Of a stretch of DNA of 64,000 nt, positions 1 to 64,000 are shown piece by piece. The DNA is taken from NCBI RefSeq assembly GCF_001423765.1, contig NZ_LMPG01000001.1, forward strand, positions 626,073 to 690,072, in the 5' to 3' direction. Source of the stretch: Sphingomonas sp. Leaf343 (GTDB taxonomy: Bacteria; Pseudomonadota; Alphaproteobacteria; Sphingomonadales; Sphingomonadaceae). The translations under genes and the position numbers were made by a program. Below the pieces are notes generated by a model, which was not told where the DNA came from, ran no database searches, and saw nothing but the letters and a program-made list of their open reading frames with translations. The number at the start of each line of letters is the position of its first letter. Within the stretch, counting starts at the first letter, position 1.

Positions 1-16
1 CTCCCCTTCAGGGGAG
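1..16. repeat. Short GC hairpin, dispersed-repeat-like, beyond the tldD stop
   Basis: A perfect 6 bp stem (CTCCCC / GGGGAG) with a TTCA loop, followed by a G-rich run. It lies about 70 bases past the stop of tldD. It looks like the dispersed GC hairpins of sphingomonad intergenic DNA and could end tldD transcription, but it has no T-run. Confidence 0.4.
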
Positions 17-85
17 GGGCCGGGGGTGGGGCGGTGCCACGAGCGAACGGCGCGTCAAAGAACCCGAGAGGCCCTAACTCGAAAC

Positions 86-1507
86 CTAGGCCGCGGTCCC
101 CCCGACCGTCAGTCCCTCGACCAGCAGCGTCGGCTGACCGACACCCGCCGGCACGCCCTGACCGCCCTTGCCGCACACGCCGATACCCTCGTCCAGCGCG
201 AAGTCGTTGCCGATTCCGGTCACCTTGGTCAGCACCGTCGGGCCGTCGCCGATCAGCGTCGCACCCTTGATCGGCGCGCCCAGTCTGCCGTCCTCGATCA
301 TGTACGCCTCGGTGCAACTGAACACGAACTTGCCCGACACGATGTCGACCTGTCCGCCACCGAAGCTCTTGGCGAAGATGCCCCGCTTCACACGTGAAAG
401 CAGCTCGGCAGGATCGTCCTTGCCGCCCTTCATGAACGTATTCGTCATCCGCGGCATCGGCGCGTGGGCATAGCTTTCGCGCCGACCGTTGCCCGTCGCC
501 GCCATGCCCATCAGCCGCGCGTTGAGCCGGTCCTGCATATATCCTTTCAGGATGCCGTCCTCGATCAGCACCGTCTCGCGCGTCGGCGTGCCCTCGTCGT
601 CGATCGACAACGATCCGCGACGATCGACCAGCGACCCGTCGTCGACGATCGTGATCCCCGGCGCGGCTACCCGCTCGCCTAGCCTGCCCGAAAATGCGCT
701 CGTACCCTTGCGGTTGAAGTCGCCCTCAAGACCGTGGCCGATCGCCTCGTGCAGCAATACGCCCGGCCAGCCCGGCCCGAGCAGCACCGTCATCTCGCCC
801 GCCGGCGCGGCGACCGCGTCGAGGTTGACCAGCGCCTGCGCCAGCGCCTCGTCGATGCCACGGTTCCACGTCGCGTCCTCGAACAGGCGATCGTAGAGAT
901 AGCGCCCGCCGATCCCGAACGTGCCCGTCTCGCGCCGGCCGTTCTGCTCGACCACGATCTGGATGTTAAGCCGTACCAGCGGTCGCACATCGGTCGCGAC
1001 GAAGCCGTCCGGCCGCACGATCTCGACCACGCTCCACGATCCCGACAGCCCGACCGACACCTGCGCCACGCGCGGATCGCGCGCACGGGCCGCGGCGTCG
1101 ATCGTCTGGCAGAGGTTTACCTTGTCGGCGAAGGGGATCAGGTCGAGCGGATCGGCATCCGTGTAGAGATGCCGGTTGTTACCCTGCGGCGGCGCAGCCT
1201 TCGCGGAGGCGGACGGGTCGATCAGCGCCATCGTCTGCGCCGCGCGCTTGATCGCCGCCTCGCTTACCTCGTTAGCGTGCGCAAACGCCGTCGTCTCGCC
1301 CGACACCGCACGCAGGCCAAAGCCGGCGTTGGTGTCGTAGCTGGCGGTCTTCAGCCGCCCGTCGTCGAAGCCGAACGCCTCCGACTTGCGATACTGGAGG
1401 TAGAGTTCGCCGTCGTCCGCCTTGCCCAGCGCATCGGCCGCCAGCGACTGCGCGGCCTCCGGAGCGAGATCGCGGTACAGGAAGGAGCGGGGATCGAGAT
1501 ATACCAT
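86..1507 (-). CDS. tldD: Metalloprotease TldD
   Basis: Predicted 473-residue TldD, the zinc-binding subunit of the TldD/TldE (PmbA) protease that degrades unfolded peptides and matures some modified peptides in the cytoplasm. The metal-binding motif HEAIGHGLEGD is at residues 253-263. The surrounding GWPGVLLHEAIGHG block, NARLMGMAATGNGRRESYAH and the C-terminal QPTLLVEGLTVGGTA are all typical of the family, and the length matches. The partner TldE is not in the window. The start is the ATG at 1507; an AATATA/TATATT -10-like element sits only 6 bases upstream, so the mRNA may have almost no leader. Function is firm; the promoter reading is inference. Confidence 0.96.
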   Translation of the reverse strand: MVYLDPRSFLYRDLAPEAAQSLAADALGKADDGELYLQYRKSEAFGFDDGRLKTASYDTNAGFGLRAVSGETTAFAHANEVSEAAIKRAAQTMALIDPSASAKAAPPQGNNRHLYTDADPLDLIPFADKVNLCQTIDAAARARDPRVAQVSVGLSGSWSVVEIVRPDGFVATDVRPLVRLNIQIVVEQNGRRETGTFGIGGRYLYDRLFEDATWNRGIDEALAQALVNLDAVAAPAGEMTVLLGPGWPGVLLHEAIGHGLEGDFNRKGTSAFSGRLGERVAAPGITIVDDGSLVDRRGSLSIDDEGTPTRETVLIEDGILKGYMQDRLNARLMGMAATGNGRRESYAHAPMPRMTNTFMKGGKDDPAELLSRVKRGIFAKSFGGGQVDIVSGKFVFSCTEAYMIEDGRLGAPIKGATLIGDGPTVLTKVTGIGNDFALDEGIGVCGKGGQGVPAGVGQPTLLVEGLTVGGTAA

Positions 1508-1547
1508 ACCGGTAATATAGGCACCGGTTCGCGAACGTCCATGCGGT

Positions 1548-1778
1548 TCAGGCGCTGCCCTCGGTCACGTCGGGCAGCCGTGCCTGATCAACGCCGTCCG
1601 CCGGCCCGCCGATCAGCACGAAGCGCCGGTCGCAATAGCCGCAGTCGACGTAACCGAGTTCGTCGATCTGCAACCACACGCGCGGATGGCCCAGCGCGGC
1701 CCCGCCGGGGATGTCGGCAGCGCCGTCGCAGGCGACGCGGGGCTGGCTGGTGCGGGTGACTTCGAGCGGCGGGGTCAT
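1548..1778 (-). CDS. Small zinc-finger (zf-CHCC) protein
   Basis: A 76-residue protein starting at the ATG at 1778; the longer reading frame upstream overlaps the ABC gene and is not needed. Metal ligands are visible: the Cys of ACDG near residue 17, the His of GHPRVW, and the CGYC pair near residue 50. This is the spacing of the zf-CHCC family, which is related to the zinc site of mitochondrial complex I subunit NDUFS6. The role in alphaproteobacteria is not settled; complex I biogenesis is a guess from the family. It lies 40 bases upstream of tldD in the same direction, and its start is divergent from the ABC ATPase. Confidence 0.82.
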   Translation of the reverse strand: MTPPLEVTRTSQPRVACDGAADIPGGAALGHPRVWLQIDELGYVDCGYCDRRFVLIGGPADGVDQARLPDVTEGSA

Positions 1779-1857
1779 GACCTCCGAATAGCGAGGAGCC
1801 CCCCCGAACCGCAAGAAAGATTGTGGCGAGGCAAGCCGAAGCCTAACGGGATTCGCC

Positions 1858-2793
1858 ATGACCTCGATATCTTCCGATGCAGCGATCTCCATCAACGGCC
1901 TGTGCAAGACCTATCAGGGCGGCAAGCGTGCGCTCGACGGGGTGACGTTCGACGTGCCCCGCGGTCAGATCTTCGGGCTGCTTGGCCCGAACGGCGCGGG
2001 CAAGTCGACGCTCATCAATATTCTCGCGGGCCTCGTGAACAAGACCGGGGGGCAGGCGTCGATCTGGGGCTTCGACATCGACGCACACCCGCGCAACGCG
2101 AAGGCATCGATCGGGATCGTCAATCAGGAGATCCTGTTCGATCCCTTCTTCACGCCGGTCGAGACGCTGGAGATCCAGGCCGGCCTGTACGGCGTGCCGA
2201 AAAAGGACCGCCGCTCGCTCGACCTGCTGCGCGCGGTGCATCTGGAGGACAAGGCGAACGCCTATGCCCGGACGCTGTCGGGCGGCATGAAGCGGCGGCT
2301 GATGGTGGCCAAGGCGATGGTGCATTCGCCGCCCGTGCTGGTCCTCGACGAACCGACCGCGGGCGTCGACATCGAACTTCGCCAGCAGCTCTGGGCCTAT
2401 GTCCGCGAACTCAACGCGGGCGGCGTCACCGTCGTGCTGACGACGCATTATCTGGAGGAGGCGGAGCAGCTCTGCGACCGCATCGCCATCATCAACCACG
2501 GTCGCCTGATCGCCAACGAACCCACCCGTGATCTTGTCGGCCGGGCGCAGGAAAAGGTCGTCGCCGTCACCGTCGACCGTGACCTGACCGCCGCACCCGA
2601 TGCCCCCTGTTTCGAAAAGATCGTGCTGAAGGGCACCCGCGTGCTGGAGATCACCTATTCCAAGGCGCGCGTGAATGCCGGTGAAGTGCTGGCCGCGGTG
2701 CAGGCCGCCGGCGTCGGCATCGTCGATGTCTCCACCCGCGAACCCGATCTGGAGGATGTGTTCCTGTCGCTGACGCGCTCGACCGCGGCATAG
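1858..2793 (+). CDS. ABC transporter ATP-binding protein (ABC-2 type)
   Basis: A 311-residue ATPase of the ABC-2/DrrA-like class. Walker A GPNGAGKST is at residues 43-51, the signature LSGGMKRR near 139, Walker B VLVLDEPTAGVD near 160, and the switch His in VVLTTHYLEEAE. After residue ~220 there is a short C-terminal extension usual for this class. No ABC-2 permease gene follows: the next gene encodes a secreted unknown. The partner is therefore elsewhere, or the protein works with an unlinked permease. The substrate cannot be told from sequence. The start ATG at 1858 is 79 bases from the divergent zinc-finger start. Confidence 0.9.
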   Translation: MTSISSDAAISINGLCKTYQGGKRALDGVTFDVPRGQIFGLLGPNGAGKSTLINILAGLVNKTGGQASIWGFDIDAHPRNAKASIGIVNQEILFDPFFTPVETLEIQAGLYGVPKKDRRSLDLLRAVHLEDKANAYARTLSGGMKRRLMVAKAMVHSPPVLVLDEPTAGVDIELRQQLWAYVRELNAGGVTVVLTTHYLEEAEQLCDRIAIINHGRLIANEPTRDLVGRAQEKVVAVTVDRDLTAAPDAPCFEKIVLKGTRVLEITYSKARVNAGEVLAAVQAAGVGIVDVSTREPDLEDVFLSLTRSTAA

Positions 2794-2847
2794 GTATCAA
2801 ACCGACGCGCTAGACCGCCGGATCATGGGCTGGCAGATAGCATGGAA

Positions 2848-2853
2848 AGGGGA
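2848..2853 (+). promoter_or_regulatory. Ribosome binding site deciding the start at 2860
   Basis: AGGGGA lies 6 bases before the ATG at 2860. The upstream in-frame ATG at 2842 has no such site, so the shorter protein with its N-terminal signal sequence is preferred. Confidence 0.6.
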
Positions 2854-2859
2854 TCGCTC

Positions 2860-3504
2860 ATGATCGGTATGGCGTTCGCGCTATTGCTTCAAGCCGGGGT
2901 AGTATCCCCGCCGGCCCTCGCGCCGGCTCCTGCTCCCCCGCTATCCACGCCGCCATCGGGGCAGTCGCACCCGCCGGGTCCCGGACATCCACCCGAAGGC
3001 GCGATGCACGGACTGATCGCGATCTTCGACATGGTTTGCAATCGCCTGTTCCCCGACGATCAGGCGCTGAACAAGCTCGACGCCGCTTCCGAATTACGAT
3101 CTCTCAAGCCCTCGGAGGTCGGTGATTTTCTCGGCAAGGACCCCGGCCGTGGCTGGATCACGGCGCCCGGGCAGCCACCGATCATCATCACCGTCGAAGC
3201 CCCGCCGATCCATGCCTGCGCCGTGCGCATGCTCGGGACCGATGGCGAGATCGACGAGGCGATGTGGGGGCGCATCGTCGATGCCGCGAAACGGCGCTCG
3301 GGCGGCGGTTTCACCGCGATGCCGCCGCAGGATATCGTCCTTGGGACCATGCAGACGCACGTGATCGGTGAACAGAAACGCAACGCCGATGGCTCCGCCG
3401 AGACGTTCTACCTCATGCGCATGAAGCCGGCCGATCCGAAGAAGGCGCCCAAGGCCGGCATCGAACTGCGGCTCGTGCACCAAATGGTGGCCGCGACACG
3501 CTAA
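2860..3504 (+). CDS. Secreted hypothetical protein with Pro/Ala-rich N-terminus
   Basis: A 214-residue protein that I do not recognise. It starts with a hydrophobic segment (MIGMAFALLLQAGVV) ending in small residues, consistent with a signal peptide, followed by a Pro/Ala-rich linker to about residue 45. The mature part has two cysteines (in DMVCNRLF and IHACAVRM) that could form a disulfide, and no recognised catalytic motif. It follows the ABC ATPase by 66 bases and precedes an ABC exporter. Co-transcription with the ABC gene is possible but not shown. Base composition is like its neighbours. Confidence 0.7.
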   Translation: MIGMAFALLLQAGVVSPPALAPAPAPPLSTPPSGQSHPPGPGHPPEGAMHGLIAIFDMVCNRLFPDDQALNKLDAASELRSLKPSEVGDFLGKDPGRGWITAPGQPPIIITVEAPPIHACAVRMLGTDGEIDEAMWGRIVDAAKRRSGGGFTAMPPQDIVLGTMQTHVIGEQKRNADGSAETFYLMRMKPADPKKAPKAGIELRLVHQMVAATR

Positions 3505-3630
3505 GCATCCACAAGACGCGGTTCGAGCACGCAGACGGTACGATCCACTCCCATCGGCGATGATTTCGCCCCTGCCGCCGCAACCCGTTGGCACTTCCGT
3601 GTGTTGCGGCGCAGCATAAGCAGGTGATTG

Positions 3631-5502
3631 ATGGAGTGCGCCTTGCCTTTTCTCGTCAGCCCGACGCGCTTCATTCTGCATTACGTCCGGGTGCGGCCGT
3701 GGATATTCCTCGCGCTGGCGCTGCTGGTGGCGGGTGCGTCGATCTGCGCGATCAGTGTCCAGTACGCGATGAAGCTGCTGATCGACGCGATGACCGGTCC
3801 CGACCGCATCCGCTCCGCCGTCTACGACGCGCTCGCCGCGTTCCTGGGCCTGGTGGTGCTGGAAAGTCTGCTCCAGCGCGCGGCAGCGCTGACGCTGGGG
3901 CAGGCGACCGTGGCGTCCGGCGTCGGCATCCGGCTGGACATGATCGATTATCTGACCGGTCATCAAATGCCGTTCTTCCAGAACCAGCGCGCCGGCTCGC
4001 TCGGCCACCGCGTGTCGGGGCTTGCGGGGATCTTCGGCGCGATCGTCCACCGCCTGTTGCAGGAGGTGACGCCGCCGCTGATCGTGTTCGTCGGCGCGAT
4101 GATGATCTTCACCACGATCGATATCCGCATGGCGATGGTGCTGGGCGCTATCTTCGTCGTCGTCACCGCCGGTCTCGTCATGCTCGGCCTGCGCGGGCAC
4201 GTCCATCACAAGGCGTTCGCGGAACATGCCGGTACCGTCGGCGGCGAGCTGGTCGATTTCATCGGCAATATCTGGGTCGTGAAGGCCTTCGCGGCCCGCC
4301 AGCGCGAATTATCCAGACTCCAGGGGTTCCTCGACGACGAGGCGAGCGCGCAACGTCGCGGCTGGTTCTTCGTCGAGCGGATGCGCGGTCTCCACGATCT
4401 CGCGCTTGCGATCCTCGTCGGTGGCACGCTGGTCTGGGCGATCGGCCGCTGGTCGACCGGCGCGATCACCACCGGCGATGTCGTCATCATCAGCACGATG
4501 ACGTTTCGCATCCTCCATGGCTCGCGAGATCTGGCGATGGCGCTGATCGATACCAGCCAGCAGTTTAGCTATCTGCGCGAGACGCTGGACATCATCGGCG
4601 TGCCGCAGACGCTGAGCGATGCCGACGATGCCGCCCGACTGCGCGTGGGCGAGGGCGAGGTCGAGTTGACGAACGTCACGTTCGGCTATGATCCGCGCCA
4701 CCCCGTGCTGCACGACCTGTCACTCGTCATTCCCGCGGGGCAGAAGATCGGCGTCGTCGGTCCGTCGGGTGCGGGCAAGTCGTCGCTGCTCCAGTTGATC
4801 CAGCGCTTTCACGATCCTCAGGCCGGCCATCTGTCGATTGATGGCCAGCGCATAGACGGCGTCACGCAGGAAAGCCTGCGCGACACGCTGGCGGTCGTCC
4901 CGCAGGAGGTGCTGCTGTTCCATCGCACCGTCATGGAGAACATCCGCTTCGCCAGGCCGGACAGCAGCGACGAGGAGGTGCACCGCGCTGCCGAGGCCGC
5001 GGGGTGCGACGAGTTCATCCGTCGCCTGCCGCACGGTTACGACAGCATCGTCGGCGAGCGCGGCGCCAACCTGTCGGGCGGTCAGCGGCAGCGGATCGGC
5101 ATCGCCCGCGCCTTCCTGAAGAACGCCCCCGTCGTTCTGCTCGACGAGGCAACGTCGGCGCTCGATTCCGAATCGGAACTGGAGGTGCAGAACGGGCTGG
5201 AGGCGCTGATCCGCAACCGCACCGTCATCGCCGTTGCGCACCGCCTGTCGACGATCGCCAATTTTGATCGCGTCATCGTCGTGGTCGATGGCCGCGTCGT
5301 CGAGGACGGCGCCCCGCAGGAACTGCTCCGCCGGCCCGGCGGCGCTTTCCGGCAACTCTGGGTGATGCAGGTCGAGGGGCTGGACCGCTCCACTGGCATC
5401 TCGTCCGCGGGCCAGCGCCTGCGCCACCTCTCCGATCAGAGCCGGCAGCATATCCAGCGCATGATGCGCAGCGCCTGGCAGGGCGTCACCGAGCGGGCCT
5501 GA
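3631..5502 (+). CDS. ABC exporter, fused permease and ATPase (MsbA/ATM1-like)
   Basis: A 623-residue half-transporter with an N-terminal six-helix exporter domain (first helix IFLALALLVAGASI near residue 27) and a C-terminal ATPase. Walker A GPSGAGKSS is near residue 377, the Q-loop is in VVPQEVLLF, the signature is LSGGQRQR, and Walker B VVLLDEATSALDSES follows. It would act as a homodimer in the inner membrane exporting a lipid, peptide or other hydrophobic molecule; the substrate is not determinable. The ATG at 3631 is taken as the start; a TTG one codon earlier is also possible. The C-terminal ~40 residues after the ATPase are an extension with no known motif. Confidence 0.9.
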   Translation: MECALPFLVSPTRFILHYVRVRPWIFLALALLVAGASICAISVQYAMKLLIDAMTGPDRIRSAVYDALAAFLGLVVLESLLQRAAALTLGQATVASGVGIRLDMIDYLTGHQMPFFQNQRAGSLGHRVSGLAGIFGAIVHRLLQEVTPPLIVFVGAMMIFTTIDIRMAMVLGAIFVVVTAGLVMLGLRGHVHHKAFAEHAGTVGGELVDFIGNIWVVKAFAARQRELSRLQGFLDDEASAQRRGWFFVERMRGLHDLALAILVGGTLVWAIGRWSTGAITTGDVVIISTMTFRILHGSRDLAMALIDTSQQFSYLRETLDIIGVPQTLSDADDAARLRVGEGEVELTNVTFGYDPRHPVLHDLSLVIPAGQKIGVVGPSGAGKSSLLQLIQRFHDPQAGHLSIDGQRIDGVTQESLRDTLAVVPQEVLLFHRTVMENIRFARPDSSDEEVHRAAEAAGCDEFIRRLPHGYDSIVGERGANLSGGQRQRIGIARAFLKNAPVVLLDEATSALDSESELEVQNGLEALIRNRTVIAVAHRLSTIANFDRVIVVVDGRVVEDGAPQELLRRPGGAFRQLWVMQVEGLDRSTGISSAGQRLRHLSDQSRQHIQRMMRSAWQGVTERA

Positions 5503-5516
5503 GGCAGTCTGCTGCC
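5503..5516. terminator. Weak hairpin after the ABC exporter
   Basis: GGCAG-TCTG-CTGCC directly overlaps the end of the stop region and is followed by CTTTCCTC. The stem is only 5 bp and the T-run is poor, so this is a tentative terminator between convergent genes. Confidence 0.25.
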
Positions 5517-5586
5517 CTTTCCTCGAGGGGAGCTAGGCGTTTGTCATCGGCGGGATAGCTCCAGGCACACAAAATCGGACAGGCCA

Positions 5587-6969
5587 TCAATCCTGATTCT
5601 CGTAAGCCAGTTGCAGCACGCCCCAATGCTCGCCCTCAACGAAGATCGACGCGATTACCTGTTTCAGCAGCATGACGCCGCCGCCTGCGACCGGCCGACG
5701 ATAGGCCTTGAGGCAGAAGGGCGTTTCGATCCGTACCTGCACCGCCGTCTCGGGATAGTCGTAGATCAGGCCGGCGCGCGAATGTTCGCTGTTCCAGGCC
5801 GGATGGCCGGGACGCTGCGGTCTGGACCGTTCGGGCATGGCAACCGCGCCGAAACAATGGCGGTCGGTGAAGCTCATTCCGAAGAAGCCGGGCAGCGTCC
5901 GCGCCGCTTCCTGATGCGGGCGTGCCAGCCCCGTCAGCAGCGCCATCGCCGGATGCGTGAACAGCGGCGGATCGCTGCCCTCGACCGGCGTATAGGTCTG
6001 GCCGAGGATCGTCGCGCGCGTGATCTCGCCCGCCCTGATCGCCTCGGACAATCCGTCCGACACCTGCCGCGCGACGTCCAGTCCGAACCGGATATAGGGG
6101 CGATCGGGAATATCCGCGTCGCTCTCCGCCAGCATCTGCAACAGCCCGTTGGTGTCGCCGCTGACCCCCGATACCCGCTCCGACAGATGTTCCAGCCCCA
6201 ACGCGTTGTCCGACGACGTGCTGGACAGCGCCGACAGGCCCGACTCCACCTCCTCGACTGCGACGACCATCGATCCGATGCTGTCCGCGACGGTTTCGCT
6301 GTTACGGGCGAGGTCGTCCATCAGCCGCGCCAGCCGCCGCACCAGCGACTCGATGTCCTTGGTCCCGCGATGTGCCGACTGCGCCTTGGCCACGCCGACA
6401 TCGACCCGGTTCAGCATCGTGTCGGCCTCGCTCGCCAACGTGCCGATCGATCCGTTGATGAGCTTGGTCGCGACCGCCGTCTGCGCGGCGAGCTTCTTCA
6501 CCTCCGCCGCGACCACCGCGAACCCGCGCCCGGCATCGCCCGCCCGCGCCGCCTCGATCGTGGCGTTCAGCGCCAGCATGTTGGTTTGCTTGGCGATCGC
6601 GTTGATCGTCTCCGTCACCTGACCGACTTCAGCCAATGCAGAGGTGAACGCGTCCAGCCCTTCATGGATGTGGCTGACCTGGGAGATCAGCTCGACCACG
6701 TCGGCGGTCGCCGCGTTGATCTGGACGTTCGAATCATCAATGACGACATACGCGCCCGCCGTGTTCGCCCGCGCCTCCTGTGCCGCATCGGCGACATTGT
6801 TCACCTCGCGTGACAGACGATGCGTCTGCGCCTCGACGCGCTCGATCGTCGTGGCCTGCGCCGTGACGCGGTCCGACAGGGCTGAGATGTCCGCCTGCAG
6901 ATCCAGGGTCCTGATGCCCAGATCGCCGGAAACGCGCGCGGCTGCTGTAATGGTCTGGCTGAGGGACAA
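5587..6969 (-). CDS. Soluble methyl-accepting chemotaxis protein with C-terminal sensor region
   Basis: A 460-residue receptor without any membrane segment. The MCP signalling domain lies in the N-terminal half (residues ~30-280), with the conserved hairpin tip [21 protein letters not shown] and the following [15 protein letters not shown]. The C-terminal ~170 residues contain a ligand-binding-like region ending in [14 protein letters not shown], a motif seen at the end of other soluble alphaproteobacterial receptors. It probably signals to a cytoplasmic CheA cluster; the ligand is unknown. No che genes are nearby. The 282 bases between it and nadB hold no gene that I can support. Confidence 0.88.
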
Positions 6970-7251
6970 GACAATATCCTCACTGGAGCTGAACTCCTAC
7001 GCCAACATGAGTTAAGAGGTTGTTATCCAGCAATCTTTCGTGACTGCGGCCTGCCGACGCAGGTGGTCGTGCGGGCGTCCGTTGCCGCGGTTCTCCGCTG
7101 TTCTCAGGTGCTTCCATCCTCACCCTCTGTCCTGCACGGCGCTTTCGTGTCACAGACCCGTCATGCGCGCCTCGCCCTTTCGCCACCCCGATGTCGCCGA
7201 TCGTGCGCGTTGGACTGACCTTGGCCTGACCTTCCGATCCGCCGCCGCGCG

Positions 7252-8832
7252 ATGAGCCGGGCCGATATTCTGATCGTCGGGTCCGGCGCGGCCGGGCTGA
7301 CGGCAGCGCTCAACCTCGCCGAGCGGTTCCATGTCACGGTGTTGGCCAAGGGGGCGCTGAACGAGGGGTCGACGGCCTGGGCGCAAGGCGGGATCGCCGC
7401 GGTGCTGGAGCCGGGCGACACGTTCGACAGCCATATCGAGGATACGATGATCGCCGGCGCGGGCCTGAACGACCGCGCCACCGTCGAATTCGTGGTCGAA
7501 CGCGCGCCCGCCGCGATTGAGCGGCTTCAGAAACTGGGCGTTCCGTTCGCGCAGGAGAATGACGTCCTCCACCTGACGCGCGAAGGGGGCCATTCCCACC
7601 GCCGCATCGTCCACGTCGCCGACGCGACTGGCTGGGCGGTGCAGGAGGCGCTGCAACGCGCGGCCGAGGCGCATCCGAACATCACCCTCGTCCCCGATCA
7701 GGTTGCGATCGATCTCGCGACCAGCCGGCACGAGGAACGCTATTCGGGCGCGGGCCATGTCTGGGGCGTCTACGCGCTCGACCGCCGCACCGGCCGGGTC
7801 GAGGCGCATGTCGCGCGCGCGACGATCCTGGCGACCGGCGGGGCGGGGCGCACCTACCTCTTCTCGACCGCCCCGCGCGGTGCGACGGGGGACGGTATCG
7901 CGATGGCATGGCGCGCCGGCGCGCGCGTGTCGAACATGGAATTCATGCAATTCCATCCCACCTGCCTCTACCATCTGGAGGTCAAGAACTTCCTGATTAC
8001 GGAGGCCGTGCGCGGCGAGGGCGGGCGGCTCATCAATCCCTCGACCGGCAAGCGGTTCATGTCGGAATACGACGCCGAGCGGATGGAACTGGCCCCGCGC
8101 GATGTTGTGGCGCGTGCGATCGACGCGGAGATCAAGCGCTACGGTCTCGATTACGTCCACCTCGACATCAGCCACCAGCCGCCGGACTTCGTCCGCGCCC
8201 ATTTCCCGAACATCCACGAAAAGCTGATCGGGCTTGGCATCGACATGACGAAGGAGCCGATCCCGGTCGTGCCCGCGCAGCATTATACGTGCGGCGGCAT
8301 CATGGTCGATCGCGACGGTCGCACCGACCTGCCCGGCCTCTATGCCGCGGGCGAGTGTACGCAGTCCGGGCTGCACGGCGCGAACCGGCTGGCGTCCAAC
8401 TCGCTGCTCGAATGCTTCGTGTTCGGGGAAGCGGCGGCGGCGCACATCGCCGACTGCTGGGACGAATTGCCCGCACCGCCCGCGATCCGCGCGTGGGACG
8501 AAAGCCGCGTTACCGACTCCGACGAAGAGGTCGTCATCAAGCAGAACTGGACCGAAATTCGCCGGTTCATGTGGAATTACGTCGGCATCGTCCGCACGAC
8601 CAAGCGGCTCCAGCGCGCCGCCAACCGCATCCGCATGATGACCGACGAGGTCGGCGACTATTACGGCCATTTCCGCGTCACGCCCGACCTGATCGAACTC
8701 CGCAACCTGCTGCAGACGGCGGAGCTGATCGTGAAGTCCGCGCTCCACCGCAAGGAGAGCCGCGGGCTGCACTATACGCTGGACTACCCGGAAACGGATA
8801 CGGAGGCGGTCGACACGATCCTGGTGCCGTAG
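7252..8832 (+). CDS. nadB: L-aspartate oxidase NadB
   Basis: A 526-residue FAD-dependent enzyme that oxidises L-aspartate to iminoaspartate, the first step of de novo NAD synthesis with NadA. The N-terminal dinucleotide-binding motif is ILIVGSGAAGLTAAL (residues 6-20). The family blocks STAWAQGGIAAV, EGGHSHRRIVH, FMQFHPTCLY, RGEGGRLIN and QHYTCGGIMVD are all present, which separate NadB from succinate dehydrogenase flavoproteins. The length is normal. nadA and nadC are not next to it. The start is the ATG at 7252; the upstream 280 bases show no clear operator. Confidence 0.95.
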   Translation: MSRADILIVGSGAAGLTAALNLAERFHVTVLAKGALNEGSTAWAQGGIAAVLEPGDTFDSHIEDTMIAGAGLNDRATVEFVVERAPAAIERLQKLGVPFAQENDVLHLTREGGHSHRRIVHVADATGWAVQEALQRAAEAHPNITLVPDQVAIDLATSRHEERYSGAGHVWGVYALDRRTGRVEAHVARATILATGGAGRTYLFSTAPRGATGDGIAMAWRAGARVSNMEFMQFHPTCLYHLEVKNFLITEAVRGEGGRLINPSTGKRFMSEYDAERMELAPRDVVARAIDAEIKRYGLDYVHLDISHQPPDFVRAHFPNIHEKLIGLGIDMTKEPIPVVPAQHYTCGGIMVDRDGRTDLPGLYAAGECTQSGLHGANRLASNSLLECFVFGEAAAAHIADCWDELPAPPAIRAWDESRVTDSDEEVVIKQNWTEIRRFMWNYVGIVRTTKRLQRAANRIRMMTDEVGDYYGHFRVTPDLIELRNLLQTAELIVKSALHRKESRGLHYTLDYPETDTEAVDTILVP

Positions 8833-8836
8833 GGTC

Positions 8837-9370
8837 TCAGTCCCCGTCCGGCCCCAGCGTCGCATCCAGATCGCGCGGCCGTGTGAACGCCCCAAGCGTC
8901 GCCGCGCCCGGGCGCAGGTCCGCCCACTCGCCCTCCCACATCATCGTCGCCACCGCCGCGGTCGGATATTTCGCCTCGACCGCGTCGCGCAGGTCGCCAC
9001 CGTCCGGAACGAGATCGAGGACCAGATCCTCCAGCCCCGGATTATGTCCCACCAGCAATACCGCGCCGGCCTGCGTGGGCAGGTCCCGGATCAGGTCGAG
9101 CAGGGTTGCCGACGATGCCAGATACACGCGCTTGTCCCACGCCGGGGCCAGCACCTGCCCGTAACCGGACTCCACCTCCACCAGCGTCTCGACGACGCGC
9201 AGCGCGGGCGAGGCGAGAACATGGTCGAATTTCGCGCCCTGCGTCTTCAGGAAGCGACCCATCACCTGCGCCGCGCGGCGGCCCTTGGGGTTCAGCGGTC
9301 GATCGAAATCGCGGGGAACGGTGTCGTCCCAGCCCGACTTGGCGTGGCGCAGCAGCGTCAGCGTCTTCAT
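8837..9370 (-). CDS. sixA: Phosphohistidine phosphatase, SixA-like
   Basis: A 177-residue member of the histidine phosphatase superfamily. The catalytic LLRHAKSGWDD motif is at residues 6-16, with the second catalytic His in LLVGHNPGLEDL. SixA removes phosphate from phosphohistidine proteins (for example phosphotransfer domains or NPr) in E. coli; the substrate here is not known. The start is the ATG at 9370; the frame continues upstream into the helicase gene without need. It is 10 bases downstream of the helicase stop, so the two are probably co-transcribed. Confidence 0.85.
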   Translation of the reverse strand: MKTLTLLRHAKSGWDDTVPRDFDRPLNPKGRRAAQVMGRFLKTQGAKFDHVLASPALRVVETLVEVESGYGQVLAPAWDKRVYLASSATLLDLIRDLPTQAGAVLLVGHNPGLEDLVLDLVPDGGDLRDAVEAKYPTAAVATMMWEGEWADLRPGAATLGAFTRPRDLDATLGPDGD

Positions 9371-9380
9371 GGCGTCTCCG

Positions 9381-12080
9381 TCAGCCGGCTTGATCTGCGT
9401 CATGCCCGATCCGGACGGTGGTGGAAAGCCGCTCGGCGACCCGCGCGACCGCGTCTTCCAGCGTGACCCGCGAAACTTGCACGCCGGAAGGAAACGCATC
9501 CAGCAACCGCGACGGCATTGCCGCCGACAGCAGCACGAACGCGCCGCGATCGTCCGCCCGCCGGATCAGCCGCCCGAACGCCTGCGCCAGCCGCGCGCGG
9601 ACGATGCGGTCGTCATAGGCCGACCCGCCCCCCGCCAGCTTGCGCGCGGCGTGCAGCACCGTCGGTTTCGGCCACGGCACTCCTTCCATGACGACGAGGC
9701 GCAGCGACGTGCCGGGCACGTCGACCCCGTCGCGCAGTGCATCGGTGCCCAGCAGCGACGCCGTCGGATCGTCGCGAAAGATATCGACCAGCGTCCCCGT
9801 GTCGATCGGATCGACATGCTGCGCGTGCAGCGGCAGGCCACCGCGCGCCAGCCGGTCGGCGATCCGCGCATGCACTGCGCGCAGCCGCCGGATCGCGGTG
9901 AACAGCCCCAGCGTGCCGCCGTTCGCCGCCTCGATCAGTCGCGCATAGGCGTTGGCGAGTGCCGGTATGTCGCCGCGCTTCACGTCGGTGACGATCAGCA
10001 CCTCGGCGTTGTTGGCGTAATCGAACGGGCTCTCGACCTGAAACCGGGCGGGTGCGCGCGCCAGATGCGGAGCCCCCGTCCGCGCCTCCGCCACCGACCA
10101 GTCGCCGCCGCCGGTCAGCGTCGCCGACGTGACGAGCGCGCCGTGCGCCGGCTTCAGCACGATCTCCGCGAACGGACGCGTCGGGTCCAGCCACCGGCGA
10201 TGCAGGCCGATGTCGTACTCGCGCCCCTCGACCCGTTCGACCGACAGCCAGTCGACATGATCGGGATCGACCGGCCCGCCGACCCGCGCCAGCAGCGCCA
10301 GCCACGCCGCGACCGTCTCCGCCCGCCACCCGATCGACGCGATCGCCCCTTCGACCCGCGCCCGCGCCTGTCCATCGAGCCAGTCCGGCCCCTCCGCCAA
10401 CACCGCCTCCAGCCGCCGCCCCAGCGTCACCAGCGGCCGCACCAGCGCATCGAGTGCGGCGGCGGCGGGGGCGGCGGCCTCGATCAGCTCGGGCGTCGGT
10501 TCGGCCAGTTCGGTTTCCAGCCCATATCCTGCGTCGCCCGGCTGTTCGGCGCGTGCGTAGGTCAGGCCGCGTACCGCCGCGAGCAACGCCTCGATCGGCC
10601 CGAACGGCTGCCCCTCGTTCAGCCGCCCCAGCCAGCCATCAGCCGCCAGCGCCTGCGCAGCCTGCACCGCATCGGCGATCGCGACCCCGCCCGCCTCGTC
10701 GTAGCTGGCGACATCCGACAGGCGCGCCTGCAACCCGCGCCGCCGCCCGCGCCCGCCCGCTTCGGGACCCAGGATCCAGCGGCGCAGCTCGATCGTCTCC
10801 GATCCGGTCAGCGCCACGCCGAACATCGCGTCGGCCGCGTCGAACAGATGGTGCCCCTCGTCGAAGACATAGCGGGTGGGCCGCGTCGCCACCTCGCGTC
10901 CGCGCGCGGCGTTGACCATCACCAGTGCATGGTTGGCGATGACGATGTCCGCATCCGCGCTCGCCCGCGCCGCGCGCTCGATGAAGCATTTGCGGTAATG
11001 CGGGCACCCGGCATAGACGCATTCGCCGCGCCGGTCGGTCAGCGCCGCCGGCCCATTGCGCCGGAACAGCGTCGGCAGCCAGCCGGGCAGGTCGCCGCCC
11101 ACCATGTCGCCGTCTGCACTATACGCCGCCCAGCGCGCCACTAGTTGCGCCAGCACCGCGGCCCGGCCCGCGAAGCCGCCCTGCAACGCATCCTCCAGAT
11201 TCAGCAGGCACAGATAGTTCTCGCGTCCCTTGCGCGTCACCACACGCTCACGTCGCAGCACAGGGTCGGGATAGAGTCGCTGCGTCTCCGCCGCCAATTG
11301 CCGTTGCAGCGCCTTGGTATAGGTCGAAATCCACACCGCGCCGCCCGCCCGTTGCGACCACAGCGAGGCGGGCGCGAGATAGCCCAGCGTCTTGCCGATG
11401 CCGGTGCCCGCCTCCGCCAGCACCATGTTCGGCGACTCGCGCACGGCGCGCGGCGCGAAGGCGGCGGTCGCGGCGGCGGCATAGGCCCGCTGCCCCGGCC
11501 GTTCCTCCGCCAGTCCGCCGGTGAGTTCCGCCAGCCGCGCCTCGCTGTCGCCCGGCTCGATCTCGATCGTGCGCGGCGCAGGGCGGGGCGCACCCTCCTC
11601 CCATTCCGGTAAGCGCGAAAACAGCCAGCGCTCGTCCACCTGCGGCTTGACGATACGCGGTCCGACGACGGGGGCCCACGCCCATCTCAGCCGGCCGAGC
11701 GACTGGACCGACGCCCACGCCCCCTCCCGCTCGCACCAGTCGCCGTCGGGCACCGCCAGCAACGCCGCCGTCGCCTCCAGCAGGAACGCCGCCACGTCCT
11801 CGTCGCGCTCGGGCGGCGACAGGTCGACCGCGCGCCCAAGTCCGGCCGGCGTCGGCACTGCGAACCGTGCGGGATGCAGGAATGCGTAGAGTTCGAGGAT
11901 GTCGAGGCCCGACAGTTCCGCGTAGCCCAGCCGCTGCCCGACCAGCGGCGCGTTCAGCAGGATCACCGGCGTATCGGCGGCGACGCGGATCGCCTCGCCA
12001 CGTCCTACCGGCCGCGTGCCTTCGGCGGTCGCAATCCAGATGCCGCCATGACTGGCGTGAAGGGCGGGGTAGGGGGACAC
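9381..12080 (-). CDS. ATP-dependent DNA helicase, DinG/XPD family
   Basis: An 899-residue superfamily 2 helicase. Walker A AEAGTGIGKT is at residues 222-231, and the Walker B variant VFDEGHH follows about 190 residues later. Between them are cysteines in YLCLLN and CVYAGCPHYRKC, the pattern of the 4Fe-4S domain of DinG/XPD helicases (about residues 285-365). The N-terminal ~200 residues are an extension not found in E. coli DinG. C-terminal motifs V and VI are in LLGTDALRDGVDVPG and QAFGRLIRRADDRG. It probably unwinds DNA:RNA or DNA structures in repair, as DinG does. It is followed closely by sixA. Confidence 0.88.
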   Translation of the reverse strand: MSPYPALHASHGGIWIATAEGTRPVGRGEAIRVAADTPVILLNAPLVGQRLGYAELSGLDILELYAFLHPARFAVPTPAGLGRAVDLSPPERDEDVAAFLLEATAALLAVPDGDWCEREGAWASVQSLGRLRWAWAPVVGPRIVKPQVDERWLFSRLPEWEEGAPRPAPRTIEIEPGDSEARLAELTGGLAEERPGQRAYAAAATAAFAPRAVRESPNMVLAEAGTGIGKTLGYLAPASLWSQRAGGAVWISTYTKALQRQLAAETQRLYPDPVLRRERVVTRKGRENYLCLLNLEDALQGGFAGRAAVLAQLVARWAAYSADGDMVGGDLPGWLPTLFRRNGPAALTDRRGECVYAGCPHYRKCFIERAARASADADIVIANHALVMVNAARGREVATRPTRYVFDEGHHLFDAADAMFGVALTGSETIELRRWILGPEAGGRGRRRGLQARLSDVASYDEAGGVAIADAVQAAQALAADGWLGRLNEGQPFGPIEALLAAVRGLTYARAEQPGDAGYGLETELAEPTPELIEAAAPAAAALDALVRPLVTLGRRLEAVLAEGPDWLDGQARARVEGAIASIGWRAETVAAWLALLARVGGPVDPDHVDWLSVERVEGREYDIGLHRRWLDPTRPFAEIVLKPAHGALVTSATLTGGGDWSVAEARTGAPHLARAPARFQVESPFDYANNAEVLIVTDVKRGDIPALANAYARLIEAANGGTLGLFTAIRRLRAVHARIADRLARGGLPLHAQHVDPIDTGTLVDIFRDDPTASLLGTDALRDGVDVPGTSLRLVVMEGVPWPKPTVLHAARKLAGGGSAYDDRIVRARLAQAFGRLIRRADDRGAFVLLSAAMPSRLLDAFPSGVQVSRVTLEDAVARVAERLSTTVRIGHDADQAG

Positions 12081-12111
12081 GTAACCGTTCTAGCGGAACG
12101 AAGCGTGAATG

Positions 12112-12678
12112 CTAGAGAATGCCGTGCCCGTCGATCGTCAGGTCCGGCAACGTCGCGCTCTGCAATGCCCCCGCCAGCGAGACTATCCGGCTGTCGGCGT
12201 AGCTGCCGTCCACCGGCGTCCAGAACTGATGCACTTGCCGCCCGTCGACATCGACCACCCAATATTCGGGGATGTTGTTGACGGCATACAGCGTGCGCTT
12301 TCCGCCCAGATCCCGTCGCAGCGTGCTGTCGGAGACTTCGATGACGATCGCGACCTGCTCGACCCTGAAATAGCTTCGATCCGCCACCGCCCGCGCGATC
12401 AGGATGTCCGGGTTCGGCAGATTATGGGGCGGCAGTGCCAGGCTCGCCTCGGGCAGGGCCATGAGCGGTGACGCCATCGCTTCCAGCGCCACCTGCAATC
12501 GGAAGGCCAATCTGGCCTGAACGACGGTATGCGCCTGAAACTGGGCATTCACGGTGATGATGGCCCCCTCGACCAGCTCGACCTTCTGGTCTTCGAACGC
12601 GCCGGCCCGGTCGAGCAGTTCGTAATCCTCGATACGCAACCTGAACGGTTGCAGGTCGGATGACGGCATCATGTTCAT
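12112..12678 (-). CDS. Uma2-family (DUF820) PD-(D/E)XK nuclease-like protein
   Basis: A 188-residue protein of the Uma2/DUF820 family, which has a restriction-endonuclease-like fold. The putative active-site residues are Asp in LPNPDILIAR and Glu in VAIVIEVSDST, followed by the conserved DLGGKRTLYAVNNIPEYWVVD. A second ATG lies two codons in (MNMM start). The family is widespread and multicopy in bacteria, and its biological role is unsettled. A second copy lies at 35407-35970. It is 31 bases upstream of the helicase start in the same direction. Confidence 0.85.
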   Translation of the reverse strand: MNMMPSSDLQPFRLRIEDYELLDRAGAFEDQKVELVEGAIITVNAQFQAHTVVQARLAFRLQVALEAMASPLMALPEASLALPPHNLPNPDILIARAVADRSYFRVEQVAIVIEVSDSTLRRDLGGKRTLYAVNNIPEYWVVDVDGRQVHQFWTPVDGSYADSRIVSLAGALQSATLPDLTIDGHGIL

Positions 12679-12721
12679 GGCGATACGCTTCTATCACTCA
12701 CGCGGGCCGACCCCAAGCCTT

Positions 12722-13726
12722 TCAGCGCAACGAGCGCGCGATCAGATCCTTCAGCCGCGCCAGCATTCCCGGCGTCCGTTCGCCCAGCACGCCGCGCGCG
12801 TCGGGCGGCAGATGCGCGACCGGATCTGCGGCGTGGAAGACATAATGGTCGAACATCGCTCGCCACGCCTCGCGCTCGCGCTGAGGCACCGGCCCCAGCG
12901 TCAGGATCGCGTGGTACAGCGCGCTCAGCGGCGTCGTCGTTCCCGCCGGCGCATCCCGCCACCAGTAATTGACCATCGCACCGATCTCATCCAGCCCGCG
13001 TACCGCGTGCCACCAGAGCGAGGGCATATACAGCACGTCGCCCGGCTCCAACTCGGCGACCTGCGCCTGCTCCAGCGCCGCGGCGAACTTCGGATGTCGG
13101 GCGAAATCGGGTGCATCGACATCGACCAGGCTCGATGGCTGCCCCGCCAGCGTCAGGTCGAGCGGTCCGACATACAGGTTCGCGACCTGATCGGTCGGAA
13201 ATAGCGTGAACCGCCGCCGCCCCGCCACCACGCACGCCAGATTCTGCGGCAAGTCCCAGTGCGCTGCCGTCTTCGTCCGGTTGCCCAGCCACAGCGACAC
13301 CAGCATCCGCCCGTCCGCATCCAGCAGCGGCATCGCGTTCTCGGCGCGAAAGCCGGGCACATGCTTCGCCACCGGCAGCGCGCCGGCATAGATCGCGAAC
13401 GGGCTGGCGCTCCCCCGCTGGCGCAGCAACAGGTCGAGCAACTGGTCGATCGTCGCCAGCCGCCGGTCGTGATTATACCCTTCGAAATCCTCGCTGAAGC
13501 CGAACCGCCCGTCGATCGCCGGATCGCCGAACCACGCCTCCGCCGGCTCGTCCGTCGCCCGCGCACGCAGATACGCGGCCAGCGCCTCCGCCCCCTCGCG
13601 CGCGGCCGTCACGATCGGCCAGTCCGCCACCAGCCCGCGTAGCACCGCGGGTCGTCCCGCGGGCACGATCTCCGCCTCGAACCGCGCGCGGTCGATCTCG
13701 TAATATTCCGGAACGCTGCTCGTCAC
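12722..13726 (-). CDS. Cupin-like (cupin_8, JmjC-type) oxygenase family protein
   Basis: A 334-residue protein of the JmjC-like cupin_8 family of Fe(II)/2-oxoglutarate hydroxylases. The facial triad can be read as the H and D of [10 protein letters not shown] (near residue 157) and the H of [11 protein letters not shown] (near 239). The N-terminal [11 protein letters not shown] and middle [14 protein letters not shown] segments are typical of sphingomonad members. The substrate is unknown. It is divergent from lysK, whose start is 48 bases away, and is followed by the Uma2 gene 43 bases downstream. Confidence 0.85.
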
Positions 13727-13761
13727 GGCCCACAGGGTAGCAGCGCGCCGCAGGTGGAGCT

Positions 13762-13766
13762 AGGAG
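13762..13766 (+). promoter_or_regulatory. Ribosome binding site deciding the lysK start
   Basis: AGGAG lies 8 bases before the ATG at 13775. An in-frame GTG at 13754 is upstream of this site, so the ATG is preferred. Confidence 0.7.
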
Positions 13767-13774
13767 CCGGGACG

Positions 13775-15352
13775 ATGGTCGACGAAACACTGAGAACGGA
13801 GGCGCTGGCCTCCAAGGCATGGCCCTTCGAGGAGGCGCGCAAGCTGCTCGCGCGCTATCCGGATGGGAAAGCCAGCGGCCCGATCCTGTTCGAAACCGGC
13901 TATGGCCCCTCGGGCCTGCCGCATATCGGCACCTTCAACGAAGTGCTGCGCACGACGATGGTGCGTCAGGCGTTCCACGCCCTGTCCGATCAGCCGACGA
14001 AGCTGATCGCGTTCAGCGACGACATGGACGGCCTGCGCAAGGTGCCGGACAACGTGCCGAACGGTGACATGCTGCGCGCGCATCTTGGCAAGCCGCTGAC
14101 GACGATCCCCGATCCGTTCGGCACGCACGACAGCTTCGCCGCGCACAACAACGCCCGCCTCCGCGATTTCCTTGATCGCTACGGCTTTGAGTACGAGTTC
14201 GCCTCGTCGACCGAATATTACACCGGTGGCCGCTTCGACGAGGCGCTGAAGCTGGTGCTGCGCCACTTCCAGGGCATTCAGGACGTGATGCTGCCGACGC
14301 TGCGCGCGGAACGTCGCGCCACCTATTCGCCAGTGCTGCCGATCAGCCCGACGACGGGCGTCGTGTTGCAGGTCCCCGCCGAGGTGGTCGACGCCGATGC
14401 CGGCACGATCACGTTCGTGGATGAGGACGGTCAGCGCATCGTCCAGTCGGCGCTGGGCGGCCTGTCGAAGCTGCAATGGAAGGTCGACTGGGCGATGCGC
14501 TGGGTCGCGCTCGGCGTCGATTACGAGATGGCGGGCAAGGACCTGATCGATTCGGTCGTGCAGTCGTCGAAGATCGCCCGCGTCCTCGGCGGCCGCCCGC
14601 CGGAGGGCTTCAACTACGAGATGTTCCTCGACGAGCATGGCGAGAAGATCTCGAAGTCGAAGGGCAACGGCCTGTCGATGGACCAGTGGCTGACCTACGG
14701 CCCCGAGGAATCGCTCGCCTTCTTCGCCTATCGCGAGCCGAAAAAGGCCAAGCAATTGCACATGGGCGTGATCCCGCGCGCCGTGGACGACTATTGGCAG
14801 TTCCGCGCCAACTACCCGGCGCAGGATCTGAAGCAGCGGCTCGGCAACCCCGTCCACCACATCCATGACGGCAACGTCCCGACCGAAAAGCTGCCGGTGA
14901 CGTTCGGGCTGCTGCTCAACCTCGCCAGCCTGCCGGGCGTCGGCGATGCGCAGACGATGTGGCGCTTCCTGCAACGCTATGATGCCGGCCTGTCGCCGGA
15001 AGCGAACCCCGCGCTCGACCGGCTGGTCGGCTATGCCGTCGCCTATAGTCGCGATTTCGTCGCGCCGACGCTCGTCCGCCGCCCGCCGACCGACGCGGAG
15101 CGCGTGGCGCTGACCGAACTCGATGCGGCGCTGGCCCAACCGGTCGAGGGCGATGACATCGCCGGCGCCTTGCAGGACCGCGTCTACGAGATCGGCAAGG
15201 CGCATTACGGCAAGGAGGCGCTGCGCGACTGGTTCAAAACCCTGTACGAGACGCTGCTCGGATCGTCGCAGGGCCCGCGCATGGGCAGCTTCTTCGCGCT
15301 CTACGGCGTCGACAACAGCCGCACGCTGATTGCGGAGGCGATGGCGCGGTGA
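13775..15352 (+). CDS. lysK: Lysyl-tRNA synthetase, class I
   Basis: A 525-residue class I lysyl-tRNA synthetase, the archaeal-type enzyme used by most alphaproteobacteria in place of class II LysS. The HIGH-like motif is GLPHIGTF (residues 47-54) and the KMSKS-like motif is KISKSKGNG (starting at 291). The blocks [16 protein letters not shown] and [11 protein letters not shown] are also characteristic. No class II gene is visible. The window also carries a tRNA-Lys(UUU) at 49.7 kb, a substrate of this enzyme. The start is the ATG with an AGGAG site 8 bases upstream. Confidence 0.96.
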
Positions 15353-15361
15353 CCGTTCCGC

Positions 15362-15781
15362 CTAGCTGACGACGCCGTCGGTACAGCGGATACGCATTCC
15401 CTTGGTCGTCACCAGCGCGGTTTCGCCGGGTTGCGCCTCGACCCGGCCGTCGCCCTTGCTGCTCGATACGACCAGGATCATCGGGCGGTCGACGACGCAG
15501 CGATATTCGGCCTTGGTCACGGTGCAGGCGCGCCGCAGCGTGGCTGCGTCGTCGGCAGACGGATTTCCCACCGGTTCGACGCTGAACCCGATCGACGCGG
15601 AGCCGCCGAGGAATGCCGCCTTCAGACCCGAGATGAGCCGGCCTTGCCACAGGTCCGGTTTGCTCGTGGGGCTCAACCCGATCTGCGGCGCGAGCCGCGC
15701 GCAGAAGCTCGGCCGCCGTTGCTGTGCCGCGGAGGCGCTGCTTCCGATAATCGACGGTATCGCGACGATCGCCAGTTTCAT
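15362..15781 (-). CDS. Secreted hypothetical protein
   Basis: A 139-residue protein that I do not recognise. It begins with a signal-peptide-like stretch MKLAIVAIPSIIGSSASA, and cleavage before AQQ is likely. The mature part has four cysteines (FCARL, RACTV, YRCVV, IRCTD), enough for two disulfides, and predicted beta-rich segments near the C-terminus. The frame stays open for more than 1 kb upstream, but that part is the shadow of nhaA. The start at 15781 is chosen for its signal sequence. Its stop is 9 bases from the convergent lysK stop. Confidence 0.75.
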   Translation of the reverse strand: MKLAIVAIPSIIGSSASAAQQRRPSFCARLAPQIGLSPTSKPDLWQGRLISGLKAAFLGGSASIGFSVEPVGNPSADDAATLRRACTVTKAEYRCVVDRPMILVVSSSKGDGRVEAQPGETALVTTKGMRIRCTDGVVS

Positions 15782-15976
15782 CCACCACTCCCCGGAACTC
15801 GCACGGTCCCCCCGGCGTGTCGGAACGATAGGGACGTTAGACGACAGGTGCGTGACAACCGCCGGTCCGACCCGGCTGATGTCGCCGGTCGTGTCGCGGC
15901 ACTTAGGGGGCACCGGATCGCGCCGGCCCTCCAAGCCGTATTCAGAACGCGCGTCCGATCGGCTAGGCCCCTTCGC

Positions 15977-17173
15977 ATGATCCGTCGTCGTCCTCTCTCC
16001 CCCCTTCGCGCCTTCCTCGTCGGAGAGGCGGGGGGCGGGGCCGTGCTGATGGCGGCGGCGGTCGTGGCCATGATCGCGGCCAACCTGCCGGCGACCGCGC
16101 CTGTCTATGAGGCGTTCCTGCACTGGACCACCGGCCCGACGATCGCACCCGCGCTGGGGCCGATGACGGTGCATCTGTGGATCAACGATGCGGCGATGGC
16201 CCTGTTCTTCCTGCTCGTGGGACTGGAGATCAAGCGGGAGCTGATCGACGGCCAGCTCGCCAACCCGAAGAAACGGCGCTTGCCGGTCATCGTCGCGGCG
16301 GCGGGAATGGCCGTTCCCGCGTTGATCTATCTTGCGGTCGCCGGCGGCACGCCCGGCCTCGCGCGCGGATGGGCGATCCCGGCGGCAACCGATATCGCCT
16401 TCGCGGTCGGCATTCTCGCGCTGCTCGGCAGCCGGGTGCCGCCGTCGCTGAAGATCTTCCTGACGGCGGTGGCGATCGTCGACGACATGGGCGCGGTGGC
16501 GATCATCGCGCTCGCCTACACGCCTGCGGTCGATCTCGGGGCGCTGGCGGCGGCGACGGGGACGCTGGCTGCGATGATGGCGCTCAACCGGCACAAGGTG
16601 GGCAGCGTTTGGCCGTACATGCTCGGCTTCGTCGTGCTCTGGTATTGCGTGCTGCTGTCCGGGGTCCACGCGACGGTGGCGGGCGTGCTGGCGGCGGCGG
16701 CGATCCCGCTGACGCTGTCGCCGGGGGTGCCGGACGAACCCGATTCGCCTCTCCACCGGATCGAACACGCGCTGGCGGGGCCGGTCCTGTACGGGATCGT
16801 GCCGCTGTTCGCCTTCGCCAATGCCGGCGTGTCGCTGCGCGGGCTGAGCCTGGAAACGCTGTCGCATCCGCTCGTCGTCGGCATCGCCGCCGGGCTGTTC
16901 GTCGGCAAGCAGGCGGGGGTGCTCGCCGCGATTTGGCTGGCGGAACGCTTTGGACTGGCGAAGCGGCCGGGCGGCGCGGGCTGGACGCAGGTCTATGGCG
17001 TCGCGCTGCTGGCCGGGATCGGCTTTACGATGAGCCTGTTCATCGGCCAACTCGCCTTTCCCGACAATCCGGTGCTGGCGGAGGAGGTGAAGCTGGGCGT
17101 TTTGGGCGGATCGATCGCCTCCGCGGTGATCGGCTATTGCGTCCTGCGCCTCGCCGCCTCCAAAATCCGGTGA
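15977..17173 (+). CDS. nhaA: Na+/H+ antiporter NhaA
   Basis: A 398-residue inner-membrane antiporter that exchanges two protons for one sodium ion, for sodium and alkaline pH tolerance. The paired aspartates of the ion site are in AIVDDMGAVAI, the unwound-helix block is IPAATDIAFAVG, and the conserved LLVGLEIKRELIDGQL and FANAGVSL segments are present. About eleven hydrophobic helices are evident. The frame is open upstream but lacks family sequence before MIRRRPLSPLR. It overlaps the next gene by one base (TGATG), so the two are probably translated together. Confidence 0.96.
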   Translation: MIRRRPLSPLRAFLVGEAGGGAVLMAAAVVAMIAANLPATAPVYEAFLHWTTGPTIAPALGPMTVHLWINDAAMALFFLLVGLEIKRELIDGQLANPKKRRLPVIVAAAGMAVPALIYLAVAGGTPGLARGWAIPAATDIAFAVGILALLGSRVPPSLKIFLTAVAIVDDMGAVAIIALAYTPAVDLGALAAATGTLAAMMALNRHKVGSVWPYMLGFVVLWYCVLLSGVHATVAGVLAAAAIPLTLSPGVPDEPDSPLHRIEHALAGPVLYGIVPLFAFANAGVSLRGLSLETLSHPLVVGIAAGLFVGKQAGVLAAIWLAERFGLAKRPGGAGWTQVYGVALLAGIGFTMSLFIGQLAFPDNPVLAEEVKLGVLGGSIASAVIGYCVLRLAASKIR

Positions 17174-18183
17174 TGCAACGCTTCTTTGCCCCCGCCCAGC
17201 TCAGCCACGCGCCCGCCCGCGAACTGCACAATGGCGACTTTGCCGATTATGCCGAGACGCCTGCGCGTGCGGAGGCGATCCTGCGGGCGATCGGCGGCGC
17301 GGACCAGCCGGAGGATCGCGGCGAAGCCGCCATTCTCGCCGTGCACACCCCGGACTACATCGCCTTCCTGAAGGATGCCGCGCGCCTGTGGCAGGCGGCG
17401 GGCCGCCCCGGCGACGCCATCCCCTACGCCTTCCCGATCGTCGGCCGCCGTCCGCTGAAGCTCGACCGTATCGACGCGTTGCTCGGTCGCCACGGCTTCG
17501 ATGCCACGACGCCGATCACGCCCGACACCTGGACGGCCGCCTATGCCAGCGCGCAGACGGCGCTCGCCGCCACTTACGCGGTTCTCGGCGGAGAGCCGGC
17601 GGCATTCGCGCTCTGCCGGCCGCCGGGCCACCACGCCGGCGCGGATTATTGCGGCGGCTATTGCCATCTGAACGTCGCCGCCATCGCCGCACAGGCGGCC
17701 CGCGACGCGGGAAAGGAGCGGGTCGCGATCCTCGACATCGACTATCATCATGGCAACGGCACGCAGGATATCTTCTGGACGCGCGACGACGTTTTCTACG
17801 CCTCCGTCCACGCGGACCCGGCATCCGACTATCCCTTCTACTGGGGGCATGCCGATGAAACCGGAGAGGGTGAGGGCAGGGGAGCGACGCTCAACCTGCC
17901 ACTGCCGCATGGCACGACGCGCGAGGTATTCCGCGCCGCACAGGCGACGGCGCTGGACGCGATCGCGGCGTTCGATCCCGGGTTGCTGGTCGTCAGCTTC
18001 GGCGCGGACACGTGGGAGGGCGACCCGATCTCCCGCTTCGCGCTCACGACCGCCGACTACCCCGTGCTCGCCGCCGACATCGCCGCGCGCGGCTGGCCGA
18101 CGGTGATCGTGATGGAGGGGGGCTATGCCGTCGATGCTCTGGGAACGAACGTCGCCGGTTTCCTGTCGGGCTTCGACGGCTAG
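17173..18183 (+). CDS. Histone deacetylase family protein, acetylpolyamine amidohydrolase-like
   Basis: A 336-residue arginase/deacetylase-fold zinc hydrolase. Visible motifs are RPPGHHAGADYCGGYC (near 150), the zinc-binding DIDYHHGNGTQDIF (near 190), SFGADTWEGDP and EGGYAVDALG. The CGGYC loop and the length resemble bacterial acetylpolyamine amidohydrolases (AphA/AphB type), which release acetate from acetylputrescine or acetylcadaverine. Polyamine genes aguA and aguB are also in this window, but 28 kb away. Coupling to nhaA by a one-base overlap suggests shared expression. The exact substrate is inference. Confidence 0.88.
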   Translation: MQRFFAPAQLSHAPARELHNGDFADYAETPARAEAILRAIGGADQPEDRGEAAILAVHTPDYIAFLKDAARLWQAAGRPGDAIPYAFPIVGRRPLKLDRIDALLGRHGFDATTPITPDTWTAAYASAQTALAATYAVLGGEPAAFALCRPPGHHAGADYCGGYCHLNVAAIAAQAARDAGKERVAILDIDYHHGNGTQDIFWTRDDVFYASVHADPASDYPFYWGHADETGEGEGRGATLNLPLPHGTTREVFRAAQATALDAIAAFDPGLLVVSFGADTWEGDPISRFALTTADYPVLAADIAARGWPTVIVMEGGYAVDALGTNVAGFLSGFDG

Positions 18184-19661
18184 GCGGCGGAGGTCGCGCG
18201 GCGTCCGTGGAACAGCCACAGCGTCGCACCCGCCAGAACCACCGCGACCGCATCGATGGCGATCGGCCCCGCCGTGACGGGACGCAACAGGACGACATGT
18301 CCGATCGCCGTCCCCAGGATCGCGCTCAGGGCGACCGCGCGCAGCCGGACCGCCGTCGCCAAGCCCGGCCGGACCAGCGCGCCGACCAGCATCGCCAGCA
18401 TCAACCCCCAGAACCCGGCCGCGAGGGGCGCATCCGGTCCGGCCGCTCCACGCAGCCACAGCGCGCCGAGCAGCGCCAGCGGCGTGCCCCACACCACCAC
18501 CGCCCAGCATGCGGCCATGCGGCGGCTGTGCAGCCCGCGGCGGCGGCGCTTCTCCAGCCACAGCGACGTACCCGTCGCCGTGATGACGCACAGCCCCACG
18601 CCGAGCAGCATGTAGACCAGCTCCACCGCCAGCCCGCCGAAATTGCCGAAGTGCAGGTTGTACGCGGACGCCGCCGCCTGCCGTCCGATCGGCCCGTCGG
18701 ACAACCCGACCTTGCCATGCGCCACGCCGCGCCCGTCGAAGACATAGGTTTCGCCGTAGATCAGCCGGCGAGGATGTTCGGCGATGATCTGGACGTGCTG
18801 GCCGCGCGTGCCGGGGTCATGGGCGATCACATAGGTCGGCGTGGTGCCCGGAGCCTGCGCCGCCTGATTGCGGATCGCCGCGGCCAGATCGGGGAGGGGC
18901 CCGCGCGCGGCATCGGGTTTCGGTTCGTTGCCGAAGATCGTCGCATAGACCGGCTCGATCGCGCCGTTGGTATAGGCGCGCGCCAGCAGGGTCGCACCGA
19001 CGCTGCCCAGCCCGATGAACGCCCCCGTTAGCGCAATCGCCAGCACGAACGGCAGCGTCCACACGCCCAGCCGGTTGTGCCAGTCGGCCCGCGCCAGTTG
19101 CCCGTCATGCCTCGTCCGCAGACGGAACGCGTCGCGGATGATCCTCGGATGCGCGAGCACGCCAGTCACGACCAGCCCAACCAGCAGCACGCCGAACGCC
19201 CCGACCACGATCAGGCCCAGTGTCGCGGGCAGATGCAGATATTCGTGCAGGCCGATGACGAATTCGGTCCAGGCATGCGCTTCCCGGCCGACGACCCTGC
19301 CCGCGCCGTCGACGTACCACGCACCGTTGTCGGTCGTCACGACGGCACGCGGCAGGTCCGGCGTCGGCATCCGGATATACAGGTGCGTCGTGCGTGGCTT
19401 GCCCGCCTCGCTGGCTGCGACGGCGATCATCGCCGCCTGCGCCGCCGCTGGCGACAGCGTCGCGGTTTCGGCGATGTTGGGCTGTTCCCAGCGTTGCCAG
19501 CGATCGTGGATCACGATCACCGATCCGGTCAGGGCGATGATGTAGAGCAGCGCGCTGGCCAGCAGCCCGATCGCGGCGTGACCGCCCAGCGCGCGCTGCA
19601 CCAGCGTCGCGGGCGGGGGTGCGACAGGCGTGGCGGCCTTGATCCTGAAGGGCGCGTTCAT
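18180..19661 (-). CDS. PepSY-associated TM protein, probable iron-uptake reductase
   Basis: A 493-residue membrane protein of the PepSY_TM family. An N-terminal helix with the conserved GLLASALLYIIALTGSVIV starts near residue 30. Further helices follow near 165-185 (LIVVGAFGVLLVGLVVTGV), 220, 345, and three to four near the C-terminus. PepSY segments lie between them (EPVYATIFG, GRGVAHGKVG). Such proteins accompany siderophore TonB receptors and may reduce ferric siderophores at the inner membrane. Its start overlaps the preceding 181-residue gene by 4 bases (ATGA). Its stop overlaps the convergent deacetylase stop. No TonB receptor is adjacent. Confidence 0.85.
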   Translation of the reverse strand: MNAPFRIKAATPVAPPPATLVQRALGGHAAIGLLASALLYIIALTGSVIVIHDRWQRWEQPNIAETATLSPAAAQAAMIAVAASEAGKPRTTHLYIRMPTPDLPRAVVTTDNGAWYVDGAGRVVGREAHAWTEFVIGLHEYLHLPATLGLIVVGAFGVLLVGLVVTGVLAHPRIIRDAFRLRTRHDGQLARADWHNRLGVWTLPFVLAIALTGAFIGLGSVGATLLARAYTNGAIEPVYATIFGNEPKPDAARGPLPDLAAAIRNQAAQAPGTTPTYVIAHDPGTRGQHVQIIAEHPRRLIYGETYVFDGRGVAHGKVGLSDGPIGRQAAASAYNLHFGNFGGLAVELVYMLLGVGLCVITATGTSLWLEKRRRRGLHSRRMAACWAVVVWGTPLALLGALWLRGAAGPDAPLAAGFWGLMLAMLVGALVRPGLATAVRLRAVALSAILGTAIGHVVLLRPVTAGPIAIDAVAVVLAGATLWLFHGRRATSAA

Positions 19662-20203
19662 GCCACGCTCCAGAACAGCATTCCGAGCAGGGCGGCCGAT
19701 GCCGGTGCCGCGATCATGCGGGACGGGCCGGCGCGCGTCATCTGCACGGCGATGATGATGGCCCAGGCGATCGGCTGCAGGAACAGGGTCAGTACGACCG
19801 CGTCCGTTTCCACCGCGCCCGCCCGCCGCGCCGCCGCCTGAACGCCGAACGCCAGCCATTGGGCGGCGACGAAGGCGACCGGTACGACCAGCACGAATAC
19901 GGCGACGCGCGCGACGATCTCCGATCCGCGCCGGGGCAGGGCGATCGCCGCCGCGACGCGGGCGGGACGCTGGGGCCGCGCCGGGGATGTCCAGCCCGCG
20001 TACAGGACCATGGCGAGCGCGGCGACCAAACCCGTCAGCGTGACGACCGCCAGACCCCACGCACCGTCGGCCAGCGTCGCCGCGATGCACGCCCCCGCTG
20101 CCGCGACCCAGCCGAGCGGCGCACAGGCACGCCGTCCGTCCCAGCCGAAACGGACGAGGATCATCGCCGCGGCCGCGACGATCATGGCGGCGACGATCGT
20201 CAT
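19658..20203 (-). CDS. Membrane protein paired with the PepSY protein
   Basis: A 181-residue polytopic protein with about five hydrophobic helices, beginning MTIVAAMIVAAAAMILVRFG. I do not recognise a named family with certainty. Small membrane proteins in this position, overlapping a PepSY_TM gene, are common in iron-uptake clusters. The start at 20203 is chosen because it opens straight into a helix; the frame remains open 35 codons further. It is translationally coupled to the PepSY gene. A Fur-box-like element lies about 115 bases upstream. Confidence 0.72.
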   Translation of the reverse strand: MTIVAAMIVAAAAMILVRFGWDGRRACAPLGWVAAAGACIAATLADGAWGLAVVTLTGLVAALAMVLYAGWTSPARPQRPARVAAAIALPRRGSEIVARVAVFVLVVPVAFVAAQWLAFGVQAAARRAGAVETDAVVLTLFLQPIAWAIIIAVQMTRAGPSRMIAAPASAALLGMLFWSVA

Positions 20204-20318
20204 GCCTGCACGCTCGCGGATCGGCCCGCCTGGCCCGATCGCCTCGACAAGCTGGGCATCATTCTGGGATTTCCGGTCGGCTGCATCAGCATGACCGGTC
20301 TGGTACAAGGCGCGCTAT

Positions 20319-20333
20319 TGCAAATCAATCGCA
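20319..20333. promoter_or_regulatory. Possible Fur box upstream of the PepSY pair
   Basis: TGCAAAT-C-AATCGCA is an imperfect 7-1-7 inverted repeat, the architecture of Fur boxes, in a locally AT-rich stretch unlike the rest of the window. The remaining gene-free DNA (20204-20526) holds only a 6 bp inverted repeat (CCGTCG/CGACGG, 20413-20432), and I see no gene in it. Confidence 0.4.
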
Positions 20334-20526
20334 TACTAAAAATGTGAAAGGATTGCCCGCCGCCATGTCACTGAAAAAGTCGCTGTCTTGGAATGTCTAG
20401 CCACTCAATCGACCGTCGATCGGCCACGACGGTTAGCCCGAACCATTCCATGGCGGCGGGACTAACCTCACATCGTCGCATCCAGAAAAGCCGGGCAGCG
20501 CACGCCCATCGAGCGGCCTCCGCCGC

Positions 20527-20952
20527 TCAGGTCGTCGTCGGGGTGCTATCCTCGTCGAGGGCATCCGCGAGCATGGCACGGATAGCACGAAGCGCGTCGG
20601 GCACGCCCAAATCGTCCGACGGCGCCGCAGCAGCGGCGTTGGGCGGTGGGGCAGCGTCCGGCGAGCCGGCAACCTCCACCGGCTTGATCCCGCCCTTCTT
20701 CTCCGCGACGAGCAATTGCTGGACGCCGCGAATGGTATAGCCCTGCTGGTTCAGCAACGCGTCGATACGCCTCACCAGCAGCACGTCGTCGGTGCGATAG
20801 TATCGACGGTTACCCGCGCGCGTCAGTGGCCGCAACTGGGGAAAGCGCGTCTCCCAATAGCGCAGCACGTGATGCGGCAGACCGGTTTCCGCAGAAACCT
20901 CGCCAATCGTTTTCAGCGCGCCGCTCGCCTTCGGCGTGGGCGCGTCCACCAC
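20527..20952 (-). CDS. MerR-family transcriptional regulator
   Basis: A 141-residue regulator. The N-terminal winged helix carries TIGEVSAETGLPHHVLRYWE (residues 15-34) and the wing block RRYYRTDDVLLVRRIDALL. The C-terminal half is Ala/Pro-rich and lacks cysteines, so it is not a metal sensor of the classical MerR type. This gene is the conserved last member of the alphaproteobacterial rpmF-plsX-fabH-ihfA-merR operon and follows ihfA by 3 bases. Its regulon is unknown. Confidence 0.9.
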   Translation of the reverse strand: MVDAPTPKASGALKTIGEVSAETGLPHHVLRYWETRFPQLRPLTRAGNRRYYRTDDVLLVRRIDALLNQQGYTIRGVQQLLVAEKKGGIKPVEVAGSPDAAPPPNAAAAAPSDDLGVPDALRAIRAMLADALDEDSTPTTT

Positions 20953-20955
20953 GGT

Positions 20956-21261
20956 TTAGCCTTCCTGCGCGGTAACGATGCGATCGCGCATCATCTGGCT
21001 GGCACGGAAGGTCAGGACGCGGCGCGGTGCGATCGGCACTTCGATGCCGGTCTTGGGATTGCGGCCGATCCGCTCGCCCTTGTCGCGCAGGACGAACGTG
21101 CCGAAACCGGAAATCTTGACGTTTTCACCGGAGGACAGGCTCTCGCACATCTCGGTCAGGATCTGTTCGACGATATCCGCTGAATCGGCGCGGCTTAGCC
21201 CCACCTGATGATGCAGCGCCTCGGCCAGATCGGCTCGCGTCAACGTCCCCGCTTCGGTCAT
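20956..21261 (-). CDS. ihfA: Integration host factor subunit alpha
   Basis: A 101-residue DNA-bending protein of the HU/IHF family. The start [17 protein letters not shown] matches the family and is used instead of an in-frame codon 15 residues upstream. The beta-arm block [20 protein letters not shown] contains the proline that intercalates into DNA, and [13 protein letters not shown] precedes it. It forms a heterodimer with IhfB, which is not in the window. It sits 118 bases after fabH and 3 bases before the MerR gene. Confidence 0.95.
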
Positions 21262-21379
21262 TCCATGCTCCCCCTCGAACCGTCCGCCTACACCGGCGCG
21301 CACCAATTCGAAAGCCCCTTTGCTCTATGTTATCCATAGTTGCAAAGAACGGTTGCGTAACGACCGAACTTTATTTCCG

Positions 21380-22345
21380 TCAGAAACGGATAACGGCCGC
21401 GCCCCAGGTGAAACCGCCGCCCATCGCCTCCAGCACGACGATGTCATCCTGCTTCACGCGTCCGTCGCGAACCGCGACGTCCAGTGCGAGCGGCACCGAT
21501 GCGGCCGACGTGTTCGCGTGACGATCGACCGTGACGATCACCTTTTCGGGAGCGAGGCCGAGCTTGCGCGCAGTCGCGTCCAGAATGCGGGCATTGGCCT
21601 GATGCGGAACCACCCAGTCGACGTCGGACGATTCGAGGCCGGCGAGGGCGAGCGACTCGGTCATGACCGCCGCCAGATTGGTGACGGCATGGCGGAACAC
21701 CTCGCGCCCCTTCATCCGCAACTTCCCGACAGTACCCGTCGTTGACGGACCGCCATCGACATAGAGCAGATCGTTGTAGCGACCGTCCGCATGCAGTTTC
21801 GTCGCGAGGATCCCGCGCCCGTCCTGCTCGACCCCCCGCCCTTCCAGCACGATCGCGCCGGCGCCGTCGCCGAACAGGACGCAGGTGGTACGGTCCTCCC
21901 AGTCGAGGATGCGGCTGAACGTCTCCGCGCCGATCACCAGCGCGCGACGATGGACGCCCGTGCGCAGCATCGAATCGGCGACCTGCACCGCATAGAGGAA
22001 GCCCGAACACACCGCCGCCACATCGAACGCGACGCAATCGAGGATACCGAGCGCCGCCTGTACCTTGGTCGCGGTCGCCGGAAACGTCTGGTCGGGCGTC
22101 GCGGTCGCCAGCACGATCAGGTCGATGTCGGTCGGTGATAGCCCCGCCGCCTCGATCGCGCGCCGCGCCGCGTCCGTGGCCAGGCTGCCCGTCGTCTCGT
22201 CCGGGGCGGCGATGTGGCGGAAGCGGATGCCGGTGCGCTCAACGATCCATTCGTCGCTGGTATCGACCTGCGCCGCCAGTTCCGCGTTCGATACGCGACG
22301 CGCCGGCAGCGCCGATCCCGTACCCGTCACCACCGCGCGGATCAT
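21380..22345 (-). CDS. fabH: 3-oxoacyl-ACP synthase III FabH
   Basis: A 321-residue condensing enzyme that starts fatty acid synthesis by joining acetyl-CoA (or another primer) with malonyl-ACP. The catalytic triad is visible: Cys in [11 protein letters not shown] (near residue 112), His in [12 protein letters not shown], and Asn in RHANTSAAS. The C-terminal [13 protein letters not shown] is typical. Its ATG overlaps the plsX stop by 4 bases. The length matches the family. Confidence 0.97.
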
Positions 22346-23415
22346 GCCGCCGCATCCTGCGGACTGGAGGTCGATGTGCGCCGGGGCGGACGAGGGACAT
22401 GCTCCAGCCCCAGATCCTCAGCGATGCGGCGGGTCAGATCGGCGCGCGCCATCTTCGTGGCATTGCCGATCGCCGTCGAGACGCCACGCTCGTTGGCGCT
22501 GCCGTGACTTTTCACGACGATGCCGTTGAGCCCCAGAAACACCGCGCCATTATGGTTGTTCGGATCGAGATGGTGCTTGAGCAACTCGGTCGCAGGACGG
22601 GAAATCAGGAAGCCCAGCTTCGAACGGATCGAACTGGTGAAGGCGCGCTTCAGCAGGTCGGCGACGAACCGCGCCGTGCCTTCGGCGGTCTTCAGCGCGA
22701 TATTGCCAGCGAACCCGTCGCACACGATCACGTCGTGGTTGCCCCGCGCCAGCTTATCGCCCTCGACGAAGCCGGTGAAGGCGAGCGGAAGATGCGCGGC
22801 CGCCTTCAGCTGGGTCGCGGCGTCCCGGATCACGTCGGTGCCCTTCTGATCCTCGGACCCGATGTTGAGCAGCGCGACACGGGGCCGCTCCAGATCCATG
22901 ATCGTGCGGGCATAGGCCGCACCCATCACCGCGAACTGGACCAGATTGCGGGCATCGACCTCGGTATTCGCACCCAGGTCGAGCATCACGACGTCGTTGT
23001 CGCCCAGCGTCGGCAACGGCGCGGCGAGCGCCGGCCGGTCGATGCCGGGCAGGGTGCGCAACGCGACCTTCGCCATCGCCATCAATGCACCGGTGTTGCC
23101 GGCCGACACGGCGGCAGCCGCGCGACCCTGCTTCACCATATCGATCGCCACGCCCATCGACGTACGTTTGGCGCGACGAATCGCCTGGCTCGGCTTCTCG
23201 CTCGGGCCGACGACCTCGGGTGCGTGCACGATCTCGGCGTTCTGCCCGAGATTGGGATGTGCGACAAGGGCTTCGCGAATCGCGACCTCGTCACCCACCA
23301 GCAGGAACCGGCTGTCTTCGAACGCATCGCGCGCACGCGCAACGCCGGCAAGCATCACCGCCAGCCCTTCGTCACCGCCCATCGCATCGATGGCGATCCA
23401 GGGCTGTTCGATCAT
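22342..23415 (-). CDS. plsX: Phosphate acyltransferase PlsX
   Basis: A 357-residue enzyme that turns acyl-ACP and phosphate into acyl-phosphate for phospholipid synthesis with PlsY. Family motifs are [15 protein letters not shown] at the N-terminus, [37 protein letters not shown] and [16 protein letters not shown]. It lies 24 bases after rpmF and overlaps fabH by 4 bases (ATGA). The C-terminal ~25 residues ([11 protein letters not shown]) are an unstructured extension. plsY is not in the window. Confidence 0.96.
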
Positions 23416-23439
23416 CGTCGGTTCCTGTCGTTCGGAGGC

Positions 23440-23619
23440 TTACGCCTCGACCGACACGACCTCGCGGCCGTTATAGTGGCCGCAGGCGCCGCACAGCACG
23501 TGCGGGCGCTTCAGCTCGCCGCAGTTCGGGCATTCCTGAAAAGCCGCGACGGTCAGCGAATCGTGACCGCGACGCATGCCACGCTTGGAGGGAGAGGTCT
23601 TTCGCTTGGGAACGGCCAT
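23440..23619 (-). CDS. rpmF: 50S ribosomal protein L32
   Basis: A 59-residue L32 starting [20 protein letters not shown]. Four cysteines in CPNC and CGAC make the zinc site found in the C+ form of L32. It heads the plsX-fabH operon, an arrangement kept across many proteobacteria. A promoter lies about 100 bases upstream, and its leader contains a terminator-like hairpin. The extra in-frame codons upstream of 23619 cover that leader and are not coding. Confidence 0.97.
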
Positions 23620-23659
23620 TGCGGCACCTTGTCGTGTTATACCGGTGGAGACGAACACG

Positions 23660-23690
23660 AAAAAATCGGGCACGGCCATATTGGCCGCGC
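23660..23690 (-). terminator. Terminator-like hairpin with T-run in the rpmF leader
   Basis: Read on the minus strand, an 8 bp stem GCGCGGCC / GGCCGTGC (one G-U pair) with an AATAT loop is followed after four bases by six Ts. It lies between the predicted promoter (23721-23748) and the rpmF ATG at 23619, so it could be an attenuator of the operon. Confidence 0.5.
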
Positions 23691-23720
23691 CAGCATTGCG
23701 GGTCCGTCGCGAAGCGTGGC

Positions 23721-23748
23721 GCTATAGCGAATTCGCCCGCGGTTGCAA
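23721..23748 (-). promoter_or_regulatory. Predicted promoter of the rpmF operon
   Basis: On the minus strand TTGCAA, 16 bases, TATAGC. The extended -10 GCTATAGC fits the alphaproteobacterial housekeeping pattern GCTANAWC well. The start of transcription would be near 23714, giving a leader of about 95 bases. Confidence 0.5.
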
Positions 23749-23830
23749 GCGCCGCGACGGCCGGCCGGCCGCTTGCAGTCCGCGGATCGGCGGTCCATCC
23801 CCGATCGATATAACCGGAAGGCCGCCAACC

Positions 23831-24235
23831 ATGATCCTGCCCGTTTCGCTCACCATCGCCGCCGCCTGTGGCGCGCTCAACCTCTGGCTGGCGCTGCGGA
23901 CCAGTGCCGGCCGCATCAGGGGCAAGGTGATGATCGGCGACGGCGGCGATCCCGTCATGCTCGCGCGAACGCGCGCGCATGCCAATTTCACGGAGTATGC
24001 GCCCTTCGTCCTGATCCTGATCGCGTTGATCGAGCTCGCCGGCGGTTCGCCGGACGCGCTGTGGTTGCTCGGCGCGACGTTCGTGCTGGCGCGGATCGCC
24101 CACGGCGTCGGCATGTTGCGGCCGGCCCCCAACGTCCTGCGCGCCGGCGGTGCCTTGCTGACGTGGCTGCTGCTCGCGGGTCTTGCCGGCTGGGCGCTGG
24201 CGATCACGGGATGGGCGTTCCTCGCGATGCAATAG
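23831..24235 (+). CDS. MAPEG family membrane protein
   Basis: A 134-residue four-helix membrane protein of the MAPEG family (microsomal glutathione transferase-like). The diagnostic block RTRAHANFTEYAPFVLILIAL is at residues ~47-67, and LARIAHGVGMLR follows. The start is the ATG at 23831; the frame upstream overlaps rpmF on the other strand and has no family sequence. Bacterial members of this subgroup are of unknown substrate, and glutathione conjugation is only a family-level guess. It is divergent from rpmF. Confidence 0.88.
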   Translation: MILPVSLTIAAACGALNLWLALRTSAGRIRGKVMIGDGGDPVMLARTRAHANFTEYAPFVLILIALIELAGGSPDALWLLGATFVLARIAHGVGMLRPAPNVLRAGGALLTWLLLAGLAGWALAITGWAFLAMQ

Positions 24236-24242
24236 CCGGCCT

Positions 24243-24905
24243 CTACCGCCCCGCCAGCACCGCATCCCCGACGAACGCGTTGCCCGCCCGTTCATGGGCG
24301 AAGGTACTGGCCGGACCGTGGCCGGGTATGAAGGCGGTGTCGTCGCCCAGCGGCCACAGTTTCTCCACGACCGATCGCACCAGCTGGTCGTGGTCGCCGC
24401 CCGGAAAGTCCGATCGCCCGACCGACCCCTGAAACAGCACGTCGCCGACCAGCGCCAGCTTCGACGGCGGATGGTGGAAGATGACGTGCCCGCGCGTGTG
24501 GCCCGGCGTTTCGTACACGTCGAGCGTCAGGTCGCCGATCATGACGGTATCGCCCTCAACCAGCCAGCGGTCGGGTTCGAACACCACGCCGCGGATACCA
24601 TAGCTGCGGCCGTCGTCGTCCAGCCGCGCCAGCCAGAACCGGTCCTCCTCATGCGGGCCCTCAATCGCGACGCCAAGTTCGTCCGCCAGCGGCTTCGCTT
24701 CCCCGGCATGATCGATATGCCCATGCGTCAGCAGGATTTTCTCCACCGTCACGCCCGCCTGCGCGATGGCGGCGCGGATGCGGGGCAGGTCGCCGCCGGG
24801 GTCGATCACGGCCGCCTTCATCGTCGCGGTGCACCAGATGATCGAACAATTCTGCTGGAGCGGCGTGACCGGCACGATGACGGCGCGGAGAGGGGGCTGG
24901 CTCAT
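24243..24905 (-). CDS. MBL-fold metallo-hydrolase, glyoxalase II-like (YcbL type)
   Basis: A 220-residue metallo-beta-lactamase-fold hydrolase. Metal ligands are in THGHIDHAGE (residues 60-69), the H of ETPGHTRGHVIFH, D of LVGDVLFQGSVGRSD, and the H of FIPGHGPAS. The short C-terminus without a glutathione-binding domain and the GSVGRSDFPGG loop match the YcbL/GloC group of type II glyoxalases. It probably hydrolyses a thioester such as S-lactoylglutathione, but the substrate is not proven. It converges with the MAPEG gene, 7 bases apart. Confidence 0.88.
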   Translation of the reverse strand: MSQPPLRAVIVPVTPLQQNCSIIWCTATMKAAVIDPGGDLPRIRAAIAQAGVTVEKILLTHGHIDHAGEAKPLADELGVAIEGPHEEDRFWLARLDDDGRSYGIRGVVFEPDRWLVEGDTVMIGDLTLDVYETPGHTRGHVIFHHPPSKLALVGDVLFQGSVGRSDFPGGDHDQLVRSVVEKLWPLGDDTAFIPGHGPASTFAHERAGNAFVGDAVLAGR

Positions 24906-25008
24906 GCCCGCGTGATTGGCGCAGGATGACGCGGATGGTCAATGCCGGCGGGCCGCTGCCAACGGGTCAATGCTTGCCCTGCCGGTGCGCAAGGGGCATC
25001 TTCACGGA

Positions 25009-26739
25009 ATGCAGCCGCAAGCACCGTTCGTCCTGCTCGACGACGCCCGGCCGGGCGGCGCACCCCCGCGCCTCTACGCCGGCCCGGTGGAGGTGGTCGA
25101 AACCTATGATAGCGGACAGGTCGCCGCGGTCCTCGCTCGGGTCCGCGCCGCCATCCGCGACGGGCTGCACGCCGCCGGCTTCCTGTCCTACGAAGCCGGT
25201 GTCGCGTTCGAGGCGAAGCTGGTCGCGGGTGCGATGACGACGCCGCTCGTCTGGTTGGGCCTTTTCGACGGCTGGACCACGCCGCCGCCTCTGCCCGATC
25301 CGGCGGGTGCGTGGATCGGCGCGCCGCGGCCGCTGATCGAACGGGAGGACTATGAAGATCAGGTCCGCGCCATCCTCGGCCTGATCGCGGCGGGCGATCT
25401 GTATCAGGCGAATCTGTCGTTTCGTGCGGCCGTCCGCATCGTCGGTGACCCGCTTGCGGTCTATGCCGGGCTGCGCGGTGCGGCGGGGGCGGGATATGGC
25501 GCGGTGGTGTCGACCGGCATGGACACGCTCATCAGCCTGTCGCCCGAGTTGTTCTTCGCGCTCGACGGCGACCGGCTGACCTGCCGGCCGATGAAGGGCA
25601 CCGCGCGGCGCGGCGCGACCCCGTCCGCCGACGCCGCGCTCGCCGCCGGACTGGCGCTGGACGCGAAGCAGCGCGCCGAGAATCTGATGATCGTCGACCT
25701 GATGCGCAACGACCTGTCGCGCGTCGCGATCGCCGGATCGGTCGCGGTGCCGGACCTGTTCGCGGTCGAGACCTATCCGACCGTCCACCAGCTCGTCTCC
25801 ACCGTCACGGCGGCGCTCGCCCCCGATCGCGACGCGGTCGACGTGCTGGCCGCCGCCTTTCCGTGCGGATCGATCACCGGCGCGCCCAAGGTCCGCGCGA
25901 TGCAGGCGATCGCAGAGATCGAGCGTGCACCGCGCGGACCCTACACGGGTGCGATCGGCCATATCGACCCGGACGGTACGGCGATGTTCAACGTCGCGAT
26001 CCGGACGTTGACGATAGCGGGCGGCGACGATGTCGCGACGCTGTCGCTCGGCGCGGGCATCGTCGCCGATTCGGACCCGGCGGCGGAGTGGGAGGAATGT
26101 CTGGCCAAGGGTGCGTTCGTGGGGGAGGGGCATGTCGGATTCGACCTGATCGAGACGATGGCCTTCGATCCGGAAGAGGGCATGCCCCTGCTGGAGCGGC
26201 ATCTTGCGCGCATGAAGGCCAGCGCGGAGACGTTCGGCTTCGCGTTCGACCGCCATGGCGCGCGCAACGAGTTGCAGGCGGCAACCTTTCGCCTACGCGA
26301 TCCCTGCCGCATCCGCCTGTTGCTCGCCCCGTCCGGTTCGGTCGCGGTGGAGATGTCGCCGCTGCCGCCTGCGCCGACCCGGCCCTGGTCCGTGGCGATC
26401 GTGCCGCTGCCGTTGCCGCCCGCCGACCTGCGCCTGCGCCACAAGACCAGCGACCGCGGCTTCTACGACGAGGCGCGGCGGGCGGCCGGTACGGACGAGG
26501 TGCTGTTCGAGCATGACGGGGTGCTGACGGAGGGGAGCTTCACCTCGCTGTTCGTGGAGCGTGACGGCGTGCTGCTGACCCCCGCACCCGGCCCGCTGCT
26601 GCCCGGCGTGCTGGTCGCCGACCTGATCGCCGGCGACCGGGTGCGGCCGGCGACGCTGACCCGCGCCGATCTGACCAACGGATTTTTCGTCGGCAATGCG
26701 GTGCGTGGCCTGATTCCGGCTATTGTTGCGGTTGCGTAA
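25009..26739 (+). CDS. pabB: Aminodeoxychorismate synthase component I fused to aminodeoxychorismate lyase
   Basis: A 576-residue fusion for p-aminobenzoate (folate) synthesis. Residues 1 to ~380 are PabB, which converts chorismate and ammonia to aminodeoxychorismate; its active-site block RPMKGTARRG carries the PabB-type lysine (PIKGT) rather than TrpE's alanine, and LMIVDLMRNDLSRV and FPCGSITGAPK follow. Residues ~385-576 are PabC-like, a fold IV PLP enzyme releasing pyruvate; its lysine is in LRHKTSDRGFYDE and its cofactor loop in TEGSFTSLF. The glutaminase PabA is not in the fusion or nearby. The ATG at 25009 fits the family N-terminus; upstream TTG and ATG codons are possible. Confidence 0.93.
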   Translation: MQPQAPFVLLDDARPGGAPPRLYAGPVEVVETYDSGQVAAVLARVRAAIRDGLHAAGFLSYEAGVAFEAKLVAGAMTTPLVWLGLFDGWTTPPPLPDPAGAWIGAPRPLIEREDYEDQVRAILGLIAAGDLYQANLSFRAAVRIVGDPLAVYAGLRGAAGAGYGAVVSTGMDTLISLSPELFFALDGDRLTCRPMKGTARRGATPSADAALAAGLALDAKQRAENLMIVDLMRNDLSRVAIAGSVAVPDLFAVETYPTVHQLVSTVTAALAPDRDAVDVLAAAFPCGSITGAPKVRAMQAIAEIERAPRGPYTGAIGHIDPDGTAMFNVAIRTLTIAGGDDVATLSLGAGIVADSDPAAEWEECLAKGAFVGEGHVGFDLIETMAFDPEEGMPLLERHLARMKASAETFGFAFDRHGARNELQAATFRLRDPCRIRLLLAPSGSVAVEMSPLPPAPTRPWSVAIVPLPLPPADLRLRHKTSDRGFYDEARRAAGTDEVLFEHDGVLTEGSFTSLFVERDGVLLTPAPGPLLPGVLVADLIAGDRVRPATLTRADLTNGFFVGNAVRGLIPAIVAVA

Positions 26740-27999
<1,260 letters not shown>

Positions 28000-28006
28000 G
28001 CGTCCG

Positions 28007-28022
28007 CTCCCGAACACGGGAG
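28007..28022 (+). terminator. GC hairpin after the aminotransferase
   Basis: CTCCCG-AACA-CGGGAG, 8 bases past the stop, with no T-run. A plausible but weak terminator. Confidence 0.35.
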
Positions 28023-28107
28023 GCGTAGAGCCTGACAGCCACGTGAACGATCGACCCAGTCGAGGTTCAGTGTTGCAACGCTATGTTTCAGGACAGTCAT
28101 CTTGTCG

Positions 28108-28128
28108 TGTCGTGGTGCATCCACGACA
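28108..28128. repeat. Perfect 8 bp inverted repeat upstream of the small membrane gene
   Basis: TGTCGTGG-TGCAT-CCACGACA in the 184-base gap between the aminotransferase and the 47-residue ORF. It could be an operator or an RNA hairpin of the leader; it has no T-run. Confidence 0.4.
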
Positions 28129-28183
28129 TGGCAGGCAACGTAGCTTCGTCGGCGGTCCGGCGAAGGCATCAAGGTTTGGGATT

Positions 28184-28327
28184 ATGTTTAAGCATCTGAA
28201 GTCGAGTTTCGTATGGCAGTTCGCCGGTGGCTTCGTGCTTGGCGCGGTCGGCCTGCTGGCGATCCAGCCCGCCGAAGCGACGCGCGAGCTGGAGCATCGC
28301 TTCGCTCCGACGCATCAGGTCCGCTGA
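28184..28327 (+). CDS. Small membrane protein coupled to msrA
   Basis: A 47-residue ORF starting MFKHLKSSFVWQFAGGF with one hydrophobic segment (about residues 9-31) and a charged C-terminus. I do not recognise a family. Its TGA is one base before the ATG of the exported msrA, so the two are almost certainly translated together. The codon pattern is GC-rich at third positions like neighbouring genes. It may be a membrane partner of the exported MsrA, or simply a leader peptide; neither is proven. Confidence 0.6.
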   Translation: MFKHLKSSFVWQFAGGFVLGAVGLLAIQPAEATRELEHRFAPTHQVR

Positions 28328-28328
28328 C

Positions 28329-28982
28329 ATGAAGGCGGCGGCGCTGGGGCTGGGCATGGTCGCGGTCGCCGCGACCTTCGCGATGAGTCAGGCGAACGCC
28401 GAGCGCGCCGTGCCGATCCCGGCGGCGCGCGCGGACGTCGCTCCCACGCCCGGCGTGCAGACCGCCGTTCTGGCGGGCGGATGCTTCTGGGGCATGGAAG
28501 CCGTGTTCCAGCATGTGAAGGGCGTTCGCGCCGTTACCGCCGGTTATGCCGGTGGTACGCGTGCGACGGCATCCTATGCGCAGGTGTCGACCGAAACCAC
28601 GCGTCACGCGGAGGCTATCCGGATCGCCTTTGATCCGCGTCAGGTCAGCTATGCGACGCTGCTCCGGGTCTACTTCTCGGTCGCGCACGATCCGACGCAG
28701 GTGAACGGGCAAAGGCCCGACATGGGGCCGAGCTATCGCTCCGCGATCTTCCCGCAGTCGCCCGATCAGGCGCGGGTGGCGCAGGCCTATGTCGCGCAAC
28801 TGAACGCCACCCGCGTCTTCGCCAAACCGATCGCGACGAAGCTGGAACAGGGCCAGTTCTTCCCGGCCGAAGCCTATCATCAAGATTTTTTCGACCGGAA
28901 TCCCGATCATCCGTATATCCGAATGTGGGACAAGCCGAAACTGGCGGCCTTCCGCGCGGGCTTTCCTGCACTGGCGCGGTAG
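28329..28982 (+). CDS. msrA: Exported peptide methionine sulfoxide reductase MsrA, single-cysteine
   Basis: A 217-residue MsrA that reduces methionine-S-sulfoxide. The catalytic motif is GGCFWGMEAVF (Cys near residue 53). An N-terminal signal sequence (MKAAALGLGMVAVAATFAMSQANA) indicates export to the periplasm. The active-site Cys is the only cysteine in the whole protein. The usual VCxGxTGHAE block reads VSTETTRHAEA here, and there is no C-terminal resolving cysteine. Regeneration must therefore use another reductant or protein. A second, cytosolic MsrA with extra cysteines is at 53484-54020. Confidence 0.9.
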   Translation: MKAAALGLGMVAVAATFAMSQANAERAVPIPAARADVAPTPGVQTAVLAGGCFWGMEAVFQHVKGVRAVTAGYAGGTRATASYAQVSTETTRHAEAIRIAFDPRQVSYATLLRVYFSVAHDPTQVNGQRPDMGPSYRSAIFPQSPDQARVAQAYVAQLNATRVFAKPIATKLEQGQFFPAEAYHQDFFDRNPDHPYIRMWDKPKLAAFRAGFPALAR

Positions 28983-29106
28983 AGGCGGCATCTAAGCGCA
29001 CGCGCCCTGTTCATGCGCTATTTCTTTCAGAGGAGGGGTCAAGCGTGAGGTCTCGTCCCTAGCGGCGGATCCGTCAATCGTCCTCCCTTGATGGGGGAAT
29101 ATCTTC

Positions 29107-29769
29107 CTAAGCCGCCAGCGGAAACCGCAACAGCCGGTCCTCAACCGGGATCAGCGCCTGACCCTCGCGCCCCACAGCGGCGCGCAGGGCGGGGTGGTCG
29201 ACGTCCAGCCCCCCCGTCAGCGAACCGAATGCCGGCAGCACCAGCTTGGTCGCGGTCGCAACGAAACAGCGGCGGGCGACCTGACGGCCCCGTACCCGCA
29301 CGCGCAGTTTGGGATGAAAATGGCCGGACAGTTCTGATCGTGCCTCCCTGGGGTCGGCCTCGTGGCGCAGCACCAGACCGTCGACCAGCGCTTCCTCGAC
29401 CACCTCGCCGCCGCAACGATCGAGGATCGCGGGGTCGTGATTGCCGGTGATCCACGTCCAGCGCGTCTCCATGGTCAGGCCGCGCAACGTCTCCTGCGCC
29501 GCCACCGGCAGGCGGTCGCATCCGGCGACATCGTGGAAGCTGTCGCCCAGGCACCAGATTTCCCGCGCCTTCGTCCGCCGCACCAGCACCTCCAGCGCTG
29601 CGAGCGTCGCCATCGAATCATAGGGGGGCAGCAACTGGCCCTTGCTGGCGAACCAGCTCGCCTTCTCCAGATGCAGGTCGGCGACCAGCAAAGCTCCGCG
29701 CGCCGGCCAGAACACCGCGCCCTCTGGCAGCGCCATCAATGCGTGATTGCCGAACGAAAAGGGAACCAT
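29107..29769 (-). CDS. pdeM: Ligase-associated DNA damage response endonuclease PdeM
   Basis: A 220-residue calcineurin-like phosphoesterase. Metal-binding motifs are ADLHLEKAS (near residue 32), GDSFHDVAG, TGNHDPAIL and GHFHPKLRV. PdeM-type nucleases occur in a set with an Lhr-type helicase, an MBL exonuclease and an ATP-dependent DNA ligase. The helicase and exonuclease are within 6 kb, but the ligase is absent here. The start at 29769 (MVPFSFGNHAL) fits the family; the long upstream extension is antisense to another gene. Confidence 0.9.
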   Translation of the reverse strand: MVPFSFGNHALMALPEGAVFWPARGALLVADLHLEKASWFASKGQLLPPYDSMATLAALEVLVRRTKAREIWCLGDSFHDVAGCDRLPVAAQETLRGLTMETRWTWITGNHDPAILDRCGGEVVEEALVDGLVLRHEADPREARSELSGHFHPKLRVRVRGRQVARRCFVATATKLVLPAFGSLTGGLDVDHPALRAAVGREGQALIPVEDRLLRFPLAA

Positions 29770-29871
29770 GGCCCGCCAATGCCCCGGTGGAACGCGGCGT
29801 GCAAGCGCGGGATTGGCTTTCCGGCGCGAGCGGTTCAGGGTGGTCCGAGAACCTCGAAGAAAGTCCTGCCC

Positions 29872-30213
29872 GTGATCCTCCTCACCGCCGCTCTCCTCCT
29901 GGCACCCCAGACCGCGGCCACCGCCGCGGACGCGGACGGGCGCTGTATCGCCGTGCTCGGCTCCGTCGGTCAAAAAGGCAATCCGCAGGCGGCGCAGATG
30001 GCGCAGGCGGGCATCCTGTACTTCACCGGTAAGCTGAAGGGCCGCGACGCATCGACCAATGTCGGCGCGGTGGTCGTGCGGGCGGCCAAGCAGGCGACGG
30101 CGCAGAAAGCCAATCCGCAGAACGAGTTGAAGCGGTGTGGCGCGGAATTGAACGCGGCTGGCCAGTCGTTGCGCAGCGTCAACACGCGCGGAGCGGCGGC
30201 ACCGAAGCGTTGA
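29872..30213 (+). CDS. Small secreted hypothetical protein
   Basis: A 113-residue protein with a GTG start and a signal-peptide-like N-terminus (VILLTAALLLAPQTAATAADA). The mature part has two cysteines (GRCIAV, KRCGAEL) likely bridged, and a helix-rich Lys/Gln/Asn composition. I do not recognise it. No in-frame ATG is close; a GAAGAAAG stretch upstream of the GTG may serve as ribosome binding site. It is divergent from pdeM and convergent with the aspartic protease. Confidence 0.62.
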   Translation: MILLTAALLLAPQTAATAADADGRCIAVLGSVGQKGNPQAAQMAQAGILYFTGKLKGRDASTNVGAVVVRAAKQATAQKANPQNELKRCGAELNAAGQSLRSVNTRGAAAPKR

Positions 30214-30303
30214 GGCGGAACATCGGGGCCCGCCTTCGGATCGAGATGTTCCAGTCCTGATCCGTCCGGGGGCGGAGGAGATTCCACAGCGAGGATCGCC
30301 GCA

Positions 30304-31248
30304 CTAGAAGCCCGTGACGCTGGTTCCCGCAACCCGGGCACTGCGCGGCAGGGTCAATCGGATCGCGCGATTGGCGAAATCGATTTCGACCGCGCGGAAC
30401 AGGCGCAGCGTTTCCATGCCAAGCAGCAGCGCGGGCGTGTCGCCAAGGCCGAAGCGGGCGAACGGCGCTGCGTCGGCGACCGCCACCGACACGCCGTCGA
30501 ACGCGACGCCGCCCACCTCCAACCGTTCGAGGCGATACGCGTGGGCGACGAGGGTCGCGCCGCTCGGGGCGGTAATGGAAATCTGCCCCACGAACGGCGG
30601 CGGTTTGCGCGTCGCGATCCGCAGCAGCGCCGGGTTGGCGATCGTGACGGGCGATCCCGTATCGATGACGACGGCGATCTTCCTGCCCCGCCAGTGCGCG
30701 TCGGTGACGATCAGCTGACCATAGAGCGAGCGCGCGACGATCACGATCTCGTCCGCCGACGACCGGCGCGGCCTCCGCTTTCGCGACGGGGTCAGCGTCA
30801 TCCGGCCGCGATCGAAGTCGATCGAAACCTTCTGCCCCTGCAACGCATCGATCCCCAGCATCCCGATCGCGCCCAGATTGGCGCGGGCGAAGGTCGGTGC
30901 CTCAATCGTGTCGGGGGTCAGCGCCCTGACGCGCAGCATCGGCACCATGGAGGTAGGCGCGACGACGCTGCCGGTCATCGTCATGACGCGCACTGTGCGA
31001 CCGGGCACCAGCGCCAGCCGCGCGGCGAGTTCGTGCGACACGACCGTCCGTTCCGCACCAGTGTCGATGACGAAGGGCCACGATCCCTTGCCTGCGATCG
31101 ATACGGGCACGGTCATCCGCAGTTCGGCTTCCCCGATCGCGAGTTCGTCGACGGGCGGTTCGAGAGATGGCGGCGGCACGATCTGGGAGGTGGCCGGCGC
31201 GGTCATCGCCGCGGCGGCAGTGAACGCCAGGGCGGCGATCCTCTCCAT
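30304..31248 (-). CDS. Secreted retropepsin-like aspartic protease
   Basis: A 314-residue protein with a signal peptide (MERIAALAFTAAAAMTAPATS) and two aspartic-protease half-sites. The first is FVIDTGAERTVVS (near residue 60) and the second VVIDTGSPVTIAN (near 190), each followed by a hydrophobic-Gly flap partner (IGMLGIDAL; LLLGMETLRLF). Two-lobed retropepsin-like proteases with this layout are common in sphingomonads and presumably act in the periplasm; substrates are unknown. It separates pdeM from the helicase gene, breaking the usual repair-gene order. Confidence 0.85.
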   Translation of the reverse strand: MERIAALAFTAAAAMTAPATSQIVPPPSLEPPVDELAIGEAELRMTVPVSIAGKGSWPFVIDTGAERTVVSHELAARLALVPGRTVRVMTMTGSVVAPTSMVPMLRVRALTPDTIEAPTFARANLGAIGMLGIDALQGQKVSIDFDRGRMTLTPSRKRRPRRSSADEIVIVARSLYGQLIVTDAHWRGRKIAVVIDTGSPVTIANPALLRIATRKPPPFVGQISITAPSGATLVAHAYRLERLEVGGVAFDGVSVAVADAAPFARFGLGDTPALLLGMETLRLFRAVEIDFANRAIRLTLPRSARVAGTSVTGF

Positions 31249-31325
31249 GCGATGAGGCTGCGCCCGTCTTGCGGGTTTGGCAAGGGTGGGATCACGACCC
31301 GCGGAGGCGGATTGCCGGGAGTTCG

Positions 31326-33731
31326 TCAATCCGCGCGCATCGCCTCCGCCGCCAGCGCTTCGGCCTCGATCAGCAGCGCGTCGTCGCCGGCGTTGGTCGA
31401 TACCTTCTCGCGCCCGATCAGGACCAGCACGGGCACCGCCAGCGGCGACACGCGGGGCAGGTCGACGTGCACCATCGTATCGGCCGCGCGGTCGAGCAGG
31501 TTGGCGAGCCGGCCGACATCGGTCATCCGTGCGCGCGCGTCGTCCCACGCCGCCTGCAGCAACAGGTGGGACGGCTCGTATTTCCTGAGTACGTCGTAGA
31601 TCAGGTCGGTGGAAAAGGTCACCTGACGTCCGGTCTTGCGCTTGCCGGGATGCTGCCGTTCGACCAGCCCGCCGATCACCGCGACCTCGCGGAAGGCGCG
31701 CTTCAGCAGGTGCGATTGCTGCACCCAGTCGACGAATTCATGTTCGAGGATGTCGGCGGAGAACAGCGAGGCGGGGTCGGTGATCTTCTCCGCGGAGAAG
31801 CAGGCGATGGCGTAATCGTTGGCAACGAAGCCGAGCGGCTTCAGCCCCTGCGTTTCCATCCGCCGCGTCACCAGCATGCCGAGCGACTGGTGCGCGTTCC
31901 AGCCCTCGAAACTGTAGGCGACCATGTAGTTACGGCCTTCGCGCGGGAAGGTTTCCACCAGCAACTGGTCGGGCCTTGGCAGGATCGATCGCGCCGCCTG
32001 CATGTCGAGCCATTCGTGCACGTCGGGCGGGAAGCGGTCCCATTCCGACGGCGTGGCGAGGAAGTGCCGGACGCGGTCGGCAAGGTTGGTCGACAGCGGC
32101 ATGCGGCTGCCGCCATAGGTCGGGATGCGCGCAGGGCGGCTGGTGGCACGGACGATCAGGTCCTCGGTGTCGATCTTCTCCACCTCCAGGCTCAGGCCAG
32201 CGAAGAAGAAGGTATCCCCGTGACTCAGCGTGGCGGCGAAACCTTCCTCGACCTTGCCGAGATTGCGGCCGTTGCGGAAGCGGACGTTGAGCATCGTCGC
32301 CTCCACGATGATGCCCGCGTTCAGGCGGTGCTGCGCGACGAACTTCGGATGCGCGATACGCCAGAGGCCGTCGGCCTCCTGCACCAGCCGTTTGAACTTG
32401 TCATAGGCGCGCAGCGAATAGCCGCCGTCGCGGATGAACCCTAAAACGCGGTCGAACGTCTCGGCGGTCAGCGCAGAATAGGGGAGAGCCGAGCGCACCT
32501 CGTCCAGCAGATCGTCCTGACGGAACGGACCCGCGCAGGCGCAGGCCATGACGTGCTGCGCCAGCACGTCGAGCGCGCCGGGGCGGAACAGGTCGGGGTC
32601 GAGCTCGCCCGCCTCCACCGCGTCGAGCGCAGCGCGCGCCTCCAGATACTCGAAGCGGTTGCCGGGCACGACGATCGCCTTGGACGATTCATCGAGCCGG
32701 TGGTTGGCGCGGCCGATCCGTTGCAGCAGGCGCGACGAACCCTTGGGCGCGCCCATCTGCACGACACAATCGACATCGCCCCAGTCGACTCCGAGATCAA
32801 GGCTGGCCGTCGCGACCAGCGCGCGCAACTTGCCATCCGCCATCGCGCCCTCGACCTTGCGCCGTGCCTCCAGCGCGAGGCTACCGTGGTGGACGCCGAT
32901 CGGCAGGCCCTTGTCGTTCGCCTTCCACAAGTCCTGAAAAATCAGCTCCGCCAAGCTGCGGGTGTTGCAGAAGACGATGCTGGTCCGGTTCTCCTCGATG
33001 ACCTTCATCACCTGGGCGGCGGCGTAGCGACCGGAGTGCCCGGCCCACGGGATGCGATCCTCCGGCAAGAGGATGGTGATGTCCGGATCCGCGCCGGGCT
33101 CGCCCTGGATCAGGCTGACGGTATCGATGTCGCCATCGGGCGCCAGCCAGGCGCGGTAGCCGTCCGCATCGGCTACCGTCGCCGACAGCGCGACGCGGCG
33201 CATCGCGGGGGCGATCCGTTGCAGGCGTGCCATGCACAGCGACAGAAGGTCACCGCGTTTGCCGGTGGCGAAGGCGTGCACCTCGTCGACGACGATCGTG
33301 CGCAGGCCGGCGAACATCGTCAGGCTGTCGGGGTAGCTGAGCAGCAGCGACAGCGACTCGGGCGTGGTCAGCAGGATCTGCGGCGGTTTGACGCGCTGTC
33401 GTGCCTTGCGGTCGGAGGGAGTGTCGCCGGTGCGCGTCTCGACCCTGATGTCCAGTCCCATCTCCTCGACTGGCGTGATCAGATTGCGCTGGATGTCGAC
33501 GGCGAGTGCCTTGAGCGGCGACACGTAGAGAGTGTGTAGACCCTCGGTCGGAATCTCGATCAGCTCTGTCAGGGTCGGCAGGAAGCCTGCGAGGGTCTTG
33601 CCCGCGCCGGTGGTCGCGACCAGCAGTGCATGACGACCGGCCCGACCCTCCGCCAGCATGTCCCACTGGTGCCGCCGCGGTCGCCATCCGCGCGCGGCGA
33701 ACCAGTCCGCCAGCGGAGCGGGGAGCGTCAG
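31326..33731 (-). CDS. Ligase-associated DNA damage response DEXH-box helicase (Lhr-type)
   Basis: An ~801-residue superfamily 2 helicase. Q-motif-like RPRRHQW is near residue 18, Walker A ATTGAGKTLAGF near 42, DEVH in VVDEVHAFATG, motif III LSATVADAD, and motif VI LQRIGRANHRLDE. The C-terminal Lhr winged-helix and DUF-type region is complete. No ATG, GTG or TTG lies in frame between an upstream region without helicase sequence and Met25. The best start is a CTG at 33731-33729 whose last two bases overlap the TGA of the 68-residue gene (CTGA). It belongs with pdeM and the MBL exonuclease. The identity is firm, the start codon is inference. Confidence 0.9.
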   Translation of the reverse strand: MTLPAPLADWFAARGWRPRRHQWDMLAEGRAGRHALLVATTGAGKTLAGFLPTLTELIEIPTEGLHTLYVSPLKALAVDIQRNLITPVEEMGLDIRVETRTGDTPSDRKARQRVKPPQILLTTPESLSLLLSYPDSLTMFAGLRTIVVDEVHAFATGKRGDLLSLCMARLQRIAPAMRRVALSATVADADGYRAWLAPDGDIDTVSLIQGEPGADPDITILLPEDRIPWAGHSGRYAAAQVMKVIEENRTSIVFCNTRSLAELIFQDLWKANDKGLPIGVHHGSLALEARRKVEGAMADGKLRALVATASLDLGVDWGDVDCVVQMGAPKGSSRLLQRIGRANHRLDESSKAIVVPGNRFEYLEARAALDAVEAGELDPDLFRPGALDVLAQHVMACACAGPFRQDDLLDEVRSALPYSALTAETFDRVLGFIRDGGYSLRAYDKFKRLVQEADGLWRIAHPKFVAQHRLNAGIIVEATMLNVRFRNGRNLGKVEEGFAATLSHGDTFFFAGLSLEVEKIDTEDLIVRATSRPARIPTYGGSRMPLSTNLADRVRHFLATPSEWDRFPPDVHEWLDMQAARSILPRPDQLLVETFPREGRNYMVAYSFEGWNAHQSLGMLVTRRMETQGLKPLGFVANDYAIACFSAEKITDPASLFSADILEHEFVDWVQQSHLLKRAFREVAVIGGLVERQHPGKRKTGRQVTFSTDLIYDVLRKYEPSHLLLQAAWDDARARMTDVGRLANLLDRAADTMVHVDLPRVSPLAVPVLVLIGREKVSTNAGDDALLIEAEALAAEAMRAD

Positions 33732-33934
33732 GTCCGGTCGTGCGGCTTTTCGGTCGCCCCGTCCTTGTACAGGTCGTGCGTCGCCTGCTCCGTCCGGCGA
33801 TGTTCCTCCGGCGTGATCGCCTTGTTCTTCTGGCGCGCCCAGATCATCACGCCCAGCAGGACGAACGCGCCGACGAACACCACGATCACCCAAAGGCTGC
33901 CGTCCGCCCAGTTGCTCGCCACCTGATCGTTCAT
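33728..33934 (-). CDS. Small single-helix membrane protein
   Basis: A 68-residue protein: a short polar N-terminus, one membrane helix (LWVIVVFVGAFVLLGVMIWA, residues 14-33) and a charged cytoplasmic tail rich in Glu, Lys and His. I do not recognise a family. Its TGA overlaps the proposed CTG start of the helicase, which implies coupled translation. Its start is 94 bases from the divergent exonuclease gene. Whether it takes part in DNA repair is unknown; small membrane proteins are not a known part of the set. Confidence 0.7.
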   Translation of the reverse strand: MNDQVASNWADGSLWVIVVFVGAFVLLGVMIWARQKNKAITPEEHRRTEQATHDLYKDGATEKPHDRT

Positions 33935-34028
33935 GATCCATTCCTTCTCTATGTCGGGCTAAAGAACGACAGGGGCAAGGTTTTCGATCCGGGCGGCTCC
34001 ATCCGACCCGGTCGCGCGTACTAGCCGC

Positions 34029-35027
34029 ATGGCGAAACTCGGCGACTGGATCGAACCGCATCCCCACGGCATCTACGTCCGCCCGGCCGATGCGTGGATC
34101 GATCCATCGGAGCCGATGCCGCGGGCGCTGGTGACGCACGGCCACGCCGATCATGCGCGCGGCGGTCATGAGCGGGTGTGGGCGACGCCGGAGACGCTGG
34201 CGATCATGGCGGCACGTTACGGTCCGCAGACCGGCGAGCCGGTCGCTTATGGCGAGAGCATCCGGATGGGCGATGTGGAGGTGGGCTTCGTCCCCGCCGG
34301 CCATGTGCTGGGTTCGGCGCAGATCGTACTCGACTATCGCGGCGAGCGGGTCGTCGTGTCGGGCGATTACAAGCGCCGGCCGGACCCGACCTGCGCGGCG
34401 TTCCAGCCGGTAAAGTGCGACGTGTTCGTCACCGAGGCGACGTTCGCGCTGCCGGTGTTCCGCCATCCCGACACGGGCGACGAGATCGACAAGCTGCTGG
34501 AACGGCTGCACGCCAATCCAGACCGCTGCGTCGTCGTGGGAGCCTATGCGCTGGGAAAGGCGCAGCGGGTGATCGCGGAGTTGCGTGATCGCGGCCACGT
34601 CGCGCCGATCTACATCCACGGCGCACTCCAGCGCCTGTGCGAACTGTATGAAGAACTCGGCGTGCGGCTGGGCGAACTGATTCCCGCGACCGGTGTGCCG
34701 AAAGCGGCGATGGCGGGGCATGTGGTGATGTGCCCGCCGTCCGCGCTCAACGATCGATGGTCGCGGCGGCTGCCCGATCCGATCACCGCGATGGCATCGG
34801 GATGGATGCGGGTGCGGCAGCGCGCGCGGCAGAAGAACGTCGAGCTGCCGCTGATCCTGTCCGATCATGCCGACTGGGACGAGCTGATCGATACGCTGAC
34901 GGAAATCGCGCCGAAGGAGGTGTGGGTGACGCACGGGCGTGAGGATGCGCTGGTCCACTGGTGCATGACCCGCCAGATCAAGGCAAGGGCGCTGGCGCTG
35001 GTCGGGTTCGAGGATGAAGACGACTGA
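34029..35027 (+). CDS. Ligase-associated DNA damage response exonuclease (MBL fold)
   Basis: A 332-residue metallo-beta-lactamase/beta-CASP nuclease related to SNM1/Artemis. Metal ligands are in THGHADHARGGH (residues 37-48), HVLGSAQ, VSGDYKRRPDP, and the late LSDHADW. The N-terminal GDWIEPHPHGIYVRPADAWIDP block is typical of the repair-cluster members. In related genomes the next gene is the ATP-dependent DNA ligase; here the next gene encodes a 90-residue unknown. It is divergent from the 68-residue gene and helicase. Confidence 0.92.
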   Translation: MAKLGDWIEPHPHGIYVRPADAWIDPSEPMPRALVTHGHADHARGGHERVWATPETLAIMAARYGPQTGEPVAYGESIRMGDVEVGFVPAGHVLGSAQIVLDYRGERVVVSGDYKRRPDPTCAAFQPVKCDVFVTEATFALPVFRHPDTGDEIDKLLERLHANPDRCVVVGAYALGKAQRVIAELRDRGHVAPIYIHGALQRLCELYEELGVRLGELIPATGVPKAAMAGHVVMCPPSALNDRWSRRLPDPITAMASGWMRVRQRARQKNVELPLILSDHADWDELIDTLTEIAPKEVWVTHGREDALVHWCMTRQIKARALALVGFEDEDD

Positions 35028-35029
35028 CG

Positions 35030-35051
35030 GAACGGCCTGTGCGGTCCGTTC
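35030..35051 (+). terminator. Hairpin after the exonuclease gene
   Basis: GAACGGCC-TGTGC-GG(T)CCGTTC, an 8 bp stem with one bulged T, 2 bases past the stop and before the next ribosome binding site. No T-run follows. Confidence 0.3.
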
Positions 35052-35079
35052 GCTTCAAGGTTCGAGAAGGAGATCATTC

Positions 35080-35352
35080 ATGGCCGACGACCGGCTCACC
35101 ATCGACCCCGCCACCGTATTCGACAACGTCGACGATCGCCGCGTGGAGTTCGCCGCCGACATCGGCGATCAACGCCGCGCCTTCGCCGCGCAATACGATC
35201 TGCTGGAGGCGCTGGGGGCGGAGGTGCCGGACGATCGCGCCGTTGCGATGTTCAGGAAGCACATCGAGACGATCTCCGCGATCGGTGCGAAGGCGCTGGC
35301 CCGGAACGAGGACGAGGAACTGGTGGTGATCAGCGAAAACGATCTGGATTGA
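35080..35352 (+). CDS. Conserved-looking small acidic hypothetical protein
   Basis: A 90-residue acidic, helix-rich protein (MADDRLTIDPATVFDN...) without signal peptide or membrane helix. I do not recognise a family. The start is well supported by AAGGAG (35067-35072) 7 bases upstream. It stands where the DNA ligase gene is expected after the exonuclease, but shows none of the ligase motifs (no KxDG). Its role is unknown. Confidence 0.72.
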   Translation: MADDRLTIDPATVFDNVDDRRVEFAADIGDQRRAFAAQYDLLEALGAEVPDDRAVAMFRKHIETISAIGAKALARNEDEELVVISENDLD

Positions 35353-35406
35353 GAGTGGGCGTCTTCGGGAGCCGCGTGCGCTGGCCGGCCCACGACGGCG
35401 TGCGTT

Positions 35407-35970
35407 TCAATCGAGGGTGATCGTCGCGTCCGTGCCGGGTATCGTCAGGGCCTCGCCGAAGGGCACCAGACGCAGCGAGGCGTAGTCGCCCTCGACCGGC
35501 TGTTCGAAGACGTGGGTCACGGAACGCTTGCCGTCGACGACCCAGTAATTGGGGATGCCCGCACCGGCGTAGAGCAGGCGCTTCACGCCGAGGTCGCGGT
35601 CGATCGACGATTCCGCAACTTCGATCGCTAGCTTTATGGCGTCGGTCGGGAGCGGCCCGTCCTCCGCCACCACGCGCGTCAGCAGCGCGACATCCGGGCC
35701 GACGATGTTGTCGTCGTCGATTCGGACACCGGCCTCGATCCGCACCATCGTCTCGCCGACCGCGGACATCAGCCGGAAAGCTACAGATCCATGCCGGCGA
35801 GAGTGCGAGTTTCCGGCTGGTGGCATCCGCTGCAACTCTCCCTCGACCAGTTCGACGCTCATATCGTCGAAGGCCCCCGCCTCGACCATGTGCAGAAATT
35901 CTGCCGCGGTGAAGCGTGCCGGGCCTTCGGCGGCAAGCGTCATTGATGGGAATCGCGCAGGCTTGTTCAT
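35407..35970 (-). CDS. Uma2-family (DUF820) PD-(D/E)XK nuclease-like protein
   Basis: A 187-residue Uma2 protein, the second in the window. Putative catalytic residues are Asp in VGPDVALLT and Glu in KLAIEVAESS, followed by DRDLGVKRLLYAGAGIPNYWVVD. The start ATG at 35970 has a strong AGGAGGA site (35976-35982) 5 bases upstream. It lies 22 bases after the anti-sigma gene in the same direction, so it may be co-expressed with the sigma/anti-sigma pair. The role of the family is unsettled. Confidence 0.87.
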   Translation of the reverse strand: MNKPARFPSMTLAAEGPARFTAAEFLHMVEAGAFDDMSVELVEGELQRMPPAGNSHSRRHGSVAFRLMSAVGETMVRIEAGVRIDDDNIVGPDVALLTRVVAEDGPLPTDAIKLAIEVAESSIDRDLGVKRLLYAGAGIPNYWVVDGKRSVTHVFEQPVEGDYASLRLVPFGEALTIPGTDATITLD

Positions 35971-35992
35971 GCGGCTCCTCCTGTCACGGCGC

Positions 35993-36706
35993 CTATACCG
36001 CCGACAACGCACCGGTCGCGACCACCGGCCCGGTCGGCAGGCCGGTCGGCGATCCGCCGAGCGGTTCGACCGAGATCGCCAGCGTCGTCCCGGGCACCAG
36101 CCGAGCCCGATCCGCCGCCGCCAATCGCAGTTCGGTGCCCGCCGCGGTCAGCAGGCCGAGGGGATGCGGGACGCCGTCGCCACCGATCGCCCAAAGCTGC
36201 GCGACGCGTGCGGATGGCACGGTTGGCGCGGCCGCGATCCGCAACAGTCCGTCTTCCGGATGATAGGCCGCCGCGACCGGCGACCTCGCGTCGCCGAGCG
36301 TCGCGATCAGGAGCGTGCGAGATCCCTCCTGAACCTGCGGGGCGGGTGCGGGCAGCGGGGCCGGCGCGGGACGCAGGGCGATCACCACCAGCAGCACCGC
36401 CGCCAATGCGCTCATCGCCACGGCGATCAGCGGCCATGGCGCGCGTCGGGTACGGGATGGCTTAGGCCCGCCGAGCGATTCATCGATCCGGTCGATCAAC
36501 CCCTCGGGCGCTTCCGCCTCCGGCCACAGATCGAACAGTTGCGCGAAATACAGCCGCCAACGTTCCACCTCCGCCGCGAAGGCGGGTTCCGCCAGTACGC
36601 GGCGCAGCGCCGCCGCACGATCCTCGCCGTCGAGCAACCCCAGCGCCAGCTCCGCCGCGGCTACGTCCTGCGGCCCGGTGTCGTGGATGTCGGGCTCAGG
36701 CGTCAC
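35993..36706 (-). CDS. Anti-sigma factor, RskA-like
   Basis: A 237-residue membrane anti-sigma factor. The N-terminal ~80 residues form the sigma-binding helical region (LGLLDGEDRAAALRRVLAEP), a single membrane helix is near residues 91-111 (WPLIAVAMSALAAVLLVVIAL), and the periplasmic C-terminal RskA domain includes RVAQLWAIGGDGVPHPLG and AISVEPLGGSPTGLPTGPV. It would hold the adjacent ECF sigma factor at the membrane until a signal triggers release. Its start overlaps the sigma gene stop by 11 bases, the usual coupling. Confidence 0.92.
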   Translation of the reverse strand: MTPEPDIHDTGPQDVAAAELALGLLDGEDRAAALRRVLAEPAFAAEVERWRLYFAQLFDLWPEAEAPEGLIDRIDESLGGPKPSRTRRAPWPLIAVAMSALAAVLLVVIALRPAPAPLPAPAPQVQEGSRTLLIATLGDARSPVAAAYHPEDGLLRIAAAPTVPSARVAQLWAIGGDGVPHPLGLLTAAGTELRLAAADRARLVPGTTLAISVEPLGGSPTGLPTGPVVATGALSAV

Positions 36707-37271
36707 GGTCGAGGCACTCCTTCAGTTTGGCAAGTCCGCGCCGTATCCAGCTTTTCGCGGTGCCGAGCGGAACGCCGCGCGCCTCCGCATAATCGGCATA
36801 GGTCATGCCGTCGAAGAAGGCGGTGCGGATCGCCTCGCTCTGCCGTGGCTCCAGTTCCTCGAGGCAATGGCGCAACGAGTGACGCTCGCCCGCCGCAACC
36901 AGTTCCGATTCGGCATCGGGCGCGGTGTTCGGGATGTCGGAGGCGTCCTCGATCGGTCCGGCGCGGCGGACCTTCTGCGCACGCCGCCAGTCGATGGCAC
37001 GGTTACGGGCGATCGTCGCCAGCCAAGTGATCGGGCTGGCGCGGCCCGGTTCCCACGCCCCGGCGCGACGCCAGATGATGAGGTATACGTCATGAAGCAC
37101 GTCCTCCGCCGCCTGGGTATCGCCACAGATACGCAGCACGACGCCGAAAAGCTTCGCGGAGGTCAGGTGGTACAGCTCGCGGAATGCGGCGCGATCCTCG
37201 CTTCCGGTCGCGATCAGCGTCCGGGCAAGATGGGCGCGCGCTTCGTCGCTGGAGGGGCGGGGCTGGGTCAC
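36696..37271 (-). CDS. ECF sigma factor (SigK/RskA-type pair)
   Basis: A 191-residue RNA polymerase sigma factor with region 2 (GDTQAAEDVLHDVYLIIWRRAGAWEPG, then the DNA-binding TWLATIARNRAIDWRR) and region 4 (YADYAEARGVPLGTAKSWIRRG). The GTG at 37271 is the best start; an open frame upstream runs toward rpiB without sigma sequence. It pairs with the RskA-like anti-sigma downstream. I could not find a convincing autoregulatory promoter. The stimulus is unknown. Confidence 0.9.
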   Translation of the reverse strand: MTQPRPSSDEARAHLARTLIATGSEDRAAFRELYHLTSAKLFGVVLRICGDTQAAEDVLHDVYLIIWRRAGAWEPGRASPITWLATIARNRAIDWRRAQKVRRAGPIEDASDIPNTAPDAESELVAAGERHSLRHCLEELEPRQSEAIRTAFFDGMTYADYAEARGVPLGTAKSWIRRGLAKLKECLDRDA

Positions 37272-37410
37272 AGGCGGGCAGCGTAGCGGTTCGCGCGGTG
37301 GCGGCAAGCGGCGATCGCAAAGGCTTGCAGGACCCGGTTCGGGGTGGCCTTTCACCCGGCCTGCGGCTATGGCGCGCGCCAATCTCCGCGATCAAAAGGA
37401 CCGCACGCGC

Positions 37411-37910
37411 TTGCGTATCGCCATCGCCTCCGATCATGCCGCCGTTGCGTTGAAATCGTCGCTTGCCGCCTGGCTGCTGGAGCAGGGCCACGACGTGCTC
37501 GATCTGGGCGCGGATGGAACGGCTTCGGTCGACTATCCCGATTACGGCTTCGCGCTGGCCGGTGCGATCGGAGACGGTCGTGCCGAGCGTGGCATCGCGC
37601 TTTGCGGTTCGGGCGTCGGCATCTCGATCGCCGCCAACCGCAATCCGTCCTGCCGTTGCGCGCTGGTGTCGGAGCCGCTGTCCGCCGCGCTGGCGCGCCA
37701 GCACAACGATGCCAACGCCATCGCGATGGGTGCCCGCCTGATCGGTGAGGACATGGCGAAGGCGTGCATCGCCGCCTTCCTGACCACCGATTTCGAGGGT
37801 GGTCGTCATCGGCGCCGCGTCGACAAACTGTCGACCGGTTCCGTTTCCGTCGACCCATCGTCGACCAGCCCCGTTTCCGTCGACGTGCCGTCGACCAAGG
37901 AGTTCGCCGC

Positions 37911-37914
<4 letters not shown>
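37411..37914 (+). CDS. rpiB: Ribose 5-phosphate isomerase B with repeat-containing C-terminal tail
   Basis: RpiB interconverts ribulose 5-phosphate and ribose 5-phosphate. The core has [12 protein letters not shown], the Asp/Tyr block [13 protein letters not shown], catalytic Cys in [16 protein letters not shown], and [21 protein letters not shown] at 37411 with AAAGGA upstream gives the family N-terminus; the in-frame ATG at 37369 (14 residues earlier) has no ribosome site. After the usual end ([12 protein letters not shown]) there are about 27 extra residues, [27 protein letters not shown], coded by a 30 bp imperfect tandem repeat. The stop overlaps the glyA ATG (ATGA). Confidence 0.92.
37830..37889 (+). 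repeat. Two 30 bp imperfect tandem repeats at the rpiB 3' end
   Basis: Units 37830-37859 and 37860-37889 each begin GTCGACC and contain CCGTTTCCGTCGAC; a third unit starts (GTCGACC) and stops. They encode the extra tail of RpiB just before the glyA ribosome site. Confidence 0.75.
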
Positions 37915-39221
<1,307 letters not shown>

Positions 39222-39226
39222 ACGGC

Positions 39227-39400
39227 ATGTCTAAGATCGAAGAAATCCAGAGCGAAGTGAAGAATACGCCCGGTCTGGGCAAGAAGATGGCCAAGTACAG
39301 CGCGATCGGCGCGGTGATCGCGATCCCGCTGCCGGTCGTTGGTCCGGTACTGGGCGCGATTGCCGGTGCGGCATTCGCATATTCCAAGCGCAAGGGCTGA
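39227..39400 (+). CDS. Small glycine-rich membrane protein between glyA and nrdR
   Basis: A 57-residue protein: a helical polar N-terminus (MSKIEEIQSEVKNTPGLGKKMAKY) then a hydrophobic Gly/Ala/Pro-rich segment (IGAVIAIPLPVVGPVLGAIAGAAFAY) with GxxxG-like spacing, and a basic end. I do not recognise a named family. The close spacing to glyA (5 bases) and nrdR (8 bases) supports a real gene in the same operon. It might insert in or associate with the membrane; no function is known. Confidence 0.68.
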   Translation: MSKIEEIQSEVKNTPGLGKKMAKYSAIGAVIAIPLPVVGPVLGAIAGAAFAYSKRKG

Positions 39401-39408
39401 GCCGCTGA

Positions 39409-39873
39409 ATGCGCTGTCCGTTTTGCAGCCACGAGGACAGCCAGGTCAAGGATAGCCGCTCCACGGAAGATGGAGCGGCTATCCGGCGGCGGCGGCAATG
39501 CGAGGCGTGCGGCGCGCGGTTCACGACGTTCGAGCGCATTCAGTTGCGCGAGTTGACCGTGTTGAAGAGCGAAAACCGGCGCGAGCCGTTCGACCGCGAA
39601 AAGCTGATGCGTTCCGTATCGATCGCCGCGCGCAAGCGGCCGGTCGAGGCTGCGCGGATCGAGAAGCTGGTCACGGGCATCCAGCGCCGACTGGAGACGC
39701 TGGGGGAGGGGGAGGTGACCTCCGCCCGGATCGGCGAACTGGTGATGGACGGGCTGAAGGGGCTGGATTCGGTCGCCTATATCCGTTTCGCGAGCGTATA
39801 CCGCGATTTTAACGAGGCGCGCGATTTCGAGGCGTTCGCCGGCGCAGTGGAAGAGGCCGGGCGGGGCGAGTAG
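39409..39873 (+). CDS. nrdR: Transcriptional repressor NrdR
   Basis: A 154-residue repressor of ribonucleotide reductase genes. The zinc ribbon is formed by CPFC (residues 3-6) and CEACG (near 31-35), and the ATP-cone lies from about residue 46 ([20 protein letters not shown]) to 136. It senses ATP/dATP and binds NrdR boxes; none is evident in this window, and no nrd gene is present. It is fourth in the rpiB-glyA operon. Confidence 0.96.
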
Positions 39874-39904
39874 TTTTGCCAGAATGCGAAGCCGACGCAT
39901 TCCC

Positions 39905-39955
39905 CCGTTCATCCTGAGTAGCGGCTGAGCGAAGTCGAAGACGCGTATCGAAGGA
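39905..39955 (+). repeat. Left copy of an inverted ~50 bp repeat flanking the GIY-YIG domain
   Basis: Begins CCGTTCATCCTGAG and ends TCGAAGGA. It matches the reverse complement of 40241-40290 at about 40 of 51 aligned positions. The terminal AAGGA (39951-39955) sits 8 bases before the TTG start of the GIY-YIG-TrmJ gene and serves as its likely ribosome binding site. Confidence 0.85.
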
Positions 39956-39963
39956 CAGATGAG

Positions 39964-41157
39964 TTGAGCTTCTACACCTACATGCTGAGGTGTGCCGACG
40001 GCAGCTACTATATCGGCCACACCGATGCTCTCGATCGCCGCATCGCGCAGCACCAGCTCGGCGAGCTGGAGGGATACACACAGACGCGGCGTCCCGTGGA
40101 ACCGGTTTGGTCGCAGGATTTTCCCTCGCAGGCGGAAGCTTTGGAAGCGGAGCGGCAATTGAAGGGTTGGTCGCGCGCCAAGAAGGAAGCGTTGATCGCC
40201 GGCGATTGGGATCTCGTCCGGACGCTCGCGCGTCGCAATGTCCTTCGAGATGCCCCTTCGACAGGCTCAGTGGCTCCTCAGGACGAACGGTTTTCCACTT
40301 TCGCCGATCGTGCCGGGGAGGGGCTGAGCGACGCCGAGGCTCCATCTCGCAATGCCACCCCGCCCCCTGTCATCGTCCTCGTCCGCCCCCAGCTTGGCGA
40401 GAATATCGGCAAGGCCGCGCGCGCGATGCTCAATTTCGGGCTGCTCGACCTGCGCCTCGTCGCACCGCGAGACGGGTGGCCGAATGCCGCCGCCGGCCCT
40501 GCCGCATCGGGTGCGGACATCGTCCTCGAACGTGCGCAGCTATACGATACGGTCGCCGACGCGGTCGCCGATTGCGCGCACGTCTATGCCACCACTGTCC
40601 GCAAGCGCGGCGTCACCAAACCGGTGGTCAAGCCCGACGAGGCGGCGGCGGCGATCCATACCGGTCCCGGCCGCTCGGCGATCCTGTTTGGGCCGGAGCG
40701 CTCCGGGCTGGAGACGGACGATGTCGCGGTCGCGCGAACGATCATCACCGTGCCGATCAACCCGGAATTCGGCAGCCTCAACCTCGCGCAGGCGGTGATC
40801 CTCGTCGCCTATGAATGGTCGAAGTATCTGGATCTGGCGCAGCCGCCGGAAACCGAGCTGCCGGAACCCGCGGCGCAGGAGGAACTGGACGGTATGATCG
40901 GCCAGCTCGATGCGATGCTGGTGCACGCCAATTTCTATTTCCCGCCGGCCCGTACCGAAACGACGCGGCGGACGCTGCGTACGTTGCTGACCAAGCCGGG
41001 CTGGTCGACACAAGAGGTGCGGACGGTGCGCGGCGTGCTCTCCGCGCTGGACGGGGCGAAGATGCGGCGAACTTCAGCCGTGCCGGAGGCTTCAGCGGCG
41101 CCGGTCGAAGGCAGCGAGTTCGTAGGCGATCGAAACCTCGACGAGCCGCTCCCATAG
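39964..41157 (+). CDS. trmJ: Fusion of a GIY-YIG nuclease domain and a TrmJ-like tRNA methyltransferase
   Basis: A 397-residue frame with two domains. Residues 1 to ~90 are a GIY-YIG nuclease of the UPF0213 type (FYTYMLRCADGSYYIGHT, then the Glu in EALEAERQLKGWSRAKKEAL). Residues ~134-375 are a SPOUT methyltransferase of the TrmJ/TrmH group, which 2'-O-methylates tRNA position 32 in E. coli: LVRPQLGENIGKAARAMLNFG, LFGPERSGLETDD, NPEFGSLNLAQAV. The linker (93-133) is partly the translation of a dispersed repeat. TrmJ has no in-frame ATG of its own; a GTG at 40270 inside the repeat is the only close alternative. The last 66 bases overlap the convergent chorismate mutase gene. Confidence 0.88.
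   Translation: MSFYTYMLRCADGSYYIGHTDALDRRIAQHQLGELEGYTQTRRPVEPVWSQDFPSQAEALEAERQLKGWSRAKKEALIAGDWDLVRTLARRNVLRDAPSTGSVAPQDERFSTFADRAGEGLSDAEAPSRNATPPPVIVLVRPQLGENIGKAARAMLNFGLLDLRLVAPRDGWPNAAAGPAASGADIVLERAQLYDTVADAVADCAHVYATTVRKRGVTKPVVKPDEAAAAIHTGPGRSAILFGPERSGLETDDVAVARTIITVPINPEFGSLNLAQAVILVAYEWSKYLDLAQPPETELPEPAAQEELDGMIGQLDAMLVHANFYFPPARTETTRRTLRTLLTKPGWSTQEVRTVRGVLSALDGAKMRRTSAVPEASAAPVEGSEFVGDRNLDEPLP
40241..40290 (-). repeat. Right copy of the inverted ~50 bp repeat, inside the fusion linker
   Basis: Starts TCCTTCGAGA and ends CAGGACGAACGG, inverted with respect to 39905-39955. It is read through in frame and encodes roughly residues 93-109 of the fusion protein, joining the nuclease and methyltransferase domains. 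Confidence 0.85.
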
Positions 41158-41394
41158 GTCGGCGATCTCCTGCGCGGGCAGGGCACGTTCTCCGGCATCG
41201 GCGTGCGCGTTGGCGATCACCGCGGCCTTGCGTGCTTCGTCGCGGACATGGCCGCGTTCCGGTTTGATGCGGGCGGCGGCATCCATATAGCCGAAGCGGC
41301 GGGCGAGCAGCGCCATCAACTCGCGGTCGGTCGCGTCGACGCCGGCGCGCACCTCCGCCATGGTCGTACAGTCTTCGGGGGCGAGGATCGTCAT
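41092..41394 (-). CDS. Chorismate mutase (AroQ class)
   Basis: A 100-residue all-helical protein matching the AroQ chorismate mutase domain, which turns chorismate into prephenate. Landmarks are the N-terminal VRAGVDATDRELMALLARRFGY, then AARIKPERGHVRDEARKAAV and the C-terminal LWERLVEVSIAYE. The start at 41394 (MTILAPEDC) is selected; the frame extends upstream without family sequence. It converges on and overlaps the TrmJ fusion by 66 bases. Other aromatic pathway genes are not adjacent. Confidence 0.9.
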   Translation of the reverse strand: MTILAPEDCTTMAEVRAGVDATDRELMALLARRFGYMDAAARIKPERGHVRDEARKAAVIANAHADAGERALPAQEIADLWERLVEVSIAYELAAFDRRR

Positions 41395-41445
41395 GGCCGG
41401 CCTGATGGCTGGTGGCGGCGCGCCTGTCCAGAAGGGCCGTTCGCC

Positions 41446-41474
41446 TTGACTCGCGATACCCGTCCGGCTAGGCG
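41446..41474 (+). promoter_or_regulatory. Predicted rpsD promoter
   Basis: TTGACT, 17 bases, TAGGCG; with TTGACTC and GCTA spaced 14 bases it also fits the alphaproteobacterial pattern TTGaCgS-N10-14-GCTA. The leader to the rpsD ATG would be about 105 bases. Confidence 0.45.
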
Positions 41475-41587
41475 CGCCGCTTCGCAATGGCTCCGCACTC
41501 CGGTGAAGCGGCGGCCCTGCCTTTCCTGACGGAATCCAGCAGAGCGATACCGGAACCAACGTCGTTCGTAATTGCCAAGGAATATAC

Positions 41588-42202
41588 ATGTCCAAGCGCC
41601 AAAGCGCCAAGCACAAGCTCGATCGCCGGATGGGCGAGAACATCTGGGGTCGTCCGAAGTCCCCGGTGAACAAGCGTGAATACGGTCCCGGCCAGCACGG
41701 TCAGCGCCGCAAGGGCAAGGTGTCGGACTTCGGCATCCAGCTGCGCGCCAAGCAGAAGCTGAAGGGCTATTACGGCGACGTGACCGAGAAGCAGTTCCGC
41801 GCCTGCTATCACGAGGCCGCCCGCATGAAGGGCGATACCAGCCAGAACCTGATCGGCCTGCTGGAGCAGCGTCTGGACATGATCGTCTATCGCGCCAAGT
41901 TCGCGCCGACGATCTTCGCCGCGCGCCAGATCGTCAGCCACGGCCACATCCGCGTCAACGGCGTGAAGTGCAACATCGCGTCGCGCCGCTGCTTCGTCGG
42001 CGACGAGATCACGTTGGGCACCAAGGCCAAGGAAATGGCGCTGGTCCTGGAGGCGCAGACCCTCGCCGAGCGCGAGATTCCCGACTATGTCGCGCCGGAC
42101 GGCAACGCGAAGATCACCTTCGTGCGCGTGCCGACGCTGGACGAGGTTCCCTATCCGGTGAAGATGGAACCGAATCTGGTCGTCGAGTTCTACTCGCGCT
42201 GA
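41588..42202 (+). CDS. rpsD: 30S ribosomal protein S4
   Basis: A 204-residue S4, a primary binder of 16S rRNA. The N-terminal [21 protein letters not shown], the [15 protein letters not shown] block and the S4 RNA-binding domain ([32 protein letters not shown], from about residue 94) are all present. The length is normal. It stands alone here rather than in the alpha operon, as in other alphaproteobacteria. AAGGAA lies 6 bases before the ATG. Confidence 0.98.
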
Positions 42203-42253
42203 TCGGGATCGGCAGAAGGGACGGGCATCGCTCGTCTTCCGGTACGAAAAGAT

Positions 42254-42281
42254 GGGTCGGTCCTGCGGGGCCGCCCTTTTT
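42254..42281 (+). terminator. Intrinsic terminator of rpsD
   Basis: GGG(T)CGG and CCGCCC pair across a 10-base loop, followed directly by five Ts; AAAA before the stem could make it work for the convergent peptidase remnant too. Confidence 0.65.
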
Positions 42282-42326
42282 CGTCGGGGCGTCATACGTC
42301 ACTGGCGGCCGTCGATGCGGCGCGCC

Positions 42327-44068
42327 TCAGTCGGCCATCTTCATCGCAGCGCGCAGGAACCGATCCGCCTTGTCCAGCATCGCGACGCGCGCTTCGCCGT
42401 CGTCGATCTGGTGGTCCAGCCCCTTCAACTCTACGAATTCCACCGGCTTGCCGGCATCCTTCAGCCGCGACGCCATCAGCCGCGATTGTCCGACGCCGAC
42501 ATTCTGGTCTTCGGTGCCGTGGAACAGCAGCACCGGCGCGCGGATAGCGGCGACATTCTGGGCGGGTGATCCGGCGCGGATATGATCGCCGCGACCGATG
42601 AAGCCATCCACCAGACGATAGTTGCTGAAGTCGCGGCTTTCCTCGCACAGGGCGGCCAGATCGGTGACGGGCGCGATCGCGACGATCGCCTTGAACAGGT
42701 CGGGGGCCAGCACCGGAGACTGAAGCGCCGCATAGCCGCCATAGGACCAGCCGACGACCGCGAGCTTCGCCGGATCGATACCCTGCGCGATCAGCCAGCG
42801 ACCGCCGTCGTCGATGTCGCCGATCGCGATCTTCCAGGACTTGAAGCCGTTGTTCTGGAACCAGCCGTCACCATAGCCCGACGATCCCCGGAAATTCGGC
42901 TGGAGGACGGCGTAGCCCCGCGCGGCGAAGAACTGCGCCAGCCAGTCGAATCCCCATTCGTCGCGCGCGGTCGGGCCGCCGTGAGGCATGACGATCGCGG
43001 GCAATCCCTTTGCATCGGTATGTCCGGGCGGCAGCGTCAGCTAGGCTGGGATGCTGGTCCCGTCGGTGGCGGCATAGGTCGTGGATTTCACCGCCGCCAG
43101 CGTCCGTCCCTCCAGTTCGGGACGGGCGCTCATCAGCAAGTCCAGATGCCGGGTCGCCTTGTCATAGACGAAGTAGCGGCCTGGATCGATGTCGCTGCCG
43201 GCCCATAGTAGAAGGCAGGATTCCTCGGCATCGGCATCGACGAAGCTGATGAGCGGCAGGCTGAGCAGGGCCTTGCGGAGCGCAGCCTGCAGCTTCTTCA
43301 ACACCGGGTCTGCGAATCGCCGGTGACGATGCTCAGGGGCATCCAGTCGCGTGCGCCCTTGCGCCGGAACGTATAGATCATGCGGTTCTTGCCGTAGCCG
43401 ACGACATCCTCCGGACGCGTGCCCATGATCCGCACGGTGCCGCGTCCGTCGCTGATATACTCCTCCGCCTCCAGCCGGGGACGCTCGAACGTGGTGCGTC
43501 GCATGGTCACGGGATCGACCCGCTCGACACCGAAGCCGTGCAGCGAATTCGCGGACCCGCCAGAACCATCGGGCACGAACTGGCGGGTCATCAGGATGGT
43601 CGATCCGGTTTCGTTGCCGAACCAGTCGATCACGCGGCCGCCATTCTGCATCGGTCCGCTGGCATCGTCGGACGTGCGAGCCGTCAACAGCTTGATGTTC
43701 TTGCCATCCGCGTCGATCGCGATCAGCCGCGAGAACCCCAGCAGCTGTCGACCGTCGCGCTTCGCGATGGCGATGCCGCAGACCAGCCGGCTCGAATTCG
43801 CCCACTGACAATCCGTCAGACGTTCGGGCGCGCCATTGGACGCGGTCACCCTCTGGATGGTTCCGGTGGCGACATCGCCGACGACGACCGATGTCGCCAC
43901 GCCCTTCATCGCGACGAGCGCGAGATAGTGCAGGCCGTCGGGTGACAGCTTGACGCCCCAGACCCGTTCGCGCGCCCCGAACGCTTTGGCCGTGTCGCTC
44001 TGCGCCCCCACGCCCGAAGCCGCGCAGCATAGCGCGAGCGCCATCGCCGCCCGCATACCGTATCGCAT
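42327..44068 (-). pseudogene. Decayed S9 family (prolyl oligopeptidase-type) peptidase
   Basis: The pieces together make an S9/acylaminoacyl-peptidase-like protein. Piece 1 (44068 to ~43320) has a signal peptide and beta-propeller sequence up to WMPLSIVTGDS, then runs into a stop at 43298. Piece 2 resumes in another frame at about LKKLQAALRKALLSLPLISF, after an apparent loss of several dozen propeller residues. It continues to GTSIPA, where a TAG (43041-43043) replaces the Tyr expected in TSIPAYLTLPPG. Piece 3 is the intact catalytic domain in the same frame as piece 2: VGWSYGGYAAL (Ser), FHGTEDQNVG (Asp), LDHQIDD (His). A 225-residue product from an ATG at 43004 is conceivable but would lack export. 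Confidence 0.85.
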
Positions 44069-44207
44069 TTATGCCAGCCCCCTAAAGCCACCAATCCGGC
44101 GGCATGACCGACGCTAGGCCGTTTCCGATGCGACGCAATCGCTGGCGGTTGCCGATCCCGCGTGCCGCTGGCAGACGGTGGTCATCCCATCGCTCACCGG
44201 AGCCGCC

Positions 44208-45857
44208 ATGACCCCGATTTTCTCCCGCGCGCTGATCGCCGCACTCGCGCTGTCGACCAGCGTCACGGCGCACGCCCAGACCACACCCGCCATTTCCGTC
44301 GACACGCTGAAGACTGTGACGAAGGAATTGTCCGACGACCGTTACGAAGGACGCGCCCCGACGACGCCTGCGGAGGCGAAGACGGTCGATTATATCATCG
44401 CGCAGATGAAGGCCGCCGGCCTGAAGCCCGGCAACAAGGGCCAGTGGACGCAGGACGTGCCGATGGTGGAGATCACCGCGGCCAACGTCACGCCGATGAC
44501 CTTTTCCGGCGGCAGGGCCGCGGTCGGCATGACGTATCGCACCGACATGGTCGCCGGCACCTATCGGGTGACACCGCGCATCGCGGTGAAGGACAGCCCC
44601 GTCGTGTTCGTCGGGTACGGCATCAACGCGCCCGAGAAGGGCTGGAACGACTATGCCGGACTGGACGTGAAGGGGAAGACGGTCGTCATCCTCGTCAACG
44701 ATCCCGACTGGCAGACGATGGCGCGGGACGGCCCGTTCGAGGGGCGGGCGATGACCTATTACGGGCGCTGGACGTACAAGTTCGAGGAAGCGGCGCGCCA
44801 GGGCGCGACCGCCGCGATCATCGTCCACGATACCGAGCCGGCGGCGTACCCGTGGGGGGTCGTGCAATCGTCCTGGACCGGGCCGCAACTGGGGCTGGAC
44901 GAGAAGGGCGACCATATGGACCAGAGCGAGGTCGTCGGCTGGATGCAGCTCGCCAAGGCGAAGGAGCTGTTCGCCAGCGCCGGCAAGGACTTCGCGGCGC
45001 TCTCCGCCGCCGCCCGGGTCAAGGGTTTCCGGGCGGTGCCGCTGGGAGTGACGATGTCGGTGGGATTCGACACCACCGTCCGGCGTCAGGCATCGAAGAA
45101 CGTGCTGGGCGTGTTGCCGGGGACGGCGGACCCGGACGCCTATGTCCTCTACACCGCGCATTGGGACCATCTCGGCCGCTGCGATGCGGTCGATGGCGAC
45201 GACATCTGCAACGGCGCGGTCGACAATGCCAGCGGCATCGCCGGCCTGATCGCGCTGGCGCAGGCGAACGCGAAGGCCGGGCCGGCGAAACGGTCGATCG
45301 GCTTCCTGGCGGTGACGGCGGAAGAATCGGGGCTGCTCGGATCGCGCTATTATGCGGAGCATCCGGTGTTCCCGCTGGCGAAGACGGTGGGAGGCGTGAA
45401 CATGGATTCGCTCAACGTCGCGGGCCGCGCGCGCGACTTCGTGCTGACCGGTGCGGGCAAGTCGGAGATCGAGGATCTGGTGAAGCCGATCGTCGCCGCG
45501 GAAGGGCGCACCATTTCGCCAGAGCCGAGCCCGGAAAAGGGGCTGTATTACCGGTCCGACCATTTCTCATTCGCGAAACTGGGCGTGCCGATGCTCGACG
45601 GGACGTCCGGCGAGAACCTCGTCGTGGGCGGACCCGAGGCGGGGAAGAAGGCGGCGGAGGATTACACCGTCAACCGCTATCACAAGCCCGCCGACGAATA
45701 TGATGCGAATTGGGATTGGTCGGGCGCGGTGTCGGACCTGACGATCTACTACGCTCTGGGGCGCAAGCTGGCTGACGACACGACGCTGTGGCCCAACTGG
45801 TATCCGACCGCCGAGTTCAGGGCGGCGCGCGACAAGAGCCGGGGAACCGCACGATGA
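44208..45857 (+). CDS. Secreted M28 family metallopeptidase
   Basis: A 549-residue zinc aminopeptidase-like protein with a signal peptide (MTPIFSRALIAALALSTSVTAHA). A PA-type insert lies around residues 130-270, and the M28 catalytic domain follows from about 300. Zinc and catalytic residues are in YTAHWDHLGR, GAVDNASGIAGL, VTAEESGLLGSRYY, GVNMDSLN and RSDHFSFAKLGVP. It probably releases N-terminal amino acids in the periplasm. Its stop overlaps the aguA ATG by 4 bases. Why it is coupled to agmatine genes is not clear. Confidence 0.92.
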   Translation: MTPIFSRALIAALALSTSVTAHAQTTPAISVDTLKTVTKELSDDRYEGRAPTTPAEAKTVDYIIAQMKAAGLKPGNKGQWTQDVPMVEITAANVTPMTFSGGRAAVGMTYRTDMVAGTYRVTPRIAVKDSPVVFVGYGINAPEKGWNDYAGLDVKGKTVVILVNDPDWQTMARDGPFEGRAMTYYGRWTYKFEEAARQGATAAIIVHDTEPAAYPWGVVQSSWTGPQLGLDEKGDHMDQSEVVGWMQLAKAKELFASAGKDFAALSAAARVKGFRAVPLGVTMSVGFDTTVRRQASKNVLGVLPGTADPDAYVLYTAHWDHLGRCDAVDGDDICNGAVDNASGIAGLIALAQANAKAGPAKRSIGFLAVTAEESGLLGSRYYAEHPVFPLAKTVGGVNMDSLNVAGRARDFVLTGAGKSEIEDLVKPIVAAEGRTISPEPSPEKGLYYRSDHFSFAKLGVPMLDGTSGENLVVGGPEAGKKAAEDYTVNRYHKPADEYDANWDWSGAVSDLTIYYALGRKLADDTTLWPNWYPTAEFRAARDKSRGTAR

Positions 45858-46837
45858 GCAATTGCCCGCCAGCCGAATGGGCACCGCACGATGTGGTGTG
45901 GATCGGCTTTCCGAGCCATCCCGAACTGTGGGAGGATGACATCGATCCCGCGCGCGAGGAGGTCGTGGCGTTCGCCCGCGCCGTTCACGCGGAGGGGCGG
46001 GGCGAGCGCGTGATCCTCGTCTGCGCGGACGGGGAGGCCGCGTTCGCGGCGGCGGAGATGGCCGCGTTCGCGGAGACGCTGGTGGAGCCGTTCGGGGACA
46101 TCTGGCTGCGCGACACCGGCCCAATCCTGCTGGGTGACGGCAGCGCGGCGCTGTTCCGCTTCAACGGATGGGGCGGCAAGTACGACCTGCCGGGCGACGA
46201 CAGCGTCGGCGGGCGGCTCGCCGCGGCGATCGGCGTGCCGGCGGAGGCGCATGACTGGGTGCTGGAGGGGGGCGCGATCGACGGCGACGGCACCGGCATC
46301 GTCGTGACGACGGAGCAATGCCTGCTCAACCCCAATCGCAATCCGGGCGCGACACGCGCCGGAACCGAGGAGCGGCTGAAGCGCGATCTCGGCTTTCGGG
46401 AGGTCGTGTGGCTCGGCGAAGGCTTGCTGAACGATCATACCGACGGGCATGTCGACAATCTGGCGCGGTTCGTAGCGCCCGGCCGCGTCGCGATCCCGCA
46501 GCCGGCGGAGAACGATCCGAACTGGCAGGTCTATATGCACGCGCGCCGCGATCTGGAGGCGGCGGGGCTGGAGGTGGTGACGATCCCGTCGCCCGGCCGC
46601 GTGCTGCGCGACGAGGATGTCGTGCCGGCGAGCTACATGAACTTCTACATCGGCAACGCCGCCGTCGTCGTGCCGCTCTACGGTGCGGACAACGACGCGG
46701 CCGCCGTCGCCGCGATCCAGGCGCTGTTCCCGACGCGCGACGTGGTGGGCCAGCGCGCCGACCATGTCCTGACCGGCGGCGGCAGCTTCCACTGTATATC
46801 GCAACAGATCCCCGCCCGAAACGAGACGAACGCATGA
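45854..46837 (+). CDS. aguA: Agmatine deiminase
   Basis: A 327-residue enzyme of the guanidino-group modifying superfamily that converts agmatine to N-carbamoylputrescine and ammonia. Active-site blocks are DIWLRDTGPILL, the Glu/Asp in VLEGGAIDGDGTG, the His in LNDHTDGHVDNLARF, and the nucleophilic Cys in GGGSFHCISQQIP near the C-terminus. It overlaps the M28 gene upstream and aguB downstream, each by 4 bases (ATGA), so the three are one translation unit. Confidence 0.94.
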   Translation: MSNCPPAEWAPHDVVWIGFPSHPELWEDDIDPAREEVVAFARAVHAEGRGERVILVCADGEAAFAAAEMAAFAETLVEPFGDIWLRDTGPILLGDGSAALFRFNGWGGKYDLPGDDSVGGRLAAAIGVPAEAHDWVLEGGAIDGDGTGIVVTTEQCLLNPNRNPGATRAGTEERLKRDLGFREVVWLGEGLLNDHTDGHVDNLARFVAPGRVAIPQPAENDPNWQVYMHARRDLEAAGLEVVTIPSPGRVLRDEDVVPASYMNFYIGNAAVVVPLYGADNDAAAVAAIQALFPTRDVVGQRADHVLTGGGSFHCISQQIPARNETNA

Positions 46838-47682
46838 CCCGCATCACCGTCGCCGCCTTGCAACTGGCATTCTCCGACGACCTCGACGCCAATATCGCCA
46901 ACGTATCCCGGCTGGTCCGGGAGGCGGCGGGGCAGGGCGCGCAGGTGATCCTGCCGCCCGAACTGTTCGAGGGCGAGTATTTCTGCCGCGTCGAGGACGA
47001 GGGCCTGTTCGCGAACGCCCGGCCGGTGGGCGAACACAAGGCAGTGCTGGCGATGCAGGCTCTGGCCGAAGCGCTGAAGGTGACGATCCCGACCAGCTTC
47101 TTCGAGGCGGACGGGCCGCATCATTACAACTCGCTGGCGATGATCGGGCCGGACGGCGAGGTGCAGGGCGTCTATCGCAAGAGCCACATTCCCGATGGGC
47201 CGGGATATGAGGAGAAGTTCTATTTCCGCCCCGGCAATACCGGGTTCAAGGTGTGGCCGCATCCGGCTGCGACGCTGGGCGTCGGTGTGTGCTGGGACCA
47301 GTGGTATCCGGAAACGGCGCGCGCGATGATGCTGATGGGTGCGGAGGTGCTGTTCTATCCGACCGCGATCGGCAGCGAACCGCACGACACGTCGCTGGAC
47401 ACCGCGCGGCTGTGGCGGCGGGCGATGGTCGGCCATGCGGTGTCGAACGTGGTCCCGATCGTCGCCGCCAACCGGATCGGGACGGAGCATGGCCAGACCT
47501 TCTACGGCACCAGCTTCATCGCCGACGAGCGCGGCGACATCCTCGCCGAGCTGGGCCGCGAGGAAGAAGGGGTGATCGTGGCGACGCTTGATCTCGACCG
47601 GATCAAGCGTCATCGTGCCGCCTTCGGCTTCTTCCGCGATCGGCGGCCGGAGCTTTACGGAAGGCTGGTGGAGGATGTTTGA
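46834..47682 (+). CDS. aguB: N-carbamoylputrescine amidase
   Basis: A 282-residue nitrilase-superfamily amidase that releases putrescine, CO2 and ammonia from N-carbamoylputrescine. The catalytic triad is Glu in LPPELFEGEYF, Lys in YRKSHIPDGPGYEEKFYF, and Cys in GVGVCWDQWYPE. The stretch IPDGPGYEEKFYF is diagnostic for the putrescine enzyme rather than other nitrilases. With AguA it makes a complete agmatine-to-putrescine route. The arginine decarboxylase that would supply agmatine is not in the window. Confidence 0.95.
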   Translation: MTRITVAALQLAFSDDLDANIANVSRLVREAAGQGAQVILPPELFEGEYFCRVEDEGLFANARPVGEHKAVLAMQALAEALKVTIPTSFFEADGPHHYNSLAMIGPDGEVQGVYRKSHIPDGPGYEEKFYFRPGNTGFKVWPHPAATLGVGVCWDQWYPETARAMMLMGAEVLFYPTAIGSEPHDTSLDTARLWRRAMVGHAVSNVVPIVAANRIGTEHGQTFYGTSFIADERGDILAELGREEEGVIVATLDLDRIKRHRAAFGFFRDRRPELYGRLVEDV

Positions 47683-48533
47683 GTAGCTTTCGTCATTGCG
47701 CGGTCGCCGGGCTCGTCCTGTTTGCCTCACCGGCGGCGGCGCAGACCGATCCCGTCCGGCCGCCCGCGACCGATCTGCCGAAACAGCCGGACACCGAACC
47801 GGCGAAAGACATCATCGTCGAGGGAACCCGTGATCTGAACGCGGACCCGCCGGTGAGCAGCAAGACGCTCAACAGCGGTCGGCTGGGAGCTGGTTCGCTT
47901 CGAAGCCGGCGGACCTATGAAATGGCCGACCGCTTCGCCCGGTGCAGCATCCGCTCGGACATGAACAACAAGGCGGCGCTGCGTCAGGCGCTGGACGGTG
48001 CGATCAACGGTGCGAAGCAGAAGTTCTGGCAGGGCCGCTTCATCGGATTGAACGCCTCCTGTGCCCTCGATACGCGGATGGCACTGGAATATGGTGTCGC
48101 GACGATCGATGATGCGTACGACACCAGCTATTACGATCGTGGCGTGATGTTCCTCCGCGCCCTTGGTGCATTTGCGCCCGACCTCGAACTGACCAAGGCG
48201 CAAACGAGCGACCCGAAGGTTCAGGCGCGCTTCAACGCGCGCGAAACGCCGCTGGCGCGATTCCGCCTGCCCGTCGACATGCGGTATTTCGAGATCGCCA
48301 TCTGCCTGGTCCGGCTTCAGCCAGAACAATCGGTTCGTCTGATCCGTACCGAGGGCATCGAGGCGGTCAACCGGCTGGAAGGAGCGATCGTCAATGCCAC
48401 CCCGATCTGCACCGGCGGGGCCAAGAAGGTGTACTTCGATCCGGCCCAGTTCCGCATGTACATCGCCGATGCCGTCTATCGCTGGGCGGTCGCGGCCAGG
48501 GGGGTCGATAGCCTCATTCCTGCGGGCGATTGA
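47679..48533 (+). CDS. Secreted hypothetical protein downstream of aguB
   Basis: A 284-residue protein with a TTG start that overlaps the aguB stop (TTGA); GGAGG is 4 bases upstream. A signal peptide (MSSFRHCAVAGLVLFASPAAAQ) is followed by a Pro/Asp-rich linker (to ~75) and a helical domain with cysteines in ARCSIRS, NASCALD, AICLVRL and TPICTGG that may form disulfides. I do not recognise a named family; related secreted proteins appear common in sphingomonads. Its last 20 bases overlap the convergent glycosylase gene. Confidence 0.75.
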   Translation: MSSFRHCAVAGLVLFASPAAAQTDPVRPPATDLPKQPDTEPAKDIIVEGTRDLNADPPVSSKTLNSGRLGAGSLRSRRTYEMADRFARCSIRSDMNNKAALRQALDGAINGAKQKFWQGRFIGLNASCALDTRMALEYGVATIDDAYDTSYYDRGVMFLRALGAFAPDLELTKAQTSDPKVQARFNARETPLARFRLPVDMRYFEIAICLVRLQPEQSVRLIRTEGIEAVNRLEGAIVNATPICTGGAKKVYFDPAQFRMYIADAVYRWAVAARGVDSLIPAGD

Positions 48534-49179
48534 TCTCCATCGCGCGCGCGAACACGGCTTCGAACATCTCCGTCGTCAGGCGGCCGGTATTCTGGTTGTA
48601 GCGCGAGCAGTGATAGCTGTCGATCAGGGTGACGCCGCTCGGCATGACGTGTTCGGCGAGATGCCCGAACCTGGTCTTGGGCAGGCGCCCGCCGAGCACC
48701 TTGACCGCCGACTGATGGGCGATCTGGCCCAGCGCGACGACGACCCGGACGTCGGGCAGGACCGCCAGCTGCCCCGCGAGGTAGGGGCGGCAGGTGTGGA
48801 TCTCCTCCGGCGTCGGCTTGTTGGCGGGCGGCAGGCATTTCACCGCGTTGACGATGATCGCACCGGTTAGCGCCAGATCATCGTCCGGCGCACCGGCATA
48901 GGTGCCCGCGGCCAGACCGAATTTCGTCAGCGTGGAGAACAGCAGGTCGCCGGCATAGTCGCCGGTGAACGGGCGTCCGGTCCGGTTCGCCCCGTGTTTA
49001 CCCGGTGCCAGTCCGACGATCGCGAGCCACGCCGCCGGATCGCCGAACGCGTTGACGGGCGCATTCCACCAGTCCGGGTATTCGGCGCGCAGGTCCTCGC
49101 GCAGTCCGACGAGGCGAGGGCACAGCGGGCAGTCGCGTGGCGGTTCTGTATCGGCGATTGGGGAGGGTGCGAAAAACAT
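48514..49179 (-). CDS. Uracil-DNA glycosylase family 5 (UdgB)
   Basis: A 221-residue Fe-S uracil-DNA glycosylase. The family 5 active-site block GLAPGKHGANRTGRPFTGD is near residue 55. Four cysteines fit the 4Fe-4S cluster: CPLC (near 17-20), VKCLPP and HTCRPY. Motif 2 is VTLIDSYHCSRYNQNTGRL. It removes uracil and other deaminated bases from DNA; family 5 enzymes use a His or Asn-independent mechanism. The start at 49179 is used. Its start region is 20 bases from the divergent folK start. Confidence 0.92.
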   Translation of the reverse strand: MFFAPSPIADTEPPRDCPLCPRLVGLREDLRAEYPDWWNAPVNAFGDPAAWLAIVGLAPGKHGANRTGRPFTGDYAGDLLFSTLTKFGLAAGTYAGAPDDDLALTGAIIVNAVKCLPPANKPTPEEIHTCRPYLAGQLAVLPDVRVVVALGQIAHQSAVKVLGGRLPKTRFGHLAEHVMPSGVTLIDSYHCSRYNQNTGRLTTEMFEAVFARAMEINRPQE

Positions 49180-49183
49180 CGTC

Positions 49184-49190
49184 AGGAGGT
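49184..49190 (+). promoter_or_regulatory. Ribosome binding site deciding the folK start
   Basis: A perfect AGGAGGT. GTG codons at 49193, 49199 and 49202 are in frame; the one at 49199 has the best spacing (8 bases). Confidence 0.7.
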
Positions 49191-49198
49191 AGGTGGGC

Positions 49199-49690
49199 GT
49201 GGTGTCCCCGGCAACGCCCCGTTTCATCTATGTCATTGCGCTCGGATCGAACCGGCGCGGCCGTCATGGCAGCCCCAGGGAGGCGATCGATGCTGCGCTG
49301 GAGCGGATCGGCGAGGTGCGTGCCGTCTCTCCGATCATCGTCACCGCGCCGATCGGCCCCTCGATCCGCCGCTTCGCCAATGCCGCAGCGCTGATCGAAA
49401 CCGCGGAGTCGCCGCCGACGCTGCTCGCCCGGCTGAAGCGGATCGAACGCGCGATGGGGCGGCGCGCTGGCCGGCGGTGGGGCGCGCGCGTGATCGACAT
49501 CGATATCGTGCTATGGTCGGGCGGCGTGTGGCGAAGTCGCGCGCTGTCGATCCCGCACGCATTCTGGGCGCAACGGGGGTTCGTCCTGACGCCGCTCGCC
49601 GCGATCGTGCCGGATTGGCGCGATCCCCGATCGGGCAGAACGATACGCCAGATGTCGTCGCTGGTTGACCGCCGCCGACCATCGACCTAG
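49199..49690 (+). CDS. folK: HPPK, 2-amino-4-hydroxy-6-hydroxymethyldihydropteridine diphosphokinase
   Basis: A 163-residue HPPK that transfers pyrophosphate from ATP to hydroxymethyl-dihydropterin in folate synthesis. Landmarks are YVIALGSNRRGRHGSP at the N-terminus, RFANAAALIET, and the metal-binding VIDIDIVLWSGG near residue 105. The C-terminal half (SIPHAFWAQRGFVLTPLAAI) fits the family. No other folate gene is adjacent, although the pab fusion is 23 kb away. A tRNA gene follows 25 bases downstream. Confidence 0.93.
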   Translation: MVSPATPRFIYVIALGSNRRGRHGSPREAIDAALERIGEVRAVSPIIVTAPIGPSIRRFANAAALIETAESPPTLLARLKRIERAMGRRAGRRWGARVIDIDIVLWSGGVWRSRALSIPHAFWAQRGFVLTPLAAIVPDWRDPRSGRTIRQMSSLVDRRRPST

Positions 49691-49715
49691 GTGCCACCCC
49701 GGCACGCGATGGCCG

Positions 49716-49791
49716 GGGTCCGTAGCTCAGTCGGTAGAGCAAGCGACTTTTAATCGAGAGGTCCCGGGTTCGAGCCCCGGCGGACCCACCA
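49716..49791 (+). tRNA. tRNA-Lys (anticodon UUU)
   Basis: A 76-base tRNA with encoded CCA. The acceptor stem GGGTCCG/CGGACCC, D stem GCTC/GAGC and T stem CCGGG/CCCGG are perfect, and the T-loop is TTCGAGC. The anticodon loop is CTTTTAA, so the anticodon is TTT (Lys), with discriminator A73. In the anticodon stem only the three pairs next to the loop are regular; 27-43 is A-G and 28-42 is G-A. Confidence 0.96.
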
Positions 49792-49836
49792 TCGCTTCCG
49801 CCGCGGTCCGCCCGGACGTCGCGACAGGTGGATGCC

Positions 49837-50406
49837 TCAGCCGTTGACCAGTTCGCGCAATTCCGCGACCCGCTTCATGACGGTGCGTGACAATTCGCGG
49901 AATTGCTGTTCCTGACGCGGCGTCAGGCTGGTGCGGGGCAACGGATCGAACGCGCAGAGTGCACCCAGAGGCTGGCCGTCGTCGTTGCGCAACACCGCGC
50001 CGACGTAAAAGCGCAACATGCCGTCCACGACCGCCGGATTGCCCGCGAAGCGGGGGTCCACGCCCGCGTCCGGGACAAGGAACATATCGCTCTGGCCGGC
50101 CACCGCATGGCCGCAGAAGGAGGTGCGCCGGCCATAGACGCCAGGCTTCAGCCCGACGGCGGCGATGAGATACTGCCATTCCTCGTGCACGATCGATACC
50201 GCCGCCATCGACGTGCCGAGCAACGCGCGGGCACGCTCGACCAGCGCGTTCAGTTCGGGATCGTCGATGACCTCCAGTGCCCCCGACGCGACCACGGCGC
50301 GCGCCCGATCGGGCTCGTCGTTCGGCTCCGGCGGCGGGGTGTAGAATGTAATGCCCACGGTCCGCTCCCAGTCTGCAATGCGCGCGCCAGACCAATTTGG
50401 TTGCAT
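49837..50406 (-). CDS. GAF domain sensor protein
   Basis: A 189-residue cytoplasmic protein with a GAF domain over about residues 40-185. Landmarks are LNALVERARALLGTSMAAVSIV, YGRRTSFCGHAVAG (the SFCGHAV motif is common in GAF proteins of sphingomonads) and YVGAVLRNDDGQPLGALCAFD. There is no output domain, so it may act as a stand-alone small-molecule or redox sensor. The ATG at 50406 is preferred to a TTG three codons upstream. No partner kinase is nearby. Confidence 0.85.
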   Translation of the reverse strand: MQPNWSGARIADWERTVGITFYTPPPEPNDEPDRARAVVASGALEVIDDPELNALVERARALLGTSMAAVSIVHEEWQYLIAAVGLKPGVYGRRTSFCGHAVAGQSDMFLVPDAGVDPRFAGNPAVVDGMLRFYVGAVLRNDDGQPLGALCAFDPLPRTSLTPRQEQQFRELSRTVMKRVAELRELVNG

Positions 50407-50491
50407 GCCACGCAATTGGCAGCAAACGGTATCGCAACGAGATTGGGTCCATCGTTCGCGATGATCTGGTGGATGGCCGGGTCGTACGGGA

Positions 50492-50827
50492 TCAGTGCAG
50501 GGCGGCCATGCTCAGCCCCGCCAGTCGTTGCACGATCAGCGGATGAAGCGGACGCAGGAATTCCAGCCCCATGCCCAGATGATGACACCACCGGACCCGT
50601 GCGCCGACGGGTTCCAGCGTGGGGATGGCCAGGGTCAGGTGCGCGCCATCGGACATGTACAGGCCGGTCGCGAGGCGGCAACCGCCGGTCGACAGGTCGA
50701 CCAGATCGGCTTTGACCTTGCGCACCGCGGAACTGCAGATGGTGGATTTCAACCGCACCGGGATGCGGAGCGCCCCACGCCCGTCCCGTTGCGGCTCCGG
50801 ATGAGATGCGATGCGGTCGTGGATCAT
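50492..50827 (-). CDS. PilZ domain protein
   Basis: A 111-residue single PilZ domain, a likely c-di-GMP-binding adaptor. The fold blocks RIPVRLKSTI, VDLSTGGCRLATG (the DxSxxG motif) and VRWCHHLGMGLEFL are visible. The RxxxR motif upstream is degenerate (RGALRIPVR), so nucleotide binding is probable but not certain. The frame is open far upstream, but that part is the shadow of the PAP2 gene. It is divergent from that gene, 58 bases apart. Confidence 0.85.
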   Translation of the reverse strand: MIHDRIASHPEPQRDGRGALRIPVRLKSTICSSAVRKVKADLVDLSTGGCRLATGLYMSDGAHLTLAIPTLEPVGARVRWCHHLGMGLEFLRPLHPLIVQRLAGLSMAALH

Positions 50828-50885
50828 CGACGGGGTCCCGAAAGTTGTCCGATCATGGTGGATGAGGGTAGGACAAACATCGTAA

Positions 50886-51590
50886 ATGAATGCTAAACCG
50901 CTTTCGCATCGGTCCGCGGATCGACCGCTGCCCCGATCCACCCGCCGACCGATGCCGCCGATACTCGCCGGCGCGGCGATCGCGTCCGTCGCGGTGGCGC
51001 TGTTGCTGGCGGCGGCCACGATACTCGGTCGCTGGCCGATGGCTTGGGACCCGACGATCCTGACCGGATTGCGGGCATGGGGAGGGCCGCGCTGGCTGGG
51101 CAAGGTGGCGGTCGACCTGACGGCGCTGGGTGGGGGAACCGTGCTGACGCTGGCGGTGGCGCTCGTAGCGGGATTCCTGCTGGTCCGGCGACTGTGGCTG
51201 ACGGCGTCGGCGATCGTCGTCGCCTGCGCGTCCGGAGCATGGATCGTCGGTCTGGTGAAGGACATCGTCGGCCGCGCGCGGCCCGACGTGGTCGCACACC
51301 TCGTTCCGGTATCCAGCGCCAGCTTCCCGAGCGCGCATGCCGCGAACAGCGCCATCGTCTATCTGACGCTGGCCGCCGTCGCGAGCCAGGTCGCGCCGGA
51401 GCCGGCGGTGCGCCGCTACCTGATGACGGTCGCGCTGGTGCTGGTCGGCGCGATCGGGCTCAGCCGCGTGTATCTGGGCGTGCACTGGCCATCGGACGTT
51501 ATGGCGGGGTGGAGCTTCGGCACCCTGTGGGCGCTTGCCGGCTGGTGGGCCACCGCCCGCATCCGCGCCTCAATCGGCGGCGAGCGATAG
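50886..51590 (+). CDS. PAP2-family membrane phosphatase
   Basis: A 234-residue inner-membrane phosphatase of the PAP2 family. The three catalytic motifs are KDIVGRARP (near residue 126), SFPSAHAAN (near 147) and SRVYLGVHWPSDV (near 193), with five to six membrane helices. Family members dephosphorylate phosphatidic acid, undecaprenyl diphosphate or sphingoid phosphates; the substrate here cannot be told. Its last 21 bases overlap the convergent lyase gene. Confidence 0.92.
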   Translation: MNAKPLSHRSADRPLPRSTRRPMPPILAGAAIASVAVALLLAAATILGRWPMAWDPTILTGLRAWGGPRWLGKVAVDLTALGGGTVLTLAVALVAGFLLVRRLWLTASAIVVACASGAWIVGLVKDIVGRARPDVVAHLVPVSSASFPSAHAANSAIVYLTLAAVASQVAPEPAVRRYLMTVALVLVGAIGLSRVYLGVHWPSDVMAGWSFGTLWALAGWWATARIRASIGGER

Positions 51591-52430
51591 CAGCCGTCGC
51601 GCCGCCTTCAGATGCGGCGCATCGACCATCCGCCCGTCGAGTTGCAAGGCGCCCGCGCCCGGATTCGCCGCGAACAGGGCGACGATCGCCTGCGCCCGCG
51701 CCACCTCGTCGGGTGTGGGGGAGAAGGCGGCGTTGATGACGGGAACCTGCGCGGGATGGATCGCCATCATGCCCGTGAAGCCGTCCCGCCGCCCGCGCGC
51801 GGCATAGGCGGCCAGCCCGTTCAGATCGCGGAAATCGGGATAGACCGTCTCGATCGCCGCCACGCCGGCCGCATGCGCCCCGAACAGCGTCAGCGAGCGC
51901 GCCAGCTGATAGGGCGCAGTATAGCTCCCGTCCGCGTCCCGCGACGTCGTTGCGCCGATGGCGGCGGGCAGATCCTCCGCTCCCCAGGTCAGCCCCGCCA
52001 GATGACCAGCCACCTGCGCGTAATCGCCCAGCCGGAACATCGCCGCCGGCGTCTCGGTCGCGATCGGCAGGATCGGCGTGCCGGGCAGTCGCTCGGCCAG
52101 ACGGAGGACGCCGTCCGCCCCCTCCGCCTTGGGCAGCACGACGCCGTCCGGGACCGCGCCGGCCAACGCATCCAGGTCGAGCGCCGCCTCGTGGCCGTCC
52201 ATTGGGCCGTCCAGCGCGCCGCTCAGCGGATTGATCCGCACGAACAGCGCGGGGCCGGCACCCCGCCGCCGCGTCACGAAATCGGCCACCGCGACCCGCG
52301 CCATCGGTCGCGCGGGTGGCGCGACCGCATCCTCCAGATCGAGGATCAGCGCATCGGCGCCCAGATCCAGCGCCTTCTCCATCCGGTCCGGCCGGTCGCC
52401 GGGCACGAACAGCAGCGACCGCAGCCTCAT
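51570..52430 (-). CDS. CoA ester lyase, citrate lyase beta-like (HpcH/HpaI family)
   Basis: A 286-residue TIM-barrel lyase. Landmarks are RSLLFVPGDRPDRMEKAL at the N-terminus, ADALILDLEDAVAP (metal region), FVRINPL (Arg for the CoA ester), and AIHPAQVPVINAAFSP near the C-terminus. Likely activities are malyl-, citramalyl- or beta-methylmalyl-CoA lyase, or the related thioesterase. No companion genes of those pathways are next to it. Its ATG overlaps the galE stop by 4 bases, so the two are coupled. Confidence 0.88.
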   Translation of the reverse strand: MRLRSLLFVPGDRPDRMEKALDLGADALILDLEDAVAPPARPMARVAVADFVTRRRGAGPALFVRINPLSGALDGPMDGHEAALDLDALAGAVPDGVVLPKAEGADGVLRLAERLPGTPILPIATETPAAMFRLGDYAQVAGHLAGLTWGAEDLPAAIGATTSRDADGSYTAPYQLARSLTLFGAHAAGVAAIETVYPDFRDLNGLAAYAARGRRDGFTGMMAIHPAQVPVINAAFSPTPDEVARAQAIVALFAANPGAGALQLDGRMVDAPHLKAARRLLSLAAD

Positions 52431-53416
52431 CCCCGACGCTCGGCCAGCGCGCGTTCCCATGCCAGTGCGTCGCGCACGATCAGGTCGAGATCGTCACGCT
52501 CCGGCCGCCAGTCGGTCGCGGCCAGAATGGCGCTGTTGTCCGCGACCAGTTCGGCCGGGTCGCCCGCGCGGCGGCCCTCGTAACGGCGTTCGATCGTCAC
52601 GTTCGTCACGCGGTCGACGGCATCGAGCACCTGATTGACGGAGAAGCCACGGCCGTACCCGCAGTTCAGCGTGTGGCTGCGTGTCGGCTCGCCACGCAAC
52701 AGCGTCAACGCCGCGACATGCGCCGCGGCCAGATCGCTGACATGGATATAGTCGCGCACGCCGGTGCCATCGACCGTGGGGAAGTCAGTGCCGAACACGC
52801 CGACGCCGTCACGCTTGCCCGTCGCCGCTTCCACGGCCACCTTGATGAGGTGCGTCGCGCCGGCGGTCGACTGGCCGGACCGCCCCTGCGGGTCTGCGCC
52901 CGCGACGTTGAAGTAGCGCAACGCGGCATAGTTCATCGGGTGGGCCGCCGCCACGTCGCGCAGCATCGCCTCCGTCATCAGCTTCGACATGCCATAGGGA
53001 TTGATCGGCACGGTCGGGTCGCCCTCCGCCACCGGCACCTTTTCGGGCGTGCCATAGGTTGCGGCGGTGGAGGAGAAGATGAAGTGCTTCACCCCCTCGG
53101 TCACCGCGCTCTCGATCAGCGAGCGGGAAGCGGCGGTGTTGTTGCGATAGTATTTGAGCGGGTCGCTGACCGATTCGGGGACCACTACCGAACCCGCGAA
53201 ATGCAGGATGGCGTCGATGTCGTGCCCGCGGATCGCGGCGCGCACCCGGCCCTCGTCGGACACGTCGCACTCGACCAGCGTCGCGCGCTCGTCCACCGCC
53301 CAGTCGAACCCGGTGACGAGATTGTCGACCACGACGACGTCCGTCCCCGCATCGAGCAGCGCCAGTACCGTATGGCTGCCGATGTAACCCGCTCCGCCCG
53401 TTACCATTACTGCCAT
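52427..53416 (-). CDS. galE: UDP-glucose 4-epimerase GalE
   Basis: A 329-residue short-chain dehydrogenase-type epimerase. The NAD-binding GGAGYIGSHTVLALLDAG is at residues 7-24, the catalytic Ser in FSSTAATYGTPEK and YxxxK in YGMSKLMTE (Tyr near 146). The UDP-sugar region RYFNVAGADPQGRSGQ and late RRAGDPAELVAD complete the family pattern. It links UDP-glucose and UDP-galactose for surface polysaccharides or galactose use. It is followed by the coupled lyase gene. Confidence 0.95.
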   Translation of the reverse strand: MAVMVTGGAGYIGSHTVLALLDAGTDVVVVDNLVTGFDWAVDERATLVECDVSDEGRVRAAIRGHDIDAILHFAGSVVVPESVSDPLKYYRNNTAASRSLIESAVTEGVKHFIFSSTAATYGTPEKVPVAEGDPTVPINPYGMSKLMTEAMLRDVAAAHPMNYAALRYFNVAGADPQGRSGQSTAGATHLIKVAVEAATGKRDGVGVFGTDFPTVDGTGVRDYIHVSDLAAAHVAALTLLRGEPTRSHTLNCGYGRGFSVNQVLDAVDRVTNVTIERRYEGRRAGDPAELVADNSAILAATDWRPERDDLDLIVRDALAWERALAERRG

Positions 53417-53443
53417 CGTCGTTCCCCTTGTGCCCTTTCTCGC

Positions 53444-53472
53444 GCCCTAGCGGCTTCCTATCTGGGGAGCAA
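53444..53472 (-). promoter_or_regulatory. Predicted galE promoter
   Basis: On the minus strand TTGCTCC, 14 bases, GCTAGGGC, matching the GCTA-type -10 of alphaproteobacteria. The leader would be about 20 bases. Confidence 0.35.
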
Positions 53473-53483
53473 AGGAGACTATA

Positions 53484-54020
53484 ATGACCGAATATGCCAC
53501 GCTGGCCGGTGGATGCTTCTGGTGCACGGAAGCGGTATTCAAGGACGTGATCGGCGTCGAGAGCGTCGAGAGCGGATATATCGGCGGGCACGTGCCCGAT
53601 CCGACGTATAAACAGGTCTGCGGTGGCGATACCGGCCATGCGGAGGCGATCCGGGTCGGCTATGATCCCGACCAGCTCCGCTATGCCGATCTGCTCGACA
53701 TCTTCTTCGCGACGCACGATCCGACGCAGCTGAACCGGCAGGGCAACGATGTCGGGACGCAGTACCGGTCGGCGATCTTCCCCGCCGACGAGGCGCAGGA
53801 AGCGGAAGCACGCGCCGCGATCGAGCGGGCGGGTGCAACCGGCGGCCGGATCGTCACGACGATCGAGCCGATGACGACCTGGTATCCGGCCGAGGGCTAT
53901 CATCAGGATTACTGGGAGACGTCGGGGCGCTCCAATCCGTATTGCATGGCAGTGATCCCGCCGAAGCTGCAGAAATTGCGCAAGAGCTTCGCGGCGCGGT
54001 CGCGCGCGGTCGGTGTTTGA
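53484..54020 (+). CDS. msrA: Cytosolic peptide methionine sulfoxide reductase MsrA
   Basis: A 178-residue MsrA without signal peptide. The motif [11 protein letters not shown] is at residues 10-20; further cysteines are in [13 protein letters not shown] and, near the C-terminus, [14 protein letters not shown], the position of a resolving cysteine in thioredoxin-recycled MsrAs. AAAGGAG lies about 7 bases before the ATG. It complements the exported single-cysteine MsrA at 28329-28982. It is divergent from galE. Confidence 0.95.
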
Positions 54021-54125
54021 CGACAGGCGTTCGAGGAAAGGCGTTTTCGTCACGGAACGAACGCGCGCCATGAGCGCTGGTGGCGACCGTTCCGGACCCG
54101 GAGCGATGCCAACAGGGAATATCAA

Positions 54126-54413
54126 ATGAAAGCCATCCTCTCGCTTGCCTGCCTGTCGCTTCTGGCCCTTCCCCTCGCAGCCTGTGGCGGCAAGGGCGAC
54201 GACAAGCTGGCCGAGCGGGTGGAGGATGCCGCCGACAACCGCGCCGACTCGCTGGAGGCCATGGCCGATAACCTTCAGGAGCGAGCCGAGCGGACGCGCG
54301 ATGTCGGCGAGGACCGCGCAGAGGCGATCGACGCGGCGGACGTGAATGCCGCGGCGATGTCGCCGGAGCGTAAGGCGGACATCGTCGCGAACGAGGCGGC
54401 GGCGGTCCGCTAG
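54126..54413 (+). CDS. Small helical lipoprotein
   Basis: A 95-residue lipoprotein. The signal peptide MKAILSLACLSLLALPLAAC ends in a lipobox (LAAC, Cys20). The mature part is a highly charged helix of Ala, Asp, Glu and Arg (AERVEDAADNRADSLEAMAD), probably a coiled coil. Small lipoproteins of this composition are common in alphaproteobacteria; the function is unknown. It follows msrA by 105 bases and converges on the tsaC gene one base from its stop. Confidence 0.8.
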   Translation: MKAILSLACLSLLALPLAACGGKGDDKLAERVEDAADNRADSLEAMADNLQERAERTRDVGEDRAEAIDAADVNAAAMSPERKADIVANEAAAVR

Positions 54414-54414
54414 G

Positions 54415-55362
54415 CTACGTTGCGGCCCGGGCGAGGCGATCATTGATCGCCTCGCCGACACCATCGGCCGGGATCGGTGCGACGGCGATACGAGGTTTGC
54501 TGCCGGCGTCCGCCCGGTGGAGGGCGTCGAACAAACGGGCGGCCGCCTCGACGGGGTCACCGCATGCGGACAATGTCTCGTCTCCAGGGATCGCGCCGAA
54601 GCCGATCAGCCATTCGTCTGGCGCGGCAGTCATGGCATCGAGGCGCAGGGGCTTGGACGGGGCGTAGTGGGTCGCGAGCTGGCCCGGTGCGATGACCTCC
54701 CGCCGTACCGCCGGCCGCAGTCCGACATCGGTTGGTCCGGATGATCCCAGGGCCGCCAGTATCTCCGCCGACGTGACCGGCCCCGGCCGGAGGATCGTTC
54801 GGCCGAAGACGATCGTCGATTCCAGACCCGCCGCGCACGCACCGTCGTCGATGACGAGCGGTACCGCATCACCCAGACTGGCGACCACATGCTCCGCCCG
54901 CGTCGGGCTTATTCCGTTGCTGCGATTGGCGGATGGGGCGGCCAGCGCACGGCCGCTCGCGTGGAGCAGCGCCTGCATCGCCCGATGCGCGGGCACTCTG
55001 ATCGCGACGGTCGCCAGACCGGCGGTGACGATCGACGCGACCGGCGCGCCGGGTCGCAACGGCAGCACCAGCGTCAGCGGTCCCGGCCAGAACGCCGTCG
55101 CCAGCGCGCGGTCGTCGTCGCCGAACACCGCAAGCGCCTCCGCCGCCGCCATGTCCGGCACGTGCACGATCAGGGGGTTGAACGCGGGCCGACCCTTGGC
55201 CGCATAGATGCGCGCGACGGCGGCCGAATCGGCGGCGTCGGCAGCGAGCCCGTAAACCGTCTCGGTCGGTACCGCGACGATCCCGCCGGCTCGAATCGCC
55301 GCCCCCGCCGCCGCGATCGCCGCCGGGCCGTAGGGGAAGATCGAGGCGTTTGGAGCGGTCAT
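54415..55362 (-). CDS. tsaC: L-threonylcarbamoyladenylate synthase, Sua5 type
   Basis: A 315-residue enzyme making threonylcarbamoyl-AMP for the t6A modification of tRNAs reading ANN codons. The YrdC domain carries GGIVAVPTETVYGLAADA (near 27-44), YAAKGRPAFNPLIVH and SANRSNGISPT. The C-terminal Sua5 domain (from ~205; SPGQLATHYAPSKPL-like APGQLATHYAPSKPL) distinguishes it from short TsaC. The partners TsaB, TsaD and TsaE are not in the window. Confidence 0.94.
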   Translation of the reverse strand: MTAPNASIFPYGPAAIAAAGAAIRAGGIVAVPTETVYGLAADAADSAAVARIYAAKGRPAFNPLIVHVPDMAAAEALAVFGDDDRALATAFWPGPLTLVLPLRPGAPVASIVTAGLATVAIRVPAHRAMQALLHASGRALAAPSANRSNGISPTRAEHVVASLGDAVPLVIDDGACAAGLESTIVFGRTILRPGPVTSAEILAALGSSGPTDVGLRPAVRREVIAPGQLATHYAPSKPLRLDAMTAAPDEWLIGFGAIPGDETLSACGDPVEAAARLFDALHRADAGSKPRIAVAPIPADGVGEAINDRLARAAT

Positions 55363-55378
55363 CGCAGTTGGCTATAGC
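55350..55378 (+). promoter_or_regulatory. Predicted promoter of the acyl-CoA dehydrogenase gene
   Basis: TTGGAG, 17 bases, TATAGC; the -10 is part of a palindromic GCTATAGC as in the rpmF promoter. The transcript would begin about 18 bases before the TTG start. Confidence 0.4.
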
Positions 55379-55402
55379 CGGGGCAAACACAGGAGAGAAA
55401 CC

Positions 55403-57118
55403 TTGGCCTTCGCAGCTCCCGTCGCGGAACAGCGCTTCGTCCTAGACCATGTCGTCGGCCTGTTGGAACTGGCTGCCACGGACCGGTTCTCGGCCGCCAG
55501 CGAGGATGTGGTCGATGCGGTGCTGGAGGGGGCCGGGCAATTCGCGGAGGGGGAGTGGGCGCCGCTGGCGAAGACCGGCGACACCGTCGGCGCGACTTGG
55601 ACGGCGGACGGCGTGGTCATGCCGGCGGGCTATCCCGAAGCGTATCGCGCCTATGTCGAGGGCGGTTGGGGGACGATCGGGGCGCCCGAGCGATGGGGTG
55701 GGCAGGGGTTGCCCTTCGCGCTCCAGACGGCGGTGCTGGAGACGCTGGGGGGAGCGGACACGGGCTTCGCGCTGTGCCCGACCCTGACCGTCGGCGCGAT
55801 CGAGGCGATCCAGCATCACGGCTCGCCCGAACAACAGGCTTTGTACCTGCCGCATCTGGCGACCGGCGAGTGGACCGGCACGATGAACCTGACCGAGCCG
55901 CAGGCCGGCAGCGATGTCGGTGCGCTGCGGACGATGGCGACGGCGCGCGGCGATGGCCGCTGGTCGATCAAGGGGACGAAGATCTACATCTCGTTCGGCG
56001 ACCATGACATGGCCCCCAACATCGTCCACCTCGTCCTGGCGCGCACCCCCGACGCCCCGCCGGGAACGCGCGGTATTTCGCTATTTCTGGTGCCCAAATA
56101 CCGGCTGGATGCGGATGGGACGCCGGCCGACTTCAACGACGTCCGCGTGGTGTCGATCGAACACAAGATGGGACTTCACGCCTCGCCGACCTGCGTGCTG
56201 TCGTTCGGCGACCATGACGATTGCATAGGCGAGCTGATCGGGCCGGAACATGGCGGGATGCGCGCGATGTTCACGATGATGAACAATGCGCGCCTCAACG
56301 TCGGCCTGCAGGGCGTCCAGATCGCCGAGGGCGCGACGCAGGCGGCGGTCGCCTATGCGCTGGACCGCATCCAGTCGGCGCGCGCGGGATCACCGGACAA
56401 GGCACCGGTCCGCATCGTCGATCATCCCGATGTGCGCCGTATGCTGCTGCGGATGAAGGCGCAGACGCAGGCGGCGCGGGCGCTGGTCTATTACGCCGCC
56501 GGTCAGGTCGATCGCGCCAATCTGGGCGATGCGGCGGCGAAAGGCCGGCTGGAACTCGTCACGCCGCTGGCCAAGGCACACGCGACCGACATCGGCAACG
56601 AGGTCGCGAGCATCGGCATCCAGGTGCATGGCGGCATGGGCTATATCGAGGAGACGGGCGCGGCGCGCTTCTTTCGCGATGCGCGGATCACGCCGATCTA
56701 CGAGGGGACGAACGGCATCCAGGCCGCCGATCTGGTCGGGCGCAAGCTGGGGCTGGAGAATGGCGGAGTGTTTGCGGCCCTGATCGTGGAGATGCGTGGC
56801 GATGCGGATGCGGCGGGGCTGGTCGACCTGATCGCGGCCTGCGACGAGGCGGGTCGCCGGCTCGCGACGGCGGATGCGGACGACCGGCTGGCCGCGAGCT
56901 ATCCGTTTCTGACGATGCTGTCGGTCGCCACCTGTGGCTGGTTGATGGAACGCGAAGCCGCCGCGGCGACCGGCGACGACGATTTCGCGCGGATGAAGCG
57001 CGCCAGCGTGCGCTTCTATCTGGAGCAGATCGTGCCGGAGGCGCTTGGGCTGGTAGCGGCCGCGAATGCGTCGGCGGATACGCTGTATGCGGTGCCGGCG
57101 GAGCTGTTCGCGGCCTAG
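55403..57118 (+). CDS. Acyl-CoA dehydrogenase
   Basis: A 571-residue flavoenzyme of the long acyl-CoA dehydrogenase group with an extra C-terminal domain. FAD and substrate blocks are MNLTEPQAGSDVGALRT, IKGTKIYISFGDHD, VHGGMGYIEETGAARFFRDARI and the catalytic Glu in PIYEGTNGIQAADLV. It would introduce a trans-2 double bond in acyl-CoAs during beta-oxidation. The start is a TTG with AGGAGA 6 bases upstream; no ATG fits. It converges with the fatty acyl-AMP ligase gene. Confidence 0.94.
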   Translation: MAFAAPVAEQRFVLDHVVGLLELAATDRFSAASEDVVDAVLEGAGQFAEGEWAPLAKTGDTVGATWTADGVVMPAGYPEAYRAYVEGGWGTIGAPERWGGQGLPFALQTAVLETLGGADTGFALCPTLTVGAIEAIQHHGSPEQQALYLPHLATGEWTGTMNLTEPQAGSDVGALRTMATARGDGRWSIKGTKIYISFGDHDMAPNIVHLVLARTPDAPPGTRGISLFLVPKYRLDADGTPADFNDVRVVSIEHKMGLHASPTCVLSFGDHDDCIGELIGPEHGGMRAMFTMMNNARLNVGLQGVQIAEGATQAAVAYALDRIQSARAGSPDKAPVRIVDHPDVRRMLLRMKAQTQAARALVYYAAGQVDRANLGDAAAKGRLELVTPLAKAHATDIGNEVASIGIQVHGGMGYIEETGAARFFRDARITPIYEGTNGIQAADLVGRKLGLENGGVFAALIVEMRGDADAAGLVDLIAACDEAGRRLATADADDRLAASYPFLTMLSVATCGWLMEREAAAATGDDDFARMKRASVRFYLEQIVPEALGLVAAANASADTLYAVPAELFAA

Positions 57119-57166
57119 ATCGCGTTAGCGATCACCGTTCATCATGCCGGGACGAGCCCGGCATGA
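57118..57166. terminator. Two adjacent hairpins between convergent genes
   Basis: GATCGC-GTTA-GCGATC (57118-57133) is followed by a perfect 10 bp stem around ACGAG (57142-57166, TCATGCCGGG / CCCGGCATGA). The second resembles a dispersed element of alphaproteobacteria and probably acts as a bidirectional terminator. Confidence 0.5.
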
Positions 57167-57214
57167 CCGTGACACAGGACGATCGCGATGGAGCGAAGTC
57201 CCGAGCGAACCGCC

Positions 57215-58975
57215 TCAGGCGGCGATGTCGTAGGGCTTGATCTCGCCCGCCAGATACAGGTTGCGGGCCTTGGCGCGGCTGAGCTTGCCCGAACTGGTCC
57301 GCGGAAGGGTACGTGGCGGAATCAGTTCCACGACGCAGTTCATGCCGGTGACCGAGCGGACCCGCTCTCGAATCGCGTCGCGCAGGCGCGTGCGTTCGGC
57401 GTCGTCGCTGCTGCGGCACTGGACGAGAACGGCGGGGGTCTCCTCACCGCCCGGTGTAGTGATCGCGAAGGCCGCGATGTCGCCGGCCTTGAAGCCGGGA
57501 ATCTGCTCCACGGCCCATTCGATGTCCTGCGGCCAGTGGTTCTTGCCATTGACGATAATCATGTCCTTGGCACGGCCCACGATATAAACGTAGCCGTCCG
57601 ACAGATAGCCCATGTCGCCGGTGTCGAGCCAGCCGTCCTGCATGCACGCCTCGGTCGCGGCGGGATCGCGAAAATAACCGACCATCACCGACGGACCCTT
57701 GCACCAAACCTTGCCGATCGCACGATCGGGCAGGGGCGTGCCGTTCTCCTGACGGATCTCCACGACCATGTCGCGCACGGGCTTGCCGCAATTGACGATC
57801 GCGCGGAACCGCTGCGGCCGGCCATTGTCGTTGGCGCCGTTGTCGTGTGTGCCGGACAGTTCGGTCTCCTCGACGAGCTCGACGCGGATACCCTCGCCCG
57901 GCGGCATGATCGACACGGCCAAAGTCGCTTCCGCCAGCCCGTAGCTGGGGAGGAACGCCGACGCCTTGAACCCGGCATCGGCGAACGCGTCGACGAACGA
58001 CTGCATGACGTCGGGGCGGATCATGTCGGCGCCGTTACCGGCCACGCGCCAGCGCGACAGGTCGAACCGGTCCGACGCCTTGGTCTGCGACGACATCCGA
58101 CGTGCGCAGATGTCGTAGCCGAAGGTCGGCGAATAGCTGAGCGCGGTGCCCTTGTGACGGCTGATGAGGTCGAGCCACGCCAGCGGACGGCGGGCGAAAT
58201 CCTCCGTCTTCAGATAGTCTGTCGATACCTGATTGGCGACCGGCGACAGGAAGCAGCCGACGAGGCCCATGTCGTGATACCAGGGCAGCCAGCTGATGCA
58301 GCGATCGGTGCCGTCGATCTGCATGCCGTGGCTGTGCGCGGCGAGGTTGTTCAGCAACGCCTCGTGCGTGATCGCGACGCCGTGGGGGAAGCGGGTCGAG
58401 CCGCTCGAATATTGCAGATAGGCGACCTGATCGCTGCTCGCGACGGGCAGCGCCACGTCGGGCACGTCGCGCGCACCGAATTCCGCCCAGTCGATGCCTG
58501 TGGTCTTCGCCAGTCCGGCCGCTGCGCCCGCCATCTCGGCGAGTTCCGGCGGATAGATCAACATCGACGGATCGCAGCTCGACAGCTGGACGCGCAACTG
58601 TTCGATATAGCTGTCGCGCCCGCCGAACGAGGTCGGCAGCGGCAGCGGCACAGGCCACGCGCCGGCATAGACGACGCCGAAGAACAGGGCGGCGAACTCC
58701 GCGGACGTCTCGGCGACCAGCGCGACGCGATCCTCCGGCTTGATGCCGGCGGCGATCAGGCGCCGCGCGGCGGCGAGCGCATCGACCCGCAGCTCCGAAA
58801 ACGGATAGCCGCGCACCAGCGTACCGCGCGCGTCATGAAAATTAAGCCCGCGTTTACCGGACGCCGCGTAATCCAGCGCATCACCCAGCGTGGCGAAATC
58901 CGCGTAACGGCGGGGCAGCGAATCCTCGGTCGGCGTCGCCTGGGGCGCGTCCATCGGGGTTTGCGTCTCGGTCAT
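57215..58975 (-). CDS. Fatty acyl-AMP ligase (FAAL)
   Basis: A 586-residue adenylate-forming enzyme of the FAAL group, which activates fatty acids as acyl-AMP for transfer to an acyl carrier protein rather than CoA. Landmarks are the P-loop YLQYSSGSTRFPHGV (near residue 180), WLPWYHDMGLVG, PSYGLAEATLAVS, DTGDMGYLSDGYVYIVGRAKDMI and the short C-terminal domain ending SSGKLSRAKARNLYLAGEI. The start at 58975 fits the family. No acyl carrier protein, polyketide or peptide synthetase gene is adjacent. Confidence 0.92.
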   Translation of the reverse strand: MTETQTPMDAPQATPTEDSLPRRYADFATLGDALDYAASGKRGLNFHDARGTLVRGYPFSELRVDALAAARRLIAAGIKPEDRVALVAETSAEFAALFFGVVYAGAWPVPLPLPTSFGGRDSYIEQLRVQLSSCDPSMLIYPPELAEMAGAAAGLAKTTGIDWAEFGARDVPDVALPVASSDQVAYLQYSSGSTRFPHGVAITHEALLNNLAAHSHGMQIDGTDRCISWLPWYHDMGLVGCFLSPVANQVSTDYLKTEDFARRPLAWLDLISRHKGTALSYSPTFGYDICARRMSSQTKASDRFDLSRWRVAGNGADMIRPDVMQSFVDAFADAGFKASAFLPSYGLAEATLAVSIMPPGEGIRVELVEETELSGTHDNGANDNGRPQRFRAIVNCGKPVRDMVVEIRQENGTPLPDRAIGKVWCKGPSVMVGYFRDPAATEACMQDGWLDTGDMGYLSDGYVYIVGRAKDMIIVNGKNHWPQDIEWAVEQIPGFKAGDIAAFAITTPGGEETPAVLVQCRSSDDAERTRLRDAIRERVRSVTGMNCVVELIPPRTLPRTSSGKLSRAKARNLYLAGEIKPYDIAA

Positions 58976-59059
58976 CGACGGGTCTTGCCTTCTCTTGGTC
59001 GTCCGGCGCGAGCCGCGCCAACATTCCTCTTCACGGCCCAGTGTGGCACAATCAAGGCC

Positions 59060-59617
59060 ATGCAACGGTCCGGCCGCCCCATTCCGCCCCTCGACGCGGC
59101 TGCGCTGGAGCGCATGGCGTTACGCTATGTGGAACGGTTCGCCACCACGCAGGGCAAGCTGGCCGATTATCTGAAGCGCAAGATCCGGGAACGGGGATGG
59201 GATGGAGAGCCCGCCGATCCGGTCGCGATCGCCGCGCGGATGGCGGAGCTGGGCTATGTCGACGACCGGGTGTGGGCGGAGGCGAAGGCTTCCGCACTCG
59301 GCCGGCGCGGCATGGGGGCAGGTCGCGTGCGACAGGCGCTGGCGGCGGCGAAGGTCGGGCAGGCGGATGCCAGCGCAGTTGCGCCAACGGTCGCGCGGGA
59401 CACCGTCGACAGCGCGTTGCGGCTGGCGAAGCGCAAGCGGATCGGGCCGTTCGCCCTGACGGACGCCGATCGTGCGCTGAAGCAGAAGCAGCTCGCGACG
59501 ATGATCCGCGCGGGCCACGGCTTCGCGCTGGCGCGGGCGATTGTCGATTCCGCCCCCGGCGAACAGGACGATGTGGATAGTTTTGCCGACCTGACGCATT
59601 GCAGCGAAGATGAATGA
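59060..59617 (+). CDS. recX: RecX-family regulatory protein
   Basis: A 185-residue helical protein of the RecX family, which inhibits RecA filament growth. Landmarks are the N-terminal ALRYVERFATTQGKLADYLKRK, ELGYVDDRVWAEAKASALGRRG and the late KQKQLATMIRAGHGFALARAIVD. Only this part of a much longer open frame is real; the upstream part is antisense to the FAAL gene. recA is not adjacent. It is divergent from FAAL by 84 bases and precedes the cold-shock gene by 29 bases. Confidence 0.85.
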   Translation: MQRSGRPIPPLDAAALERMALRYVERFATTQGKLADYLKRKIRERGWDGEPADPVAIAARMAELGYVDDRVWAEAKASALGRRGMGAGRVRQALAAAKVGQADASAVAPTVARDTVDSALRLAKRKRIGPFALTDADRALKQKQLATMIRAGHGFALARAIVDSAPGEQDDVDSFADLTHCSEDE

Positions 59618-59646
59618 TGCTAGTCAGGCCGCGTCAGGGGTGACTT

Positions 59647-60225
59647 ATGCAAGTTGACGTGCAGCAGGGGGGCGAACCCGGTGGTGGCGCCGAGCCTATT
59701 GCGGTCGGCGGCGTCATCAAATGGTTCGATGTGACCCGGGGTTTCGGGTTCGCCGTAGCCGACGATGCGGCGATCGGGGACATCCTGGTCCATTTCAGCG
59801 TGTTGCAGCCGCATGGCCGCCGCAGCTTACCTGAGGGTGCGCGCGTCGAGACGATGGCGGTGCAGCGCGGGCGCGGTTTTCAGGCGCGGGAAATCGTGAC
59901 GATCGACCTGTCCGAGGCGGTCGAGGAAGTGCCGCCGCGGCGGCCGGGCGTGCCGGGCCGGATCGATCCCGCGTCGCTGATCGAATCGGCGGGGCCGCTG
60001 GAGCCGGTCAGCGTCAAATGGTTCAACCGGCTGAAAGGCTATGGCTTCCTCGTACGGCTGTCGGACGGTCGCGACGTGTTCGTGCACATGGAGACGTTAC
60101 GCCGCGGCGGCGTCATGGCGGTGGAGCCGGACCAGCCCTTAAGGGCGCGGATCGTCGACGGCGACAAGGGACCGCTGGCGGTGCTGATCGAGGATGTCGC
60201 CGATCCGGCGGAGGAGGAATCCTGA
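59647..60225 (+). CDS. Cold-shock protein with two CSD domains
   Basis: A 192-residue protein with two cold-shock domains. CSD1 (about 20-88) has [17 protein letters not shown] and [12 protein letters not shown]2 (about 118-183) has [16 protein letters not shown] and DVFVHMETL. These RNP1/RNP2 motifs bind single-stranded RNA or DNA. Double-CSD proteins are typical of alphaproteobacteria and often have stationary-phase roles. AGGGGTG lies 5 bases before the ATG. Its stop overlaps the next gene's start by one base. Confidence 0.94.
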
Positions 60226-60704
60226 TGCGTCTGACGCTGATATCGTTGTGCGCGCTGTCGATCGCCGGATGCTCGCGCGGGGACGGCGATGCGGCGACGG
60301 TGTCGCGCGCGACGACGATCCCGGTGAAGATCGCCGCGAACGGCCGGACGCAGGTATTCCGCGCCGAACTGGCCCGGACCAAGGAGGAACAGGCGAAGGG
60401 ACTGATGTTCCGCACCAATCTGGCCCCCGATTTCGCAATGCTGTTCGCGCCCTATCCGGCGGAGGGCGGCGGCCCGCGCGAGGCGAGCTTCTGGATGAAG
60501 AATACGCCGAGCCCGCTCGACATCATCTATATCCGCGCCGACGGAACGATCGCCCGGATCGCGGAGAATACCGTACCCTTTTCCGAAACGCCGGTATTCT
60601 CGGGAGAACCGGTCGCGGCGGTGCTGGAAGTGCGCGGCGGCCGCACCGCCGAACTGGGCATCGGCGAGGGCGATGCGGTGTCGTGGACGCTGCCGAAGCC
60701 GTGA
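60225..60704 (+). CDS. DUF192 lipoprotein
   Basis: A 159-residue lipoprotein with lipobox SIAGC (Cys16) and a DUF192 domain from about residue 30. Diagnostic stretches are RTKEEQAKGLMFRTNLAPDFAMLF, SFWMKNTPSPLDIIYIRADGTI and GGRTAELGIGEGDAV. The function of DUF192 is unknown. It is coupled to the double cold-shock gene (TGATG) and lies 54 bases before the NDUFA12 gene. Confidence 0.9.
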   Translation: MRLTLISLCALSIAGCSRGDGDAATVSRATTIPVKIAANGRTQVFRAELARTKEEQAKGLMFRTNLAPDFAMLFAPYPAEGGGPREASFWMKNTPSPLDIIYIRADGTIARIAENTVPFSETPVFSGEPVAAVLEVRGGRTAELGIGEGDAVSWTLPKP

Positions 60705-60758
60705 CGATGGATGCGGTGACGGTTGAAGGCGAGCGGGAGGCGCGGTAAGCGGCGGACC

Positions 60759-61154
60759 ATGGGCATCAATCGCAATCCGTTCACGTGGTGGAACGGTGCC
60801 TCGTGGGGCACCTGGTTCTATGGCCTTCGCGGCATGAAGCAGATGGGCGAGGATTCGCTCGGCAACGTCTATTTCGAGGGTCGCAAGGATACTTCCGGCA
60901 ATCCGCGACGCTGGGTGATCTACAACGGTGCGAACGACGCCAGCCGGGTTCCGCCCGCGTGGTTTAGCTGGCTGCACCATCAGGTCGACGACGTGCCCGA
61001 CCGCGCGCTGCCGGCCCCGCGGCCGTGGCAGAAGCCGGCGGTCGCCAACCTGACCGGGACGGCGCTGGCCTATCGTCCGTCCGGTTCGCTGGAAAAGGGC
61101 GGTAGCCGCGCCGCCGCGACGGGTGACTACGAAGCCTGGACGCCGGAGGGGTGA
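60759..61154 (+). CDS. NADH:ubiquinone oxidoreductase accessory subunit, NDUFA12 family
   Basis: A 131-residue protein of the NDUFA12/B17.2 family, an accessory subunit of complex I kept in alphaproteobacteria and mitochondria. Landmarks are FTWWNGASWGTWFYGLR, EDSLGNVYFEGR, RRWVIYNGANDASRVPPAWFSWLHH and the C-terminal DYEAWTPEG. It binds the complex on the matrix/cytoplasmic side. The nuo operon is not in the window. Its stop overlaps the GTG start of the DUF2155 gene (GTGA). Confidence 0.95.
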   Translation: MGINRNPFTWWNGASWGTWFYGLRGMKQMGEDSLGNVYFEGRKDTSGNPRRWVIYNGANDASRVPPAWFSWLHHQVDDVPDRALPAPRPWQKPAVANLTGTALAYRPSGSLEKGGSRAAATGDYEAWTPEG

Positions 61155-61810
61155 ACCGACGCTGGATCGCCGCGGCGGTGCTGGTCGCGGCGCTGCTGGG
61201 GATCGGTGGCTGGTTTGGCTATCGAGCGCTCGATCAGCGGCAGACGCTCGCGCCGGCGCACCGCGTCGGGCAGGTCATACCCGAAGGTCCGCCGCCCGCA
61301 GCGAGCGGGATCGAGACGATCGATGCGGGCGACGCGGCGGTCGCCAATGGCGGGACGCCGATGGCGCAGCGGGTGGCGGTGCTCGGCCTGCTCAACAAAC
61401 GCAACGGAGAGAACCGGGAATTGACGCTGAAGCCCGGTCAGGCGACGCGGATCGGCGATGTCGTCATTCGCTTGCGCGCATGCGAGAGGACCGCTCCGTG
61501 GGAGCAGGACCAGCTGACCGGTGCCTTCGCGCAGGTGATCGTGCGCGGGTCGGATACGAAATGGCGGCGGGCGTTCTCGGGATGGTTGTTCAAGGAGCGG
61601 CCCGGCCTGAACGTGGTGCAGCACCCGATCTACGATGTCTGGACCAAGAGCTGCACGATGTCCTTTCCCGACAAGGGCGCGGATACCGAGTCCCTGAGTG
61701 CTCCCAAGCGATCCAGCGCGGCGAAATCGCCGGCACCCGCCACGGTGCCGGATGAAGATGCGGCGGACGACGCGGAGGTAGAGAGCGCGGCGCCAAGCAA
61801 CGCGACGTAA
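61151..61810 (+). CDS. DUF2155 protein, membrane-anchored
   Basis: A 219-residue protein with a GTG start, an N-terminal helix (RWIAAAVLVAALLGIGGWFGY), and a DUF2155 domain over about residues 70-170 (LNKRNGENRELTLKPG, VVIRLRACERTAPWEQ, RAFSGWLFKERPGLNVVQHPIYDVWTKSC). The last ~50 residues are low-complexity Ala/Ser/Asp/Glu. It follows NDUFA12 directly, a linkage kept in alphaproteobacteria. The 3' 181 bases overlap the convergent aat gene. The function of the family is unknown. Confidence 0.9.
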   Translation: MNRRWIAAAVLVAALLGIGGWFGYRALDQRQTLAPAHRVGQVIPEGPPPAASGIETIDAGDAAVANGGTPMAQRVAVLGLLNKRNGENRELTLKPGQATRIGDVVIRLRACERTAPWEQDQLTGAFAQVIVRGSDTKWRRAFSGWLFKERPGLNVVQHPIYDVWTKSCTMSFPDKGADTESLSAPKRSSAAKSPAPATVPDEDAADDAEVESAAPSNAT

Positions 61811-62352
61811 TCGTCCCGATCGATCTCGACCGCTCCGAGGGAGGCGAGGTGCGAGGTCTGGAACTGACAATCGAGCAGCGTGAAGCCGCCGGCACGCAGG
61901 CGGGCGATCAGCCACGCCAGCGCCACCTTCGACGCGTCGGTCGCGCGGCTGACCATGCTTTCCCCGAAGAACGCACGGCCCAGCGCGAGGCCGTACAGAC
62001 CGCCGACCAGCCGCTCGCCCTGCCAGCATTCCACGGAATGGGCGTAGCCTCGGGCGTGGAGGTCGAGGAAGACGCGCTCGATCGCGGTGCTGATCCACGT
62101 TTCCGGGCGATCCGTGGCGCTTTCGGCGCAGAGGCGCAGGGTGGCCTGAAAATCGCGGTCGGCGGTGACGTGGAAATCGTCAGCGGCAATGCGGCGGCGG
62201 AGCGAACGCGATAGATGGAATCCGTCCAGCGGCAGGATGGCGCGGCGACGGGGTTCGACCCAATATACCTCGTCCGCATCGCGCGCGTCCGCCATCGGGA
62301 AGACCCCGACGGAATAGGCGCCGAGAACGAGTTGGGGATCAAGCACGGTCAT
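61630..62352 (-). CDS. aat: Leucyl/phenylalanyl-tRNA-protein transferase
   Basis: A 240-residue transferase that adds Leu or Phe to proteins with N-terminal Lys or Arg, marking them for ClpAP degradation. Landmarks are AYSVGVFPMADARDADEVYWVEP near the N-terminus, the core GLYGLALGRAFFGESMVSRATDASKVAL, and TLLDCQFQTSHLASLGAVEI. A low-complexity Ser/Ala stretch (STSASSAASSSG) precedes the conserved-looking end SAPLSGKDIVQLLVQTS. Start at 62352 is the family start. The 3' 181 bases overlap DUF2155. Confidence 0.94.
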   Translation of the reverse strand: MTVLDPQLVLGAYSVGVFPMADARDADEVYWVEPRRRAILPLDGFHLSRSLRRRIAADDFHVTADRDFQATLRLCAESATDRPETWISTAIERVFLDLHARGYAHSVECWQGERLVGGLYGLALGRAFFGESMVSRATDASKVALAWLIARLRAGGFTLLDCQFQTSHLASLGAVEIDRDDYVALLGAALSTSASSAASSSGTVAGAGDFAALDRLGALRDSVSAPLSGKDIVQLLVQTS

Positions 62353-62436
62353 CGCGCATCCTAGAATGGCGGTGGCGATGCGAAAAGGGCCGGCGGATCG
62401 CTCCACCGGCCCCAAGGGGTTGAAAGAAAATGCCGA

Positions 62437-62817
62437 TCAGTCGTGGCAGGTCAGTGCGGCCTTGCCGGCCGGCGTAACGGTGACAGACTTCTCGTCGCCG
62501 GTCAGCTTCCAGCCGCCGTCGGCCGTATAGGGCTGGCCGGCTTCGGGCGCGGTCAGGCGGACCGGCGTCGCGGTGGACGGGACGCGGACGCTGACCAGCT
62601 TGTCACCCTGGAAGAAGGTGACGCCCACGAGCGAGCCGTCGCCGCAGCGCAGCGTCTTGTCGGCACGGATAGCGGGGGGCAGCTCGACCGGCGCGGCGTT
62701 GGCGAGGCTGTTGGCCATCGGGTCGGGATTGGAATCCAGCACCTCAGGCTGCTTCGGCTGCGAGTTGCAAGCGGCGAGAGCGAGGAGAGGGGCGGCGAGA
62801 AGGATGGGGTTCTTCAT
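62437..62817 (-). CDS. Lipoprotein with MliC-like domain
   Basis: A 126-residue lipoprotein with lipobox LAAC (MKNPILLAAPLLALAAC). The C-terminal half (LRCGDGSLVGVTFFQGDKL ... QPYTADGGWKLTGDEKSV ... AALTCHD) resembles the MliC/PliC domain, which inhibits c-type lysozyme, with two cysteines placed to form its disulfide. The inhibitor role is inference. The start at 62817 is used. It lies between aat and the polymerase gene, all in the same direction. Confidence 0.8.
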   Translation of the reverse strand: MKNPILLAAPLLALAACNSQPKQPEVLDSNPDPMANSLANAAPVELPPAIRADKTLRCGDGSLVGVTFFQGDKLVSVRVPSTATPVRLTAPEAGQPYTADGGWKLTGDEKSVTVTPAGKAALTCHD

Positions 62818-62886
62818 AGCCTGGCCCGCTTCGCCGATGGTAGCGTTAGCGTCAAGATATGTCCGACAAGCGTGCTGTCCCATCGT

Positions 62887-64000
62887 TCATTCGTGGAACT
62901 CCGCGATCTCCGGAATCCGGCCGAACGCGATCTTGGTGCCGACCCGGTCGAGCCGGCCGCCGCCGAGCGGCCCCACGCTGACGGCGTTGCGACCCCAGCG
63001 CTGGTTGATCCGGTCCATCGCGCAACTGAGCGCCAGCGTGCGCGTCTCCCGCGCCAGCGGATCGTCGGCATCGAGATGCGCCCAGAGCGAACCCTGTTCC
63101 GCTGCCACCGGTTCGATCCCCGACAGCGTCACGCCGACCATCCGCAACCGGAACCCGCCGGGCCGCGCCCGACCGGCCGCGAGCAGGCGCGGCAACAGCA
63201 ACCGGTCGAGATGATCGAGCACCACGAAGCTGTCCTGCGTCGTCGGCAGCCGGGTATGCCCGGCCCACTTGGCGCGCTTGCCGTCCACGCCGGGCTCCTC
63301 GAACCGGCAATGCAGCACCAGCTCGCGCGCCCGATACCCCTTGCGGCGAAGGCGACTGGCGGCTTTCAACGCGAGGCGGCGGGCGGTGAGCCGTGCTCCC
63401 TCGACGTCGCGATGGCGCGGCGACAGGACGTGGCTGTGTCCGACGGTGCGCGGCTGAGACGGCTTTTCGGGCAGGTCGACGCCGTGGAGCAGATACCACA
63501 GCCGGTCGCCATCGGTGCCGCCCCAGGCATGCCCGGCATCGCGCGGTCGCCGCTCGCAAAGCTGGCGGATGTCGTTCACGCCGTCGCGCGCCAGCCGCCG
63601 CTCCATCTTCTCGCCGATGCCGCTGATGTCGCGCAGCCGCAGGCGGTAGAGGGCGTGCGGCAGATCATGTTGCTCGAAGACGACGAGGCCATCGGGTTTC
63701 ATCAGGTCCGACGCGAGCTTGGCGAGCAGGCGGTTGGGCGCGATCCCGATCGAGGAGGTCATCCGCTCCCCCACCGCGGCGCGGATGCCGGCCTTGATCC
63801 GCGCCGCCAGCGCCTCCGCATCGGCGCGCGCATTCTCGTTGTCGAGCAGGCGGCAGGCGACCTCGTCGATCGAACAGATCCGGGTGACAGGAATGTGGCG
63901 GCCGATTTCCGCGACGATCGCGTCGTGGAATTCGACATAGCGTTCGTGGCGGGCCGGCGTGACGACGACCTCCGGGCAGAGTTCCCGCGCCCGCCACACC
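62887..64000 (-). CDS. Y-family DNA polymerase, DinB-like (5' end outside the window)
   Basis: A partial translesion polymerase; the visible 371 residues start inside the protein (WRARELCPEVVV), so the N-terminal catalytic motif (first ~50 residues) is cut off by the window edge. Catalytic acidic residues are in RICSIDEVACRL, the palm/thumb has TSSIGIAPNRLLAKLASDLMKPDG, the helix-hairpin-helix is RDISGIGEKMERRLARDG, and the little-finger domain follows from about residue 190. No clear beta-clamp motif (QxxLF) is at the C-terminus. It probably copies past damage; no dnaE2/imuA neighbour is seen. Confidence 0.9.
   Translation of the reverse strand, partial: VWRARELCPEVVVTPARHERYVEFHDAIVAEIGRHIPVTRICSIDEVACRLLDNENARADAEALAARIKAGIRAAVGERMTSSIGIAPNRLLAKLASDLMKPDGLVVFEQHDLPHALYRLRLRDISGIGEKMERRLARDGVNDIRQLCERRPRDAGHAWGGTDGDRLWYLLHGVDLPEKPSQPRTVGHSHVLSPRHRDVEGARLTARRLALKAASRLRRKGYRARELVLHCRFEEPGVDGKRAKWAGHTRLPTTQDSFVVLDHLDRLLLPRLLAAGRARPGGFRLRMVGVTLSGIEPVAAEQGSLWAHLDADDPLARETRTLALSCAMDRINQRWGRNAVSVGPLGGGRLDRVGTKIAFGRIPEIAEFHE

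Follow-up and report, generated by a model that had tools for sequence, protein, structure and literature searches.

The closest described counterpart of the locus considered here is the REP/RAYT system (REPtrons, REPINs), in which the repeats are tagged, imperfect hairpins, close pairs of repeats keep a single orientation, the gene for the enzyme sits between inverted copies of a repeat that also occurs as inverted dimers, subtypes of enzyme and repeat are paired, and relic repeats are found without the gene. The enzyme of that system, RAYT, is an HUH Y1 transposase and serves REPs tagged GTAG. Among enzymes with the GIY-YIG fold, free-standing homing endonucleases exist, such as Seg of phage T4, and Ssn of Neisseria is said to be a GIY-YIG enzyme acting on a dispersed repeat (NTS) in single-stranded DNA. 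If Ssn is as reported, it provides a biochemical precedent and leaves less novelty in the nuclease-repeat link itself; we set our locus beside it by description only, as another GIY-YIG enzyme tied to a dispersed repeat.

A further class of REPs is defined by a CGTC tag, an 8- to 9-bp stem beginning with A-T, and a CCA tail; it includes dRS3 of the Neisseriae and RPE-4 and RPE-6 of Rickettsia, and the part of the report considered here describes it as having no dedicated or associated transposase (Di Nocera 2013, PMC3733652). A GIY-YIG-SPOUT fusion, with the GIY-YIG domain N terminal to a COG0565-type methylase, was described for Erythrobacter litoralis by papers of 2006 and 2007 (PMC1564403, PMC1829167). 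The earlier of the two, in the section bearing on the fusion, held that it might lack functional relevance and raised the question whether other proteins with the GIY-YIG fold live as molecular parasites (PMC1564403). Literature searches, mostly without subscription papers, returned nothing on Ssn or NTS and, among the matches listed, no paper joining GIY-YIG with "repetitive extragenic palindromic." The matches listed for GIY-YIG with "rayt" or "repin" were mitochondrial genomes, a viral paper, a model of a restriction enzyme, and the pangenome of Moraxella, in whose relevant portion the two occupy separate rows of one gene table; the portions considered of two REP papers (PMC12306157, PMC6006769) do not mention GIY-YIG.

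The feature described below is probably an occupied site of a repeat-nuclease cassette, namely, a GIY-YIG gene lying between outward-facing, REP-like hairpins, with the nuclease as their likely mobilizer. It shares with REP/RAYT each of the traits listed above but differs both in its enzyme, a GIY-YIG nuclease rather than an HUH Y1 transposase, and in its tag, which is CCG(T/C)TC in the repeats that we call type A and CGTC in many repeats of a second nuclease group, rather than GTAG; the cassette would hence work like REP/RAYT without being a member of it. As with homing endonucleases such as Seg, a small nuclease gene can enter new loci, but no intron or allelic homing was seen, and the gene occurs with dispersed hairpin repeats. 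The first-pass annotation had proposed a mobilizable cassette with the logic of REP/RAYT or homing systems: the former likeness stands in respect of the hairpin, the orientation, the gene between copies, and the subtype specificity, whereas the latter extends to the nuclease fold only.

The GIY-YIG-TrmJ frame and the type A repeat

The window, by which we mean the whole 64,000-nucleotide stretch of Sphingomonas DNA analyzed, contains a single open frame that joins a small nuclease to a methylase and is bracketed at its nuclease part by two inverted repeat copies (Table 1). The nuclease domain was recovered by PF01541 at residues 3 to 74 of the 397 (E = 6e-17), and the methylase by PF00588 (SpoU-type methylase) at residues 136 to 283 (E = 5e-21, over the cut-off). 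TIGR00050 is the best NCBIfam match of the latter part, at 154.6 bits, which lies under its curated cut-off of 167. By these matches the methylase part is placed in the TrmJ family of SPOUT 2'-O-methyltransferases, and the N-terminal part belongs to the GIY-YIG nuclease superfamily, whose signature of conserved Tyr, Arg, and Glu residues it carries. Positions Y6, Y16, R26, and E63 are kept in 71 to 74 of 74 fused and 74 to 75 of 76 free family members. When compared with UPF0213, the family profile matches the structures 1zg2 (E = 2e-18) and 1ywl. The upstream neighbor, named nrdR in the first-pass annotation, is taken to be nrdR here also.

Table 1. Features of the locus, in window coordinates
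Feature	Position	Strand	Remark
nrdR, upstream neighbor	39409..39873	+	Open frame; translation matched the same neighbor in relatives (tblastn)
Left copy of the repeat (long form of type A), with the CCGTTC tag facing outward	39905..39957	+	Supplies AAGGA
Core of left copy, TGAGCGAAGTCGAAG	39926..39940	+	
AAGGA, likely ribosome site, 8 bases 5' of TTG (39964)	39951..39955	+	Predicted function
GIY-YIG + TrmJ fused open frame, 397 aa, TTG start	39964..41157	+	
GIY-YIG nuclease domain, family A	39964..40230	+	PF01541
Linker, 126 nt, holding the right repeat copy in frame	40231..40356	+	
Right copy of the repeat (long form of type A), with the tag facing outward	40239..40290	-	
Core of right copy, TGAGCCTGTCGAAG	40256..40269	-	
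TrmJ-type SPOUT 2'-O-methyltransferase part	40357..41157	+	PF00588, TIGR00050

The first-pass annotation had put the likeness of the two inverted copies at about 40 of 51 positions, which was right in substance: their alignment spans 53 columns, of which 42 are identical, 10 mismatched, and 1 gapped, and its local score of 30 exceeds the best score (22) among 2,986 random window pairs. The further claims of that annotation, that the left copy supplies the AAGGA placed ahead of the TTG start and that the right copy is read into the TrmJ linker, are confirmed, the right copy being translated in frame within the linker as VLRDAPSTGSVAPQDERF. Relatives show the left copy in the same position and orientation beside the GIY-YIG gene. 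We read both window copies as a putative long form, with a second core nested between the arms.

In the host genome itself the repeat is sparse. A BLAST search for further copies gave the left copy itself and four short matches of 14 to 17 bases, and the exact 15-base core occurs once (at most one mismatch), as does its reversed control, whereas the looser core CTGAGCN{3,4}TCGAAG occurs 11 times against none for the reversed control; because the exact core is not above control while the looser one is, we regard type A as a remnant in this genome. Its dispersal is clear only in related genomes: in a sample of 121 genomes of the genus, up to 302 copies of the looser core were counted per genome, with 0 to 3 per strand for the reversed control.

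Type A is an imperfect hairpin that bears a tag and whose stem positions covary. It was examined in 122 distinct flank copies that were selected by a TGAGC...TCGAA core, so that constancy of the core is there by construction and the tag and stem alone are informative. In the tag, CCG(T/C)TC, five of the six positions have a single base in 98 to 119 of the 122 copies, and the fourth is T in 69 and C in 41. One stem pair is Watson-Crick in 97% of the copies, against 34% expected from the columns, and another in 93% against 55% (neither corrected for kinship). A further 20 distinct copies, taken from other places in three genomes, show these two pairs as Watson-Crick in 95% and 100%, against 60% and 50% expected. 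Energy folding of the type A repeat and of both window copies was no better than that of shuffled sequences, and the hairpin therefore rests on the covariation; a CGTC REP folded strongly in the same comparison (z = -4.6). Close pairs of type A copies are arranged as + followed by - in 46 of 46 cases, like REP dimers, among the copies listed for two genomes (100 of 133 and 50 of 153). This is the orientation of the copies that flank the GIY-YIG gene, and the dispersed pairs thus have the layout of the gene's two ends with the gene left out. A replication-linked strand bias of type A copies was considered and dropped, as total counts are even on both strands.

Flanking repeats in two groups of GIY-YIG genes

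Relatives of the window's GIY-YIG domain at an E value of about 1e-15 or better constitute family A; the named set (the best 80 of 225) belongs to Sphingomonas, Sphingobium, Novosphingobium, Blastomonas, Erythrobacter-like genera, and some others. Within the genus, 76 of the 121 genomes possess a family A gene. Of 90 such loci, 38 have a + core no more than 110 nt upstream, 44 a - core no more than 60 nt downstream, and 36 both, against 0 to 2 and 0 to 1, respectively, in control windows slid five ways by 300 to 1,100 nt. A motif-free test, in which the upstream flank was aligned to the downstream flank after reverse complementing the latter, with a cut-off at the 99th percentile of 507 in-locus controls, placed a flanking inverted repeat at 140 of 169 family A loci and at 123 of 151 distinct genes, against a control rate of 1%; at the other 28 distinct loci this alignment found no such repeat. 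The first-pass annotation had staked its proposal on the repeat being enriched beside GIY-YIG genes of this type, as opposed to merely scattered, and these counts show a very strong enrichment.

Away from trmJ, the 77 distinct family A loci form 33 site clusters by shared neighbors (36 if both neighbors are required), two of which contain 24 and 19 loci. The flanking repeat is borne by 28 of these clusters; the five where none was found are in records labeled Burkholderiales, Chloroflexi (two), beta proteobacterium, and Solimonas. Six loci with non-Sphingomonadales labels (L224, L230, L232, L255, L256, and L263) gave no flanking inverted repeat above threshold, with L256 and L263 having a single A core on one side, and one labeled Chloroflexota (L212) has a flanking repeat. 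The six could stem from horizontal transfer or from contaminated bins. Two loci of the phylum-wide set described below, from the same class but another order (L330 and L333), have flanking repeats resembling CCTGAG..TCGAAGG, and type A-like repeats may reach further.

A second GIY-YIG group, examined in 20 genes of the genus, is about 33% identical to family A. The flanks of 12 of these exceed 23.9, the threshold of the family A set with its shorter flanks, and those of 9 exceed 24.07, the threshold of the phylum-wide set. For the latter, a profile of both groups was run against 200 genomes of the phylum and 110 loci were examined. Genes scoring at least 75 bits are flanked by inverted repeats in 40 of 69 cases, i.e., 7 of 11 A-type genes, which include the window itself and other members of the genus, and 33 of 58 others; no flanking inverted repeat was found for the remaining 29. 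Lower-scoring genes, which we take to be UPF0213-like, are flanked in 1 of 40 cases (Fisher, 6e-10), and that lone flanked gene (L287) is a broken gene of the higher-scoring group.

The palindromes beside second-group genes differ from type A, and several match the CGTC REPs of PMC3733652; a part of these repeats has the GTCA tag end, the perfect stem, and the CC tail. A strict CGTC REP adjoins 20 of 70 genes of both groups, against 1 of 40 UPF0213-like genes and 7 of 420 control windows, with its tag mostly outward (13 to 1 upstream and 13 to 6 downstream). Whereas the part of PMC3733652 considered here reports no transposase for such REPs, the GIY-YIG gene is here the associated enzyme. The window's own type A repeats are not CGTC REPs, having another tag, a shorter covarying stem, and no CCA tail.

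The two nuclease groups keep to their own repeat types. No A core was found within 400 nt of any of the 20 second-group genes, nor beside any of the 16 second-group loci in genomes holding 26 to 136 A copies. Conversely, the palindrome CCCCGG..CCGGGG lies within 150 nt of 10 of the 20 second-group genes and of none of 170 family A loci. The median number of A-repeat copies is 37.5 in the 76 genomes with an A gene and 5 in the 45 without one, a comparison uncorrected for kinship; seven genomes with the gene have at most five copies. A strict dependence of the repeat on the gene, in its simple form, is rejected by nine genomes with 20 or more A repeats (26 to 136 copies) and no intact A gene. 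By the family profile, eight of the nine carry second-group genes only and one carries no GIY-YIG gene, and their A repeats look like relics. One of the eight (G041) also has a decayed A remnant that keeps a single A repeat, located inside the remnant's open frame.

Proposed mobilization of the repeats and its alternatives

Since each nuclease type has a repeat type of its own, the enzyme that has been missing as a partner for these repeats is probably the GIY-YIG nuclease. It would play for them the part that RAYT plays for the GTAG REPs: the protein may recognize the tag and hairpin as single-stranded DNA and nick at the tag, after which a repeat pair or a repeat-gene-repeat unit could be copied to new places through host replication or repair. 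GIY-YIG enzymes hydrolyze DNA and are not known to rejoin it; rejoining would therefore have to come from the host, unlike in the case of RAYT.

More generally, we lean toward the view that there is a second, transposase-free route to REP populations, in which GIY-YIG nucleases are the dedicated enzymes of CGTC REPs and further hairpin families, with lineages coevolving with their own tag and hairpin, and in which a cassette can fuse to a housekeeping gene, giving a lasting nuclease-tRNA methyltransferase chimera in Sphingomonadales. The pairing of nuclease and repeat provides several families of repeats with a candidate enzyme, and, if this view is true, REP-like populations arose at least twice, from unrelated enzymes.

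A different role for the same enzyme is conceivable: rather than a selfish mobilizer, it may be a single-strand nuclease that benefits the host, with the repeats serving as genomic marks, e.g., for directing DNA uptake or recombination. In favor of this are Ssn, with its reported action on single-stranded dispersed repeats in Neisseria, and the conserved in-frame fusion to TrmJ, which suggests host use; but the patchy presence of the gene within the genus, its 33 other site clusters, and at least one decayed copy are typical of mobile DNA, and we consider this alternative unlikely.

It is improbable that another enzyme moves the repeats and that the GIY-YIG gene is a passenger trapped between two of them. 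Such an account would accommodate the nine genomes that retain many A repeats without the gene, and it gains from the fact that the part we give to the GIY-YIG protein in repeat movement is inferred. However, a RAYT as the enzyme of the repeats is rejected by the occurrence of Y1_Tnp (PF01797) in 1 only of 20 mostly repeat-rich genomes, a set that includes the host genome: in a search that covered the Y1 family it was absent from the other 19. The nuclease group also predicts the type of the repeats, and its catalytic positions are conserved.

The nrdR-trmJ junction and the fused frame

We return to the reading preferred here, that of a cassette mobilized by its own nuclease, at the site where the window's copy lies. 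The junction was searched in 28 genomes without a family A gene, of which 27 were readable; the gap between nrdR and trmJ is at most 40 bp in 23 of these, several with overlapping stop and start, and measures 68 bp in one and 171 to 396 bp in three. The first-pass annotation had proposed looking for relatives with an empty site, as against a GIY-YIG gene present without repeats between nrdR and trmJ in all relatives, and the closed junction in 23 of the 27 supplies them. Among the three wide gaps, one (L178) contains a decayed GIY-YIG gene and another (L169, in genome G120) an inverted pair of CGTC REPs with no GIY-YIG gene, from which it follows that the junction takes repeat pairs as well as cassettes.

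Where the site is occupied, GIY-YIG and TrmJ share one frame in 70 of 75 distinct loci (P = 9e-28 against one-third, uncorrected for kinship), and 68 of the 70 are free of stops, with linkers of 37 different lengths between 24 and 237 nt. As the common frame persists over so many lengths, we conclude that this is a real fusion whose frame is maintained by selection. It resembles the Erythrobacter litoralis fusion in its order of domains but differs in its extent, as the part of the earlier reports considered here concerns one species (PMC1564403, PMC1829167), against 68 loci that are open and in frame, and an origin by way of the repeats, in our case.

That the frame is no true fusion, TrmJ being started internally and the linker being open by chance, is quite improbable. 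Of the 68 open loci, 21 do have an in-frame ATG in the 60 nt that precede the TrmJ core (ATG alone being counted), and a GTG stands in frame at position 40270 of the window, but 47 of the 68 have no such ATG, and chance would hardly hold the frame in 70 of 75 loci across so many linker lengths (P = 9e-28, again uncorrected for kinship).

In a tree of the GIY-YIG domains, built on few columns and with 13 of 144 inner branches well supported, copies linked to trmJ separate from the others in 8 changes, against 49 when shuffled; evolutionary distances correlate at r = 0.40 between GIY-YIG and TrmJ and at 0.72 between TrmJ and NrdR. Because the occupied copies cluster and the GIY-YIG and TrmJ distances correlate, a closed site may partly mean loss, and we read the cassette at nrdR-trmJ as an old arrival with losses and perhaps reentries. 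As it looks old and mostly inherited with its site, this cassette is probably domesticated. It lies between two genes that, where it is missing, overlap or almost touch at their stop and start codons; the fused frame, initiated from the ribosome site of the left repeat and passing through the right one, may then maintain TrmJ translation, and the locus would since have been domesticated. This offers a concrete route from a mobile cassette to a chimeric protein retained across a bacterial order.

The scatter of the repeats and the concentration of 24 and 19 of the 77 non-trmJ loci in two site clusters could suggest ordinary intergenic hairpins brought next to GIY-YIG genes by shared intergenic space or hot spots, but this is very improbable given the 0 to 2 of 90 in slid windows, the flanking of 28 of 33 site clusters against that of 1 of 40 UPF0213-like genes, the fixed flank orientation, and the lack of any cross-matching of nuclease groups and repeats, even in genomes in which the other repeat type is plentiful.

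Further cassettes occur beyond the junction. The host genome has a second one, a free family A gene with A repeats (G000:C14, L104), and a third, a second-group gene with CCCCGG..CCGGGG repeats (G000:C12, L304). In another genome, two A cores, + then -, lie 389 bp apart (G010:C1:1191172-1191575) and may be a worn-out cassette. In several species, second-group genes (L112, L113, L114, L120, L125, and L126) are situated just upstream of one recurrent gene, which from its start is presumably sucD-like, and the position upstream of it reads like a recurrent insertion site for genes of this group.
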